This document shows, one piece after another, positions 1 through 64,000 of a stretch of 64,000 nucleotides of DNA. Within the stretch, counting starts at the first letter, position 1. Every line of letters begins with the position of its first letter. The notes below the pieces were generated by a model, which saw only the letters and a program-made list of their open reading frames with translations, searched no databases and was not told the DNA's origin. The position numbers and the translations under genes are program-made. The DNA comes from Erpobdella octoculata (taxonomy: Eukaryota > Annelida > Clitellata > Hirudinida > Erpobdellidae), in assembly GCA_963978895.1 (NCBI GenBank), contig OZ022247.1, positions 8,802,947-8,866,946 on the forward strand, read 5' to 3'.

Positions 1-393
1 GGATGCGAGGCCTACGTGGCTAATATAATCAAACAACAACACAAAACCCGTTTCTAATGATGATGTCAGGACACCATATTTCAGAAGGATCAAGAACAAG
101 AGATGAAACATTGTAGTCTTTCTCGCTCCAACGTAGATGTTCATCGATCCAGTTCTAAAATAATTCAAAATGGCATTTTGTATTCATTAATTCATTAAAT
201 GGCAGGATTCTAAACTTAAAGTTATTCAACACAATTACATTTACTTTCATCAATGTGTATTGACTAAATGCATTATCTCTGCATTTAAAAACAACACAAA
301 TAGCAATAATAGGCCGATAATCGGTCAGTACCGATTATCGGCCGATACCGATTGTGAAACGACCGACAACAAGCCGATAATCGGTCACCTCTA
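1..393. mobile_element. End of a hAT-like element
   Basis: The block 310-393 repeats the motif CCGATAATCGG in both orientations and stops at CACCTCTA, the complement of a TAGAGGTG-type hAT terminus. The other end lies outside the window and no transposase remnant is visible, so no target-site duplication can be tested. Confidence 0.4.
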
Positions 394-3300
394 ATTGTAA
401 AGTTCGAAGTTTTCTATCTTGGTTGTGTGTGTATCCAGCGCAGAGTTTTCTACAGACTCACTTTTATCAACCCAACCCGTAAACTCTCTGAAGAAAATGA
501 CTTGACCCGACCTGACCCGTACCAAATATATTAAATTAATACAAGGTTGGTATAACAGTACGGAATTTTAATTTTACATTTTTTAGTTATATATGAAAGA
601 ATGCAATTTTAATCAATTCATGGCACGATATATTTTGTGGCTTTGTGGGTCACGGATTTTTTTCATAGTAATTATTATATAAAATGTATGGGCATGGGCA
701 ATTTTCTTAAGCCCTAGTTGGATTTGCTGGTTAGTACTTGCCAGTAAATAAAAACCGATGTTATTTAATAAATATGAAATAAATTATGAATTAATAAGAA
801 TTTTTTAAAGTGCTTACTAAAGAAATAATTGCCAGTGTTGTCATTCGCTGTTGTTTCTCTTCCTGAAATTTTATAAATTATATATTATATTATAACGTCT
901 CAATCAATTAATAAATAAAATTATTACAATTACAATCAAAAAGTTTTAATCTATATTTTGTTAAAATATTAAAAGACAATTACGGTTAACTCTGCTCTGC
1001 TTAATCTGAACCAGTTCCAAGTCTGTATTAGGAAGGAGGAAACACTTAAGTATCATCTAATTATGATCTGCAAAAAATTCCTTTTTGATATTTTTCACTT
1101 ACTGTCATTAATTCGATTGGATGACGGGAAGTTTGTTTTTTAAGCGTTAAAGGGTCACAACTCTTAACTCACGGCTCGAGCAATCAAGCAAACAAGCAAA
1201 CTTTGTTTTAAACGCGTGAATTGTTTTCAGTGCATGAATTGTTTTCAGTGCATGAATTGTTTTAAATGCATGAATTGTTTTAAATGCGTTAATTTCTTTT
1301 GTTTAATTCTGTATGTTTTATCTCTCGCCGTCTTTCTTTTTTATGCTTTTTTCTTTTTCTTTCTATTTTCTCTTTCCCGCTTTTCAACTCTTTTTCCCCA
1401 ACAAAACTAGAATGATGTCCATGCGCTAAAATGATCATCTCCATTAATTATACTAATATTTTCTAAATCACGGACACAAAACGTGCTCCATTATACCTCC
1501 ATGAAACAACAAACATAATTTATCCTACTTACTTATTTTATGTTCCTATAAAAACCTATTCGACCCTTTTAACCGCACTGCAAATCATTGCTTTTGTTCA
1601 ATAATAACACAAAAACATTCTTTTTCTAGAAATTCACCATTCTCTCGATTTGAACTTGTTTCTCCAAACGTAAAATAATTTTGGCTTTAACGCTTTTGCA
1701 TAATTTAAATTAAAATTGTTAAATGTCACATTTTGAATAAACAAATGTCTATAAACAGAAGCGTAGCTCAAAATGGGATACTGGGACCCGGGACCCTGTA
1801 TGGCAAAATGAAGATTCTTTGAGTTCACAAAATCCGGTATTTTTATTGGTATGGGAAAAAGTGTAAACAAAATTAATAAGTTTAATATTGTAGTATTTTA
1901 AACGCTTGCATATATCTTTTGCATACCTTAAACATTAATGAAAGTGAGAAATAGATTGTACATTATTAATATTTAGTTATAACACAAACGACCCTAACGA
2001 AGGTGATATTTAAACTTAAACATATTTAAAAATGTGTGATGAAATGAGAAAGCGTTTAAATAAAGAAATTGAGAGCATTGTCATCAGGGGAATCATTTCA
2101 GGAAAATCTTTGGAGAGGGAGTGGGGAAAATAGTTAATAACCGGGGGTCGGGGTAGTCGTAGATATTTTTTCTAAAAAATTCAGAACATTATATACTTGT
2201 TCTCTAAAAAAACTGATGACTGGAAGAGGATGTAAGTTGTAACCAGTGGCGGATTTATGGGGGACCAATGTTGTGCGCCCTTATTTTGTCCTCTTAAAAA
2301 ACATTTTCTTGTATTAACTTGTCATTGCTTTTCAAAATGTCAGATGCATACCTATATAACACACAAAAATGTAACTGTTCATTTGTTATATGCCAATATC
2401 TCAGAAATTTGTAGACCAATTGCTTTGAAATTTGGAAACAACGTAGTCCTTATTAAGGAAGAAATTTCTATTTGATAAAAACGGCACGTTATTTCACGTT
2501 TTATGAGCAAAAAACCTTTCCTAGGCTTTTAATGCATAACTATCGGTACCATTAAGAGCATTTAGTCAAATTAAGCCACAGCAACGTGTGCCGTGTACAG
2601 CTAGTTAGGCTAGTTTGTAATAGTTCTATAAAAAAACAAGACAGAACAGCTTACGAAATTTTCTTGATTCAGAGAGAATTGACAAAATTCAGGAAATGAA
2701 TTTTAAACTGTTCAAAAATTTGCAGTAACATCGAATGCAGTTTCTAATGAAAAATTAGCAATTCCACAACGTAGACAGCCTCTAAAAGTTCTATAAAATG
2801 CTCTTTTTACGTGTTCACATTGATTGATTAAAAAATATTGAAAACACAACACTTTAAAAATACTATGAATACTACGGTTATCTTTGTTTATTTTTGGATT
2901 TTTGGACAAAATGGTAAAATATATGACAGACCAATTAGTTAACCCCAATTAGTGTTTTATTTTTCTTGTTTATTATTTTATTTCTCAAAATCTTCAAAAG
3001 CTCACAGGAATGCATTAGAATATATTTAAATCTTACGTTGAAGCTGATATATTATCACCTGTTGTTTTATTTACAAAATATTAAGACTATGGAAACGGAT
3101 GTTGCCATTGTTTCAGTATTTATTGAATTACTTGCGTAGTTTGCATCAGTGGATTTGATTTTTTTGAGCAAATTAAAGAAAAATTACCAGTTATGAAACT
3201 TGAGTTGTGTCAGGAAAGAGTCTATGTCTAAGTAAATCAACAACGTCCACTTGTTGTGGTTTGTGGCTTAGAAGTCAATTGAAATTATGCCACTTTGAAA

Positions 3301-3850
3301 ATTATCAAAATTAAATGCGAGCAGTTACATGTTATTTATTTATTTATTTATTTATTTAAATGTTTTTTATAGTTACTGAGGGGTCTTGACATATTCCATT
3401 AAATTCTTGTTATTATTGGTGTAAGCAGATTTACCGACTGAGTCCATTTATTGAGCTAAACTGTCAAAGCCCTGAAAGAGCTATTTTTTGAGGCACGACC
3501 CGTTATATAAGCACAAAACTCCAAGCCCGGTCTTGTTTGTTTTTAAGAGCACAAAAACCCACGACCCGTCAACGTAAATATCACTTATAATTTTTTAACT
3601 TTTTAAGAAACTTTAAATGACACCTGCTGGCTTGAAAACATATAAAAATCTCTAGAACCATAAAATATTTCTACAAGAAGTTTCCACTCTCAGACCGCTT
3701 AACAAATTAAACGAATCACCACTGATGACTGTCCCACAAACCTCATTTATCAATCGCATGCACGATTGAAAGCTTAGTTAAAACTTTTAAACGATTTTAA
3801 AAACTTATTGAATTTTAATAAACAAATAATATTAATTCAGAAATTCACAT
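394..3850. other. AT-rich DNA without a recognised gene
   Basis: No convincing coding exon. It contains an 18-bp tandem repeat at 1216-1290 (four units of TGAATTGTTTTMARTGCA), a TTTA microsatellite near 3332-3359, and a lone hAT-like terminus (CAGTGGCGGATTTATGGGGG) near 2246 with no partner found. A GACCCGACC-rich stretch at 505-525 resembles the repeats at 31.3 and 42.9 kb. Confidence 0.5.
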
Positions 3851-3852
3851 AC

Positions 3853-4188
3853 GATAGAGATAAGCTCAATGAGAAAGTAATCGACCCAGACTTGTACTGG
3901 TTTTGTACTGTCCAATACTGGTCTGCTCATCTGGTTGTAACCGTCGAGAACTTTTTTCAGTACTTCCCTTTCTATAAAGAAAACAGAAAAATAAAAATTT
4001 AAATGAATTGAAAATAATTTGCTGTTTTTAGTTTTCTTACGAATGAAACACAGTTTGTTTCCACTGGCTAAACGGCGACTGTCTCCAGGAACTTGTCCTG
4101 CATCGCAAGTCATCACAGGTGCCGAGAAAACGCCAAACATATTAACAAATGTTTTTTGTAAAAAATTTGTAGCTTTGCTAGTAGACAT
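3853..4188 (-). CDS. N-terminal exons of a third Cys-loop receptor, partial
   Basis: Two minus-strand exons, 4188-4041 and 3971-3853, separated by a 69-bp intron with a strong donor (GTAAGAAAAC) and acceptor (TTTCTTTATAG). The second exon encodes EVLKKVLDGYNQMSRPV then VQVWVDYFLIELISI. This aligns with the N-terminal helix and first strand of nicotinic-type subunits, as in the two plus-strand paralogues (KLL..LF.GYD..IRP). It starts with two bases completing a codon and ends in phase 0 at a GTATGTG donor, the same intron positions as the paralogues. It is 18 bp shorter than theirs. The first exon may start at the ATG at 4188, but no clear signal peptide is seen; an internal acceptor near 4095 is an alternative. 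Later exons (Cys-loop, M1-M4) were not found between 3852 and 1, so the gene either continues off the window or is a truncated copy. Confidence 0.65.
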
Positions 4189-6880
4189 TAAAAATGTTGT
4201 TATTTATGGTTCATCACTAATAAATATTTTTTTTTATAAAATAATATATCTTTGTATAATTTTATCAAGTTTTTTTGGGGATAAGAGTTTAAGGTTTCAA
4301 TATTATTTACTTAAAATGTTTTAGTGATTTGCAAACAACAACCCTGATTTTATGTTACTTTCTTTTCAATCAGCAGAGCGGTGAAATTTATGGAAGAATG
4401 CAATGGCGGTCGGCGGATATCAAAATTTATTTTAGGATATTTATAAAATTTGTTAATTTAACAATGTATTTAATAAAGAAAATTTCATTCACCTTGAGAA
4501 CATACGAAGCTTACGAAGAAGCACACATTTATAAGAGTTTGAATCTGTTTCATTTTTAAAGTAAATAAAATATTAATATCTCGAGAGATTTTAGATATTT
4601 TGTTTCATATTGTGTTTAAAAATATGATAAAACAGATTGCTGCAAAACTGCTTTTATAAATTTCTTTCATTTAATTTTTAGCAATAATTTATGTTTGTTT
4701 GATCATTAGCGCTTAACGTCGCAAACTCCAACGGGTTCTTATAGTAATGAGTGCATTAATTATATTACACTCAAATCATCAAGCGAGATGCTTTTCTGTG
4801 GGAAATATATCATACCTACCTACATGGATCCATCCATTAGCATCATAAGCATTTTATTATTAAAAAAAAAAACGTTCAAGCATTTTTGAATTGCCACAAG
4901 GTCATGAAATAAAGACAATTGTGAAATTGTTCCAAAGTTTGGCAGCCTCATTCTGGGAAGAAATATTTGTAATTTATTTTTTTTACTCAACTGCGATAAT
5001 TTTAAAGAAGCCAATAACGCATTTTTGCAAAACTTTATCGTGATTTCCCTCTCTCCAAAACATGAGCGTTTGTTGTCTTGAAAATACTGAAAATTTTAAT
5101 TTAAGAATATTTGACAGGTGTGTATTGTGTGCGTTTCATTGTTTATGGTAGAATTTATTATCATCATCATCATCAATAAAAAGTTTTTCAACTAAACAAG
5201 TCACATTGAAAGAAATGTCGGTCAATATATTGCAAACAATTTCTACTGAAATATTGAGTTTACATGTTTTCGCCATACTGTTAACGAAAACAATATTATG
5301 AAAATATAACTGTGCTGATTTAAAAATATCTTTATTCGCTAGATGGAAAACACAATTGTTTTTCCTTCTCCCTTTTCATCAGAAAAATTGCTGATTTATT
5401 TGCAGTATTTCTACTTAATTTACATTTCGTCTCAATGTTCTGCCTACTTTATAATTATTTCATTATTCTTGCACCTCGACCAATTTTCTTATTAGGTACT
5501 TGATCAAATATCAACGCAGAAACTTACTGTTCGACTGATTAGTGGAGCTAATTTGTTTGTATTGTTAAAGCTAACTAAACATTTTTACTTATTATAATTA
5601 TAGATGATAATAGAAATAATAATAATGACAATGATGACTAATATTTTATAACTAAAGATCTACATGAAACTACGATCAATCATCAAAAAGATTGTTTGCA
5701 AGTTATGGAAACATTGTGCGTGAGATCAAGCAAATAACCATTTTCAGATTTGCTTGATATACTTTCATACATTTTGTACGGAGCATGATGTATGTCATCG
5801 AGTTTTTCAAATCGATTATACGTATAAACAATCTGCTATTTTGAGTAGTTCTTAACCACATTCCAACAACATCAGAAATTTACTTTAAATGTTATCTAGA
5901 ATATTGACATGAAAAACTTTGTTTTTGCGAATCACAAATCCACTTTTAATTACTGATCATTTAAACGAATAACTCTAACCTCAAAAAGCTTGATAAAGTT
6001 CTAAAAAGACGCATTAATGTTTAAAAATATTACAAATAAGAACAGTTAAACCCAGTGAAACGATACATAATGATGAAGATGGTTGGACTAACAATAATAA
6101 TAAGTATGTGGGAAGAAAAGAAGAGAAAACAAGTGGTAGATGCAATAAAATCGTTTCATGTTTTTACCTGAAAGTAGACAGGTGAAATGAAACTTTTATT
6201 TTATTTTGTAGGACAACAAACGTTTCAAGTGCAAATATTACTCAAAAGTGTAAATACATGAATATTCAAACTTTCCACAATCTCTTGCTGATTAAAATTA
6301 AACTAGAAGTAATTAAAAATATTTCAAATATCATCCTGCGAAGGATATTTATAATATAAAATATATTTATTATGTTCAGTTTTGTTGAGGATTGGATGCG
6401 AAAATATTTTTTGGTAGAACACAATTCAATGTAGCTTGATTTCTCACATTTTTAAAGTAAAAAAATTATACAAAATTGGCTTTTAAATAAATTTTGATAA
6501 AAGCTTTATAGATTCTTAACAAACACAACTAGCAAAATCAAAAACTTCTAAAATTCTTTTTCTACAACTTCAGCTTTAAAAAAACTGATCGTTTTAAATT
6601 CTTAACTACTATACAACAGAAATCTCTTCAACCCCCTAAGTGAGCAATGTGAAATATACTTCACTTGTACAACTTAAAATACGTGTACCAAAGTACCAAC
6701 AAGACAAACTTTCATTTTTGGCGACCCAATTCAACCCATCACTTTCTCAACCCAACTCAACCCACCCGAAAAGTTAAATTTTCTAATTAAAATTAATTTT
6801 TTTTCAAACCAGCCCAACCCACACATGTGTCAAAAAATTGGACCCAACCCAATCCATCCCATGGGTCAACCCAATTCATG
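4189..6880. other. AT-rich intergenic DNA, nothing recognised
   Basis: Both strands were scanned for coding or element signatures. Only simple repeats (ATC run near 5160) and a stretch rich in CAACCC motifs at 6720-6870 stand out. It separates the minus-strand receptor fragment from the decayed hAT transposase downstream. Confidence 0.5.
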
Positions 6881-6884
6881 TCCA

Positions 6885-7910
6885 CCTCTGCCTAGGCTGT
6901 GCCATGCATTGGGCCCCCTCTCATTGATGACATTTCAAGCTCAAGCATTTACAAACTATACAAATCTTACTTAACTGGCATTCGAATAAATTCGATTCGT
7001 AACTTGCGCACAGAGCAATCTTCCGTTAGCGAAATTTATTTTTCATTTGCGCCATCTGTTAAAAGGACCGTTTTTCTTCGCAGTTGGTAACTGGTAGTGT
7101 CAGAAATAACTTCAAAAATATGAGAAAATTTGAAAATGTGCACTCTATTCTACTCTTTACTAATATATTCGAGAGCTGCATTGGTGTCAATGTCACAGAA
7201 AGATCCTGTCAGTGTTTCATAATAATTTGCTACAAACTTCCCAATCTGAAACAGCTGAACACCCAGACCACTGCCCAGGTCAGAAAGATATGCATCAAAG
7301 AGAGTCTTGGATTTGAGGACATTGGTTTTAATAGATAATGTGACAACAGAGAATAACAGAACTTAAAAAATATCATAAACCTCAAGTCCAGGCTATTTTG
7401 ATCTTCGACAGTATTCAACTCATCTGCAAATTGCTTGCGTTTCCTTTGCTTTTGTTATCATACACATATAACGTGCTTACACCAGAAGCCGTCAGTACTC
7501 CAGCTACGTAGCTTCTAAACAGACATCTCTGCTGCTCCACAAAAACCAGCAATGCCTTGAGTTCTTGAACACCTGTTACAAGATCAATGTCACTGTTCTG
7601 CAGTATTGAAGATGTTGCAGTTAAACGATGTAACACGGAGTCCCTAAACCTTTTCATGAAAGCAGTTTTTAAAGTAGCAAGTTGTTTATACAGTGGCCTA
7701 TCTTCAGCTTAGATACCAGGTACCAGCTTTTCTTTTACATTGTCTGAAATGCTCTGTAACGCAAGCAATATATTGCTGTAGTTGTTCCACATAAGCTTTG
7801 TAGAATCTGCACGAGCAGACCAGCGTATTACCAAGAGTGATTTCAGTGTCAGTGTGACTGGTAGATCATGATTTCCAAAGACCCTGTTCTACCGGTAGGT
7901 AGACGAAGAT
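6885..7910 (-). pseudogene. Decayed hAT transposase (ZMYM-like, hATC domain)
   Basis: On the minus strand, 7840-7650 reads IRWSARADSTKLMWNNYSNI, then SILQNSDIDLVTGVQELKA. This matches the middle of TTF/ZMYM-type hAT transposases, which have the WSARADS signature. Further on, 7090-6985 carries LPVTNCEEKRSF and a frameshifted TEDCS segment, the remains of the C-terminal dimerisation domain. Several stops and frame changes show it is dead. Complete ends and target duplications were not found. Confidence 0.7.
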
Positions 7911-8618
7911 ACAGGTGCGAAGAGAGACTGCAGTATTGAACACGTGAAAGTTAAAAAATATTTTTTTATAAATCACTTCCTTAAGATTGCCGGGGGTGTA
8001 GTCGTAGGAACTTTCCACAATTTTTATGAAAATTCCCCAATATTAATTATTTTTATTTTTTTTTAGAAAATTCTTAAGGGCCAACTTCCTTCCTGACCCC
8101 CGCCCCAAAATATTTTTCTAAAACTCTCTCTATATTTATTTTTCAAAAAATAGAAAATCGTAGGGAACTTAAAAGTGCCACCCCTGCCCCCTCAAATGAC
8201 GCCCCTGGATTAATGTATTGTCTTCGTTCCAACATTGTCTAAAACTTTCTCCATTTCCATTTTTCCAAAAACAAATATTTTGAAAAAACCTTGGGTGGCC
8301 CCCTTGCTCTGCTCAAATAATGCTCATGGATTCGTGTATTGTCTTCAAAAGTATGTTTATGTACAAAATTTGAAGTCAAAAGACCAATGAAAAGTGGTTG
8401 AAAAATATTGATTAAAAGAATTTTGGAAAATATTTTGGGGCCTGCCACCACCCACACAAATGACGCTTCTTGATTCGTGCATTGTCTTTAAAAGTACATT
8501 TATGTGCAAAATTTGAAGTCAAGAGATCAATTGGGTCAAAAGTTCGATTACAAGTTTTTCTTACAAACAAACAAATATCAGGTGATGCTAGTATAGAAAC
8601 GTCGGGTAACCCCGCTAG
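7911..8618 (+). mobile_element. Helitron-like 3' part with internal repeats
   Basis: Ends at 8618 with GGGTAACCCCGCTAG followed by T, the CTRR-type terminus with a GC-rich hairpin seen in other copies in this window. Upstream there are diverged tandem units beginning near 8200, 8320 and 8463 that share TTGTCTT and CAAAATTTGAAGTCAA segments. The 5' end is not defined. Confidence 0.5.
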
Positions 8619-9112
8619 TAAATTATATATGAAGCTCCGAAAATGGCTGAGTATGTCGATGGCGGTTTTAATTTGTCAGGTAAAAGTTCATTTAATTTAA
8701 TTAATATTCTGTGTCTCTGTTAAAAAGCAGTTTTGTAAGTACGATTTCAATCTGTATATAATGCCATTTTTAACTTTCATATCATTTTAAATAATTTAAT
8801 TTAATATAGGGTTCTGAAGATGGATTTTGCTGAAACTGGCCGGTAGACCCAGATTTTATAGTTGTAAAACTTTAAAACCAATACATTTTCAACTCTATCT
8901 CTTAATTTCAAAGGAATGAAAAAGTTTTTAAAAACTTGTTTCGAAAAATGAAAAAATGTAGTGGCCAATAGTTTTTTTATATTTTGTTTATATTAGTTTA
9001 TAGTCTTTTACACCAGGAGTTTTAAGACTGCTCAGGATTAGGAGTCAGCCAGAGCAGGTTTGAAAAAATGAGTATTACATTGTGTAAAAAGTCAAAAAAA
9101 CTATAAGCGTGG

Positions 9113-9184
9113 TCCTCGTTAGTATAGTGGTAAGTATCCCCGCCTGTCACGCGGGAGACCGGGGTTCAATTCCCCGACGGGGAG
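9113..9184 (+). tRNA. tRNA-Asp (anticodon GTC)
   Basis: A 72-nt cloverleaf. The acceptor stem TCCTCGT/ACGGGGA closes with one G-T wobble. The anticodon stem CCCGC/GCGGG encloses loop CTGTCAC (anticodon GTC), and the T arm GGGG-TTCAATT-CCCC is intact. A box (TTAGTATAGTGG) and B box (GGTTCAATTCC) are present. A TTTT run four bases downstream (9189-9192) serves as the Pol III terminator. No intron. It looks functional, and the flanks do not resemble a SINE tail. Confidence 0.97.
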
Positions 9185-9469
9185 ACTGTTTTGAAGCGAC
9201 AAGTTCGAACTAAAAACACAACGATTTAATGAAAGATTTTATGAAAGTTTTTGTGTGATCAGAGCCGCTGCTAGATGGAACTGCTTTCCCGCTAAAATAA
9301 TTAAAACCAGATATAAATAAATTTCAAAGATTAATCGATTGTCGCTGTCTAGCTGTAAACTATATGTTCTCGTGGCCTAGAAGTCATCCGACTAACGCCA
9401 CGTTAAAGATCGTCAATATGAAATGAGACTAGACTTTTGAAACTATAAATAAATATTTATATTTATTTA

Positions 9470-9669
9470 TCTATCTATCTATATATATAAAAAGCTCTTG
9501 ACGGTGTTTGTGTCAACACTCCTCCGAAACGGCCAAACCGATTTTCATGAAATTTGTTGTGTACGTTTGGGAGGTCTGAAAATAGGTACACGTACAATTT
9601 CATAAAAATCGGTTCAGCCGTTTTGGAGGAGTTTATATATAATATATAGGCCAAAATCAGACAGACAGA

Positions 9670-9720
<51 letters not shown>

Positions 9721-9815
9721 CGGGAGAGCGACCGGGAGAGCAAGCATTAAACTTTTAATAAAAAACCAAAATAATTTAAAAAGCAAAACAACGTTTGCTT
9801 GTTAAGTTAGTATAC
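9470..9815 (+). mobile_element. Short Helitron-like (non-autonomous) copy with TA tract
   Basis: Begins TCTATCTATCTATATATATA and continues with CTCCGAAACGGCCAAACCG and GATTTTCATGAAATTT, a segment also present in inverted form in the same copy. It then carries a (TA)n tract (9672-9716) and an ACCGGGAGAGC stretch, and ends near 9815 with CAAAACAACGTTTGCTTGTT and a decayed CTAG. The copy at 34.33 kb has the same 3' sequence with an intact CTAG. Confidence 0.6.
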
Positions 9816-9851
9816 GTTCAAGATCGTCAAAATGAAATGAAAAATGAAAAA

Positions 9852-12540
<2,689 letters not shown>

Positions 12541-12541
12541 A

Positions 12542-12774
<233 letters not shown>

Positions 12775-13013
12775 TTTCTATATACATACAGACTATGTGT
12801 AATACAGATCATATAAAAACTGAAAAAGCTCTATGTAATATATGAAAAAATAGAAATATAATATTGGTTTTTAAACCATAGAATCGGAAATAAAAATCAA
12901 AGAACAATGTTTCATATCGCGCATGTGTTACGCTCAAACCGATACCTTTTAGTCGTGAGAGGATTGCGTTAATCACTCTGATAAAAATGAAGCTTTAAGG
13001 AATTATTCAATTA

Positions 13014-13015
<2 letters not shown>

Positions 13016-13112
<97 letters not shown>

Positions 13113-13143
13113 TAAATGTGCACTCGGTAATAACTTTTATATA

Positions 13144-13211
<68 letters not shown>

Positions 13212-13246
13212 TATATAAAATTTATTACCGAGTGCACATTTACTCA
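13016..13246. repeat. (TA)n tract followed by a (TA)n-centred palindrome
   Basis: A TA run at 13016-13109 is followed by an inverted repeat. The left arm (13110-13152) and right arm (13203-13246) both contain AATGTGCACTCGGTAATAA when read outward-in, and flank a second TA run. The arms are about 43 bp with few mismatches. Confidence 0.9.
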
Positions 13247-13255
13247 TATTTTTCT

Positions 13256-13432
13256 TCAGTGATTACCAACTGTTTTTCGGTCCCGTAATATCGGATCCAA
13301 AAAGACATTAAGAAAGTCACCACTCGATTTCATGTCGATATGACGTTGCATTAACTCCTCCATGAAGGAGACAGCACATGTTATCGATTGGATAATTTTC
13401 TCAGCTCCCATTTGAGAGCACTCAATTATATA
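13256..13432 (-). CDS. Open segment of unknown nature
   Basis: The minus strand is open for about 59 codons and reads SQMGAEKIIQSITCAVSF, then MEELMQRHIDMKSSGDFLNV and FLDPILRDRK before a TGA at 13256-13258. Its composition looks like protein rather than AT noise, but no family was recognised. It abuts the palindrome at 13110-13246. It may be a terminal exon or a transposon-derived remnant. No start or acceptor could be fixed. Confidence 0.25.
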   Translation of the reverse strand, partial: YIIECSQMGAEKIIQSITCAVSFMEELMQRHIDMKSSGDFLNVFLDPILRDRKTVGNH

Positions 13433-13772
13433 TCATTATATACCTATTTGAACTGGCAGGACAACTTGAAATATCCATAAATATTAATAACAAACTAACA
13501 GCATGATTCAATGCTTATTATTGTTGTTCTAATTAGTACACATACCTACTCCTCTATTGCTACAATGCATAAACAAATATGAGATATTATTCCGACCCTC
13601 ATTTTTAAAAATACTGCCATTATCGGGAAACCAAAATAATTTGAGAAAACGAGAAGGGTTGGCGTTTAAAATGTTCAAAATAATTTAACATCTGAAACTC
13701 ACATAAACTCAATCTTAATACACCAAATTTCAACAACGAATCACGCACATTATATCTATCAGACGACCACTA

Positions 13773-14322
13773 TCAGGTTGACCACTCAAAAAATTCTTTG
13801 TACATCCTTGGAATTTACGTAAAAATTCCAAAAAAATTCCAAAAACGCAAAAATTCCAAAAAATCCGAAATACGCAAAAATTCAAAAATATTCCTAAAGA
13901 AATTTTTGGAATTTTTGCTTCGTACACCCAAATATTCGGAAAAATTCCAAAAAATTCCAAAAATTCCAGAAAATTCCAAAAAATTCCAAAAACTCCGAAA
14001 AGTTACAAAAAATTCAAAAAAAAAATACAAAAACCACAAAAATTCCAACAAACAGAAAAATTACAAGAAACGCAAGAATTTCAAAAAAATTCTAAAATAC
14101 GCAAAATTTCCAAAGAATTTGTTGGTTCTTACACCCAAAAATTCCTAAAAATTCCAGAAAATTCAAAAAAATTCCAGAAATTTCCAGAAAATTCCAGAAA
14201 ATTTTTAAAATTTTGAAAAATTCAAAAAAATTTCAAAATACGCAGAAATTCAAAAAAATTCCTAAGAAATTTTTTGGAATTTTTGTTTTGTACACCCATC
14301 TGGGGAGTGGTCAACCCCTCGC
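13773..14322. repeat. AATTCC/AAAA minisatellite bounded by inverted termini
   Basis: About 500 bp of irregular AAATTCCAAAAA units. The ends are inverted copies: GGTTGACCACTC on the left and GAGTGGTCAACC on the right, each followed inwards by a TGTACA-CCC segment. This suggests a small DNA element filled by a minisatellite. No matching target-site duplication was found. Confidence 0.75.
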
Positions 14323-14660
14323 TATCAGATAAGACCCCAACTAAATAACTAAATTTAAAACTGTTGCGATAAGTTAACATTTTTTAAATGTAGATATTGC
14401 ATTTAAAACTTATTACAAACTAATTTCAATAAAAATGCTGAAAAAACGTTGATAGAAAATTAAAAACTTCCTATTAAGAAATCATTTGTTGATTTATTTA
14501 AACACTTTGATTTGAAAGGTCTCAAAAATGTCAAATTTCAAAAGTAATAACGATGGACTAATATCATAAGATTTCATTTTACTTTCATTGTCTTGAACGC
14601 AGTAGCATATTAGTATGTTGTCAAAATTTAAACCATAATTTTGAATATTTAATTTCAAAG

Positions 14661-17600
14661 ATGGCTACAACTCAGAAGAAAAACTTTTGATAGAAAAATT
14701 ATTTGAGCCGTACGATTCTAAAATTCGACCAATGCGAAGCAATTCTACTCCCGTCATAGTACATGTGGATTATTGGTTCGTTTCTCTCCTTGATCTGGTC
14801 AGTATGATTATTATTTTTTATTGCTTTTATGCATTTTAAAAATAAAAGGGCGGACCATAAATCAAACTGTTTATATAAATTATAATGGATATACGATACT
14901 GGGGATCGTATAAGGACTCTATAAAATGGTTCTAACTTTACTGGGCAATAATAAGCGTTTAACTAGACTGGTAAACAGTTTCAATTACTGCAATTAAAAC
15001 CCGTCTAATAAAACACTAATATAGTTTCTAAAAATTAATAATCGTAAAAAATACACTCAAGAGGATATTTAATGTCTTTCTATCAATTTTATGTCTATAA
15101 TTTTGTGTTTTTAAACTTTAAATTATAGGATGGTGATTACAACACCCAGAGTTAATCTATCACTACATCCTTCTTATTTCTGTTTGTCCCGAACAGTTTC
15201 GTCGCCTCCGAAATACTCGGCAAGACACTCAATATATAGAATCTTTATTTTTTCTCGCGGTTTTGACCGCAATCTGTTTCGTCCGGCTAAAAAACCTTAT
15301 TAGCCCGACTTCGTACGCCATTTGCCCGACTTTGTACGCCATTTGCCCGACTGCCTAGACCGATTCGGGCAATTGACAAAATTCGGGCTTTTCGCATTTC
15401 CCCAATAAATTTACTAGTCTGCTACAAACTGTAAGAGAAATTTAGTTTTTTAATTAATAATCATTGATCAAAAGTATGTTAAAACTTATAAATCAAACAC
15501 TAAATTAGAAGAAAAATTTTCTACTCAGCCCGTTTAGGAGCCCCCCTGTTGATTCGTTGATTCCTTGTCTGTTATGGCTTTTTGTTAATTAGGTTAACAT
15601 AGCCTAGAAACCAGTTCTGAGTGTTTCTGAAATTTGTATCTGATTTTTGTTGTCTTGTTTTATAAAACTTAACTTCCGAGAATCTCATGGAAAGCTTCCA
15701 AAGTTACTGACCTGTCTATAAAATTGTCTATAATGTTTATATTGTTGTAGGTAGTTTTATGAAAAAAAATGTATGTTTTTTTCAAAAACATTCATTTAAA
15801 GCTGAAACAAAATTAAAAATTAACTTCTCTTCGCTAATTGCGAGCCAGTCCCAAGCCTGGATAAAAAAGGAGGGACAGTTAAAAGGATCAAACTTTGATC
15901 CACGACAGGAAGTACTTATGTGCTTCCTACATACAGCCAATTCAGTCTTAAAACACTTGGTGTAAAGGACTATAAACCAGGGTTGTTAACAATAGCCAGA
16001 AATTGTATTGGCAATACCAATCCCAATATGCATTTGAAAAAGTATTGACCATAACCATTAGCGTACGAGCCGGGGGGCGAGGGGGGCTGCAGCCCCCTAG
16101 TTTTGGGCAAAAATTCGGGAAAAATGAGCTGAAATTTTGGGCAAAACAATGTAAATTTTTTTATATAAATGTCGCAAACACCTAAATTTCAAAGTTTGAC
16201 CAGGTGGTCATGTAGATATGAATCAGTAAAAGCCGCGATGGAGCAGTTGCCTAATATCACAACGGCCTTGTTTACTTTGACAGCTGATCACGATCCCAAA
16301 ACGTATATAAGCAGTACCGCCTTACTGACTGCAATAATGTGACTTTGATTTTTTGTTTGGGCTAGTTGTGTTAAAAATAATACTATCAAACACAAATAGT
16401 CTCAGCAGTTATTTGCAGGAAAAAACTGTCGACGTGATAACAGCCACAGACACCAGAGACACTCTCCTTCAATGTAGAAATGAAGAGCACTTTGAAAATG
16501 TTTGGATCTACACTGATAGATTTGCGCAAAGTGTAAAGACAGTTATCCACGGCACACGATTTTCGTTCAAAGAGGCAAGAGTTGGAAGGAAAAAACAAGT
16601 TTCTCGTAGAAGCCAACCCCTACTTGGAGAAGAGCCAGCAACAGACACTCAACTTCTTCAAACTGCCAAAGACTGTAATAGAATATCGACATAGTATTTT
16701 AGTCTAGTCTGGATAAAGTTATTGGCGAATTAGACTCCCGATTTAGTGGAAACGACCAAAACACGCTGTGCTCACTATACAAAAAATGCTGCACGGAATG
16801 GACTTGATCATGACTTGCTTGATACAGAAAAGGTAATCTACTCTAAGTTTCTCACTGATCACACTCCTAAAGCAGGTCGACAAGCAGCAGCCGCCGATGT
16901 TGTCTCAACTTTTTACAACAATAACCTTCATGTTGTTCTACCAGTTTTCAATCAAGTTGCTAATATTTTGACCGCAATTCCAGCCACAACTTGTTCTGCC
17001 AAACGTTCTTTCAGCGCGCTCAGACGCATTAAAACATATTTACGGACTACAATTGGCAAAACACGTCTAAACAGTATGACAATTTTAAATATTGAACAAA
17101 GATATTCTAATATAGTGACCAATTATTAGCTCGGACAACTCTTAAAACATTCTCTATTAAATGCTCGGGCCCTCGTATTTATTCAACCATTCCAATATCT
17201 GTCTCCTCCTTGAAACGTATTTCGTTATTTAAGCAAGCTCTGAAATCTTACTTATTATTGTCACACTCATAACTGCTCAATACCTATTACCTTAGCATAC
17301 CAATTTCAGTCTCTTCCTTGATAACTTTATTGAACTACTATTTGAAATGTTTTAACTCAACCCACTCATTTTGGTTCTTTTTGTAAAGGTTGTCCATGAA
17401 GCGGGAAGGAATTCCCTTCGGACGAACCTTTTGGGCACCTTATTCCTTTCTCAACTGATCGATTTTTTTCTTGTTTTGAAATTTCGGTACTATATTTTTC
17501 TTGTCGTTTTGGTTATTTTCTTTTGTTTAAGTTTAATACTTATGTTGGGGCTCAATAAATAAATTAAAAACAATTATTGAAATTTTTGCTTTCAGAAAAT

Positions 17601-20600
17601 CCATAAAACAATATTTTTTTTGAATGTTTTAATAAAAAAGTTTCGTTACTATTAAAGTTTTTTTTTATAAATATACAGACAAAAATAGAATTGATAAAAA
17701 GGTAATTTATCATAACGCCCATGTTCATTTATCTCTAATTTTTGAAAACTTCCAGCATTCGGGCAAAAATTATTTCTAGCCCCCCACTATGATTAGACCC
17801 CGTACGCCTATGACCATACCAATATCAATACTCAATTAAAAAGATATTGCTGTCAATAGCAAATACCAAACACTAATACTTTAAAAAAACTTTTTTTCGC
17901 GTTCATTATTAGCACACAAATTTAAAATCATAAATGCACAAAAAAAACAAAGAAAATTAAAGAAAACTGTAAAATAAAAAGCAAAGTGGCAAAAGAACTT
18001 CAAGAAAATTTTTACCATACATCACTAAAAGCTGTTGATTGAGATATTACAACACTTTACAAAACAAACTGATTGAGAGCCAAGGGCGGATCCAAGGGGG
18101 GCCAGTCCGGCCATGGCCTGCCTCGTATTTTACTAATAGACTTTTCCCCCTCGTCAAAATCAAATTTTAAAAAAATACTTAATAATATCTAAGTTAGTAC
18201 AAATATATGTTAAATTTGCTAATGTTTTATTATATTATTGCTATTTTATATAGTTGCTAATGTTAAATATGATTATGTTTTATCATTGAATAGCTGTTTA
18301 ACTAGTTGAGTTCTAGCTAGCTACCATGGTGTTTTTTGTTAGTAAATTCGTGATATAATCATTTATTTGTGTATTTATCCATAAAACTCATAAGTTTTTT
18401 TCAAAAATATGACTTCTGAAAGCCGATAGATATTAAGATGCCAAGTGAATTAAGTGGACCTCCATTTAAACGGTTGAAGAAAATGAAGCAAGCGGAGTTA
18501 TAATTCGGATTCGCATATCAAGACTGGTGTAACTCCGACCATTTTCTGTGATACAAGTGGCTTGTTGTTTCAAAATGTCCTGATAAAGCTGGAGCCTGGT
18601 ACGCTGTATGTGTACTAATATCTGTGTCCGATTCGTGCCATGGTCAACAAATGGGCAAACTTGTAACCCGTCCCCTAACGAATTTTTCAGATTTGACTGG
18701 AAAGAATGGTCTACTGGATCTTCACGAACAATCTAGTTTTCATAATGCAAATACTGCCAGAACACTTGAATAATCAGTTTCTCGAGCTAAAGACCCTACA
18801 AATAATGTTATTGTCCAGGTTAACTTGCAAAAGACAGCGCAAGTGTTGCAGAACAGGACAGTTCTTGCATCCATTTTCGAGACAATTCAATTTGCCGCAA
18901 TTCAGAATTGTAAATTTATTTTTTATATATCACATGAGAAAATCTTTGAAAGATATTGCTGAGTTTTAACTAAATAAAATTATTTCAAATTTTAAACATG
19001 TAAATGCTAATTGGACCCCCTCTACAGTCATCGGAACATTTTTTTTTGAGTCAAGTTGCCCCCCACCCTCAAAAAAGTTCTAGATCTGCCAGTGTTGAGA
19101 ACACATCACTGATCTTTATATAGAACTGGATAAAACTTACCCCTGCCTGGGTATAGCCATACATATATAGAATAAATATATCGGAGATGAGCAGGTTTTG
19201 GGTGAGATGCCAAGATGGCCTCCGAAGAACGATTTAGAGTCTTTTTGGTTCCATGAATATTCATTATTTGTATTAATTTATTTTTGGTACCACAGCGGAC
19301 ACTAAACTCCGGTTTGTAAGAAACAGAAACGTCGATTTCTTATAGCTAAAAGTAGTTGATATGAGCTTTATTTTAATTTAACGCAATATCCGAGATAAAA
19401 AATATACAATTCTAATTTACCGATAACACAGGCGACGTTAAATAGACATAAATAGACCATCGAACTAGAGACTACGCAAATAAAATTCAATGTCAACTGA
19501 AATTTTTATAAAAAAAAAATTGTTAATTTTTATAAAGTTAAAAATTTATTTTGTACATAAAAAAATTTTTTTCTATTAAAAAATATTTGATTAAGTTACT
19601 ATACGGTTGTAACTCTCAGTTCTTTGTTTTGGATTTCCGGTCTACTAAGCTGCCTAGCTAAAAGCCTTCCTAAACAACAGGCGAGCCGATATATTTATTC
19701 TATATATATGGGTATAGCCCCCGGTAGCCATTTTGACACCCCTAATGTTATTTACAGAAAATCTTTAACAGCGCAAAACTGCTGACTTGCGCAGCTAATA
19801 ATTGCTCACATCAACAATATAAGAGAGCCAGAAAATCATCTCATTTGTATATACTCAATTACTACAATTTTTTAACAAGTTTTATTCGCCACCCGAGCTG
19901 TACCTAATATAAAACCCTCTAACCAACGGCTAACGACCTAACATGCTTAACAGTTATTATCAACCTGAATAATTGAATGTGAGCTTCAACCTATTATTAA
20001 ATTTTATTAATTGAAAGGTTAAAGAATTATTTTTGCTTAAATTTTAATTTGGAAGGATGAAATGGGGTGCTAAAATGGCGGCAGCGAGAGTCTAGAAAAA
20101 TTATAATACATTTAATAGAATAACCGCGATCCAGTTATATATAGAGATCAGTGGAGCACAATTAAACGGGGAAAAATAAGTTAACAAAACAAATGTCAAA
20201 ATGTAAAAAAATACATTTTCTAAATTTGAATTTTTTGACAAATTTCAATTTTTGATATTAAAAAAATATTGGTATTGACTAATTTTTGCTTTAAATGTAT
20301 CGGCGATACCAAACCAATTCCTCTCAGTAAAAGTATTGACAATACCATTCTCAATAACAAAAAATTATTGCCAATAGTGTATTGGTATTTGGCCAATACC
20401 AATCCTAACATCACTGCTATAAACTATCATAAAAAATAAAAAATTTATTAAAAATTTTGAGTTAAAATAAATTTTCATAATTTATATGCAAAACAATTTA
20501 ATTTAAAATATTTTTTGTTTATTTTTATGCAAAAAATTTTATTGAGAAAATATATTTTCTAGCAAGAAAAAAGTCAAATTTTATCCTCTTTTGGATGGAT

Positions 20601-23211
20601 GCAGATGGTTAGAAAAATTTTTTTGAAGTTTTAAATTATATTTTCTAATATAATTTCAAATATTTTCATAAAATTATAAACCTATTTTGGAAGACGTGGG
20701 TAGATGAATTTCTACAATGGGACAAGAATGAAAACAACATTTCTTACATTGTCGTAAACGCAAAAGATATTTGGTATCCGGATCTTGTCATTCGCAACAG
20801 GTCATCATTTCAAATTTTTTACTTTTCACTTGTGCTTTTAAAATATTAATCGATAACCAATTTCATTTGAATATACCATGACCAGCGCCGATGCCATATA
20901 CGGTGAAATATTCGATAGCACCAAATACAAAGTTCCTATATACTCTAATGGGATGGTATACTTCTACACAGCTGGTCAGACAAAGACATTTTGCAAATTG
21001 GATCTAACTTACTTTCCATTTGACGTTCAAGCTTGTTACATACATGTTGATAGTTGGACCTATTCGGTTACTCAAGTGTATCTTGATACAACTCGGGGAG
21101 TAGTAACAGAGCTCTATAATGAGAATGGGCAATGGACGCTGGTGTCTACAAAGGTGAGATTTTTGTGAGCGGACTGTTTCATTAGTGGCGTAACTAAGGT
21201 GTACAAATGAAAGATCAGCCCCATGAACCGTCAAGTATATAGACATAAGGCTACGGCTCTTGTAAGCTATTTATCTGTATATATTTCAACTCTGGATTCG
21301 ATTCCCTACAAGCTTGTCTGGTTTTTGTTAATGTTTATTTTTTATGAAGTTACGGCTCTACACCAAGTAGAAGAAACATAGGAGATACAAATTAAAAACT
21401 TATTTTTTGCAAAATATGTTTGCAGCATAAAAACGTACATCATAAATTTTTAATTTTATTTTAAAACTTAAAAGAAACATTGTTTAACTTAACAAAAGAT
21501 TAATTAAAATTATTTTATCATTACTTCAATCCAGAGACGTTTTTGTAAACTAAACAAGGCCGTGGACATAAAATGGTAGTTAAAAAATATATAAATATTT
21601 CTAAAAAATATATTTAATAACTAGCGGGGTACCCGGCGTTGCCCGGGGGTTTTAGAGGTTTTTCTATCGTTGTTCTCTTTTGCTTCCCTTTCCTTCCCTG
21701 TTTGCTTTCACGCTCTGGGTCGATTTCCCGTTTCCGCTTGCTCTCCCGTTCTTGGTCGCTTTCTTTTTCCCGCTCGCTTTTTCGCTCCCGGTCGCTTTTT
21801 CGTTTTTGATTGCTTTCCCGATCCCGTTCCCTCTAATTCTCCAGTTCCCGTTTGCTCTTCCGTTCCCGTTTCTGCTCATTTTATTGACTCTCAAGGTTGT
21901 GTGAAAATGTCATTACGATCGGATGAATGGTGTAGCAATGCTTAAAAGACATTCAAACATACATAATCTCATTTTTATATATAAAGATTTTATATTTTTT
22001 CAAAATTCTTAACTTGTTTATCAATAGAACAATGTATCTCAAGAAACGTTCAACGGAGACGTCTATTCTGAATTGAAATTCATTTTCCACCTGAAACGCA
22101 AACCCTTGTACTTCATGACAAACCTCATCATTCCATGCTGTCTCATGTCAGCCATCGTTCTTTTTGTTTTCCTCCTTCCAGCCAATGCAGATGAAAAAGT
22201 CTCCCTCAGTATAACTGTTCTTCTCTCGTTTTCAGTTTTCCAACTTCTCGTAGCTGGAAGCATGCCGGAAACATCTGACTATGTTCCTCTAATAAGTATT
22301 ATACAAATATTTTTTATTAATGTTTTATGCTATTGTATTATGATCTGCTATAATACTGCTAATTTTAAGCAACTTAATAATTTTAAATGTTTTTACTAAA
22401 ACTTTTGATAGCTGTCTACATAACATTTGTGGAGTTTTTATCTGCCATGTCACTATTCTCTACCATAGTAGTCCTCATGTTACATCACCACAATTGTCAC
22501 ATTCCACCTCCGAAATGGTTGCAAACACTTGCTCTTGAGTGGATGGCTTTTATCTTTTGTATAAAAAAGAAACCCAGCAAAGCTGTTAAGCAACAAGAAA
22601 ATGGAGATAAATCAAGAACTCAATCAATTCAATCAAGAAGAACAACATTAGAAACCTTATCTACCCAAAGTAGCCTCAACGACATAACACAAGCCTACAA
22701 TAATAATAACAACAACAACCAAGATACTGAAACACCAATTATAGTTAATAGAGAAAAAATAATAAACAACAAAATAAATTCAATACAAGTTGAGGCTGAC
22801 GTAGCAACACAACAAGCAAACAAGTTGGATAACGGGAACAGTATGACACACGTTAATAACAAGCAGGGACTTCAATTTTTCAACCAAAGTAAACACACCC
22901 CAGATTCATTTGAACAGGAAGAGCCATCAATTGATAATTTCAAGGATTTCAGTGGACAGGAAGTTGACGTTTCCTATCAACAGAAAGATAAACTTTCTTC
23001 AGTTTATGATCTTGTTAAAGTTAGTCTGGCAAGAATTAACAATGAAAAACGTCGGGAAGAAATAACAAAGCAATGGGCAGAAATTGCATTGGTTTTTGAC
23101 AGATTATTTCTCTTTGTTTTCCTGACTATAAATCTGATCGTCGCCGCTGTTTTACTTGGAATTATTCCACAGTTTGGACCCGATACGGTAGAACCTGCAC
23201 CTGTTTCATAA
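14661..23211 (+). CDS. Nicotinic-type Cys-loop receptor subunit, paralogue 1 (5' exon not found)
   Basis: Plasma-membrane pentameric ligand-gated ion-channel subunit. Exons read from GT-AG sites with consistent phase: 14661-14797, 20563-20607 (15 codons, the small exon typical of this family), 20694-20800, 20886-21153, 22028-22295 and 22412-23211 (stop TAA). The Cys-loop is C-x13-C with the FPFD core, followed by the loop B motif SWTY. M1 lies after KRKPLYF. M2 reads EKVSLSITVLLSFSVF, with the cation-filter Glu at -1' and Leu at 9'. M3 and a long Asn/Gln-rich cytoplasmic loop precede M4, which starts near DRLFLFVF. Oddities: no vicinal Cys pair in loop C, the loop A Tyr is replaced (VIRNR where LYNN is usual), and the 20' residue is Gly, not Glu. 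The signal-peptide exon was not located, so the N-terminus is open. The 5.8-kb intron after the first exon holds two hAT insertions. AATAAA at 23517 is a candidate poly(A) signal. The family call is firm; ligand and subunit class are unknown. Confidence 0.9.
15835..15975 (+). repeat. Dispersed LINE/SINE tail-like repeat, copy 1
   Basis: Starts GCGAGCCAGTCCCAAGCCTGG and continues through GGAGGGACAGTTAAAAGGATC to GTGTAAAGGACTATAAAC. A diverged copy lies at 40225-40370, and shorter related pieces near 1012 and 10485. The consensus resembles tails of non-LTR retroelements. The class is unproven. Confidence 0.55.
16056..17812 (+). mobile_element. hAT element, copy A, with nested LINE
   Basis: Termini CATTAGCGTACGAGCC and GGCGTACG (complemented right end CATAGGCGTACG), flanked by 8-bp duplications ACCATAAC/ACCATACC (one mismatch). 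It encodes a broken transposase: 16353-16694 gives ENVWIYTDRFAQSVKT, and 16746-17129 gives the C-terminal dimerisation domain (TAIPATTCSAKRSFSALRRI). A stop lies between them and the catalytic core is largely deleted. A second copy of the same family is at 55835-57164. It sits in intron 2 of receptor paralogue 1, after the 14661-14797 exon. Confidence 0.9.
17128..17570 (+). mobile_element. 5'-truncated LINE tail nested in hAT copy A
   Basis: Flanked by CAATTATT on both sides (17120-17127 and 17571-17578), and absent from the sister hAT copy at 55.8 kb, so the insertion is demonstrable. It encodes the end of a non-LTR reverse transcriptase (PRIYSTIPISVSSLKRISLF, then KQALKSYLL and stop) and finishes with an A-rich CAATAAATAAATTAAAAA tail. 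It is probably CR1/L2-like. Confidence 0.8.
18081..19094 (+). mobile_element. hAT element, decayed, with near-perfect TSD
   Basis: Left end CAAGGGCGGATCCAAGG; right end, complemented, CACTGGCAGATCTAGAAC. The flanking 8-mers TTGAGAGC and TTGAGAAC differ at one base. Internal sequence 18440-18960 retains KRLKKMK and NRTVLASIFETIQFAA, matching the TTF/DUF4371 part of hAT transposases, with stops. Lies in intron 2 of receptor paralogue 1. Confidence 0.75.
19150..19720. mobile_element. Inverted-repeat element (TA-flanked MITE)
   Basis: Left arm TAGAATAAATATATCGG (19168-19184) and its complement at 19686-19702, with weaker similarity outward over GGGTATAG.CAT. The interior is non-coding. Probably a Tc1/mariner-like MITE embedded in TATA sequence, which hides any TA duplication. 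Confidence 0.6.
21621..21987 (-). mobile_element. Non-autonomous Helitron in receptor paralogue 1
   Basis: Read on the minus strand it starts A|TCTTTATATATAAAAATGAG and ends CCGGGTACCCCGCTAG|T, preceded by a GC-rich hairpin (CCCGGGCAACGCCGGGT). This is the TC...CTRR layout between A and T. A CGGGAACGGGAAAGC minisatellite fills the middle. Lies in the intron between the Cys-loop and M1 exons. Confidence 0.75.
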
Positions 23212-23522
23212 AAAAAAGACCTAGAAACAATGTTTTTTGAACATAACTACCTTTTTGCTATAATTTGCTGTTGGTTCAAAGGATGAGTAAATTCTTGTTG
23301 GCTCAAAAAAACGATAATTATTTATTTTCGACCAAATTCGAAATGACAAAAAATGAAAAACAAATTGGAAACCACAGATAACTCATTTTTTTCTTACTTA
23401 CTCATTTTTAATTTTATATATAATGTTAAACCTATAAATTCTTATGTGACAAAAAATCTCAATGAAGATACACAACAATACGGCAACAGATGTATTTTTG
23501 ATATTCACTGAACAGTAATAAA

Positions 23523-24235
23523 ACAGATGTTATTGTTTTTAAATATTTAACATTTGTGACATAACAATAATTCGTTTAATGTTGAATTAAAAAATTGAAT
23601 TTATGGCCTATACTTTTATAGCTCAAAACGGATCAGCATTTTTGTGAAATGGATGTGGGAGTGAAGCCGCGAAGCTCCCTAAAATTACGTTGGTTTTGTT
23701 CTATATCTTTTATTAAAAATCATATTAACTATTGATTTACAGAAAATCAGTTTCCAGGGTTATATTTACCTAACAACGTTTAAAATGTGATTATTTTCTT
23801 TCCAACTCTGCATTGTGCGCATGCAGAGATTAAGTAAAAAATTAATAGGATGATGGTGAGACAATTTTAGATAACGGGAAATGGGTTTGTTTTTACTTTC
23901 AAAATTTGTGTGTCTTAAGCATACATACGTGCAAGAAACGGCATAGTTAATATAAAAGATTTACAAAAAAAATTGTTAATCCAAATCGGTTTTGAATGTT
24001 TATATTTTAATAAATGACAAACTATTGAAATAAAAACGCAGCTACGTAGTTTGTGTTGCCTTAGTTACCCAGTTTCTTGTCTAAAACCGACAGTTTTAAG
24101 AAAAACTTAGTAAAATGTTAAGCAGTTACATCATCAATTCAGCTTTGCAGTACATGTGCAATAAACTTTCAAAAAAATTTACATCACATAAAAAATCATT
24201 TTTATGAAAGATGGACACAAGATAAGTGTAATGAT
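23523..24235. other. Intergenic DNA, nothing recognised
   Basis: Follows the candidate poly(A) signal of receptor paralogue 1. No exon, element end or repeat was identified. Confidence 0.5.
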
Positions 24236-24237
24236 TT

Positions 24238-24382
24238 TAGGACTGTTCATCAAGGACTATTCATCAAGGGACTATTCATCAAAGGACTATTCATCAAGAG
24301 GACTATTCATCAAGAGGACTATTCATCATAAGGAATGTTCATCTAATGTCTATTCATCCAGCGGACTATTCATCAAAAAAAG
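24238..24382 (+). repeat. Minisatellite of GGACTATTCATCAA units
   Basis: About nine units of roughly 15-17 bp (AAGGACTATTCATCA with small variants). An inverted array of the same unit lies at 25515-25660, so the two may be paired ends of one composite repeat of about 1.4 kb. Confidence 0.85.
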
Positions 24383-24504
24383 TTAATAAAATTGTTTAAA
24401 ATGTTATTTTCAACCAAAATATGTTACCAAAATGTAGGGTAATTTATATCAAATTTACAGTTCTACTGTGCTTGCATCCAAATACTTTATACTTTATAAA
24501 AGAA

Positions 24505-24745
24505 CTAACGGGTAACCGGCGTTGCCTAGGGTTTTTAGAGGTTTTTTGATCGTTTTTCTTTCTCGCTCCCGTTTCCTTTCCCGCTTGCTCTCACGCTCCC
24601 GGTTGCTCTCTTTTCCCACTTGTCTCCCCCGCTCCCGGTCGCCTTCCCGCTCCTGCTTCCGATCGCTTTCCCGCTCCCGGTCACAGCACCAGACAAACTA
24701 AATTCGACTGTTTTCACATTCACCAAAGGCCACAAACACGGCAAG
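24505..24745 (-). mobile_element. Helitron-like 3' fragment
   Basis: On the minus strand it ends GGCAACGCCGGTTACCCGTTAG|T, matching the copy at 21621 with a decayed CTAG, and carries the same CGGGAGCGGGAAAG minisatellite. The 5' end is not visible. Confidence 0.6.
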
Positions 24746-25514
24746 GCATCACGCATGCCCTCTATGTCATCGGTCGTTTAACACCAAGGGGCCACGCTTC
24801 AAAGACACTTTGCAATCTAGCAATCAACAAGTTTGTAGACGATATGGTTGTAATATACAACAATTTTACTTGTCACATACAGTAAATAAAACAACTGGAC
24901 AAGAAATAACGTCAAGATCTTAAGATCAAACGAGCAAAAGACAATTGAATATAAAGTTTAAGAAAAACTGCTTTCAACTGTTCGTACAAACTGTAGGTAT
25001 ATACACGCTTAAACAGCCAGATACCATACACCTCAAAACATCACTAACACCCGATATGCCACTTCTGCCACACTTCAAAGAGACGCGCGTGCTCGCTTTA
25101 GCGAGGTCAGGAAAGATTCCACATTTCAAAGAGACGCTTACGCTCGTCGATAAATCAACCAAACTCACATTTCATGCATACTTCAAATAAAAACAAAATA
25201 CATTGGAAATCATTTAATTGATATAAAAACCTATTTTGTTTTTGAATAAAAGTAGCGGTTGCGAATAGCGCTGAGAACAGCTAAACAATGTAGCGGCGCT
25301 GTCATTAATGATCTTGTCAGCCAATAGTACCGCTCTTAACAACTCTGGTTGCCATCACAATTTTTTTTTAAATTACTGATATGTTTAAAAATTGTTTTAT
25401 CAAAGATGAAAAACTGTCTTTTAAAAATACATAAAATAACTTTAAGCTGAAAATATCTTGGATATACCTATATTGATAAAGGTTGGTGAGGAGGAGTGGA
25501 TTCAAAATTTGACA

Positions 25515-25660
25515 AATAGTCCTCTTGATGAATAGACTTTAGAGGAACAGTTCTTATGATGAACCGTCTTCTTGATAAATAGTTCTTTGATGAATAATCT
25601 CTTGATGAATAGTCCTTTGATGAGTAGTCCTTGATGAATCGTCCTTTGATGAAAAGTACG
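25515..25660 (-). repeat. Inverted partner of the 24.24-kb minisatellite
   Basis: Complement of GGACTATTCATCAA units (TTGATGAATAGTCC), about eight copies, facing the array at 24238-24382. Confidence 0.85.
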
Positions 25661-26625
25661 CATACCAAGTGTAGTAGTAACTAGTAACATATTGGTAAGA
25701 CAACCAAAAAATGACTGTAAATAACTAAAATTAAAACTTACACAAAACTAAATTTCATAACAAAAACGCAATGCATATACATTTCAACAAGTGATTAGCA
25801 GATGCTAATAGCTTCCATGGCAATCTTCTGATAAAGATCTGTCAAACTATTGGTAAAATTAAGAAATCAAATGTGGCAACTGGATGGTTAAACAACTGAA
25901 CCGTTAACAACTTCGATTTTCACAGATCCTTTATACTTTATAATTTGTCAACTTCTAATTTTTTGCAAATCATTTTTTGATAATAAGTCTATAAAAAATG
26001 ACAACAGTTTTCTAAACACTTAATATGTGAAGTAACGGAAAGTTAGTATTTTTAAGCGTTAAAGGGTTCCAACGTATGGTTCAAGCAAGCAAGTAAGCAA
26101 GCGAACAAGCAGGCAAGGGTGAAGTTATTCTAGAAAATTTTAAAATTAACAGAATCCCCGTTGTAGCCTATAGCAAAGGTAGCTCAGCGCATTTCTGGCT
26201 AACGCAATAAAAGCTATTAAATAACTCATATTTCGTTTATGAGTTATTTAATAGCTCATAAAAAGAAAGAAAGATGTTGTAATCCGGTAAGTAATCTTTA
26301 GTGATTAGATTAAAACAAACAAATAAACAATTAAAAAATAAACTGAGCATTGTCACGATTTAATTAACAACGGAAAATAAAAAACCGAAAACTAAACAAC
26401 ATGATCAAAACATAAAAAACCCACTTCGTTGATTACTCAGCTTTTAGGGTACAAAAGCGCAATGGCCTTTCAAGGTCTATGGGAACTAATTTATCAGTTT
26501 AGTTGCACGTCCTGGTATATAATAAGAAATAAAAATTTTCATAAAAAATGTTAAAATAAATATCTTTTTAGATTTTTTTCTCTTGCTTTCTTATACAAAA
26601 GCATAATATATAACAGCTTGTTTTG
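25661..26625. other. Intergenic DNA, one dispersed repeat
   Basis: 26040-26120 contains TTTTTAAGCGTTAAAGGGTT and an AAGCAAGC-rich tail also seen at 1135-1205. No gene recognised. Confidence 0.5.
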
Positions 26626-26633
26626 AACTGGTT

Positions 26634-28029
26634 CAGTGGCGTAGCCAGGATTTGCTGAGGGGGTGACACATTTTTTATGGGTTTTTGACATAATATTAAA
26701 ACTAAAGTCGAATTTTATTTCCACTTAAACTTTAAATGTCAAGTCTTCGGCGTGACTTTTTGAATTCGGTAAGAAATTCATCGAATGTTACAGTAACGTC
26801 GCGGGGAATACTTAAAAACATGAAACCATCTAATCGTTCTTGTCTGGTTGAATTTCGAATTTCCGTTTTAATAAGTCCGAGTTTGCTGAACGATCTTTCG
26901 ATTTAAGCTGTCGTAACTGGAATAACGTTGTAAATTTTCAAAAGCATTAGGAAATAAATTTTCAGTGCAAAGTTTCATGTGGTTTAATGCAGAAATTGGC
27001 TTTTCTTTTAAATTATCAAGCTTCTTTTGCTACAATTCAATTTCGCCGAGAACAGATGAAAATGAGTCGTTCAAGTCCAAATCTGGTTCGAAGATGTTGC
27101 CAGAATCACGATGACCACTTAAAACGAATGACTGTCGTGACAAGTAGAGGATTGCTTCGAAGATTCCTTTTAATAAATTCAAGTTGGTTTTCCGTTCAAA
27201 GTCCTCTTGTTTACTCAACTGCCTATCAATTGATGAATCTGGGTTCTGCATGATTTTTTCAAAAGTTGAAGCTTTTTCCACCGACAACTTATGGCAGAAA
27301 GTCCTTGCATGATTTTCAAAAGCTTCTCGAGAGTTTCTCCAGTTGTTAAACGGTGTCTTGATGAGGATGGAGGCAATTTGATCGCCGTAAGCGAAAAAGA
27401 AACAATATTTGCAGAAAACTCCGTTCGCAGATTTAGAATAATGCAACCAGTGAAAGTCCTCCAGCCAATGATTGTTGAACCGCAACTTCTTGTCACCTTT
27501 GAGAATTGAAGGGTACTTGAAGGCTGGACTTGGATTTTGCAACCTCAAAATGGCAACTTGTTTCTCGAATTCATTCAACTTTGAGCCTTGATAAAATTGC
27601 AAATCGGTATTAAGGATTCGATAAACTTGAATCTGCATCAACGACAAAATTATCGCTGAGATATTCATTTTCGACATCGTCAACTTTCTGCTTTTTACGA
27701 AAAAAAGTGTTTAATCGTACTTCTCTGGTTTCTTTTCATCTCTATCGTTATAAAAATATAATTATTTAAGTTTCTTAGAAGTTTAAAGCAATCACTTACC
27801 GTATTAAGTTTATGAAAAAGGATTCTGAAATACTGACGAAAGCTTCATGAGATCGAAACAGTTTTTTGCTACATATAACGCCGCTAAAATAACAAAATGT
27901 CGTCTATTAGCGTTGCCGGCTATATTTTTTCGTCGCGAAGTTATGAATATCCATTCTATCTTAGGAAGCTTGGGGGCGGGGGGGGGGGGGTGATTTGTCA
28001 CCGAATCACCCCCCCTGGCTACGCCAATG
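26634..28029 (-). mobile_element. Complete hAT element with exact 8-bp TSD and transposase remnant
   Basis: Termini CAGTGGCGTAGCCAGG and (complemented) CATTGGCGTAGCCAGG, flanked by AACTGGTT at 26626-26633 and 28030-28037. On the minus strand, 27683-27030 encodes 217 uninterrupted residues: FNNHWLEDFHWLHYSKSANG, VFCKYCFFFAYG (TTF zinc-finger-like) and LSRQSFVLSGHRDSG. These are N-terminal parts of a TTF/DUF4371 hAT transposase. The catalytic core and dimerisation domain are missing, so this is an internal-deletion derivative. The intact frame and exact duplication suggest it is relatively young. Confidence 0.92.
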
Positions 28030-28039
28030 AACTGGTTCA

Positions 28040-28640
28040 TAGGTATTCATTTTGAATTTATTACAATTAATAAACTCTAACAACTGATTAAATTCAAAAT
28101 TTAATAAATTAATATAAATTATAATTTTCTTGTCAAAATATATATTTTGTAGTATGTATAGCTCAGGTGTCTGAATTGTCTATTGAGTGAATAAGAAATT
28201 TATGAGCATGATGAATGCATGAATCAATAAAAAATATCTACGTCATTTCCTCCAACTTTTCTTTATTTACTTTGAGTTATTTATTTTATATAGTATCGTT
28301 TGCTTCTAAACTTTTGCAACTATCTAAGATAAAATTATAAATGAAGCAACAAATTGCAATTAAAAATAAATGTTTAAAATGTTTTTTAATACATTAACCA
28401 AAATAAAAACTTTACTTTTTTGCTTCAGCAGTTTTGTTCTTACAATCGGTGAGAATTTTTAATAAAAATAATAATAAATAAACACGTAATAAATATAATA
28501 ACGGGGATGCACCTATAATATTGATAACCGTAATTTCTCATCAAACTTCATAAATAAAATCACAAAAGAAAACGAGAAAAAAACTATTTCTCGGTGGTCA
28601 GGTTTGCCCTGAAAACAAAATTGTTGTAATTACGAACTAC
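28040..28640. other. Intergenic DNA with a dispersed repeat
   Basis: 28375-28550 is the partner of the repeat at 10215-10400. Otherwise AT-rich without recognised coding sequence. Confidence 0.5.
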
Positions 28641-29049
28641 CGTTTATTTTGTGCTGTTACTTCTGGGGACGCGAAAGTGGTCGAGGCCGGGCAAGGGCTC
28701 GCTCTCTTTATTATCGCAGCGGTCCCTTGTAATCGAGTAAACGTTGTTCTCACTAGTCGTGTTATTTATCACAAGAGTTAAAACGGCCTGTGCGGCTATG
28801 CTGCCAGTAAACAGCAAAAACATTGAATGAAAACGGGATATCCTCTGGTAGTGGTTTGCCTGAGTGTTGTCTGGATGGAAGGCTATTGAGAATCTGGTCA
28901 CAGAAACGGCTGAGGCAGTGGTGGACACGGTTATGGACCAGCGTGTTGCTGGTAAAAAAAACATTGCGGGCTGCTGCGGCAAAACCCAGTTTGATCCGAA
29001 GTCCACCAGCTGTGTCTCAGAACATATGACAGATGACGACAGGACAGAC

Positions 29050-29906
29050 TGCACAAATCAGGTAGAGCACAAGGAAAACTAAGAAAGGAGAATTGAACCA
29101 GTTTTGTGGCGGAGCGCCACCGTGGTGGGCCCTGTAGCTGAGTGCTGCTGAACTCTGACATATTCTGGGGATGTCGTCGGAGTCTGGTGGTGCCGGCGCC
29201 CGGTTGGAGACAACTCCTGGCGTTTGTTGATTGCCGAATATACTCTCGAAAGCCTTTACAATTGCATCGTAATCATCTCTATCTACGATGAGCTCGAGAA
29301 GCTGTGAAGCTTTTCCCTTCAAAGAAAATATTAAGTTTTCCGCCTTCTGCTGATTGGTTAATCTTCCTAGCATCAATTTCAAACTGAGCTTTATTGACAG
29401 ACCATGACACAGTGCCATCAAAAGTTGGGTTTTGGTATGTTCAACAGATTGAATTTTGTCTGGACTAGGCAACCAATTAGTTTTTACCTGTTTGACCAGG
29501 TTGCTCAAAAGGGTGTTCAATTTTGTCTCCTTGTTTCTCTCGATTATCTTTTCAATTTTTCCAGCGTTCTCTTCTACTATCTTCTCCAGGTTATTGACTC
29601 TCTTTTTGACTTCTATTAAACAAATTGATCAAGAAATAGGTTTTATATTTTTGTTGTGCTGCTTTGTTCTTTTCTCTCATCGTGTTCATAATTGCTTTGT
29701 TCTCTTCCTTTATTGTGTTCATAGTCGCTTTGTTCTATTCCTGTGTTTGTTAATTCCTCATCCAGATCAATTTTAAACTCGTCTGGATCCGAACCTTGGC
29801 TTTCTAATGCCATTCGGAAGCGATCCACGAGCTGAGATTTTTCTTTTATCATTGAGTTCTCATTTTTTAGTTCCCGCCTCAACTCAAGCATGAAGAGTAT
29901 TTCCAA
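29050..29906 (-). pseudogene. Ty3-type retrotransposon gag remnant
   Basis: The minus strand first reads an acidic, Gln/Glu-rich N-terminal frame (29906-29643), then in another frame LTNQQKAENLIFSLKGKASQ, LLELIVDRDDYDAIVKAFES and IFGNQ (about 29370-29215). This is the capsid signature of Ty3/gypsy Gag (KA..L...L.GKA...Y..L...FG). Frame changes and a short intergap show it is broken. No protease, reverse transcriptase, integrase or LTR pair was recognised. It lies next to a (TA)n tract. Confidence 0.65.
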
Positions 29907-29913
29907 TCACTTT

Positions 29914-31272
<1,359 letters not shown>

Positions 31273-32300
31273 AACAGTGCCTGTAGCGGCTTCCCTCGCT
31301 TTAAATTAAAAAATTTAAACCGTGCATCCAAATTACGTTCTTATTTTTTTATGGCCCGACCCGTCGACAACTTGACTCAATCCGTTTTATGAGCCAAAAT
31401 TCTAAGCCTGATACGGCTCGTCTAATTTGGGCTCGGCCCGTTTTTACAGGCCTGCAATTTTTATATCCTTGGCAAAAAATCTCGGCCCATCCCACCTTGA
31501 CTTCAAATTTGGCCCGGTCCGTCTGAAAACACTAAAATCATGGCATGGTCCGTGCAGTACTCTAATTCATAGAGCCCTACACGGATTTTAGACCCGGTCC
31601 GTCTTATTTTATAGGCAAACATTTCAGGCCTGGCTTGTTATTTAGGCCCAAACCGAACCGTTTCATAAGCACAAAGGTCGATGACTGGCCCGGTCCGTGA
31701 TGATCAAGACTCAGCCAGTTTAAACGGAAACAAAACTTCAAAGCTTGGAAACTAATTTTTCAAAAAAAATAATAAAACACTCATCTTATTATTAAAAAAA
31801 ACCTAATACTGAATTTTAATGTTTTTACATATCCCGGTTTTGAGTTTTCAAACAAAATAATCCTTTTCCCTAATCCTTTGTAGTTCCAGAAGCCAAAACA
31901 TAAAAAAAATTAGTAAAACATGTGTAACTTTATTTTCTAAGTAGTATTTAACTATTTATTTTTATATCTGTAGTATTTTCAGTTTCAGAGCAGCAGTTAT
32001 TCTAAGAAAAATATAACACTATTTTCCATCTCACATTTGAAAAAAATATTGGAACATTTTGTTATTTTGTAAAAATAATCTCGGTACTAAATTGCAAAAC
32101 TTTCACATTTTTACTTTTTGAAGTTTTTCCATCCAACATTTGAGGTCCTGGAAACCAAATTATCAAAAATTGGTAAAACACGTATATCTTTATTTCTCGA
32201 GTAGATATTAAATACTAAATTTTACATCTGTAGCACTTGCAGTTGATGAGTAGCAGTTATTTAAAGAAACAAATAACCCTATTTTTTTTAAAGCTTATAT
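31273..32300 (-). mobile_element. Decayed relative of the 42.86-kb Helitron
   Basis: Starts CAGTGCCTGTAGCGGCTTCC, like the minus-strand 3' end of the element at 42856. It continues with GGCCCG/CCCGTC-rich sequence, then two to three diverged copies of the roughly 155-bp internal repeat (GAGGTCCTGGAAACCAAA, AAAACACGTATATC, GAGTAGCAGTTATT). The far end was not defined. Confidence 0.6.
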
Positions 32301-32875
32301 AAGTGTTTTATTATACATGTTCTAAATACAGTTATTAAAACTTATTATTAGTCTAGTTAAACGCCTATAATAGCATAATAAAATCAAAACCATTTGACGA
32401 AACCCAAATACGATTTTAAAATTGTAACAAGTTCAAGCAACAAACAATTTTTTTTAGAAACACACTTTTATATGTTTACATTATGCAAATCGATTTCTAG
32501 ATGCAATAATAATTCTGCCATTGTTTATAGTAATACTTTAGTCAAAATTTTAATAAGTTTTTGACATAGTCATGATTACCTAAACGTTCATTTAATTGAC
32601 GCCATCTAGTGAATAATTTTACGTTTGTTACTAAATAAATATTGAAATTAGTTGAAATAATAATTAAATCGCTTCGGAAATGATTGAATATTGTTTTCGT
32701 AGCTGGCTAAAGTCTATGCTGAACGTTTTACAGCTCTAAGTAATCTAAAAGCTGTTAAAAATCAAATCAAAAATTTGACCACAGTCAGATAGAGAAGTCA
32801 AGTTAAATAAAAGTGTGTAACAATATATTTGAACAAAAACCAAAAAATCCGGAAAACCCAGGGTTACCCAGCTAG
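32301..32875 (+). mobile_element. Helitron-like 3' end, otherwise unassigned
   Basis: Ends CCCAGGGTTACCCAGCTAG|T at 32875, with a short hairpin before CTAG. The 5' boundary and any relation to the preceding element are unresolved. Confidence 0.45.
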
Positions 32876-33106
32876 TATTATACATTATACCGAGTGATAT
32901 AAAAAATAACTATTCTTACACTAATTAAGTCATTAAAATAAAATAAAAATCGTTTCTGTAAATAAACCTTATTAAAGTTATAATTACAATTACAATTAAA
33001 AAGCAAAGTTCAGTGACTTTTGCTATGTTTGTATTTCATTCTATTATTGCTCTATATAGCGCACGACCATGATTGTGGTCAACATTTCAAAAAATTATAT
33101 TTAAAG

Positions 33107-36100
33107 ATTGCACCAAAACAGCAGAAAAGCTTCTGTTAGATAGATTATTTGATGGATACGATCCTAGAATTCGACCAACGCGTAGTAATTCAAATCCAAT
33201 CGTAGTCCATGTTGATTACTGGTTTGTTTCTCTCCTTGATTTGGTCAGTTTAAAACTTATTTCATTAGAAAAATTACATTAACTAATTTATTATGAATGT
33301 GTTTACATTTTTATTTAAAATTAAAAGTTGAAATTACTATTCAAACTGAGTTAGATTAATTTGTTTATTGATAGTATCTTCATTGGAAATATATTATCAT
33401 TAACACAACTAATTTAAGTTGTTTGAAAAAATGTTTTATTTTTATTCTTAAATCAAATAATGTTGCTTTGTTTAAAAAAAAATTCAGCAAGAAAAGAGTC
33501 AAATTTTATCATCTTTCGGTTGGATGCAGATGGTTAGGAATCTACTTATGAGTTGTTTTTTGAAGCTTTGAAACAACGTTTTCCAGGCGCGGTCCTACCA
33601 TTAGGGGAGGCTGGGGATGCAACCCCCCACCAGCCTCAAAGCTCAAATTTTTCAAAAAATAAATAAAGTTAAACGTACACCAAACAACCCCCCGCCTAAC
33701 CCCAACTATTTATCTAACCTATATAGTTATAAAATATGAATAATTCTGTGGACATCAGCAATGCGCAATTAATATCTCATTACTATAACCTAAGTAAGAT
33801 TTGCTTGACCAACCGAAGGCGATTATGTCCTGCCAACTAGCAGCTTATAAATGAAGATACCAGCTAAGGCGATTCTCATTTGGTTTTAAATCGTTTTTGG
33901 GTTTTCTATTCCTTCAACCTATCCTCCGACCTACCAAATGTACACAAAAAATTTCATAAAAAACGGTTCAGTCGTTTCGGAGGACTTCAATTTCAAACAC
34001 TATGACACGAGATTTATATATATATATATAGATTTATCAAAGCATGAATTTCCGCTTTGGACCTCACTGAAAAAACAACGGGTTGGCAAGCGGGAACGGG
34101 AAAGCAGTCGGAACGGCGAAACAAGCGGAAACGGAAAAGCAAACGGAAGCGGGAAAGGAAACAGGAGCAAAAAAAAGAACGATAGAAAAACTTTCAAAAA
34201 CCCTGGGCATTGTACACTCGATGGCCTTTCGAGATGGATTTTTTTAAATTGACATAATTGTGTACATTAAACTTTAATAAAAAAAACCAAAATAATTTAT
34301 AAGGTAAAACAACGTTTGCTGGGTCAGCTAGTATAATATAAGACTCCCAATCAACGATATCATCCCCCCACCAGAAAATCCTGGGACCGCGCCTGAAATT
34401 TTCCAATTTTACTTTAACCATTTGCTGTAAATAAAAATCACTTTTATAGACGTGGGTAGATGAATTTCTACAGTGGAACAAGAATGAAAACAACATCTCT
34501 TACATTGTCGTAAACGCAAAAACCATTTGGTATCCCGATCTTATCATTCGCAACAGGTCAGCCTGTCGAATTTTCTACTTTTGACGTAATTTTAGAATAA
34601 TAAATTGTTTCTACAAATGTGTGCATATTGTAGTTCTATTTAGTAAAAAAATCTTTATAAAATAATTGTTGTATAACTAAATCTGTTTTAACCAGCGCTG
34701 ATGCCATATATGGTGATATATTCGACGGATTAAAATACAAAGTTCCTATATACTCCGATGGGACGGTATACTTCTATACAGCTGGCCAGACTGTAACATT
34801 TTGCAAATTAGACTTAACTTTCTTTCCATTTGATGTTCAAGCTTGTTACATACATGTTGATAGTTGGACTTATTCTGTTTCTCAAATTTATCTTGATACA
34901 ACTCAGGGAGTAGTAACTGAACTATATAATGAGAATGAACAATGGAGGCTGGTGTCAACAAAGGTGAGATTTTGTAATACAATTATTTATTTGACTGATA
35001 ACCATCTAATGACAATATTGTGAATTAACAATTATGCCGTAAAAACAGGTTTTTTCGCAAATCCCTCATATTTCTTGATTTGCCGGTTTTTCATTTATTA
35101 CAAAAATTATTTCAAAATGGCATTTCTTTGCCAGGGGTTTTCAGAAGTTTTTCTATCATTTTTCTCTTTCGCTCCCTTTTCTTTCCCCACTTGCTCTCCC
35201 GTTCCAGATTTTTTCCGTTCCCAGTCGTTTTCCCGCTCCAGGTCGCTTACTCGCTTTCGATCGCTTTCCCGCTCTCCGTCGCTTTCCCGCTTTTCATCAA
35301 AAAAGATGCTAATTTGGTACAAAGTAAATTTGCATCAGAAACCGCTTTGAATTCTTTCTAATTTTTGTTCTTTTCATATATATTTAAATGATTGTTTATG
35401 AATTTGTTTGTTTGTCCAAGGATATCTGGATATAACAACTCGATCCACAACCTACTCTAGTAGGTCTAGGCAGTTCAGCCAGTTACGTCATAGTTACATC
35501 AAAATTTGTAGAAGTATGATATAACTACTATGCTTTTGTAGTTTGTTACATCAATTTATTTATAATTATGATATAAAAAGCGATAAAACATTAGGCCTAC
35601 TAGAGTAGGTTGTGGATCCAGTTGTTATATCAAGATATCCTTGGTTTGTCCTTTATAGAAATCTGAACCGCTGGATCGATCTTGATGAAATTTCGCAAGG
35701 AGGTAGATCTCATACAGGGAAACAAAGTTAATAAGGTTTGGACTTCCTACTACCATCTCCCGGCTCAGGGGAGGGGGGGAACCTTTTCCAGACCAAAAGT
35801 GCCTATGTACGACCATCAAAGGTAATTGCGTAATAAAATTCAAATTTATTTCACGTAACAACGTTTGAAAGCTTCAAGCAACCTTTAGCAAATCTATTTT
35901 ACGTTTTATGGGCTAAAAGAAGTTAGGAAAGAAAGGAAAAGAAAAAATGAGCGCGAGCTTGAACGGGAACGGGAGAGCAAACGTGAGCGGGAACGAGAAA
36001 GCGATCGGGAACGGGAAAGCGACCGGAAGCGAGAAAGCAAGCGGGGAAGGAAACGGGAGAAAGAGAGAAAACCGATAAAAAATTTCTGAAAACCCCGAAC

Positions 36101-37263
36101 AACGCCGGTTAACCCCGCTAGTTTCGTTATAAAACTTTATTTACAACAACAGGTTAATTCGTCTCAAGAAATGTTCAATGATGATGCCTATTCTGAACTG
36201 AAATTCATTTTTTATTTGAAACGCAAACCCTTGTACTTCTTGACAAACCTCATCATTCCATGCTGTCTCACATCATCCATCGTTCTTTTTGTTTTCCTCC
36301 TTCCAGCCAATGCTGACGAGAAGATCTCCCTCAGTATAACTGTTCTTCTCTCGTTTTCAGTTTTCCAACTTCTCGTAGCTGGAAGCATGCCGGAAACATC
36401 TGACTATGTTCCTCTAATAAGTATTATACAAATATTTTTATTAATTTCTTGTGCTATTGGTCTGCTATAATACTGCTATTTTTAAACAGCTTAATAATTT
36501 TAAATGTTTTTTAATAAAAATTTTTATAGCTATCTACATAACATTTGTGGAGTTTTTAGCTGCTATGTCACTCTTTTCTACCATAATGGTCCTCGTGATA
36601 CATCACCACGATTGTCAATTTCCACCTCCCGAATGGTTGAAAACAATTGCGATTAAGTGGATGGGTTTAATTTTTTGTATTAAAGAGAAAACCAGGAGAA
36701 ACTCGAAAAAACAAGAATATCAAGAAAAATCAAGAACTCAATCCATGCAATCACAAAAAAGTGTCTTAGAAGCAGTATCTACCAAAAGCAGCTTCAGCGA
36801 CATAAATCAAGCCGACAACAACAATCAAAATACTGAAACATCCATCATAATTGACAGAGAAAAAGTAGCTAACAAAATAAATTCCAAAGAAGTTGAAGTC
36901 GGGAAAAAAAACGCAACTGGCAATAAAAATCATAAAATTCAATTTCTCGACCAAGTCAAAAGCTCTCCAAATTCATCTGAGCCGGAAATGACGTTGATGG
37001 ATAATATACAAGAAATGGGCGGCCTTCGTCAGCAGATGGAAACATTTTTACCAGTTTACGATCTTGTTAAAGAAAGTCTCGAGAAAATCACCATTGAAAA
37101 ACGACGGCTAGAAGTGAGAGATCAATGGACAGAAATAGCTCTGGTTTTTGACAGACTATTTCTTCTTGTTTTTTTGACTTTAAACATTATCGTTGCCGCC
37201 GTTTTACTTGGAATTCTTCCACAGCTTGGACCAAACTCAGTTGAACCTATACCTGTTTCATAA
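33107..37263 (+). CDS. Nicotinic-type Cys-loop receptor subunit, paralogue 2 (5' exon not found)
   Basis: Tandem paralogue of the subunit at 14.7-23.2 kb, with matching exon lengths and phases: 33107-33243 (137 bp), 33488-33532 (45), 34450-34556 (107), 34696-34963 (268), 36153-36420 (268) and 36530-37263 (734, stop TAA). The Cys-loop is C-x13-C with FPFDVQAC, loop B is SWTY, and M2 is EKISLSITVLLSFSVF ending VAGSMPETSD. M4 begins DRLFLLVF and the C-terminus is short. Like its partner it lacks the loop C Cys-Cys, has VIRNR in loop A, and has Gly at M2 20'. M1-M3 are nearly unchanged between copies, whereas the cytoplasmic loop is shorter here and has diverged. The intron after the first exon is only 244 bp here against 5.8 kb in paralogue 1. 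The next intron carries a hAT element, and the one before the M1/M2 exon carries a Helitron. No signal-peptide exon was found upstream. A cation-selective pore is inferred from Glu -1'. Confidence 0.9.
33594..34395. mobile_element. hAT element in intron of receptor paralogue 2
   Basis: Termini CAGGCGCGGTCCTA and (complemented) CAGGCGCGGTCCCAGG, flanked by ACGTTTTC/AAATTTTC (6 of 8 match). It lies between the 45-bp and 107-bp exons, and the corresponding intron in paralogue 1 lacks it, so it inserted after the duplication or was lost there. It contains a Helitron-like copy ending at 34331. Confidence 0.75.
33990..34331 (+). mobile_element. Helitron-like copy nested in the hAT element
   Basis: Ends AACGTTTGCTGGGTCAGCTAG|T. 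It contains the GGAACGGGAAAGC minisatellite and a TATATATATATAG tract near 34018. An upstream CCGAC...GGTTCAGTCGTTTCGGAGG segment (33910-33985) may belong to the same element, in which case the start is earlier. Confidence 0.6.
35037..35373 (-). mobile_element. Helitron-like minisatellite fragment
   Basis: Carries the same Helitron minisatellite in minus orientation (GCTTTCCCGCTC units, 35215-35295) next to GATTTGCCGGTTTTTCATTT, which also occurs at 11450. Element ends are not clear. Confidence 0.45.
35374..36121 (+). mobile_element. Helitron in receptor paralogue 2, carrying a nested MITE
   Basis: Probable 5' end TCATATATATTTAAATG at 35374. The 3' end is GCCGGTTAACCCCGCTAG|T at 36121. The second half is a GGGAACGGGAAAGC-type minisatellite (35945-36065). 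Lies in the intron just before the M1/M2 exon, in the same relative intron as the Helitron of paralogue 1 but in opposite orientation, so it is an independent insertion. Confidence 0.7.
35416..35644. mobile_element. 229-bp inverted-repeat MITE nested in the Helitron
   Basis: About 45-bp terminal inverted repeats (CCAAGGATATCTGGATATAA and its complement at 35625-35644, continuing to CTACTCTAG) with two mismatches. TTTGT occurs on both outer sides (35411-35415 and 35645-35649), a likely target duplication. The interior is AT-rich and non-coding. Family unknown. Confidence 0.85.
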
Positions 37264-38500
37264 ATTGAAAAGTTTTGTGTAAAGCATTTTTTAAACCCAA
37301 ATGAGTAAATTTTTTAATTTGTTTTATTTTTTCAAGTTGGTGAATATTAATGTTTGCGAAAACAAACTTAGAAATATCTGTGTTCAACCAAATTAAAAGC
37401 CTATAATAAGGAAAAACTGTAAAAAGCCAATTGATTTTTTTTAAATTCTTACAAATTTTTTATTTTTCAAACTGAAAACGTTATAGACAAGTATTTTTGT
37501 TGATTTATAGCATACACATTGAATTAACGTGTATTTTAAAAATTCACTTAATGTTTACCTACTGGTTTACTTTTTATTTTCTGCCTGCCCTCGTGATGCC
37601 TGATGCGCATACAGAAAATCCGATCAAAGAAGAAGTTTGGGAAATTACCAAATCTTGGTCAAGCATGACTAGTTTTCTGTAACACCCTTACTTATCTCAT
37701 TATTCTTAGAATCCATTGTTTTACACTTCAGAGACTTAGATCGCTGGTGCTAGTGTCATAATCAAAGACTCCCACACCGAACTAGCTTTTTTTCGCCCCA
37801 CAAACATTTTTTGAAACAGAAGTTTATTGGTTGGTAGTATATATATTATATACATATATGTATAGGCGCCTAACGGACGGCTGCCTTTCTTACGATGAAA
37901 AGGCTATTTCATTTTTTTTTATTACTGTAGTTCATAAGCGTCCAATTTCACTCTTGTATCTTTACAATTAGACATTCTTTTGCTTGCTAAACGCTATTTT
38001 TCCTATGGTCCCTTTCTCTGGAGCTCCCTTCTAGAGGTGACTATGCACGGAGACAACTTTTCGCCCCCATCACCGCAAGTATTATCTCCATCCCCGCCAG
38101 TATCATCCCCAGCCGCCCTCGCAGTTTTTCATCAACATCCTCGCAATTTTTAATTCCCATCCCCAGCCATCCCCACAGTCTTTCATCTTCATCGCCATCT
38201 ATCCCACACTGTTTATTTCCATTTTCAAACAATCCCGTAGTAGTCATTATTTTTAAGTGTGTCATTTTATCCGAATTACATGTAAGGGAAACGGGGCACA
38301 TTAATCTGTTTAGAAATTTTTGGTAACAACAGTCAAGCCATTAACAAGTCAACATTGTTTTTAGTGAATTTTATAGAACATTTAATTTATGTATCCAATT
38401 CAGTTTAAATTATATAATGCAAAATAACTATTGTTAAATTGAACTTTGGTGCAACCCTTAAAAAAGATCAAAGTACCCCACTTACGGAGTACCATGATCT
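37264..38500. other. Sequence downstream of receptor paralogue 2
   Basis: Contains a 43-codon open segment from ATG 37550 to TAA 37682 with a hydrophobic start (MFTYWFTFYFLPALVM). It could be a small secreted peptide or chance. CCCCATCCCC-rich sequence at 38060-38190, beginning TAGAGGTGACTATGCACGG, looks like a subterminal hAT region. Nothing else was recognised. Confidence 0.35.
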
Positions 38501-38680
38501 CCTTACAGCAGTGCTGTCCAACCTTTTTGAGGCAATGGGCCACTCAAATAATTTTAAGATGCCAAGGGCCGCACATAATATAATACAACACATTTTAAAC
38601 TGTTATTTCATTTTTTCCTCTAGTTTAAAAATTCAACTATCAACTAATTAACTTACTTTATTATACGTTTAAATAAAAAT

Positions 38681-39556
38681 CAGAATAATACCGAGTACCG
38701 AGTATTAAAGGCCTTTTCGGCCGATACCAAGTACCGATTCCGAGTATTAAACATAGCATAATTTTTTGTGAATTGTATTAATTTTATGCCTAATTACCGA
38801 ATGCTGATTACATTGTGCTTTGTTGACTACATCTTACTGATGGCACCAACAAGCAAATTTATATAGACCATCTGTTTAATCTAAAAGAACGAAAAGTCAA
38901 TTTATAAAAGAACTCATGTTTATTAAAACTGAACAGTTTTTTTTAATTTTGCAAATAAGTTAATTAATACTCAAAATTTAATATAGGCAGGTTTTTCTTT
39001 AGAAAAAGCAACATTTCCGTTTTCTGCGCAGATAGACACGATCTTTCGTCATAACAAATGTTCCCTGCAGTGCTAAATGCCCGCTCACTGTCAACGCTTG
39101 GAAGTGGTATTCCCAAAAAACAACGGGCAACAACAGCAAAATTTGGATACAAGTCTCCACACGCTTTCCAATAAATTAAAAGATCCTCAGGAGCTGCGGG
39201 TAACGACGCACGAGGTTTCAATAGTTCTGCCAAATGGTTGGTGACTTCCTGTTGATACAGGTGCCTGCCGTCTACTTCCGCAGCTGTTGATGCTTGCTGG
39301 GTACCAATCAGCAATGCCCAATAATCAAATAGTGATTGAGATTTGCTGCTCTATCTTCGATATCACTGCTCTGTGATTGTTTTTTTTAATACGCAGATGA
39401 TTATCATTGCTGTCGTACTAAATGTACGGGTCTCTTTGCCACCACGAGCAATTTTAGAAATTTATTAAATACTTGGTTCGGCTGTGTTTTTGAGCCGATC
39501 GCCGAGTAATACCGATTTCAAGATACTCGGCCGAACCGATTATCGGTTCAGCCCTA
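38681..39556 (-). mobile_element. hAT element with transposase C-terminus
   Basis: Subterminal repeats of CGGCCGATACC/ACTCGGCCGAACCG bracket a minus-strand frame (39314-38964). It encodes FAVVARCFLGIPLPSVDSER and AFSTAGNICYDERSCL, the ZBED-type hAT dimerisation domain. The right end reads, complemented, TAGGGCTGAACCGATAATCGG. The left boundary and target duplication are unclear. Confidence 0.75.
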
Positions 39557-39578
39557 ATACTTATCGGCAATACTTACC

Positions 39579-40670
39579 CAGGGGCGGATTTAGGCATAGG
39601 CTGCAGCCTATGAGCGCAACGAAGCCAGGGGCGCCACAAAAATATGAAAAAAATGAACAAGAAAGAAAGTAAATAAAAGAAAAAATAAAAGTCCTCCAAA
39701 GCTTTAATTTTTATGACTTTTTTTCTTATTGCGCCCCCCTGAGCCCTAGCCTCTAAAGTTTTAGTTTTTTTATTCAATTTGTATATCATTTCATTCACTT
39801 AAATATTGTGTTTTGATTACCGCTTTGGTAAAGCAATAATATAAATTTAATATTTAATTTATTTATTTCAAATTGTTTGACTATAATTAAGCATCCAAAA
39901 TCATAAGATCAAGATTGTTTTAGGACATATATCCAACGTTGACATTGCTATTTGAATATTTCTTTGCACATTGGCATCCAACGGCTCGGGTGAACGGTCA
40001 ATTTTTACCCTAAAAATAATCAAAAATTATCTTAGGTTAACAATTGGTCAAGAAAGACTCAATGCTCTTGTAGTTATGACCATAAAGGTAAAATAGTAAA
40101 GATGATGATTTTGCTGCTACCAAAGCAAGGATAAACTTATGATTTTGTTATGTTATGTTGCCGTTTTTGATACAACTTCATATGGACCTGAACTCAAACA
40201 TATTTGACTCCGCCTTGCTTTTGCAAACCAATTCCAAGCCTTGATAAAGGAGGAGGGTCAGTTAAAAGGATCAAATATGATCTACGACAGAAAATTCTTA
40301 GGTGCTTCCAACATACAGCCAGTTCAGTATTAAAACACCTGTTGTAAAGGGCTATAAACTGTTATAAAAAATCAAACATGTTTATATGTTTATTCAATAG
40401 TAATTATGTTTGTAATTGCTTTACTACATATGGAATTATCATTAAAGAAATATTATAGAAAACATGAACAGAACTCTTGTGTAGTTAATTACATAGCATA
40501 ATTATATTTATAGGCTATTCAACTACAACTGGTCAAATAAATTTGTGTATCCAACTTTGCATGAACCGGGGTCCGGTAAAACAATCAGTTATTAGGGGCC
40601 CGGGGAAAGGACGCTGGGGGCGCCATCAAAACTTTAGCCTATGGGCTCCACATTCTTAAATTTGCCTCTG
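39579..40670. mobile_element. Complete non-autonomous hAT with exact 8-bp TSD
   Basis: Termini CAGGGGCGGATTTAGGC and (complemented) CAGAGGCAAATTTAAGAATG, both followed by AGCCTATG. Flanked by TACTTACC on each side (39571-39578 and 40671-40678). No transposase is left. It carries a copy of the LINE/SINE-tail-like repeat at 40225-40370, so that retroelement piece is carried by, or inserted into, this element. Confidence 0.9.
40225..40370 (+). repeat. Dispersed LINE/SINE tail-like repeat, copy 2
   Basis: Aligns along its length with 15835-15975 (GCCTTGATAAAGGAGGAGGG, CAGTTAAAAGGATCAAA, TGTAAAGGGCTATAAAC). Confidence 0.6.
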
Positions 40671-41197
40671 TACTTACCTGCAACATTTATGTGGAAACTG
40701 ATCTGAAAGAACATGCATCATCCAGAATTCAATAAGGGTCGTTTCCTTGTGTTTATCCTTAAGAGCCATACTGTGCTTCGGTTTAATATTTTCGAGCTGA
40801 AAATAAGTATGGCCGCCGAAATTTAGCTCCACCCATTAATTTAAAAGTAAACGGAAGAAGAATGTAGTCAAATGAAGTGTTTCTAACAACGCACCCTAGC
40901 CTATCTTTATAAGTGTTCAAGAAATAAAGTACATTTTTAAAGTTATTTTAATGTTTAGAATATTAGTTTGCTTAAAATTGTATATGGTTTATGGTTTGTG
41001 TACGGGGCAATGAAAAGTATACAAGTGTTTTGAGAAAAAGAGCACGCACCTTGGCGGGCCACATGAGATCAGCCCGAAGGCCGAGGATGAAGAGCACTGC
41101 CCTACGGGGCACATTGATCCTGTGTATAATTCAATATGATCCCACATCCAGTTCTTTCAAAAAACACATTAAAAATAGGTATAATAGCCATTATTCC

Positions 41198-41228
<31 letters not shown>

Positions 41229-41270
41229 CATTTAACATTCTTTAAAGGGTGGAGAGACCAATAGTTCATC

Positions 41271-41540
41271 TTAGATGTTTGCAGCAAACATTTCCCAAGC
41301 ATCTCTTTTTGTTTTACTGTGAATACCAGCCTTGTTTTCTAATTCGGTATCAAATATCAAACTAACATTTGGATTGAGACGTCTCTTCTTAACATATCGC
41401 TTTAGTGTCGTACGGTCAATTCCCATTTCACGTGCAACAGCATTGACGGCTCTAATTTTTATCATTACCGCCACTGCTGTTCCCTTCATTTCAACAAGTG
41501 TTTTACCTCAATCTGTCTTTCGCTGACGATGTTTAACCAT
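41271..41540 (-). pseudogene. pogo-type transposase N-terminus (psq/CENP-B-like HTH)
   Basis: From ATG 41540 the minus strand reads MVKHRQRKTD, a TGA, then AVNAVAREMGIDRTTLKRYV and KKRRLNPNVS. This is the helix-turn-helix typical of pogo/Tigger transposases (KRKT....AAK.YGI.R.TL.RYVK). The early stop and loss of the DDE domain mark it as a fragment. Confidence 0.75.
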
Positions 41541-41958
41541 TGTGAAACCAAACCAAACCTACGAAGAAAACGAATTGCGTTTTTGCAATAACAATAATAG
41601 AAAGTGTCAAATTATAGGACTGTCTAAACCTACAATGCCAGGAGAATGCGTACATTTAGTATCCAGTGTTTAAATTAGTCCCCTATGGCTAGGGGATAAT
41701 AGGTTTCTTAGGAGGACCGTAGCCCGCCGCAGGTGAAAAATTTTTTGGTCTTTTATATGCTTGTAGGTAATTTTTAGAGATTTTGTATTAAAATATATCC
41801 TGTTTTGAAAATGTGTTATTTAAGACACTGTAATGGAATTTTAGGAATGACAGTATTTGAAGAAATAAAAAAATTCACCAATAAGTTTAAAAATTTTAAT
41901 TATTCAAATAATTTGACTATTAAATAGGTTACAAATACAAACCACACAGGATTCAACT

Positions 41959-44579
41959 CAGGCCCGTAGGCAGGATTTAGTGAGTGGGGGAGCTATGAAA
42001 AGTAGTAGGGGGCTACTTATGAACGAGAGCACCGAAAAAGCCTGAGCGCGAGCGCCGAAGGTGCGAAGCCCCTCAAGATAAGGAGATTCGCCAAGGCATT
42101 TTGTAGCATTTGGCACAAAATGGCATCCAATTTTGGATATCCTATTATGTGATTTTAGATTTTCTAAGAGTTGTAATATTGTTGCTCGTATTAATGAAAA
42201 TTAACAATTTTCACAGACAACTTTGTCAGATAACAGTATGCTTGTTGTTATCCACAACTTGATTTTTGATGCGTGCATGACACCATTGGGATGATAGCAC
42301 TGAATCAAATTGTCCAAATTTAATTATTAAATAAGACAACCGTTATAGTCCACAATACAATAACTTGCTTATTTTATTTTTGATAAAAACTTGTACATCT
42401 GTATCAAATGCCAAGAAATCAATAAAATAAAATTAGATTTAAATTTTTGTCTTGACAAAGATCAAACCACATTATAATAAAATGTACTATTTAGTTTAGC
42501 TTCTCATTTTTAGTTACTACACATCCATTCATGTGTTACACATAAAACTTGTCATCAGTTTCTAAACAATCTAAATAGAAAATTAAATTATATATCAAGT
42601 ATATCTTTATATTAATATTGTTCTAAAAATTATGTGGTTTGACAGTAAGCTTTAAATGGTTTCTTCGAATTAATCAGTTCAGCAATATTGGGGTTAATAT
42701 TATTGCACTGTCAGACTAGCACTAAGAAATATTAAATTATGGAAATAGTTTGAATTAATGAGAGTCATTCAAAAATCAAAAGCAAAAGTTTGTCAGCTAA
42801 GCTGAATTAGCTTCTTTCTCTGTTCTAAAACTGTAAGATTAAAGTTATTATAGTACTAGCAGTGCCCGTAGCGGCTTTGCTCGCATGAAATTAGAGAATT
42901 TGAACCGTGCTTACATAGTAGAGTACTGCACGGATCAATTTGTTAGGTCTCGGCTCGGCCCGTCGACAACTTGGCCCAACCCGTTTCAAAAACCGAAATT
43001 CCTGGCCCGGCACGGCCCGTCTAATGTGGGCCCGTCCCGTTTTTACAGGCCTAGAAGTTCTATATACTTGATGAAAAACTTCGACCCGTCCCACCTTGAC
43101 TTCAGGTTTAGCCCGGCCCGTCTGAACACCCTAAAATCACTAAAATGTCTATATACTTGGTTAAAAATCTCAGCCCGTCCCACCTTGATTTAAGGTTTGG
43201 GCAGGGCCGTATGAAGACCCTAAAATAACGGCCTGGCCTGTCCGTCCGGTGATAAACTGAACTCATCTACTTTTAACCGGCACAAAACCTCAAAATACTA
43301 ATTTTCACATTTGTAGCACTTACAGTTTTTGAGTAGCAGTTATTTTAAAATCAAATAACCCTTTTTCCACTTCACATTTGAGGTCCTGGAAACCAAATTT
43401 TCAAAAAATGGTGAAACACGTATATCATTATTTTTAGAGTAGAAACTAAATACTAATTTTACTTTTGTAGCATTTACAGTTTTTGAGTAGCAGTTACTTT
43501 AAAAACCAAGTAACCCTATTTTCCACCCCATATTTGAAGTCCTGGAAACCAAATTTTCAAAAAATGGTAAAACACGTATATCATTATTTCTGGAGTAGAA
43601 ACCAAATACTAATTTGTACTCCTGTAGCATCTACATTTTTCGAGTAGCAGTTACATTAAAAACCAAATAACCTTATTTTCCACCCCACATTTGAGGTCCT
43701 GAAAACCAAATTTAAAAAAATGGCAAAACACGTATATCTTTATTTTTAGAATAGAAACTAAATACTAATTTTTACATCTGTGGTATTTACAGTTTTTGAG
43801 TAGCAGTTACATTAAAAAACAAATAACCCTATTTTCCACCCCACATTTTAAGTCCTAGAAACCAAATTTTCAAAAAATTCTAAAACACGTATTTCATTAT
43901 TTTTGGAGTAGAAACTAAATACTAATTTTTATTCCTGTAGCGTTCACAGTTTTTGAGTAGCAGCTACTTTAAAAACCAAATAACCCAATTTTCCAACCCA
44001 CATTTGAGGTCCGGGAAACCGAATTTTCAAAAAATGGTGAAACACGTATCTTTTTATGTTTCAAGAAGAATCCATATACCAAATTTCAAAATCTCATTTT
44101 TGGTTTTCGAGATATACATTGTCTTAGAAAAAAGTTTGTTTTCCAGTTTCTTCCCCTCAGGAGCAAAATTTTCAAAAATCCTTTCTTAGTGGATGCTTAC
44201 GCAATAAAAATAATATAAGTTCCAAATTTCACGTTCCTAAGATGAGGCGTTTGAGCTCGGCGTTGATTATCAGTCAGTCAGGACATGTTCTTTTATATAT
44301 ATATATATATAGATAGATTTTAAGACTAAGTCCAAGCACTGGTTATGAAACTGATAACAATTTTTATGTGTAAAACATCAATGGATGTGCTTGAAATGAG
44401 AAACTAAACTAAAAAGTGCATTTCATTATATTTATAATGTGGGTTGATCATTGTCAAGACAATTATTTGAATCCGATTTTATTTTATTTCATTCTTGGTA
44501 TTTGATATCTGCCAAAAAACCTGTCAAAAATTTTAGTGGGGGGCTGCAGTCCCTCAGTCCCCCGCTAGCTACGAGCCTG
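41959..44579. mobile_element. hAT foldback element with exact 8-bp TSD, split by a Helitron
   Basis: Termini CAGGCCCGTAGGCAGGATTT and (complemented) CAGGCTCGTAGCTAGCGGGG, flanked by ATTCAACT at 41951-41958 and 44580-44587. Long inner arms are inverted copies: 42390-42570 pairs with 44335-44510 (CACATCCATTCATGTGTTAC versus CACATCCATTGATGTTTTAC). The loop is occupied by the Helitron at 42856-44317. No transposase was recognised. Confidence 0.9.
42856..44317 (-). mobile_element. 1.46-kb Helitron with internal 155-bp minisatellite
   Basis: On the minus strand it starts A|TCTATCTATATATATATATA and runs through AAGAACATGTCCTGACTGAC. It ends AAGCCGCTACGGGCACTGCTAG|T. Between 43270 and 44060 lie five units of 153-160 bp (each with GAGTAGCAGTTA, GAGGTCCTGGAAACCAAA and AAACACGTAT), then a GGCCCGTCCCG-rich stretch. 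Non-autonomous. Related decayed arrays are at 31.8-32.3 and 51.4-51.7 kb. Confidence 0.85.
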
Positions 44580-45544
44580 ATTCAACTATCTATAATAAGT
44601 ATTTCAATCGATTCATCCCCGCAACGTTTGCTTCCATCCCCACGGTAATCCTGCAAGGTTATTCTTATAACCGCGGTATTCCCACAGCACTCGTCCCCAT
44701 TTCCGCAGAATTACTTCAAAATCCGCGGGATTCCCTCTGTTCCCATTACCGCGCACAACCCTACTAGGGTTAATATTTACGCATGTAAGAGCTGGTTTCT
44801 TATTGGTTGTCTTTTATAAACAGTATGATTTTGGGCGACTAATATTACAACTATTAGTTTTATATTGAATACTAATGTTTACTATGATTTTTGGTTGAAT
44901 CTACCAGATATTTTTCGTTTACAACTTAAGACTTAACTTAAGTGTTCAATATTCAATGCCCGGGATTATCGGATCGCAGCTGATCCATTAATAAATTATT
45001 AGACTTAGATTAGACTAGACATCGACTTTTTGTCTTGTTTATTAATGTTAAATGTTAATGTTTTGAATTATGTAAGTTTTGTATTAAGTTGTTTCGATAA
45101 TTAATAAATAGACCTAATTCAGAACTAATTGAATCTTTTTCATCTGAATTTCGTCTGTGATTATGTTATTTATTAGAGTTTAGACATCCATTTAATTTGA
45201 TTGTTTAACAGTTAAACTTTAACTATGAAAAAATAAAAATTTTTGTCACTAGATTATTTAAATTCCTTTATTAGGAATTTTCTTACAACTCTGGTGTTAC
45301 AAACTGCTTTCATAGATAGCTTAAAAATCTTAAAATGCATTTACATTACATTACATACATCATTACATCATTGCTTTATGTCTGACCGTCTTTGAGCTTT
45401 AATTATTATTATTTAACAACTTATGTAGCACAGTTAGTATAAATACTTTAAGGGCACTTTACAGAACAATTGATAATAGAAATGAATAATTATAGCGATA
45501 ATTGTCAACAATGATATGATAATCAGAAAAAGATCATTCCGGGC

Positions 45545-45915
45545 TTTAGGACCGGTCACCGCCAACGGTTCATCTTCGAGGAACGAACATATTAGTTAAT
45601 CTGTAAGATCTCAGCTGCCATCGAGATGAGTCTTCGTTGAGTCGCCTGTTGTGCTGTTGATCATATGGTGGAGTGAGATTGTGTAGACACTTGTAAACCA
45701 GCAAACAGAGCTTATACTGGATACAGACACGGATATTTAGAACGTGAAGTTCATTCCGAAGAATCAACGTTATGTGGTCGAACTTTTGAACTCTTGCAAC
45801 GCGACGAGCAGATGCATTGATGACTGAGTGAAGTCGATCAAGTTGATGCTTTAGCAGTCCAGCAAACACTACATTACAGTAGTCAGTGGGTGACATTACA
45901 GAACACCTAACTAAT
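45545..45915 (-). pseudogene. Non-LTR (CR1/L2/jockey-like) reverse transcriptase C-terminal fragment
   Basis: The minus strand reads MSPTDYCNVVFAGLLKHQLD, then RLHSVINASARRVARVQKFD, HITLILRNELHVL and YKLCLLVYKCLHNLTPPY. This is the conserved post-RT region of CR1/L2-type LINEs (DYCN...G......L..VQN.AAR......HI). Only the C-terminal part is present, with a stop soon after VPRR. A dead, 5'-truncated copy upstream of the RhoGAP exons. Confidence 0.85.
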
Positions 45916-46422
45916 TGGTGTAATATTTCACGCGGTATCGACCGACCGTCTGACCGACTTAAGCTGTCTCGAGATGCTAAAACAGACTTTTATGAAAGAG
46001 GTGATGTGCACCCTCATTACAGACTAGAGCCAGTTCCATGGCATCAGCACCAATAACAAAAGGGTTCCAATTAATATAAGGCACTATATAAATGCACATA
46101 AAAATGCAACATTATTTACCAAAGACTTGAGAGTGACATATGTACCTTTTTTTTTTATCTTATTATATTACCGCATGCCTATCTCCATGTTTGCCTCATC
46201 TACATGGAATGCCTCCCAGCCACTTTTCGTCTCCATAAAAAGTTTTCTTTAAATTCCACCCACCAAAACAAGTCACACATATAATGCCTCACTATTACTT
46301 ATCAGCCCCACGTATGGTTTAGTTTTTATTTTAATCAAGTTTTTGCGTGGCTAGCGTTATTTTCAACTTCGGCTGCATTATATTTAGTATTAGAAGTTTG
46401 AAGTTTAAAAATATTATTTTAG

Positions 46423-48268
46423 GTCAAACAGCTTGAAGATACTTCCAACAGGTACAATCGTTCGTGGCAGTGGAAAGAGTCAGTTCTTTGATAAGGTTTG
46501 TCAATACACGTTGAGTTTGAGTTTGTTTATTCAGTTATCAATACATACATTCAAAATCACAAATAAGACAGAACAAAAAAAAAACTGCGTTATATTCTGT
46601 TTCATCCTGTTTCTCTATGAAATGTTATAGATGAATTATGGTTATTATGACAAGATAAGAAATTCTGGGCATGTTTTTTGTCAGCTTAATTTTCTTAATT
46701 TTCAGTCTTGTATGTAATTTTTAATATATTATTTAACTTTAAATTTCTGAATGAGTCACTGTCACCTCCACAATACAATCATCATCATCATAAATATATA
46801 TTTATATAATAGATGGTTATATAACAATTATGTAAGTGTTTAACCACAAATACTACTCTGATATTGACCAGCTAAGATGCAGAAGTTTTTTTGTTGTAAA
46901 TCTTTCAAAAAATGCTTTGATTAATTTTGCACATTCACTCGAATATTCAAACGTCTCAGAAAGCTTTTTGTCTTTCGAGAGTGAAACAGCGCAGTGTTAT
47001 TAATTATTATTTTTTTTTATTATCCTTGAATTTACTTACACGTTTCCCTTTTATCTCTATGTACTGCTCGACTTTATTGCACAATTTTTAAATTCTCGTG
47101 AGGATGTTGTTACAAATAACTACTTCGCGTAATTGAAGATCACCACATTCAGAGTCAAGATCATTTTATAAAATTTTCTAATTTTTAATTTTTATGATGA
47201 AATTTAAACTAAACTAAACAAAACAAAACAGAATATTCGCCTTAAAAAAGTTTGCAATTGTTATTAAGTTAACAATGACAGCAGCTTTTATATTAAAGGA
47301 TAATAAATAAAAGTGCATTATTCAACAATCAAATGTCATTTTTCAATTAAAAAAATTATTAAAAATTGGTAAATTTATTGAATGATGACTATGGAAATAT
47401 GTTCTAAATATATTATTAAAGTTAATTATATTAGTTATCTAAAAAATGGCAAACGGCTATGTTGTGTATCCGAGGATACATAACATGCGGATGTGTTAAT
47501 ATCTTGTCACTTCCATTTTTCTGATCTTTCTGCCCAGTAAATTGTTTCAATTAGTCAGTTGTTTTCAAGTTTTGAAATTCCGATAGCTGCAATGAAAGGG
47601 TTATTTATGGATGGAGGTTTTTGTTAAACACTTTTTACTGGACTTTATAGCTTAGATTATTATGTTATTTTGTTCATTATGTATATTGATGAATTTCACT
47701 AATCTTTTTAGAGCCAGTTGATTCTAGTGAAAGAGGAAGGGAAATTGCCTGGCAGAGATATTGCCAGTAGCTCTTCTGCAAGATTTCCAAGATTTCAAGA
47801 ATGTGCTCATTTCCATTATGAACTCGTCAGCATTTCTGGCATTAAAGTAGGTTCTTGTTGAACAGTTTGGTTTGTGATTTTTTTTGTTTTAAATTCAAAG
47901 TTGTTATCAAAATAAAAATTTTATTTGCTAATAAGGCCCAGTAAATAGTCCTTAGACCTATAGGCCACGAATCATTTGTTTAACTTTAATCAGTCGTGGG
48001 CCCATTAACAGAACAACAAGAGGCAGCCATATATAAGGGTCTACCCACACCCCTTGCAGATGCTGGTGGTTCCGGTGGGATTCAAACCGCAGACTTTCAG
48101 GTCTACACGTGAATGCCTTGCCTCTATACCACCAGGGCTTGCCCAATAAGTTTTCCTAATTTCCATTGGGTTCGAGTTCGGCAACATAAAAATTTGGGTT
48201 TGTTTGAGTTCGGTTTGAAATTTTAAAATTATGGGTTCGAGTTCAAAAAGTTGGGTTTAATTTCCATC

Positions 48269-48305
<37 letters not shown>

Positions 48306-48586
48306 TAATATACTTTGGCAAAATCCCCTCTCGTAAACACACTCCGTTAAAAACAAACGACCACTTTGCATTAATGACTTTTCTAATAAACTGTTCAAAA
48401 TATTTAATTTTACGACGTAAACTAGAGTCCATTTTAAAAATTTATATAATACAAATAATAATAATTAGGACTGACTGGCCAGTTTCGACTACAGTCATCT
48501 TCAGAGTCCGTAACCTAAAATGTCGTATTACGTAAACAGCTAAAGAATATATAGTAAACATCAACATAGAAATAGTGTTGTGCCTA

Positions 48587-48651
<65 letters not shown>

Positions 48652-49365
48652 TGGGTGATCAGTTAACGAACAAATCGGATAACGAACACTTCCATGAAAG
48701 AATTTTGTGTTCGGACAACGAACATATATTCGGATAACGAACATATATTCGGATAACGAACATATATTCGGATAACGAACTTAAACAAATTTCACGGAGC
48801 GGTTACCGGTAAGCGGAAATCTGCTGTCACTGTGCGTGTGAACTGTCCTCACCATAAAAACAAAGCAAGAGATTATAGTTAATGTAGAGAGTGGACAGAA
48901 GGCGGCTGATGTTGCGAGACAGTATGGTTTGAATAGGTATACGGTATGCACAATCTTAGCTAAGAAAGATATCCAAAAGACTCATTCAGCTAAATGAGTA
49001 ACGAAAAATGAAAAGGCCTGAATAATATACAAGACTATATGAATATGTATTATTTTTCTTGATAAACTTACTTAGAAATTATACATAATTTGTTTATAAT
49101 TTCATTTCTAAGGGTCTCTGGAACGAATTAATCGGTTAACGAACAATTCGGATAGCAAACACAGTCTTGGAACGGATTATGTTCGTTAACCGATCACCCA
49201 CTGATTTGTAATATATTATATATATATATATATCGAGCATTGATTCGGACCCATTCATAGTCGAGTGTTGTGTTCAACATACCCCAACAAAAGCGCTTAA
49301 CAACCACTGTTTTTGGCGGTGGAAGTAGCACAGATGGTAAGGTAGTTGGCATGATGGAGGCGGTG

Positions 49366-49400
<35 letters not shown>

Positions 49401-50211
49401 TATATATATATATACATATACATATATATATATATTTATGTTTTTGAATACTTCGGCGCTATATGTTCTTTTAGGCAAACTCGATTGAAAAAAGTGGCGC
49501 ACTTGGCTGAATCGATTTTATTTTTAATTTTTTCCAATACTCTAAATCGGTTTAAAAATAATTTATTCCCAATTAATAAACAATGGTATTCTTTTGATTT
49601 AACTCTTAAACTTTTTGGTTCTCTAAATAGTAATAAAACTAATAATAATAATAATAATAAATGTTTTAACTCATTTACAACTTCTGTTAAAAATATGCAT
49701 GTTAATAGTGCCAATGTTTCTTCAGGTATTTCTTCGTTGAATGAATGTTTTGTACCAGACGTTTGTGTTTCAAAGGTTATAGATAATGTATGTGATTCTT
49801 CTTCCAGTCACGTCCTTGAAGTTGACTGTAATTCCGTTGCTAAAGGCTTTACTAACTGATCTTAATTATTTAGTTATTACTGTTATTATTATAATTATTT
49901 TAATTTAAATATTTTTTATGTTGTTACATTTGTATATAATGAATTTAAATTTTATTTAAATTGTATTTTAATTCCTTTCAATTAGTTGTATCTTTTACCA
50001 TTTAGTCACTGCATTTTATTTTAAAAAGTTAAACGGCTCTGATGATGGCAAAAAATTGCCGAAATAGATCTATTAGCCTATAAGATTATGGAGTTTGTGT
50101 TTGGGAATAAATTATTTTTAAACCGATTTAGAGTATTGGAAAAAATTAAAAATAAAATCGATTCAGCCAAGTGCGCCACTTTTTTCAATCGAGTTTGCCT
50201 AAAAGAATATA

Positions 50212-50273
<62 letters not shown>

Positions 50274-53200
50274 TGTATGTATGTATGTATGTATGTATAT
50301 ATATATATATATATACACATGCTTCTTTTAATAATTTATTCAGCTTACTCTGCTGGGTCAAAGATTTGAAGTCGATGCTTCAAAAGTATGCAGGTTTTAT
50401 GTGTTGGTGAGCTGTGGTGATCATGGCTGGACAGTGAAAAGATCATTTGAAAGTATTTGTAAAGTTGATGAATTACTTCATCAATGCGTTTACAGCAGGA
50501 GTTCCAGTCTGCTGCCGGAACTTCGTGAAAATTTAATGGACAGGTTTGGAAATGAGGTATGCTTGATTGTTATAATACAAGTGAAATATCATTTAAAAGA
50601 ATTCACTAGTAGTCTTAGGGATAAAAACTTGTTTATGGTTAAATATATTTTATCAAGTTCTGATTAACTTGTTAGAAGTTTGTTGCTATATTATATAAAA
50701 GATTATATATATAATCTTAAGCATGCCGAACCGCTTCATAGTCACAACATTCAAGGCTAGGACCGTTTTTACAGGCACAAATTATCAAGAGAGTCTATGG
50801 CTCCAATGCATCGAAGTTTTGGGTTGTGTTGTGTTGAGTTTTTTGTGTGGTCGCGTCTACAAGAGTTGACTTACAGATAATTCTGGTTCATATATATGTA
50901 AAATATATATTTTACCTCCTTCAGTAAGAGTGGGTAATCTGCTAGCCTGAGGCTTTTGATAAATTAGATAGTATTATTTCATGCTCCTCTTCAGGAATGG
51001 AACTCTTATTTCTCGTTTTCATTCACGGCCAAGGTAGTCACGTTGCATACTATTGGAAGCTCATATGGTCCCTCTTTGAAGATCAAACAATCGTTTAAGA
51101 CTTTTTGCAATTCAGCTGAATGTATTTAGAATAACCATTGATTCAATCAAAAACGGTTCTCTATCTTGCATCATTATTTAATCAAGTCCTTTAGGGACGT
51201 TTTCTGTTTTTTGTGCACGTTAGTTTTGCATTTTTTTAAACTTTCGCTTATGAAATCTATTTTTTTAATTGGAGTTTTGTTAACATCTTAAGAAGTGGCT
51301 ATTAAAACCACAGATGATTTCTTTTGTATCACATTGTTAGCAAAAAACAATGTATCAAAAATGGTGATACTTTTTTAAAGAATCTAAATAATAAATGTCT
51401 AACTTTTTAAATTTCTAGTTTCTGAGTTTCAATGCATATAAAGTCTTTCTTTTCCACCTCTGAGGTCTTGGAAGCCAACTTATCAAAAATAGTTAATAAC
51501 TTGTATCTTTATTTTTCAAATAGAATCTAAATATTAATTTTCATACCGGTACTTTTTGGTTTTTAAGTGGCAGCTAGTTTAAAAAAATTAACTTTTTCCA
51601 TCTCACATTTAAAGCCCCAGAAACAAAATAACAAAAAAAACAACAAAACCATAATTTTTTATTTTTTTAAGATGATTCTAAGTACTGAATTTAAAAAATT
51701 TAACTATATGGTTCGAGGCTGGGATTGAAAAGTTGAAGCCTGCCGCAGATGCTAAGTTCACTGCACTTCTGAGTACAAGAAAAAAGCCATGAGTAAAAAC
51801 AAGAGTTGCCTGCAGAATCAAAAGCCCCGACACTTTTTTGAGTTTTCTTTTTCCTGCTGCTGAGCTACGCATTTAGCAGACGTGAAGACGGCATCTACCT
51901 CCATCCACGAAGTGACTGGAACTTCTTCAACCTCGGCTGCCTCGGGGCGAGGACCAGGGTGCACGGAATCCTTATTCTGGAATTGCTTTTTGCCGAAGAC
52001 GCTGCCCTCGCCGCTCACTCCGAGGCCGCTGTTCAGCGACTCATTGCTCGTTTTGCGGAGGCATGCGCAGAGTTCGGGCTCACCATAAGGAAAACCCAGG
52101 TCATGAGTCAGGATGTCAGCTCTGTTCCTACAGTCACAATCGATGAACACACCCTGGACGTGGTGGACAAGTTAATGTACCTCAGTTCCACTATCTCCAG
52201 CAACCTGTCCATGAATGCCGAGCTCAACGTGAGGATAGGTAGGCTGGCGATTGCCATGGCTCGCCTCGCGAAACGTGTGAGACAATTCTGTGCTGACCCT
52301 CAGGACAAGAATGGAATTGTACCGGGTGTGTGCTGGGCCCTATGCTCTTCTATAATGCAGTCTCCACTTTTGACCACCCTGTATGCTTCTCAAGAACGGA
52401 GACTGAATGTCTTCCGTTTGCGCTACCTCGGGTAACTACTTGGCATCACCTGGTGGGAGCATGTCTCCAATGCAGACATCTTGACCATGGCAGGGATATT
52501 AAGCATGTTTGCTATTCTTTCTCAGAGACATCTGCACTGTCTAGGACACATCTGCAGGATGGATGATGGTCTCATCCCATAGGATATCTTCTATGGTGAG
52601 CTAGCCACAGAAACGTGTCCAATCGGACGACTCTTTCTGCTCTACGAGGATGTCTGCAGGAGGGACCTGAAGTCATGCAACACCGGCCTAGCTAATCTTC
52701 GAGGCAGCGACTTCTGCCCGCTCTGGCTGGCGAGACCGGCATCCAGCGGGCCGAGGAGATCCGGCGGGAGGAGGGGAGGGGTCGTGGGCAGCTGAGGGCA
52801 AGGGATGTCGCTGTTTCCTTCATGGTCCGTGCCGCTGAGTACACCTGTGGAAAATTTGGAAGAAGCTTCAGCTCCCATATTGGCTTATTCAGCCACAGCC
52901 AACAATGCAGCTTCACCGGGTGTGCGCGTGCGTGCGTGCATGTGTCTGCATGAGTGAATTTATTTGTTATGTATGATTTAAAACAAGAATCTTTTTAATA
53001 TTGCTAATTTCGTTTATTATGATTCTTTGAACAAAAATTATCGAATAAATTATTTTCAATTGGTAACAAATTCAATTCAAAGGAGTGCTTTAAAATGCTC
53101 GGAAATTACATCAATATCCTTTCAAGTTTGTTGCTCAAGGCAGCTGATCTTCTCACTTGTGGACCCGTTCTTGCCTGGTTGGAAGTTAGTTGATTCGTCT

Positions 53201-56200
53201 TGCAGATTTTTTTAGTTTGGATTGAAATTTTTTTATTCTTTTCAAATAAAAAATTATTATTTTTGCAATGTTTATATTAACATGCTTTGTTTGCTGTTTT
53301 GTTTCATGGGATTTCCTAAAGCTTTCTTAAGGCACTTTTAATAGTTGTAAAAAGTTTATTTTGTGCATGCAGGTGTATATCCTTTGACATAAACAGAAAG
53401 TTTTGTTCAAAAAATTTTGTTACGTACACTTAAATATTATTTAAAGTTTTTGGTACATTTATATAAGCGTTGTTAAAAATTTTTTTTTCCATTTTTTAGT
53501 CTTTGTTGAAAAAGACTATAAAGCCTTAAAATGAAATATTATAATTTGAAACAACACTTCATTAATTAGAATAAAACACAAGACTGATATACGTTGAGAA
53601 CCAATTAGATGAGTAGTTGTGGTAGTAATGATTGGAATGTTGTTTGATTTTTTTATTGCTTCCTGATTATGCTTATTTAAGGTGAATCGAGATAAGTAAG
53701 AAGGAATTATTAACATGAAGTATTAAGAAATTTCTCAGTAACAACGATGGTGTTAATAAAAAATCCATTTTTTGTGCCAACAACTCTAGGTTGATAACAA
53801 AGGAAAGCATGCTTCTTTTACTGAATCCTCTCTGAACGTACCTGCTGTAGGAGCTGCCCACGTGGTCAAGTCGTATGTGGCTCAAGATGTCGATGAGCTC
53901 ACATTTGATGTTAGTGTTATTAGAGTTGTTGTTAACTGCCGGAAGTTCCCATATGGGGCAGCTCATAATTATGTCATTTTTTTCTTTCAGTAAAATGATT
54001 TTATTTAGATAGAAACTGTTAAAGGTAATAAATTGATGTAGTTTCATACAATTGCCACCATTTTGATTGTTGTTTATTTAATATGCAGGTTGGTGACATC
54101 ATCTCCATCATTGACAAACCACTCTCTCAGGAATCAACATGGTGGCAGGGAAAGAAAGATTTCAAGGTAAATTTGATTAGTTCCAACTGGTTTCAAATAA
54201 CATCTCGTTGATTATTCTTTATAAAATAAATTAAAATTTTTTGTTTCCATACAAACAGGTTGGCTACTTTCCATCAGAATGCGTCCAACTGATCACGGGG
54301 TCGAGTAAATCACCGAACGTAACCGACGACGTATCGTGGACGAAACCAGGTTTGTCCGAATGAATCAACTCGATGACGGGTCGTAATTTTTCTAACCGAA
54401 ATGTACTTTTAATGGCGTGTCAATTATGTTAGATTATAATTAAAGATGATTTCATTGGTTCAGTTAGGAATATGTGTAGATGTGTTAGTTAGTTAGTTTG
54501 AGCAATCTTAATGATGGAAATTATAAGAATTTATTAGTGCATCAATAGAAGATTTTTATATATTTATTTTATCAACAACACATTTTTATTAACTGCTTCA
54601 TAAATATTCCAGTAGCTAATTAATTTGATATCAAAGCTTGTGGGGCTCTTGATATTGTTGCATGAGTCAGTTTTCTCTAGGAAGTAAATATGATTAACAA
54701 ACAGGCTTTTCAGTATTATACTTATTATTATTATCAAAGAGCTTTTTAGCTAGAAAAAATCCACAGAAGCACTAAGATACAAATTACTTGAATAAGTTTT
54801 AATGTACTTCGTTTGTTTAAATACTTATCTGTATTATTATGTGAGGCGATGATGGTGATGATGAAGATTATGAGGATGATGACCATGATTGATGATGATG
54901 ATGATGATGACCATGATTGATAATGATGATGATGATGACCATGATTGATGATGATGATGATGATGATGATGACCATGATTGATGATGATGATGATGATCA
55001 TGTTATGGCACTAGCAGTGGCAAAGTAGGTTGGTGAGGCCTTTGTCTATGAATTGCAAGTTGAAATATGGAATCTTGCTGCCATCACTAGTGCCAGTATG
55101 TATGAGAAGGGGCCTTACATGGTCGTGTTTGATAATTGTTTTGTAATAAAAAATCATGAAATTTTGTAGTTCATCTTATTTTCCAATTTATTTGTTTTAA
55201 AAGCTTCTTTTTTATGGATTATAATTCAAATGTTAGAGTCTTTGTATATTATAATTTGTGCAATTTTTGCTTAATTTAAAAAGTTCTAATTTACCTTCTT
55301 AAAAATTTTTCTTAAATTTATTGTGAAAATAAAGAAAACATTCTGCATTCTCATTTATATTTTTATTTTTCAGTTCTGAAGAAAAGAGGAAAATTTGTAG
55401 CTTTTTTGAGAGATTTTTTCATTTCTCGACCAAACAAGATTCACTTGAAAAGTGCTGGAATTGTAAAAGAACGATTGTTTGGTTGTGATCTTGGTGAACA
55501 TCTTTCTAGTTGTAATGAAGAAGGTGAGAGGATATGTGTGTATGATATCATGTAACACGATGATGATGATATGTGTATGATATCATGTAACACGATGATG
55601 ATATGTGTATGATATCATGTAACACGATGATGATATGTGTATGATATCATGTAATATGATGATGATGATATGTGTATGATATCATGTAATATGATGATGA
55701 GGATATATTTATACTATTGTGTGATTTGATGTGGATTCGTTTATAATACTTGTTATATGATGAGGATATGTTTGTAATATTGTGTTATATGATGAGGATA
55801 CAATTTTAATATCATGTTATATGATGAGGATATGCATAGGCGTGCGGGGTCTAATTGAAGTGGGTGGGCTGGAAGTAATTTTTGCCCGAATGCTGGAAGT
55901 TTTCAAAAAATAGGAATAAATGAACATGAGCGTTATAATAAATTACTTTTTTATCAATTCTATTTTTGTCTGTATATTTAAAAAAAAAACTTTAATAATA
56001 ACGAAACCTTTTTATTAAAACATTCAAAAAAATATTGTTTTATGGATTTCCTGGAAGCAAAAATGTCAATAATTTGGTCATTATATTAGAATATCTTTGT
56101 TCAATATTTAAAATTGCCACACTGTTTAGACGTGTTTGGCCCATTGTACTCAGTAAAAATGTTTTAATGTGTCTGAGCGCGCTGAAGGAACGTTTGGCAA

Positions 56201-59200
56201 AACAAGATGTGGCTGGAATTGCGGTCAAAATATTAGCAACTTGATTGAAAACTGGTAGAACAACATGAAGGTTATTGTTGTAAAAAGTTGAGACAACATC
56301 GGCAGCTGCTGCTTGTCAACCTGCTTTAGGAGTGTGATCAGTGAGAAACTTAGAGTAGATTACCTTTTCTGTATCAAGCAAGTCATGATCAAGTCCATTC
56401 CGTGCGGCATTTTTTGTATAGTGAGCATGAGCACAGCGTGTTTTGGTCGTTTCCACTAAATCGGGAGTCTAATTCGCCAATAACTTTATCCAGACTAGAC
56501 TAAAATACTATGTCGATATTCTATTACAGTCTTTGGCAGTTTGAAGTAGTTGAGCGTCTGTTGCTGGCTCTTCTCCAAATAGGGGTTGGCTTCTACGAGA
56601 AACTTGTTTTTTCCTTCCAACTCTTGCCTCTTTGAACGAAAATCGTGTGCCGTGGATAACTGTCTTTACACTTTGCGCAAATCTATCAGTGTAGATCCAA
56701 ACATTTTCAAAGTGCTCTTCATTTCTACATTGATGGAGAGTGTCTCTGGTGTCTGTGGCTGTTTTCTTGGCTGTTATCACGTCGACAGTTTTTCCCTGCA
56801 AATATCTGCTGAGACTATTTGTGTGTGCTAGTATTATTTTTAACACAACCAGCCCAAACAAAAATCAAAGTCACATTATTGCAGTCAGTAAGGCTGTACT
56901 GCTTATATATGTTTTGAATCGTGATCATCTGTCAAATTAAGCAAGGCCGTTGTGATATTAGGCAACTGCTCCATCACGGCTTTTACTGATTCATATCTAC
57001 ATGACCCCCTGGTCAAACTTTGAGATTTAAGTGTTTGTGACATTTATATATAAAAAAAATTTAAACTGTTTTGCCCGAATTTTCAGCTCATTTGGCCCGA
57101 ATTTTTTCCCGAAACTGGGGGGGGGGGCTGCAGCTCCCCTCGCCCCCCGGCTCGTACGCTAATGAGGATATGTTTATAATATGATGAGGATATGTTTGTA
57201 ATATTGTGTTATATGATGAGGATATGTTTGTAATATTGTGTTATATGATGAGGATATGTTTGTAATATTGTGTTATATGATGAGGATATGTTTGTAATAT
57301 TGTGTTATATGATGAGGATATGTTTGTAATATTGTGTTATATGATGAGGATATGTTTGTAATATTGTGTTATATGATGAGGATATGCTTGTAATATTGTG
57401 TTATATGATGAGATTGTAACCCCCCCACTAGTTATTGAGTTACGATGTGATGATGTTTTTTAATCTTTAAAAAAAAATCAAGACATTTTTAAAGTTTTCC
57501 AACTAAAATAAATTTTGATTTGATTTCAATGCCACATGTAAATATTTGATTGTTTAATTTTTTGACGCTATTTGATTGCTTTTTTTTCATTTAGTCAATT
57601 GATTATATTATACAGTGCCCATGATAGTAACTAGCTGTATAAAGTTGATTGAAGAAAAAGGAATCGTGGATGGTATTTATAGACATTCTGGTGTCGCCTC
57701 AAATGTTCAGATGTTGAGGTTGGTAATTGCTTTTTATTTTGTCATATGTTTGACGTATTTTAATTACAAGTTCAAAACATAATTGTTATTACTTATTATC
57801 TTGTCTTGTTAATATTCTATTAAATATATATTTAAATCGGTCCTTACTTTACTTTCAGTTAGTGCATGTTGTTCAACTACTTATTTTAATTTGTATGCAA
57901 ATAAAGAATCTTGTGCATCGGATTTGCCAAAGCATTTTACTCAACATGAACTTCCTTTTTTTAACTTTGTGATGTAACCAACAAAAATCTATTTTATTTT
58001 TCTTATACTAAAAATAGCTTAAAAATAGTTTAATGTTTCCAATTTCCAAAAGTTCAATCCAGAAAATTTCAGAATGGAAAAATTCAGGAAGAAAATTTTA
58101 TGGATTAAAATAAAATATTAATATTTGCTAAGAATGAATCACAAGTATTAACTATTTTGACATTCTGTGAGACCAATTGTAGTTCAGACCGACTTGAGAT
58201 ATTAATTTGCTTGAATTGAGACATTAAGCAGTATTTGCTTGAATTGAGATATTAACCAGTATTTGCTGTGTAAATAAATATTGTTTTGCTTAGCAAGTGG
58301 TCATGGTTTTTTTTTCTAGTGGATAAATAAAATTTATTATTTATTGAAATGTTGTCAATATCCCCATTAACTGTTCAATTAATGTTGTTATTCTAGGAAT
58401 GAATTTGATGCAGGAAATCAGCCTGACTTACACACCGACAGAGTTATACAGGATCTTCATTGTGTATCTTCTCTTTTAAAAATGTACTTCAGAGAGCTTC
58501 CAAATCCTCTTCTTACGCATCAACTCTATGACAGATTTCTTGTCAGTTTTATTTAGATCTTTGAGAAACTAAATGACAATAAAGAAATTCAGATAAATGT
58601 GTTTTAAAAAACTGATTTATATATATTATTTTAAATTTACTTTACAAATCTCAGGAAATCGAGATGACTGAGAAATTGCAGTCGAACAAAATATTACCGA
58701 TGGCACATCTCGTTAGTCTCCTCCCACCACCACATTTTCGGTTCGTATGATCTTCACATTGCTTCATTTTTAACAAACTTTTATTTTTAATATGCATAAA
58801 TATGTATCATTATGAATTAGTTTATTTCTAGGATTATAATTTAATTTATAATCTTCACATTGCTATAGACATACTCCCAACCGCATTCGTTTTATGTCCA
58901 GTTAAAAGGAAATTACCATTATGTCATCTGGGGAAAATGAACTTTGTTGTCATTAATGTACATTAATGTAGTGGTATATTGTTCTAAGCATTGTACCCAC
59001 TCCAAAATAAAATGGAAGCAAAAACCTGACAGATATTTATATTGCCGCTTAGTTATAAATATTCTGAAAAATTTAAACTATCCTAACCATACATCAAGAA
59101 AATACAAAATAGCAACCTAACGAAGCAAAAACATTTAATAATTCATCACATTAAGCTCTTGAAAACAATTACTGGCGAACAGGTACCCGCACGAAATCTG

Positions 59201-60924
59201 GCGTGGGTGGTCGGACGGGGTTTTTCTGCATTTCTGGCAGCTCTAATTAAAATTCATCTTTGACACAGAAGGAGAAGCATATGAAGTGATTTTTACATCT
59301 AGGGCTACAAGACATTGAAAGCAATATGCTAAGTGTGCTAAGTGCACATCAATCTAAATATGTGGCTGGAACAGTGACAGTGTGACACTGATGATAAAGA
59401 ACATTATGAGATAATAACCAACTGGTAGTCTAGACAACCTGAATACTAGAAACCAGCACTTAATTTGACCTCTTTTTCTGTTATTTTTTCATGCCTTTCT
59501 AACTAATTCTGTTTTACTGCACGCTTAATTACACATGGGTTAATATTGTTTTGGCAAAAAATTACGTGTAGTGATTAACTTTCTTAGTATCAGAAACATA
59601 GCTTTCATTAATTACTGCTCAGTTGATATCAGGAAATGTGTTTTTTCTAATTGGTACGGATCAGTTGCGGCTCTACTGAAGTCAGGGGAGGGAGGTTCAA
59701 TGTAGGATTTTTTCACCCCTCCCAGCTGGAGATTGAGTCACTTATGATAGTGTTGTGGGGCTGGTTTTACATTTAAGGTATTCTAAGATTTTTGGTGGCT
59801 GTATTACGGGTTGGTAATTTCAAATGCCAAGCCATCAAGTAGAATAAATAATATTGAGTAAAATTATTCCAACAAAATGAATCTGAAATATAATCTCATG
59901 ACTGAGTTACAATTAATTCATACTGTAACTTTGGGTGGTGGTATAGCGTAAAGCATTCGCCTGTCGGCGTTTCGAATCTCACCGGCATCACCATCGTAGC
60001 TCCCTTAGGCAAGGAATTTACTCGCATTGCTCAGGTTGATTGTCTCGCAGGGTTAACTAACTCCTTTCACTAATCTTAAAAACACTTTTAAAATGTTAAA
60101 TTTGTTGTTAATATTGTCTAATTTTCTATATTTAAGTCTTTTATAACAATAAATTAATTTATAATTAATTGGTTTAAAATAATTTGTTATTAAGGACTGC
60201 CAAGGTTCTTTTTCAACATTTATCATTCATGTCATCAAAGCAAAATGAAACGTCAATGAATGCAAGAAACCTTTCCATTGTTTGGTCTCCTAATATACTC
60301 AGGTATGTTAACTTTTAATTTTATATTCAAATTTTGCTCAACTGAACTTTGGTTTCAGCATATTTCCAAGATGAGATTTTAGTGGGTCTGTTTTCGTGGA
60401 AATAACTTCTGCTGACATATTTGTGGGATCGTTTTACAGTAATGGCGAAAGGGGATTGCAGACAAGTGGTAACCCGAGGTGGAACTTAAGGGGCAGCAAA
60501 TTTTTAGAAAAAATAAACTAAATAGATTTTACCTCTCTCATCCCCTGATCATCAATTTTTCTGGAAGAAGATTTTATATCTCCCAGTCATCAACTTGTTT
60601 TGAAGGAAAATTCCAACAATTTTTTTCGAGGTTTCCACCCCAGGTGCCTGAAATCCATGCTACATCTGCAGTCACCAGTTGGTGTGATTGATTCAAATCG
60701 ATGATCTTCCAGTCTAAAAATAAAATTCTATTTACCAAAATTAAGTTTTATAGAACTTTCATGAATTTAATTATAAAATATTAAATAATCATTATCAAGG
60801 CCACTACAAGAACCAAAGAATGATTCCAACTTATTAAGAATGACCAACATGCAAGCATCAGTTATAGAAACAATGATAACACACTCTCATGACATCTTCA
60901 AAGAAACTGAACAGTTAAATCAAA
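46423..60924 (+). CDS. PX-SH3-RhoGAP protein (ARHGAP32/33 type), 5' and 3' ends open
   Basis: GTPase-activating protein for Rho-family GTPases, with phosphoinositide-binding PX and SH3 modules. Exons in consistent phase: 46423-46495 (least certain), 47712-47846, 50344-50556, 53083-53184, 53790-53909, 54089-54166, 54259-54349, 55374-55523, 57616-57718, 58397-58541, 58655-58740, 60195-60302 and 60800-60924. PX: ECAHFHYELVS, then SCGDHGWTVKRSFES and LLPELRENL, closing near CGPVLAWLE. SH3: DELTFD/VGDIISIID across an intron, WWQGKKDF, VGYFPSECVQLI. RhoGAP: VKERLFGCDLGEHL, the arginine finger in GIYRHSG, KMYFRELPNPLL, PPPHFR and NLSIVWSPNIL. The last exon (MQASVIETMITHSHDIF) ends the GAP fold. Domain order and intervening sequence match ARHGAP32/33 rather than ARHGAP31, which lacks PX. 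No start codon is seen, so 5' exons lie upstream of 46423. The exon at 60800-60924 ends in phase 1 at a donor, so a C-terminal tail continues past 64000 or was not found. The catalytic Arg and Asn are present, so GAP activity is expected. Confidence 0.93.
47940..48147 (-). repeat. tRNA-derived SINE, family 2
   Basis: The minus strand starts GGGCAAGCCCTGGTGGTATA with an A box-like TGGTATAGAGGCAAGGC and a B box-like GGTTTGAATCC spaced as in tRNA, followed by ACCGGAACCACC. Located in the RhoGAP intron 47847-50343. Confidence 0.7.
48285..48509 (-). mobile_element. Penelope-like retroelement fragment (minus)
   Basis: The minus strand carries, in order, a hammerhead-like fold (48509-48468) and then a short frame (48432-48310) reading INAKWSFVFNGVCLREGILP followed by KY. 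The frame resembles that of the second fragment at 49.5 and 50.1 kb (SAKCATFFNRVCLKEHIAPK). The NxxPK motif after a conserved Cys fits the N-terminal region of Penelope-like reverse transcriptases. The class rests on this plus the ribozyme, so it is moderate. Confidence 0.5.
48468..48509 (-). ncRNA. Hammerhead-ribozyme-like fold, copy 1
   Basis: Minus strand: GGACT, CTGAAGA, T, GAC-TGTA-GTC, GAAA, CTGGCCAG, TC, AGTCC. Stem I GGACT/AGTCC (5 bp), core CUGANGA and GAAA, stem II GAC/GUC with a UGUA loop. Stem III is formed by the palindrome CUGGCCAG plus the A-U closing pair, and the cleavage site follows UC. One extra U separates CUGANGA from stem II, which is not canonical. Confidence 0.6.
48649..49203 (+). 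mobile_element. Tigger-type (pogo) deletion derivative
   Basis: Termini CAGTGGGTGATCAGTTAACG and (complemented) CAGTGGGTGATCGGTTAACG, with repeats of CGGATAACGAAC inside. Interior 48865-48985 still encodes KQEIIVNVESGQKAADVARQ and YGLNRYTVCTILAKKD, the CENP-B N-terminal DNA-binding domain of Tigger transposases. The DDE domain is gone. TA duplication not intact. Confidence 0.85.
49464..50211 (+). mobile_element. Penelope-like retroelement fragment with 107-bp inverted ends
   Basis: 49465-49571 and 50104-50210 appear to be perfect inverted copies (TTAGGCAAACTCGATTGAAA and its complement). Both encode, reading from the inside out, GNKLFLNRFRVLEKIKNKID, then SAKCATFFNRVCLKE. The plus-strand hammerhead-like fold (50035-50078) lies just before the right-hand copy, the order expected for a Penelope-like pseudo-LTR followed by the start of the ORF. 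The middle (49600-49860) holds an unrecognised open stretch. Located in RhoGAP intron 47847-50343. Confidence 0.55.
50035..50078 (+). ncRNA. Hammerhead-ribozyme-like fold, copy 2
   Basis: Plus strand: GGCT, CTGATGA, T, GGCAA-AAAA-TTGCC, GAAA, TAGATCTA, TT, AGCC. Stem I GGCT/AGCC, core CUGAUGA and GAAA, stem II GGCAA/UUGCC with an AAAA loop. Stem III is the palindrome UAGAUCUA plus the A-U closing pair. Predicted cleavage after 50074. Same extra U before stem II as copy 1. Confidence 0.6.
50247..50300. repeat. (GTAT)n microsatellite flanked by (TA)n
   Basis: About 13 GTAT units, with TA runs on both sides (50218-50246 and 50297-50315), 43 bp upstream of the PX exon. Confidence 0.95.
51400..51690. 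repeat. Decayed copies of the Helitron 155-bp repeat
   Basis: Two diverged units with GAGGTCTTGGAAGCCAACTT, ATCTTTATTTTTCAAATAGA and TTTTTAAGTGGCAGCTA, clearly related to the 43.3-44.0-kb array. Confidence 0.6.
51850..52960 (+). pseudogene. RTE-type LINE 3' part in RhoGAP intron
   Basis: The plus strand encodes GIYLHPRSDWNFFNLG, then LLFAEDAALAAHSEAAVQRL (the YADD-box region, here FAED), FGLTIRKTQVMSQDVS, YLSSTISSNLSMNAELN and LGITWWEHVSNADIL. It ends with a zinc-knuckle-like CGKFGRSFSSHIGLFSHSQQ. This is the RT-to-C-terminus of an RTE-like element. Asp-to-Glu in the catalytic box, stops and frameshifts show it is dead. GC content is visibly higher than its surroundings. Lies between the exons at 50344-50556 and 53083-53184. 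Confidence 0.85.
54843..54998. repeat. GAT-rich minisatellite
   Basis: Units of (GAT)n ACCATGATT, about four times. In the RhoGAP intron 54350-55373. Confidence 0.95.
55526..55834. repeat. 32-bp minisatellite, left part
   Basis: Units such as GTATGATATCATGTAACACG plus (ATG)n ATATGT, grading into GATGAGGATATGTTT/GTAATATTGTGTTATAT units. The same array resumes at 57165 after the inserted hAT element. Confidence 0.9.
55835..57164 (-). mobile_element. hAT element, copy B, with exact 8-bp TSD
   Basis: Same family as 16056-17812. Flanked by AGGATATG at 55827-55834 and 57165-57172. On the minus strand it begins CATTAGCGTACGAGCC and ends GTGCGCCTATG-like (GCACGCCTATG). Minus frames 56861-56508 (ENVWIYTDRFAQSVKT) and 56228-56040 (TAIPATSCFAKRSFSALRHI) are the same deleted transposase. 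It lacks the LINE insert of copy A but has a short extra segment (AAGAAAACAGCC) in the first frame. Lies in RhoGAP intron 55524-57615. Confidence 0.93.
57165..57412. repeat. 32-bp minisatellite, right part
   Basis: About eight units of ATGATGAGGATATGTTTGTA followed by ATATTGTGTTAT, very uniform. Confidence 0.95.
59932..60062 (+). repeat. tRNA-derived SINE, family 3
   Basis: Head GGGTGGTGGTATAGCGTAAA (A box-like), B box-like TTTCGAATCTC, then ACCGGCATCACC and GGCAAGGAATTTACTCGCAT. Located in RhoGAP intron 58741-60194. Confidence 0.65.
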
Positions 60925-61343
60925 GTAAATTATTGAATGCTTTATTATAAGTCATCTCTTTCATTATTTTCATCTTCTCTGCTTTTAATTGTTTCTATTT
61001 CCATTTTGTTTTATGTTTATGTTTATGTTTTTTTTAGATATTTCGTTGTGTGTGTGTAAGAATGTGTGTGTAAGAATGTGTGTATGTTCAGTTTGCTCAA
61101 TAGCACATTCATATTTGTTCAATTAAAAGTTCTCAATGTTCCTGAGAGAATGTGTAGTATATTCTTGGAACCTATGTCTTGGAACAATGTTTAATTCAAT
61201 TTAGTTTATTCGTTTCTTCAGTATTGACATCCTGTTGAACAGATAATTATTCTATCTAACACTGGTCTTGTCAGTGCAGTATATACATACTACTAATGCT
61301 ATTAAATATCACATTTAGCATAATCATATTATAATGTTATAAT

Positions 61344-61488
61344 TAGGGGTGCACCGGAGTTCGGCCCCATGTGGTTGAACCGTAAAAGTGAGTATTTTTT
61401 TTTGTATATGTAAAATAGTAACTAAAATCTAGCCCAGGTCGGTTTTTGAATTTTAAATCAGGCCAAACCCGAATCCAGTGCATCCCTA
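61344..61488. mobile_element. 145-bp hAT MITE with exact 8-bp TSD
   Basis: Termini TAGGGGTGCACCGG and (complemented) TAGGGATGCACTGG, flanked by GTTATAAT at 61336-61343 and 61489-61496. Interior AT-rich, non-coding. Confidence 0.9.
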
Positions 61489-61890
61489 GTTATAATAATA
61501 ATAATATTATTATTATTATTCTCTGTGCTCAGGCCCGTGGAGAGGAGGTCGGGGTCGGTGGAGATTTTGCCCTGGGCCTCCTGCTGGTCGAAGGGCCCAT
61601 CACAGTTGAAAAAAACGCTCCTGGTGCTTACCTTTATTTTATTAAAGACCTTAAAAAGAAGTTCTAGAGAGTCTAGAGAACTAATTATAATTGCTTTGTT
61701 GACACAGACCTATATTGCCAGGTTTTGATTGGACATATATGTTGCTACTTAAATAGTCTCCCAACCTTACTTACTTACTCATTCAATCACTCAGCTCATG
61801 AATGTTATATTACTCATGTGACTCAACGATTTATTGTATCCATTCTCACTCCCACATAAACAAACAGTGCTTTAGCTACATGGTTTTTGT
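61489..61890. other. Unassigned sequence downstream of RhoGAP exon 13
   Basis: An (ATT)n run and a GC-rich piece (61521-61615) stand out from the AT background, and may be another element end. No exon of the RhoGAP tail was recognised. Confidence 0.35.
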
Positions 61891-61899
61891 CATCTTAAA

Positions 61900-62036
61900 T
61901 ATTATTTGTATATTTCTTTCTAATCAATGTTACAAATATATATCTTTTGTTAATTACATTATTTTATTATTTGTATATTTCTTTCTAATCAATGTTACAA
62001 ATATATATCTTTTGTTAATTACATTATTTTATTAAC
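61900..62036. repeat. Direct duplication of about 67 bp
   Basis: Two adjacent, practically identical copies containing ATTTGTATATTTCTTTCTAA and CAATGTTACAAATATATATC. Confidence 0.9.
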
Positions 62037-62354
62037 CTAAAAGTACCTATTTCTATTCAACTTATTCAATATTATTTTTTTTTCTCACTTTCAATTATCA
62101 AATTTTTTTGAGAATGCTCGGAAATTTTTAGTGGGCCAAAAAATTTCGAAATTGCAGATTCTTACCTGTAAATTTCTCCTTTTCTATTCTATCCGCATGT
62201 TATATTGTGTGTGCGAACTTGTGTGAAGAATTAATTACCCTGTTGTGTATGCATTCAGACTTATACTGGTATTTTGTGTGTCTGTGATCACCTGCAGACA
62301 TATACCATGGAATTCTGTATACACTCAATTATCTTTATAAATCATTTATAATTA

Positions 62355-63675
62355 CAGTATAATCCCGCTTTAAGGTACCCTGGATATAACGTACAATAGG
62401 ATATAATGTAATGAAACTTTCGTCCCCTGCATTTGCCCTGTCTTCCTCGTGTTAAGTTACCCCGGCTATAACGTATTTGGATATAACATACATTTGGATA
62501 AAATGTACATTTGGATATAATGTACATTTGGATAAAATGTACATTTGGATAAAATGTACATTTGGATATAATGTACATTTGGATATAACCTACATTTGGA
62601 TATAATGTTCATTTGGATATAACGTACATTTGGATATAACGTACATTTGGATATAACATACATTTGGATATAACATACATTTGGCTATAACATACTAATA
62701 CTAAATTATTGGTCCCAATTACAATATTTACCATGTATATAACGAATTATTTAACTCATTTACAAAACATGACTGGCATAATAAATGGTTATTGCAACCG
62801 TGGGAATAAAAAAAAGTGATATTCAAGTTATCGATCGTCTGATGTCCCAATTTCAAGAATAAGTTATCAACGCTTTTTTGCATCTATTATCCAGTATAGC
62901 ATTGTTGGCTGCCAACATGTGTTTCAAACAGAGGAAAGCACAAGCTCGTATTTATTTAATCTTAAGTGTTTTTGTCGAGATTTTAGGAAACCTGTTTCCT
63001 AAAATGTGCCAATAATACATTTTGGTTGGTTATGAAAATAAATTCGAAAACTAGTCACCATGGAGAGTTTGGGTTTATTGCATTAGGTTTGTGCCAAAAA
63101 GTAATTCTGGAGGCAATTAGCTCAATTGCTTTAAAAAATAGAAAATTAATAAAAATAATGAACTTGAATAATAAATTTGTCTAAGGATTTATATAAATTT
63201 TATCAGCTATATTAAACTTAACAAATCTATGATTTTGCCGAAATTACTAATCTGGCTCGCCAAAATTGCGCAGAGTCACTTTGATATAATTTAATACTTT
63301 TGTAATTTTAAGCATGTCTTAGAAAGTAAAGCAATCACGCTGAAAAAAAATATGTGAGAAAATGAAATATAATCTCAAGTTAAAATTTCTTGAGTCTCAG
63401 TAAATCTACCATCAATCAAGACACTCCATATAAGTGGTTTGTCTAAATTAGATCACAAAGCGTCCCAGTCAGTGGACCACTAGTCAGAAGAAAGTCACAT
63501 ATATTTTAGGCCATAATACAGCACCTATTACTGCTATGCTGAAGTTATATTTACAATAAACACATTTTGTTTTTCCACAATAACTTGTTATTTTTTTCAT
63601 ACCCTGGAATGGACTTTGGATATAATGTACCCATTCTTTGGGTCCCTTGAAGTACGTTATAGCATGATTATACTG
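62355..63675. mobile_element. TA-flanked Tigger-type non-autonomous element
   Basis: Termini CAGTATAATCCCGCTTTAAG and (complemented) CAGTATAATCATGCTATAAC, flanked by TA dinucleotides at 62353-62354 and 63676-63677. No transposase. The left end expands into an 18-bp minisatellite (62475-62695). Confidence 0.8.
62462..62695. repeat. 18-bp minisatellite inside the Tigger-type element
   Basis: About 13 units of TACATTTGGATATAACG/ATG, apparently grown from the terminal GGATATAACGTAC motif of the element. Confidence 0.95.
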
Positions 63676-63775
63676 TATATGGTTAGATGCTTAAAGAGTA
63701 TAGGGGGTTGCTCCAACCAAAATCTAGTCAATAATAAGTAGGTTTTATAAGATGTCACTGGACTATATTTTATGT

Positions 63776-64000
63776 TATAGATAATCTATTATTATAAATC
63801 ATTTCAGTATGTTCAAAACCATCTCTTCTCCACTAATCCTTGATAATATATTATTATAAATCATTTCAGTATGTTCAAAACCATCTCTTCTTCACCAATC
63901 CTAGATAAAATATTATTATAAATCATTTCAGTATGTTCAAAACCATCTCTTCTCCACCAATCCTTGATAAAATATTATTATAAATCATTTCAGTATGTTC
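63776..64000 (+). repeat. 62-bp tandem array running off the window
   Basis: At least three and a half units of 62 bp, each with AATCATTTCAGTATGTTC and AAAACCATCTCTTCTCC. Every unit contains a good splice-acceptor-like TAAATCATTTCAG. It lies where the next RhoGAP exon would be expected, but 62 is not a multiple of three. Confidence 0.9.

Follow-up and report, generated by a model that had tools for sequence, protein, structure and literature searches.

Hammerhead ribozymes of Penelope-like elements (PLEs) were reportedly described by Cervera and De la Pena in 2014 and by Lunse, Weinberg and Breaker in 2017, and the title of the 2017 paper is said to state that PLE hammerheads cleave as dimers. 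In outline, publications already cover such hammerheads, their dimers and the placement of a start codon at stem II. In the portions of the reviews that deal with PLEs, small type I hammerheads are placed in the pLTRs, and tandem units and possible cleavage as dimers are described (PMC6155905, PMC7761336); the corresponding section of the 2020 review terms their in vivo role a mystery (PMC7761336). For PAc (Poseidon, from Anolis carolinensis), the relevant sections of one paper give a start of reverse transcription (RT) 111-118 bp into the ORF, a second RT site that yields an optional tail of 30-40 bp, and AT-rich targets (PMC11167929). According to the same sections, the PAc ribozyme needed protein in vitro and was dispensable for insertion, and RNA-seq ends at the ribozyme cut site were not seen (PMC11167929).

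The two folds reported here, assigned to families A and B, resemble the PLE hammerheads of those review sections in being small, of type I and located in the pLTRs of tandem units (PMC6155905, PMC7761336). Helix III is described there as lacking, whereas stem III is a palindrome of 10 nt (13 copies) or 8 nt (one copy) in 14 of the 22 copies parsed here. With PAc, as far as it is covered in the sections cited, the folds share a hammerhead at the pLTR/ORF junction, an internal RT start, an optional tail and AT-rich targets, and the PAc ORF begins at the start of stem II, as does the frame opened by the AUG in the core here (PMC11167929). The PAc cut lies 26 bp inside the ORF, whereas in A and B the ORF AUG would follow the cut by 13 and 40 nt, respectively, and the core AUG heads a uORF; the palindromic stem III of both families is a further difference from PAc, to the extent described in that source. 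Newt and axolotl retrozymes, in the passages of the paper dealing with them, are alike in a weak stem III, in efficient dimer cleavage and, for one axolotl group, in the palindromic loop of stem III, and differ in having tandem repeats of 330-350 bp, tertiary loop contacts and no RT-coding units (PMC7229834). Phage hammerheads from IMG/VR contigs share the arrangement CTGATGA-U-GGC...GCC-GAAA with stems I and III; unlike those of A and B, their stem III is palindromic in only 1 of 73 distinct sequences and their AUG is not tied to ORFs.

The window, i.e. the whole 64-kb stretch of DNA analysed here, was searched over its full length with an independent script for CUGANGA, a stem II, GAA, a short stem III and a closing stem I. 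Exactly two folds were recovered, and they are the same two that the first-pass annotation had reported on opposite strands:

50035..50078, plus strand: family A hammerhead, type I, with a 5-bp stem II and the palindromic stem III ATAGATCTAT
48468..48509, minus strand: family B hammerhead, with a 3-bp stem II (GAC/GUC) and the palindromic stem III ACTGGCCAGT

Fold A is laid out as GGCT/CTGATGA/T/GGCAA..TTGCC/GAA/ATAGATCTAT/T/AGCC and fold B as GGACT/CTGAAGA/T/GAC..GTC/GAA/ACTGGCCAGT/C/AGTCC. The type I core (C3 U4 G5 A6 N7 G8 A9...G12 A13 A14 A15.1-U16.1 H17) is present in both, and each forms a three-stem junction that is open at stem I and carries one additional base at position 9.1. Cleavage is predicted 3' of U17 at 50074 in family A and 3' of C17 at 48473 in family B. 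The palindromes had been given as 8 nt long; they are indeed palindromic, but measure 10 nt once the A15.1-U16.1 pair is counted. Likewise, the folds had been placed just before a short ORF, but an ATG sits inside each core (50045 in A, 48498 in B).

Under strict criteria (Watson-Crick stems, stem I of at least 4, 10 or more stem pairs in total), an equally good fold was found in 0 of 500 dinucleotide-preserving shuffles of the window. Loose criteria gave 51 matches in 200 shuffles, or about 0.26 per window by chance, so that the compactness and strictness of the folds are what counts. The reading of both folds as products of chance, which only those very loose matches would favour, is refuted by the strict shuffles and by the genome-wide search, in which the core pattern (limited to a GGC/GCC stem II, so that the GAC/GUC of family B falls outside) had 2128 exact matches and the reversed pattern 0; its probability is negligible.

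Elsewhere in the window, two related exon sets at 22028-23211 and 34661-37263 possibly form a tandem gene pair. By eye, they resemble subunits of acetylcholine-receptor-type (Cys-loop) channels; for one Cys-loop-like ORF, no relative was found at E <= 1e-3 among 961 candidates.

Insertion anatomy of two PLE families

Both folds lie within insertions whose parts are assigned as follows:

49439..49579, minus strand: inverted second start of the family A ORF, with the long tail (99% inverted repeat with 50101-50213)
49572..49859, plus strand: C-terminal part of the family A reverse-transcriptase ORF (residues 788-882 and stop), in a 5'-truncated copy
49860..50034, plus strand: family A 3' UTR/pLTR, from the ORF stop to the hammerhead
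50045..50083, plus strand: short family A uORF, MAKNCRNRSISL and stop, whose AUG consists of A9, the extra U and G10.1
50088..50207, plus strand: opening 120 nt of the PLE ORF of family A, called the 'tail', with a (TA)n run at its end, the short end site
48302..48432, minus strand: opening 131 nt of the PLE ORF of family B (MDSSLRRK...), with a (TA)n run at its end
48442..48498, minus strand: short family B uORF, MTVVETGQSVLIIIICII and stop, beginning at the hammerhead AUG (residue 1 of protein P0061 aligns at 48498)
48510..48585, minus strand: remnant of a family B pLTR lying upstream of the fold, by eye apparently 5'-truncated at a (TA)n run

The genome from which the window was taken comprises 386 Mb in 94 contigs. 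A DNA search with the plus-strand element yielded 43 family A matches including the window copy, and 41 of these covered nearly the full length at an identity of 98-100%. Scoring was confined to 40 of 1110 first-look candidates, so that the true family size is probably far greater. For family B (query 48306-48585; 40 of 259 candidates scored), 40 of 41 matches were full length and 100% identical after rounding, again with the window copy included. Two family A copies on one contig (locus L240) define a tandem unit of 2877 bp, with an open 882-aa ORF containing a reverse-transcriptase domain between them. One hammerhead at this locus lies at most 10 nt before the ORF, and another follows the 3' UTR ahead of the next ORF start. 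The tail at 50088..50207 was identical (100%, tblastn) to residues 1-40 of this ORF. The tandem unit of family B measures 3534 bp and has an open RT ORF of 991 aa.

RVT_1 was detected by Pfam in the 882- and 991-aa ORFs with E-values of 5e-15 and 1.2e-7, respectively. Over 822 aa the two ORFs share 41% identity, and folds A and B therefore differ in their stems through real divergence. The family A ORF has 428 protein relatives at E <= 1e-3, of which the best 120 were listed; from domain order and tandem anatomy, we infer that these relatives are PLEs. Their N-terminal motif KK...WS..FN..CLKEN is present in both window tails. No Pfam match to GIY-YIG was obtained in the ORFs of A and B at E <= 1, and the aligned region of the relative P0104 is a GIY-YIG domain (E 6.1e-6, Pfam); the alignment with P0104 suggests that such a domain may be present in A and B as well. 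Pattern stretches were found in viral contigs (93) and in GTDB contigs (12), and none was confirmed as a PLE relative.

The 3' ends of the copies are fixed. Among 34 family A copies at 30 loci, 25 end at +120 of the ORF, 8 at +145, and 1 runs on; for family B, 29 of 30 copies end at +131 and 1 runs on. In both families these ends abut A/T-only DNA. The two elements thus combine an RT ORF, tandem units with pLTRs and fixed 3' ends inside the ORF start, all features of PLEs, and they are called Penelope-like because this insertion anatomy agrees with that of the Anolis PLE and because of the RT relationship. The folds are pLTR/ORF-junction hammerheads of two different PLE families, A on the plus and B on the minus strand. 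Both loci are 5'-truncated PLE insertions that terminated in (TA)n microsatellites, and each family has numerous near-identical copies. The earlier suggestion of type I PLE hammerheads is supported by the tandem units with RT ORFs, the 428 relatives and the fixed 3' ends. As an alternative identity, retrozymes, i.e. small non-autonomous elements with circular RNA and type I hammerheads, are refuted by the RT ORFs, and this assignment has next to no probability: animal retrozymes likewise have tandem type I hammerheads, as stated in the sections cited (PMC7229834), but the units of 2877 and 3534 bp with RT ORFs stand against non-coding repeats of about 170-400 nt, and neither is a small non-coding repeat.

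The 99% inverted repeat of the family A locus is explained by the inverted copy of the ORF start on its left side. Within 49439-50207, the tail is long (+145) on the inverted ORF start and short (+120) on the direct one; a single insertion may have drawn on two RT start sites. A multi-unit tandem array was noted at G000:C1:6633034-6644580, where five hammerheads of family A type follow one another on the same strand every 2874-2896 bp. At another locus (L291, G000:C1:27415453-27415868), two hammerheads related to family A stand in direct orientation 51 bp apart, with the short AUG frame repeated. Between the two insertions of the window, at 48658-49205, repeat copies of GTTAACGAAC/TCGGATAACGAAC flank a short coding-like stretch, which by eye resembles a remnant of a Tigger/pogo-type DNA transposon.

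Model searches, covariation and palindromic stems

With Rfam, no hammerhead match was obtained anywhere in the window at gathering scores, in 46000-52500 at E <= 10, or in 8 loci of other variants. RF00163 had no match genome-wide but also none in any of 14 control genomes, which makes the genome-wide result uninformative. Folds A and B do not match the curated Rfam hammerhead model. A custom covariance model was built from nine intact variants, with folds A and B among the training sequences; both were scored by it, at 60.0 and 52.7 bits. A significant covariance score, the kind of support named in the first-pass annotation, was therefore given by the custom model only, which had been trained partly on both folds, and not by Rfam. 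The same model detected one further copy, outside its training set, with 35.8 bits and an E-value of 1.5e-8, which is rough, as are all E-values from this nine-sequence model:

8809..8850, plus strand: third, decayed hammerhead, GGGTT CTGAAGA T GG..., with the frame MDFAETGR and stop

This frame, with its early stop, is a decayed trace of the start seen in the other hammerheads. Hammerheads in 13 phage loci were also scored, at 19-37 bits, so the custom model is not specific for PLEs.

The genomic variants were taken from the core-pattern matches. Of the 2128 places, 100 were listed, all on contig C1, and 20 of these were fetched, comprising sites with differing stem II sequences and some second copies. 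In 15 distinct variants, with decayed copies kept and the window folds included, 161 of 180 cells held standard pairs, whereas shuffling the partners gave 127 of 180 on average and at most 141. Nine variants were selected from the 22 parsed copies as intact and mutually different, with decayed copies and near-duplicates left out. In this set 99.1% of cells were paired and 11 of 14 pairs had changed on both sides (6/6 in stem I, 1/3 in stem II, 4/5 in stem III), and in slid controls pairing dropped to 18-44%. The covariation score and three other measures were reached by 0 of 500 shuffles, while the fifth measure, further pair types, was attained in 42 of the 500; these statistics ignore the shared descent of the variants. 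Within a family the copies hardly differ, so that all of the covariation stems from comparing variants with one another. Because stem II pairing was preset by the search pattern in the fetched sites and the parser of the 22 copies picked the end of stem III by pairing, it is stems I and III that carry the independent weight. The compensatory changes across the nine variants support the selection on structure for which the first-pass annotation had argued.

The structure might be kept for another role in RNA or DNA, for instance as a site near the RT start where the PLE protein binds, or as a target of an endonuclease, with cleavage being vestigial. The position of the hammerhead directly at the ORF start would suit this explanation, and in the relevant sections of the Anolis study ribozyme mutants still inserted and the initial 172 nt of the ORF contained the minimal template (PMC11167929). 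However, the catalytic letters CUGA.GA...GAAA and U16.1 are invariant while stems I and III drift and compensate; a simple binding hairpin needs no such exact letters, although their invariance arises partly by construction, as the sites were chosen by the core. A non-catalytic role is consequently held to be improbable, and retention of a cleaving ribozyme is the preferred reading.

Of the 9 intact variants, 8 have a perfect 10-nt palindrome as stem III, and six different sequences are represented among them. The two central stem III pairs show two-sided changes, although they cannot pair inside one hairpin; since these compensated pairs form only between copies, dimeric cleavage is the best reading for the PLE hammerheads A and B. 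In folding calculations, a linked dimer of A formed a double hammerhead at -29.5 kcal/mol (z -3.59), and a linked dimer of B did so at -28.8 kcal/mol with a z of -1.44, i.e. modestly beyond shuffles. The minimum-energy fold of neither monomer was a hammerhead. The dimer that had been proposed at first pass is thus favoured by the palindromes, the dimer folds and the compensation at the central pairs, with the modest z of the family B dimer standing against it.

The AUG in the catalytic core

The extra base at 9.1 was present in all 2128 matches with a GGC/GCC stem, and the pattern without it was found 0 times. Among the 100 places listed, this base was U in 99 and A in 1, with 17 different U-bearing sequences from core to GAAA; stem I is broken in the single copy with A. 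Together with A9 and G10.1, the extra U forms an AUG. In 73 distinct phage hammerheads, no extra base was found in 56, U in 15, G in 1 and A in 1. These counts stem from 112 of 120 loci; the other 8, which were also matched by a U-requiring pattern, could add U cases, so that the share of U is about 21-28%. The extra U is therefore tolerated elsewhere and close to fixed among the places listed in the genome of the window. As a shared departure from the canonical core, which is how it had first been described, it is present in both folds, but it is not simply a shared defect, since it is found in part of the phage hammerheads and here builds an AUG.

In five variants (L277/L293/L294, L283, L284, L289 and L292; 7 of the 20 fetched sites), the frame of the core AUG enters the conserved PLE N-terminus. 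The remaining 13 sites do not reach it because of a missing AUG (L278), a stop or repeat, or truncation (L276); in L296, which is an upstream copy of L276 type, the core-AUG frame extends over 227 aa. GCC GAA AC reads Ala-Glu-Thr in several core-AUG variants. The protein P0061 from a public collection, which starts with MAAAETG, aligns with its residue 1 at the family B AUG (32% over 62 residues, E 8e-5). When N-termini were back-translated, 5 of 120 relatives (the best 120 of 428) were able to encode a hammerhead, as compared to 4 of 600 shuffled sequences, a signal that is suggestive only. In several related variants, the core AUG is probably the start codon of the ORF. An extra core letter that spells a protein start codon is the unusual point of these hammerheads. 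In the literature passages on PLE hammerheads that were covered, no statement that a core AUG is general was found, and an AUG inside the core is mentioned in the Anolis PAc paper alone (PMC11167929).

In families A and B, the core-AUG frame stops after 12 and 18 codons, respectively, 4 and 9 nt before the ORF AUG, and the family A frame recurs in the close relative L286. The predicted cut falls inside this uORF, with the ORF AUG 13 nt (A) and 40 nt (B) downstream. Cleavage would strip off the upstream AUG and leave the ORF AUG as the first one.

A neutral or structural extra U, inherited by common descent rather than selected as a start codon, is the alternative that survives best, and we regard it as a real contender, at somewhat under an even chance. 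The same U in 15 of the 73 distinct phage sequences is in its favour, as are the early stops in A and B and the 13 of 20 fetched sites without a run from the core AUG into the PLE N-terminus. So is the behaviour of the phage frames: a start-codon role of the phage core AUG is not supported, as frames of at least 30 codons were opened by it in 18 of 58 cases versus 40 of 120 for other frames. Neutrality is opposed by the complete absence of GGC/GCC-stem matches without the extra base in the genome of the window, by the frames that reach the PLE N-terminus or, in L296, extend over 227 aa, and by the alignment of P0061 from its first residue.

A more far-reaching interpretation of the core AUG as a start codon is a switch between translation and cleavage, which would have been rewired in A and B, with the palindromic stem III making it dependent on copy concentration. 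This is put forward tentatively and is rather unlikely to be right in full. If it were true, a transcript would have two fates: translation with the ribozyme unfolded, or cutting, which parts the AUG from the ORF; cutting would depend, through the palindrome of stem III, on the concentration of transcript copies. In A and B, where the cut would take away an upstream AUG, cutting could promote use of the ORF instead of blocking it.

Proposed processing of tandem transcripts

Very probably, each fold is the small type I hammerhead of a PLE pLTR-ORF junction; it would serve to cut tandem transcripts, which would pair via stem III, into unit-length RNA. From the anatomy described above, the following course of transcription, dimerisation, cleavage and translation is proposed. 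Head-to-tail tandem units would be transcribed together, and two hammerheads, in one RNA or in two, would pair via the 10-nt self-complementary stem III. The resulting double hammerhead would cut after position 17 and free an RNA of unit length; this RNA would begin with a 5'-OH, and its first AUG would be that of the ORF. Reverse transcription would begin about 120-145 nt inside the ORF and so give rise to the fixed 3' 'tail'. In uncut RNA of A and B, the core AUG would open the uORF of 12 or 18 codons that ends just before the ORF. Participation in RNA processing, or in setting when translation occurs, is likelier than a role in integration, because the Anolis ribozyme, according to the sections cited, needed protein and was dispensable for insertion (PMC11167929).

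One genome with more than 2000 core matches, many variants and open ORFs provides a set for both comparative and experimental work, and the palindromes render the dependence on dimers open to test by compensated stem swaps. For PLE hammerheads, the overlap of the catalytic core with a start codon would offer a concrete role, namely the choice between an RNA that serves as mRNA and one that is processed into a template.
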